Source: a bacterium
Lineage (GTDB): Bacteria > JAHJDO01
DNA length: 5,726 bases
Direction: 5' to 3'
NCBI GenBank assembly: GCA_030611945.1
Contig: JAUWOV010000094.1
Coordinates: 1-5,726, forward strand
Every line of letters starts with the position of its first letter. The first letter of the stretch is position 1. Under the pieces are notes generated by a model, which saw only the letters and a program-made list of their open reading frames with translations, did not search any database and was not told the DNA's origin. Below are positions 1-5,726 of this stretch, piece by piece. Both the position numbers and the translations under genes were made by a program.

Positions 1-71
1 AAAAACCAGGCATAAAACGTTCTTTGAGTGAATTATAGTGATTTGAAAGGAAATTCTTGGCAGAAATAAGT

Positions 72-92
72 AGATTAGGTAAAAACTAATCT
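72..92 (+). other. Short perfect hairpin in the leader region
   Basis: AGATTAG (72-78) and CTAATCT (86-92) form a perfect 7-bp stem around the loop GTAAAAA. A T-rich stretch (TTTTCTTT, 97-104) follows four bases later, so it could be a weak terminator for a gene left of the window. The stem is AT-rich and the T-run is interrupted and displaced, so this is uncertain. Nothing else recognisable lies in 1-150; all six frames there are short and broken by stops. Confidence 0.3.
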
Positions 93-155
93 CGAATTTT
101 CTTTAGATCCCTGTGTTTGCCGGTCTAAATAGGAATTTGGGCAGATAACAGATAT

Positions 156-185
156 TTGAATATATTGCTCTCCATGTGATACAAT
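156..185 (+). promoter_or_regulatory. Predicted sigma70-type promoter of smpB
   Basis: TTGAAT (156-161; four of six consensus -35 bases) and TACAAT (180-185; five of six -10 bases) are separated by 18 nt. Transcription would be expected to start 6-8 nt after the -10, at about 191-193, on or next to the smpB ATG at 193. This is consensus matching by eye, not a measured start. Confidence 0.5.
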
Positions 186-192
186 TTTTCTT

Positions 193-657
193 ATGATAGA
201 TGTAAAAGTTGTGGCAGTTAATAAGCGCGCAAGGCATGAGTATCATATATTAGAAACTTTTGAGGCAGGGATCGCTCTTAGTGGCAGCGAAGTAAAATCA
301 ATGCGTACAGGAGGCGTAAATATAAAGGAAGCGTTTGCAAAGATTGAAAATGCAGAGGTTTTCATACACAGCATGCATATAAATCCCTATGAACAGGCAA
401 GCAGCTTTAATCATGATCCTCTTAGAATTCGCAAACTTTTACTTCATAAACGGGAAATAAAGCGCCTTATTGGACAGACTTCTCAGAAGGGACTTACTTT
501 AGTGCCTCTGCAGATTTATTTTAAGAAAGGCAAGGCAAAGATAGAAATTGCTCTTGCAAAAGGCAAGAAACTGTATGATAAACGCGATGCGATAAAGAAG
601 AAGGTTATAAACAGGGAAACAGAAAAGGCTTTAAAACAACATCAGAAAAGAATATAA
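193..657 (+). CDS. smpB: SsrA-binding protein SmpB
   Basis: SmpB binds the tRNA-like domain of tmRNA and carries it into the A site of stalled ribosomes for trans-translation. The 154-residue length is normal for the family. Visible family segments are NKRARHEY near residues 10-17, ETFEAGIALSGSEVKSMR (about 22-39), the GGVNIKEAFA strand, the NPYEQAS stretch, the RKLLLHKREI helix, and a C-terminal LAKGKKLYDKRDAIKKK region followed by a basic tail (KALKQHQKRI), which in the family inserts toward the decoding centre. The start is forced: an in-frame TGA lies at 157-159 and no ATG, GTG or TTG occurs between it and 193. No Shine-Dalgarno sequence precedes the ATG. ssrA begins 23 nt after the stop, so the protein and its RNA partner are adjacent. 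Identification is secure. Confidence 0.98.
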   Translation: MIDVKVVAVNKRARHEYHILETFEAGIALSGSEVKSMRTGGVNIKEAFAKIENAEVFIHSMHINPYEQASSFNHDPLRIRKLLLHKREIKRLIGQTSQKGLTLVPLQIYFKKGKAKIEIALAKGKKLYDKRDAIKKKVINRETEKALKQHQKRI

Positions 658-658
658 T
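630..658 (+). promoter_or_regulatory. Predicted promoter of ssrA, overlapping the smpB stop
   Basis: An exact TATAAT lies at 653-658 with TTTAAA (four of six -35 bases) at 630-635, at the optimal 17-nt spacing. The smpB stop codon TAA (655-657) lies inside the -10 hexamer. A start at about 665 would give a precursor with a leader of roughly 15 nt before the mature tmRNA 5' end at 681, which RNase P would be expected to remove. Co-transcription with smpB is also possible. Confidence 0.55.
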
Positions 659-680
659 AACAATAGATCATTGAAAAGCA

Positions 681-1038
681 GGGGGTGATACGGCTTCGAC
701 AGGAGTAGAAGGTGCGGAAGTTGCATGTCGAGGGTGCTAGGTGGCCTCGAAAAAAACCTGGCAATACAACTTAATTGCCGACGAACAGTTGGCTTTAGCT
801 GCTTAAATAGCAGTTACGTCTATCTTGTTCTTGCCTGTAGAGTGAGAATAGGCGCCGATTAACAGGCTGGACGGATTGTTTTGTTTGAGGCGATCTGTTG
901 AGATTTTATCAAACTAGTTTCTGTAACATCCTGTTCGCTGGAGGTTATAAGAGACGAGAGTTAAAGAGCGGAATAAACATGTAGGCGCTACTGTAACTTT
1001 GCTTTTGGACGCGGGTTCGACTCCCGCCACCTCCACTA
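681..1038 (+). ncRNA. ssrA: Transfer-messenger RNA (tmRNA)
   Basis: tmRNA rescues stalled ribosomes by acting as an alanyl-tRNA and then as a short mRNA for a degradation tag. The 5' end has the diagnostic GGGGGTGATACGGCTTCGAC. The acceptor stem pairs GGGGGTG (681-687) with CACCTCC (1028-1034); its third pair is G-U, the alanyl-tRNA synthetase identity element. The T arm is GCGGG (1011-1015), loop TTCGACT, CCCGC (1023-1027). Pseudoknot 1 is visible: TCGAGG (728-733) with CCTCGA (745-750), and GCTAGGT (736-742) with ACCTGGC (756-762). The tag frame is 777-806 (ADEQLALAA, then TAA), with the stop in the loop of a 6-bp hairpin AGCTGC/GCAGTT (797-802, 810-815). A later pseudoknot stem pairs GCCTGT (833-838) with ACAGGC (862-867). 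After discriminator A1035 the DNA reads CTA instead of CCA. One-piece form, about 358 nt, not permuted. Confidence 0.97.
777..806 (+). other. tmRNA proteolysis-tag reading frame (ADEQLALAA)
   Basis: Read from resume codon GCC (777-779): GCC GAC GAA CAG TTG GCT TTA GCT GCT TAA, giving ADEQLALAA after the alanine carried by tmRNA itself. The resume codon is chosen because the five bases before it (TAATT) carry the T at -5 and A at -4 seen in the Escherichia coli TAGTC context. The hydrophobic ALAA end is the type recognised by ClpXP-like proteases. An ATT three bases upstream would add one residue, but its context fits worse. Confidence 0.85.
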
Positions 1039-1045
1039 GAAAAGA

Positions 1046-1082
1046 GCCGCATCATACTAAAGTTGTATGGTGTGCTTTTTTT
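1046..1082 (+). terminator. Rho-independent terminator of ssrA
   Basis: CGCATCATAC (1048-1057) pairs with GTATGGTGTG (1065-1074) over 10 bp, including two G-U pairs, around a 7-nt loop (TAAAGTT). One further G-C pair (1046-1075) forms across a bulged C. Seven T residues follow directly (1076-1082). It begins 8 nt after the tmRNA 3' end. Confidence 0.88.
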
Positions 1083-1091
1083 ATATATAAT
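1063..1091 (+). promoter_or_regulatory. Predicted promoter of the amidase-ribF operon, nested in the ssrA terminator
   Basis: An exact TATAAT at 1086-1091 has TTGTAT (three of six -35 bases) at 1063-1068 with 17-nt spacing. The -35 lies in the loop and 3' arm of the ssrA terminator, and the -10 just after its T-run. Transcription would start near 1098, giving a leader of about 44 nt made mostly of the palindromic repeat. TATAAT strings arise readily in AT-rich DNA, so confidence is moderate. Confidence 0.45.
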
Positions 1092-1100
1092 ACAGAAAAT

Positions 1101-1240
1101 TAAATTCGAAGCACGAAGCACGAAATACGAAACAATGTTAAATGACAAAAATACAAATGACTAAAACAATGTTTAGAATTTTGAAAATTAGAATTTTGGA
1201 TTTGTTTAGGATTTCGATATTCGGATTTCGGATTTTTGTG
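1101..1240. repeat. Palindromic dispersed-type (MITE-like) repeat built from 7-mers
   Basis: The left arm is four consecutive 7-mers, CGAAGCA, CGAAGCA, CGAAATA and CGAAACA (1107-1134). The right arm (1203-1230) reads TGTTTAG, GATTTCG, ATATTCG, GATTTCG, and matches the reverse complement of the left arm at 20 of 28 positions. The centre holds a direct repeat of TTAGAATTTTG (1173-1183 and 1188-1198). Boundaries are approximate. From memory, this resembles a family of short interspersed repeats common in metagenome-derived genomes; only one copy is in the window, so dispersal cannot be shown here. It covers the first ~30 codons of the following gene. Confidence 0.65.
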
Positions 1241-2254
1241 TTCAGTGCATTAATACTGAGTGCAAGTTACAGCGCGTATTGCGCGCCAAACGTACTCAAG
1301 AACGTGAGACACCATTCTTATCCTAACAAGACGCGAATCGTTCTTGACTCAAAAGAGGCAATAACATATACAATTGAAAAAACAGGTTCAGGGGAAATTC
1401 ATATCAGACTTCATAATATAACCCCTGTAAGCAAGTTCAGCCAAATAAGACATTTCCTGTTTTTCCCTATATATCCGCATGTTACGATTAATGACCGCAT
1501 TGTTAAGAAGGTAAAATTAAAGCCTGCTTATCATTCCATAGATGCTGTTTTCAAGCTTAATGCCAGAGGCGCTTCATATAATATATTTTATCTTAAGAAT
1601 CCCGCTCGTCTTGTTCTTGACTTCATAAAAGTAAGCGATAGGCGAAAAATTAAGGTAATTGTTATAGACCCTGGTCACGGAGGAAAAGACCCGGGAGCTG
1701 TTAGAAGATATAGGAAAGGATTGATATTTTCATATAATATCAGGGAAAAGGATATTAATCTGGATATTTCAAAACGGGTAAAAAAATGTCTCAGGGGCAC
1801 TGATACAAGGGTAATTTTAACCAGAGAAAAAGACAAGTTCATCTCTTTAAAGTATAGAGTCAAACTTGCTAAAAAGTATAAAGCCGATATTTTTGTGAGT
1901 ATTCATGCAAACGCAGCATGGGACAAAAGAATGAGAGGCATAGAAACATATTATCCCAGAAGGGCGCGGAATAAGAGTATTTTTCTTAGAAAAGAGAGCA
2001 TGAAACTTGCAGAGGGTATTCATGAGAGCCTTATCAGACATATGCGCGCCAGGGACAGAGGCATAAAAAATGCAATGTTCTACGTGCTCAGAAATGCATA
2101 TATGCCGGCTGTTCTTGTTGAAGTAGGGTTTATTTCCAATTATTACGAGGCTAAATTACTAAGAAGATCTTCATATAGGAAGAAAGTGGCGCAGGTGATT
2201 GCGCAGGGTATTCTGGAATATAAGAACGAAGTTGAAAAACAGAAGGGAGAGTGA
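1142..2254 (+). CDS. Exported N-acetylmuramoyl-L-alanine amidase (AMIN + Amidase_3)
   Basis: A zinc amidase predicted to cleave the bond between N-acetylmuramic acid and L-alanine in peptidoglycan outside the cytoplasm, as AmiC-type enzymes do at the septum. A basic N-terminus and hydrophobic stretch (about residues 11-47) look like a signal peptide. An AMIN-like beta domain follows (about 51-163, ending in PARLVLDF), then Amidase_3 (about 170-362). Zinc ligands are visible as H179 (DPGHGG), E202 (REKDIN) and H255 (SIHANA), with catalytic E327 (VEVGF). A stretch of about 12 residues between DPGA and REKDIN looks longer than usual. The start is unclear: ATG 1142, 1157 and 1169 and GTG 1238 are in frame, none has a clear Shine-Dalgarno, and all but the last lie inside the palindromic repeat. 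No clean signal-peptidase site stands out (SAYCA then Pro is poor). It heads the operon. Confidence 0.93.
   Translation: MTKIQMTKTMFRILKIRILDLFRISIFGFRIFVFSALILSASYSAYCAPNVLKNVRHHSYPNKTRIVLDSKEAITYTIEKTGSGEIHIRLHNITPVSKFSQIRHFLFFPIYPHVTINDRIVKKVKLKPAYHSIDAVFKLNARGASYNIFYLKNPARLVLDFIKVSDRRKIKVIVIDPGHGGKDPGAVRRYRKGLIFSYNIREKDINLDISKRVKKCLRGTDTRVILTREKDKFISLKYRVKLAKKYKADIFVSIHANAAWDKRMRGIETYYPRRARNKSIFLRKESMKLAEGIHESLIRHMRARDRGIKNAMFYVLRNAYMPAVLVEVGFISNYYEAKLLRRSSYRKKVAQVIAQGILEYKNEVEKQKGE
2244..2249 (+). promoter_or_regulatory. Ribosome binding site of queD
   Basis: AGGGAG (2244-2249) lies 11 nt before the queD ATG, inside the last codons of the amidase gene. The spacing is slightly long, but this is the best Shine-Dalgarno match in the window. 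Confidence 0.6.
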
Positions 2255-2260
2255 AATAGA

Positions 2261-2641
2261 ATGTATACAGTGAGCGTGACTGATTCCTTTGCTGCAGCGC
2301 ATAGTCTTAAGTTTTCACAAAGTAAATGCGAGAATCTTCATGGACATAACTGGAAAGTTGAGGTGTTTATATGCGGAACACGCCTTGATAAAAGCGGCAT
2401 GCTGATGGACTTTGACAAACTAAAAGTAATATTAAGTGGAATTATAAACAAACTGGATCATAAAAATCTTGATGATTTGCAGTTTTTAAAATGGCATAGC
2501 CCCTCCTCAGAAGTAATTGCAGAGTATATTTTTTCAGAACTAGTTCCCAATATTCCCAAGGAGCTTTTAATGAGAGAGGTAAGAGTATGGGAAAGCGCAG
2601 ATAGCTGTGCTAGTTATAGTAGTGATAAGGATAAAGGATAA
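2261..2641 (+). CDS. queD: 6-carboxy-5,6,7,8-tetrahydropterin synthase (QueD)
   Basis: QueD converts 7,8-dihydroneopterin triphosphate to 6-carboxy-tetrahydropterin, an early step toward the tRNA nucleoside queuosine. The 126-residue protein has the zinc ligands H14 (in AAAH), H27 and H29 (LHGH). Cys23 gives the C-x3-HGH spacing, which separates QueD from other 6-pyruvoyl-tetrahydropterin synthase relatives. The D66-H67 pair (LDHKNLDD) completes the catalytic triad, and E111 (VWES) fits the substrate-binding glutamate. Family proteins usually end just after the segment matching ESADSCASY; here seven more residues (SSDKDKG) come from a 21-bp tandem duplication that also carries the next gene's start. 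No other queuosine genes (queE, queC, queF, tgt) are in the window. It starts 6 nt after the amidase stop. Confidence 0.93.
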   Translation: MYTVSVTDSFAAAHSLKFSQSKCENLHGHNWKVEVFICGTRLDKSGMLMDFDKLKVILSGIINKLDHKNLDDLQFLKWHSPSSEVIAEYIFSELVPNIPKELLMREVRVWESADSCASYSSDKDKG

Positions 2642-2662
2642 AGTGATAAGGATAAAGGTAAA
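2621..2662 (+). repeat. 21-bp tandem duplication across the queD-fumarase junction
   Basis: AGTGATAAGGATAAAGG occurs at 2621-2637 and again at 2642-2658, a period of 21 nt with the linker ATAA. Because 21 is a multiple of three, both reading frames are preserved. The first copy encodes the last six residues of QueD; the second copy carries the probable GTG start of the fumarase alpha subunit. Each copy contains a GTG (2622 and 2643) and an AAAGG. Confidence 0.9.
2633..2637 (+). promoter_or_regulatory. Ribosome binding site deciding the fumarase alpha start
   Basis: AAAGG lies 5 nt before GTG 2643. The other in-frame GTGs at 2607 and 2622 have no comparable purine-rich motif at proper distance. 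The motif comes from the first copy of the tandem duplication, so the duplication itself may have placed this site before the second GTG. Confidence 0.55.
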
Positions 2663-3488
2663 AACAATAACAGAGGCGGTGGCTAAGCTTTGCATTAAAG
2701 CCAATTATGAACTTCCTAAAGATGTTATAGGAAAAATAAAAGAGGCAAAGGACAAAGAGAAGTCCGAACTAGGCAAGTATTGTTTTGGCCAGATAATGCG
2801 TAATCTGCGTATAGCCAAATTAAAGAAGATTCCTATTTGTCAGGACACAGGTATGGTGATTATTTTTGTTGAAATAGGACAGAATGTTCATATAACCGGA
2901 GGCAGACTTACTGATGCAATAAATAAGGGGGTAAAGATCGGTTATAAAAAGGGATATCTGCGTAGTTCTATTGTAGATGATCCGATATTTGCGCGTAAGA
3001 ATACAGGAGATAATACGCCTGCCGTTATACATACAAGTATCGTCTCTGGAAGTAAAATCAAGATCACTGTTGTTCCAAAGGGATTTGGAAGTGAGAACAT
3101 GAGCAGGCTGAGAGTACTTAAACCGACTGATGGAGCGGAAGGAGTGGAAAAACTTGTTGTAGATACAGTAAAACAGGCAGGCGCTAATCCATGTCCGCCG
3201 ATCATAGTTGGGGTTGGCATTGGGGGAACAATTGAAAAGGCAGCAATGCTTTCAAAGCAGGCTCTCATAAGATCCCTTAATACACATAATCCCGATGCAA
3301 AAATAGCTGAATTAGAGAAGCGTATACTTATAAAAATAAATAAGCTTGGCATTGGACCTCAAGGATTCGGAGGCAGTATAACAGCTTTAAGTATAAATAT
3401 AGAAACGTATCCCACTCATATTGCAGGATTGCCTGTTGCAGTGAATATTGGCTGTTATGTGTCAAGACATGCAAGCGTGATACTATGA
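2643..3488 (+). CDS. fumA: Class I fumarate hydratase, alpha subunit
   Basis: This is the iron-sulfur subunit of a two-subunit class I hydratase that interconverts fumarate and L-malate, usual in anaerobes. Start GTG 2643 is preferred over in-frame GTG 2607: it follows AAAGG by 5 nt, begins 1 nt after the queD stop, and gives the family-like N-terminus MIRIKVKTITEAVAKLC. Numbered from there (281 residues), the likely [4Fe-4S] ligands are C66 (PICQDTG), C184 (NPCPP) and C271 (IGCYVSRHA). Other family motifs are TGDNTPAVIH (121-130), KGFGSENMSRL (146-156), GVGIGGT (190-196) and GPQGFGG (238-244). Its last bases overlap the beta subunit start by 4 nt (ATGA), which suggests translational coupling for equal subunit amounts. 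L(+)-tartrate dehydratase is a homologous alternative that sequence alone does not exclude, though isolated fumarase is likelier. Confidence 0.93.
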   Translation: MIRIKVKTITEAVAKLCIKANYELPKDVIGKIKEAKDKEKSELGKYCFGQIMRNLRIAKLKKIPICQDTGMVIIFVEIGQNVHITGGRLTDAINKGVKIGYKKGYLRSSIVDDPIFARKNTGDNTPAVIHTSIVSGSKIKITVVPKGFGSENMSRLRVLKPTDGAEGVEKLVVDTVKQAGANPCPPIIVGVGIGGTIEKAAMLSKQALIRSLNTHNPDAKIAELEKRILIKINKLGIGPQGFGGSITALSINIETYPTHIAGLPVAVNIGCYVSRHASVIL

Positions 3489-4018
3489 AAAAAGAAAGAA
3501 AACTGGACACGCCTTTAACAGAAAAGGTTAGACGCAGTCTGCGGGCGGGCGATAGGGTTCTTATAAGCGGGACTATCTATACAGCGAGGGACATGGCTCA
3601 TAAAAGGTTGGTAGAGACAATCAATGAAAAGGGTAAATTACCTTTTGATCTGCGTGATCAGATAATTTACTACACAGGGCCTACCCCTGCCAGAGAAGGG
3701 GAAATCATAGGTTCCTGCGGACCGACTACGAGTGTCAGGATGGATAAATACACGCCAATATTACTTGAGGCAGGGTTAGGCGGAGTAATTGGTAAAGGGC
3801 AGAGAGGCTCAGATGTTATAAGCGCGCTTCGCAAGTCTAAATCCGTATACTTTGCTGCAATAGGCGGCGCAGGAGCGCTTCTGTCAACAAAAGTAAAAAA
3901 CGCAAAACTTGTTGCGTACGAAGACTTAGGCTGTGAAGCGATTCGTCAATTGAAAGTTCTTGACTTCCCTGTAATTGTAGCAGTTGATACATACAGCAGA
4001 AGTATTTACAAAAGATAA
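3485..4018 (+). CDS. fumB: Class I fumarate hydratase, beta subunit
   Basis: This partner subunit corresponds to the C-terminal part of single-chain class I fumarases and helps form the active site with the alpha subunit. Its 177 residues are about the usual length. Conserved segments are SGTIYTARDMAHKR (28-41), YTGPTPA (63-69), the signature GPTTSVRMD (79-87), GKG (103-105), IGGAGALL (126-133) and EDLGCEAI (146-153), ending in a VAVD plus short tail (165-177). The ATG overlaps the alpha TGA (ATGA, 3485-3488) and has no clear Shine-Dalgarno, so it probably relies on ribosomes finishing the alpha subunit. truB starts 1 nt after its stop. The symbol refers to the beta subunit and not to the E. 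coli single-chain paralogue FumB; tartrate dehydratase beta is the alternative. Confidence 0.93.
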   Translation: MKKERKLDTPLTEKVRRSLRAGDRVLISGTIYTARDMAHKRLVETINEKGKLPFDLRDQIIYYTGPTPAREGEIIGSCGPTTSVRMDKYTPILLEAGLGGVIGKGQRGSDVISALRKSKSVYFAAIGGAGALLSTKVKNAKLVAYEDLGCEAIRQLKVLDFPVIVAVDTYSRSIYKR

Positions 4019-4019
4019 T

Positions 4020-4676
4020 ATGGACGGAATTTTAAATATAGATAAACCAAAAGACTGGACATCGCACGATGTTGTAGCGAAAATAAGAAGCCATTTCAAA
4101 ATAAAGAAAGTCGGGCATGCAGGGACTTTGGATCCTAATGCAACAGGAGTTTTGCTTATATGCATTGGAAAAGCTACAAAAAGAACAGGTTTCCTGACCG
4201 GACAGAAAAAAACATATGAAGGAACGCTTTTACTTGGAATTACAACCGATACTCAGGATATTAAAGGGAAAGTAATAAAAAAAATTAAAGTGGAGAAGGT
4301 TGATACTGAATTATTATCCGGTATTTTAGAAGATTTAACCGGAGACGTATCTCAAATACCGCCTATGTATTCAGCTGTTCATTATAAAGGAGAAAGGTTG
4401 TATAAACTTGCCAGAAAGGGAATAAAAGTAAATCCTGAACCGCGCAAGGTACATATTTACAGCATAGAATTATTAAGCATCAATATCCCTGAAATCTCCA
4501 TTCGCGTTGTATGCTCTAAAGGCACATATATCCGTACTCTTGCTGATACAATTGGGGAAAAGCTTGGCTATGGAGCGTGCCTTAAGGAGTTGAGAAGAAT
4601 TCAGGTCGGGGATTTTCATATTAAGGATTCTTTGGCGCTGAAGGATGTGCTGGAGACTAAAAAATGGATATTATAA
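4020..4676 (+). CDS. truB: tRNA pseudouridine(55) synthase TruB, short form
   Basis: TruB converts uridine 55 in the T loop of most tRNAs to pseudouridine. ATG 4020 gives the typical start MDGILNIDKPKDWTSHDVV; a TTG 36 nt upstream is in frame but lies inside fumB and adds residues unlike the family. Catalytic Asp is D38 in GHAGTLDPNATGVL. Other conserved points are Y66 (KKTYEG), PPMYSAVHYKGERLYKLAR (114-132), CSKGTYIRTLADTIG (165-179, with R172) and LRRIQVGDF (191-199). At 218 residues it is roughly 90 shorter than E. coli TruB: it ends soon after LRRxxxGxF and lacks the C-terminal PUA-like domain. The stop is followed by a well-formed overlapping gene, so a frameshift is unlikely. It follows fumB by 1 nt and overlaps ribF by 13 nt. 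Confidence 0.95.
   Translation: MDGILNIDKPKDWTSHDVVAKIRSHFKIKKVGHAGTLDPNATGVLLICIGKATKRTGFLTGQKKTYEGTLLLGITTDTQDIKGKVIKKIKVEKVDTELLSGILEDLTGDVSQIPPMYSAVHYKGERLYKLARKGIKVNPEPRKVHIYSIELLSINIPEISIRVVCSKGTYIRTLADTIGEKLGYGACLKELRRIQVGDFHIKDSLALKDVLETKKWIL
4652..4655 (+). promoter_or_regulatory. Ribosome binding site of ribF within truB
   Basis: GGAG lies 8 nt before the ribF ATG at 4664, inside the truB coding region. It supports that ATG and the 13-nt overlap with truB. Confidence 0.6.
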
Positions 4677-5593
4677 AGAAACTTGTTCCATTAAAACATA
4701 GATATCCGCATGCAGTGCTGGCAATGGGTAATTTTGACGGTGTGCATGTTGGACATAAGAGGATTATTGACAGAGTAATAGGGGAAGCTAAAAGAATTAA
4801 TGGGACAAGTATTATTCTAACATTCACACCGCATCCTATTAAAGTATTAAAGCCAGAAGTAACGGATTTACTGATTACATCCGAAGAGCACAAGATAAAA
4901 CTTATTGAGAGAACAGGGATAGATGTTTGTATATCTATAGATTTTACATCAATTGCAGATATGAGAGCTGAAGAGTTTGTATTAGAAGTTTTGTGTAATT
5001 ATCTTCATGTTCAGAAAATATTTATAGGTTTTAATTATAAATTCGGGGTCGGGCAGCATGGAGATGCCAAACTGCTAAGGCAAATGGGTGAAAAAAACAA
5101 TTTTAGTGTCGGTATTATAAAGCCCGTGAAAATTTCAGGTGAAATTGTTAGCAGCACCAAAATTCGGAAATGTATCAGGGAGGGAAATTTAGACAAGGCA
5201 TCCGGATTGCTTGGACGCAGATATTCGGTAATGGGAAACGTCTCCAGAGGCTGTGGAATTTCCAGGGACATAGATTTCCCTACTGCTAATATATATTGTG
5301 ATATAGAAGTAACGCCGCCGGAAGGAGTATACGCAGCATACGCCATAATACACATAAATAATAAACGTCCAGTTTATAAAGCTGTGCTGGATGCAAGAAA
5401 ACAGAATAGCAAGTTTTTTCTGGAAGTATATATTTTTAATCTTAAAACAGACCTTTATGGAAAAACTATAGAGGTTTTTTTTATTAAAAAATTGCGAGAT
5501 AGACACAAATTTCAGCGCAGAGAGGATGCGAGGAAGCAGATAATTTGCGATGCGACTCAAGCAAGAAAGATTTTAGAAAAATATGATTTTTAG
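4664..5593 (+). CDS. ribF: Bifunctional riboflavin kinase / FAD synthetase RibF
   Basis: RibF phosphorylates riboflavin to FMN and adenylylates FMN to FAD. Its 309 residues match the family. The N-terminal nucleotidyltransferase domain (about 14-185) has GNFDGVHVGHK (22-32, with the HxGH motif H28-H31), FTPHP (54-58), IGFNYKFG (121-128) and SSTKIR (163-168). The C-terminal kinase domain (about 186-305) has PTAN (206-209), PPEGVYA (218-224), the likely catalytic E254 (in LEVYIF), DLYGK (263-267) and a LRDRHKF segment (277-283). The kinase half is divergent: the usual GRxxGFPTAN reads SRDIDFPTAN, and the expected NIGxxPTF stretch is absent (DARKQNSKF lies there). The N-terminal activity looks intact. 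GGAG 8 nt upstream supports the start. truB-ribF is a frequent bacterial pair. Confidence 0.94.
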   Translation: MDIIKKLVPLKHRYPHAVLAMGNFDGVHVGHKRIIDRVIGEAKRINGTSIILTFTPHPIKVLKPEVTDLLITSEEHKIKLIERTGIDVCISIDFTSIADMRAEEFVLEVLCNYLHVQKIFIGFNYKFGVGQHGDAKLLRQMGEKNNFSVGIIKPVKISGEIVSSTKIRKCIREGNLDKASGLLGRRYSVMGNVSRGCGISRDIDFPTANIYCDIEVTPPEGVYAAYAIIHINNKRPVYKAVLDARKQNSKFFLEVYIFNLKTDLYGKTIEVFFIKKLRDRHKFQRREDARKQIICDATQARKILEKYDF

Positions 5594-5726
5594 GGAACGG
5601 TCAACACATCATTACCCCCCTGGGCAGAAAAAGACTGATCTAATCTAATCGCAGTATCAAGGTCAATAGGAGGAATCATAAGCAAGCGCTTGTCCAGATT
5701 CGGCACCTTATCTTTAGCTAATTGCC
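5590..5726 (-). CDS. 3' end of an unidentified minus-strand gene (partial)
   Basis: Read on the minus strand from the window edge, one frame stays open for 44 codons and ends in TAA (5592-5590). The last residues are DLDTAIRLDQSFSAQGGNDVLTVP, preceded by a segment containing KRLLMIPPI. The other five frames across 5594-5726 each hit a stop, which supports this one as coding. I do not recognise the family and assign no function. The stop overlaps the ribF stop by 4 nt in a tail-to-tail arrangement, with no intrinsic terminator visible between the genes. Its N-terminal part lies beyond the window. Confidence 0.6.
   Translation of the reverse strand, partial: QLAKDKVPNLDKRLLMIPPIDLDTAIRLDQSFSAQGGNDVLTVP

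Follow-up and report, generated by a model that had tools for sequence, protein, structure and literature searches.

A 134-bp mobile repeat as the apparent source of the start codon and basic n-region of a bacterial amidase leader

Comparison within one bacterial genus indicates that the start codon and basic n-region of an N-acetylmuramoyl-L-alanine amidase are now supplied by a mobile repeat, and that the native ones have been replaced. The gene lies in the window, the whole stretch of DNA analysed here, which is one entire contig of 5,726 bp from a fragmented assembly (119 contigs). The window genome (G000) was compared with four others of the same genus (G001, G002, G003 and G004). In the account that we favor, with a probability of about 0.8, a MITE-like repeat entered an existing leader, the native start was lost, the n-region was replaced, and the insertion was tolerated. 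The sequences directly support the identity of the repeat, its in-frame fusion, the existence of repeat-free and repeat-bearing orthologues, and the recurrence of such fusions at export leaders. The features of the region are as follows.

193-657: smpB
681-1038, + strand: tmRNA gene ssrA (Rfam RF00023, 202.6 bits), immediately upstream of the repeat/amidase region
1048-1081, + strand: tmRNA intrinsic terminator, a 10-pair stem with a T run (terminator scan)
1063-1091, + strand: putative amidase promoter TTGTAT-17-TATAAT, read from the sequence and near-identical in four species
1102-1235, + strand: mobile palindromic repeat of 134 bp, a member of a multi-copy family (genome matches, copy alignment, RNA hairpin)
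1139-1141, + strand: in-frame TAA stop for the amidase, within the repeat (sequence)
1142-1235, + strand: predicted leader n-region, with repeat-derived ATG 1142, 1157 and 1169 and about 31 codons (sequence, orthologue comparison, start-site accessibility)
1229-1285, + strand: R-IFVFSALILSASYSAYCA, the hydrophobic core plus c-region, with homology to the G003 orthologue, which lacks the repeat
1142-2254, + strand: N-acetylmuramoyl-L-alanine amidase gene (weak AMIN plus Amidase_3, Pfam)

The amidase open reading frame encodes 370 aa and reads MTKIQMTKTMFRILKIRILDLFRISIFGFRIFVFSALILSASYSAYCAPN. Its assignment to this class is based on the Pfam domain Amidase_3 (PF01520, E=5e-56, 189.8 bits, residues 173-358), accompanied by a weak AMIN match (PF11741, E=3e-4). 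Next downstream are a PTPS-family and a fumarase-family gene, and then others. The tmRNA terminator sequence is conserved in G002, G003 and G004. The TTGTAT-17-TATAAT element would act as the amidase promoter, with transcription beginning close to the repeat's first base; it received no score in a consensus promoter scan, simple consensus scoring being uninformative here.

A search with positions 1000-1300 of the window returned 34 matches in its own genome, about 18 of them near full length, and the best other copy shares 92% identity across ~150 bp (E=6e-58); near-complete copies in this genome number about 20. When 67 near-complete copies from four genomes of the genus, the window copy among them, were aligned, they showed sharp ends (AAATTCG...CGGATTT) and a length of exactly 134 bp in 54 cases. 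Matches number in the tens in G002 and G004, three in G001, and one short fragment in G003. The family has the properties of a MITE: it is small, is dispersed in tens of copies per genome and lacks transposase coding capacity, its ends (AAATTCGAAG../..TTCGGATTT) pair as terminal inverted repeats, and its RNA folds into a stable stem-loop (z = -5.9 for the consensus, with no shuffle as stable, and z = -4.4 for the window copy). Filled and empty orthologous sites are found at pilin and GspK-like loci. Inspection of the repeat flanks by eye revealed no consistent target-site duplication. Most copies are intergenic and none is in the middle of a called gene, according to our own simple codon-score gene calls, which differ from standard annotation.

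At E<=1e-12 the family occurs in 19 of 385 genomes, representing many bacterial families (e.g. L173-L187). No export-leader fusion was found among 40 repeat loci from eight genomes of other families, and such fusions therefore seem to be confined to the window genus. A literature search with the literal element sequence produced short-string matches only, in papers on unrelated subjects, and searching text for repeats of this kind in candidate phyla did not yield anything useful.

Two frames are open on the transcribed strand of the repeat, depending on the variant: frame 0 (KFEARSTKYETISNDQN..) in 17 of the 67 copies and frame 1 (NSKHEARNTKQYQMTKIQMFKTMFRILKIRI..) in 20. Given these counts, we no longer consider that the repeat contains a conserved mini-ORF. 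The amidase reads the repeat in frame 1, and its type of open frame belongs to a variant with AGA/TTG in place of TGA/TAG. The TAA at 1139-1141 is part of the TTAAATGAC spelling, which the window copy shares with the copy on contig C104 (L065).

The repeat begins 40 bp 5' of ATG 1142 and ends within the codons for FRIF, its last bases (1229-1235) coinciding with the beginning of the core and c-region segment. The codons from 1142 to 1235 are thus repeat-derived, 31 of them in frame with the gene, in agreement with the first-pass annotation, in which the repeat was described as encoding about the first 30 residues, including FRILKIRILDLFRISIFGFR. Because of the in-frame TAA, the amidase must start at or 3' of position 1142. 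With the ATG starts, 5-7 positive charges precede IFVFSALILSAS, giving a basic n-region in front of a hydrophobic core, and the leader is thus signal-peptide-like and predicted to be of the Sec type.

Translation most likely starts at ATG 1142 or ATG 1157, as judged from predicted accessibility over 30 nt (0.62 and 0.59, compared with 0.31 for ATG 1169, all computed from an assumed transcript start near 1097). A misassigned start had been suggested as an alternative; translation would then begin at GTG 1238 (or TTG 1202) and the repeat would be reduced to a 5' UTR, in agreement with its usual intergenic state. No SD-like sequence was found before 1142, 1157 or 1169, which also speaks for this alternative, or before 1238. 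We consider it very improbable, since GTG 1238 would give a leader of 16 aa that is short and free of positive charge, as noted previously, and its codon is predicted to be fully paired within a stem. Moreover, the sister genome G002 reads through from an upstream ATG, and the orthologous lipoprotein copies of G002 and G004 (see below) have no in-frame ATG 5' of the repeat ATGs. It is still harder to credit that the junction is an assembly artefact, in which the repeat joined two unrelated flanks or the short contig misplaces it. Many near-identical repeats in a fragmented assembly, and a window that is itself a whole 5.7-kb contig, would favor such an error; however, the tmRNA-terminator-amidase order and its flanks match G003, the sequences directly 5' and 3' of the repeat match G002 and G004, and G002 has the same repeat end fused to the same amidase codons.

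The amidase orthologues differ mainly in what precedes the core. The G003 gene starts with MIKRVFIFAALILSASCSAYCAPN, is free of the repeat, and encodes a complete, short signal-peptide-like leader (MIKRVFIFAALILSAS..), after which its residues are the same as in the window protein. In G002 the leader MIKMLKKLSLKHEVQMSKKQRVETPCSKISIFGFRIFVFSALILSASYSAYCAPN has the native MIK start followed by a degenerate repeat (MIKMLKKLSLKHE..KISIFGFRIFVFSALILSAS), whereas that of G004, MIKAMFRIFVSSALILSASYSAYCAPN (MIKAMFRIFVSSALILSAS), has shrunk to MIKAMFRIF, with a repeat-derived part of at most a few codons. The native start ATGATAAAA, present in G002 and G003, is gone from the window genome, where the start codon comes from the repeat, as had been proposed; this repeat-encoded N-terminus is known from one metagenome-assembled genome. 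The h- and c-regions are common to the window protein and its repeat-free orthologue, and the first ~30 residues are not shared, so that a comparison of N-termini supports the earlier interpretation for the n-region and contradicts it for the remainder of the leader. The basic n-region is now repeat-derived, although it did not need to be completed, the G003 leader being complete already. The complete leader of G003 and its equal core imply that the repeat did not create the targeting signal. Nor was the core lengthened, as it comprises 14 uncharged residues in both proteins. What had been described as a signal created by a repeat is better regarded, from these alignments, as a native n-region and start replaced by one.

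Amidase nucleotide identities (95% between G002 and G004, 90-91% between G000 and these two, and 85-87% for G003) group G002 with G004, place G000 next and leave G003 as the outgroup. The simplest history would be one insertion before the split of G000 from G002/G004, after which G000 lost its native start, the repeat interior was partly replaced in G002, and G004 discarded nearly all of the repeat. Two independent insertions at this site, in G000 and in G002, may instead have occurred, because the interior of the element differs in G002.

Besides the amidase, in-frame N-terminal repeat fusions within the genus involve an NlpC/P60 lipoprotein, a GspH-like pilin, GspK-like and GspJ pseudopilins, an exported protein (L131) and PilM, and repeat-free homologues were found for all of these except PilM. 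The pilin, GspJ, NlpC/P60 and PilM identities are supported by Pfam; Pfam gave no match for the GspK-like protein or L131, and their names come from sequence pattern. At the GspH-like pilin locus the filled site of G002 reads MANKR|repeat|..CSTRAFTAVELM (..AFTAVELM); the site is empty in G000 (MANKRMSGFTAVELM), G003 (MANKRMLGFTAVELM) and G001. The GspJ gene carries the repeat in G002 and G000 and lacks it in G003 (MKKGFTLLELL) and G004. The GspK-like gene carries it in G004 and, with a 33-bp in-frame deletion, in G002, and is repeat-free in G000 (MKIKNQNGIAL). Repeat-derived leaders of the MFKTMFRILKIRI type precede the NlpC/P60 lipoprotein in G000, G002 and G004 but not in G001. The exported protein of G002 consists of MYK, a frame-0 repeat and ..KVVLVFALIFLTTTSAFC, with its native start preceded by an SD sequence, and the repeat is absent from its orthologue in G004 and from a more distant homologue in G000. 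For PilM there is a full repeat in G004 and remnants in G000 and G003. In the GspH-like pilin of G002 and G004 (L149, L150), the residue preceding the FTAVEL cleavage motif is Ala and not Gly.

Where orthologous fused copies clearly differ in internal length, the differences are 33 bp (GspK) and 18 and 21 bp (lipoprotein), all of them multiples of three; this pattern, drawn from few indels, fits translation through the repeat. A hydrophobic export leader, as classified by a simple hydropathy rule rather than SignalP, is present in 6 of 7 fused genes versus 8 of 32 unfused downstream genes (one-sided Fisher p=0.005), although pilin-type genes are over-represented among the former and the seven loci are not fully independent biologically.

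In the proposed scenario, the 134-bp element would have entered an amidase gene already equipped with a signal peptide, a few codons 3' of its native start. The open frame of the repeat encodes basic and hydrophobic residues, with ATGs in an A-rich, weakly structured stretch, and after loss of the native start in the window genome translation would begin inside the repeat. The repeat would thereby provide a long basic n-region ahead of an unchanged native hydrophobic core and cleavage region, and the tolerance of additional residues in the n-region of a cleaved export signal could explain why the insertion survived. Which start codon is used, that the leader is translated and exported, and that the repeat is kept through tolerance and not through benefit are inferences.

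Neutral tolerance by permissive n-regions is the most likely and best-supported reason for retention of the repeat. Selection for a basic, hydrophobic frame that improves or retunes targeting, in the manner of an extended signal peptide region, is an unlikely alternative explanation. It would account for the recurrent use of one frame in fusions with several export leaders, the enrichment of fusions at such leaders, and the repeat residues kept in the lipoprotein of three species. On the other hand, repeat-free orthologues have complete short leaders, G004 has cut back its amidase extension and has no GspJ repeat where G000 and G002 have one, and the retained parts of the repeat differ among species in a way that resembles decay. 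Equally doubtful is the broader idea that one repeat variant is a mobile N-terminal module, the start codons and basic-hydrophobic frame of which are usefully reused as n-regions of Sec, lipoprotein and prepilin signals; if true, the genus would have a transposable way to rewrite export signals.

A signal-peptide start built by a repeat has a direct precedent in Yersinia, where the RU-2 (YPAL) repeat forms residues 1-30 of the predicted signal peptide of YPO1552 (Delihas 2007, PMC2759123; reviewed in PMC2229807), and YPO1552 homologues elsewhere have unrelated native signals (Delihas 2007, PMC2759123). In both cases the first ~30 residues come from a small repeat that has an open frame. RU-2 differs in being 168 bp long, enterobacterial and associated with one main exported locus, whereas the window repeat has several loci in one genus with repeat-free orthologues as controls. 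What the genus adds is this set of loci, some filled, some empty and some decaying, so that intact empty sites, degenerate ones and a secondary loss can be compared within one genus. The case is one of a mobile repeat changing where and how an exported protein begins, and it suggests that the n-region is open to wholesale replacement and the core and cleavage region are not. Start codons that are called automatically close to such repeats should be checked against relatives.

Small repeats joined in frame to host genes have been described in Rickettsia, enterobacteria and Coxiella. The Rickettsia palindromic elements are likewise about 100-150 bp long and hairpin-forming, with an open frame and in-frame host-gene fusions, but they are known from within conserved ORFs, whereas the window repeat is intercistronic or fused at gene ends, with no copy internal to called genes. 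Coxiella QMITE1 and QMITE2 (PMC5896051) are MITEs that similarly overlap ORF ends, QMITE2 providing a C-terminal extension; they differ in size and organism, and a search of the text of PMC5896051 found no signal-peptide fusion. The extended signal peptide region of autotransporters (PMC2805444) resembles the window leader in adding a long, positively charged segment N-terminal to an ordinary signal peptide. It is, however, a conserved motif of type V secretion proteins, while the window extension is repeat-derived, variable and attached to an amidase rather than an autotransporter.

Several minor observations concern the repeat and its surroundings. Within the genus (L065-L143) 47 copies are oriented along the transcription of flanking genes and 5 against it (binomial p=1e-9), and the corresponding numbers for other families are 18 and 11. 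Among 45 left-flank clusters from the same set, the nearest upstream ATG is in frame 0 in 16, frame 1 in 6 and frame 2 in 3 (p=0.004), the frame-0 ATG often lying a few codons 5' of the repeat. The last residues and stop codon of upstream genes are often repeat-derived (L119, L096, L066, L106, L072 and others). The G002 amidase and the PilM genes of G000 and G003 (L011 reverse complement, L080, L142) contain a variant form of the repeat interior, with a hairpin of the GGGTTGAAACCC type. Modification/restriction-type genes lie between ssrA and the amidase in G004 and G002 (L251, L252; N6_N4_Mtase in both, GmrSD_N in G004, DndB in G002), and none in G000 and G003. Finally, the PTPS/fumarase gene junction of the window contains a 21-bp tandem duplication, AGTGATAAGGATAAAGGATAA, at 2621-2662.
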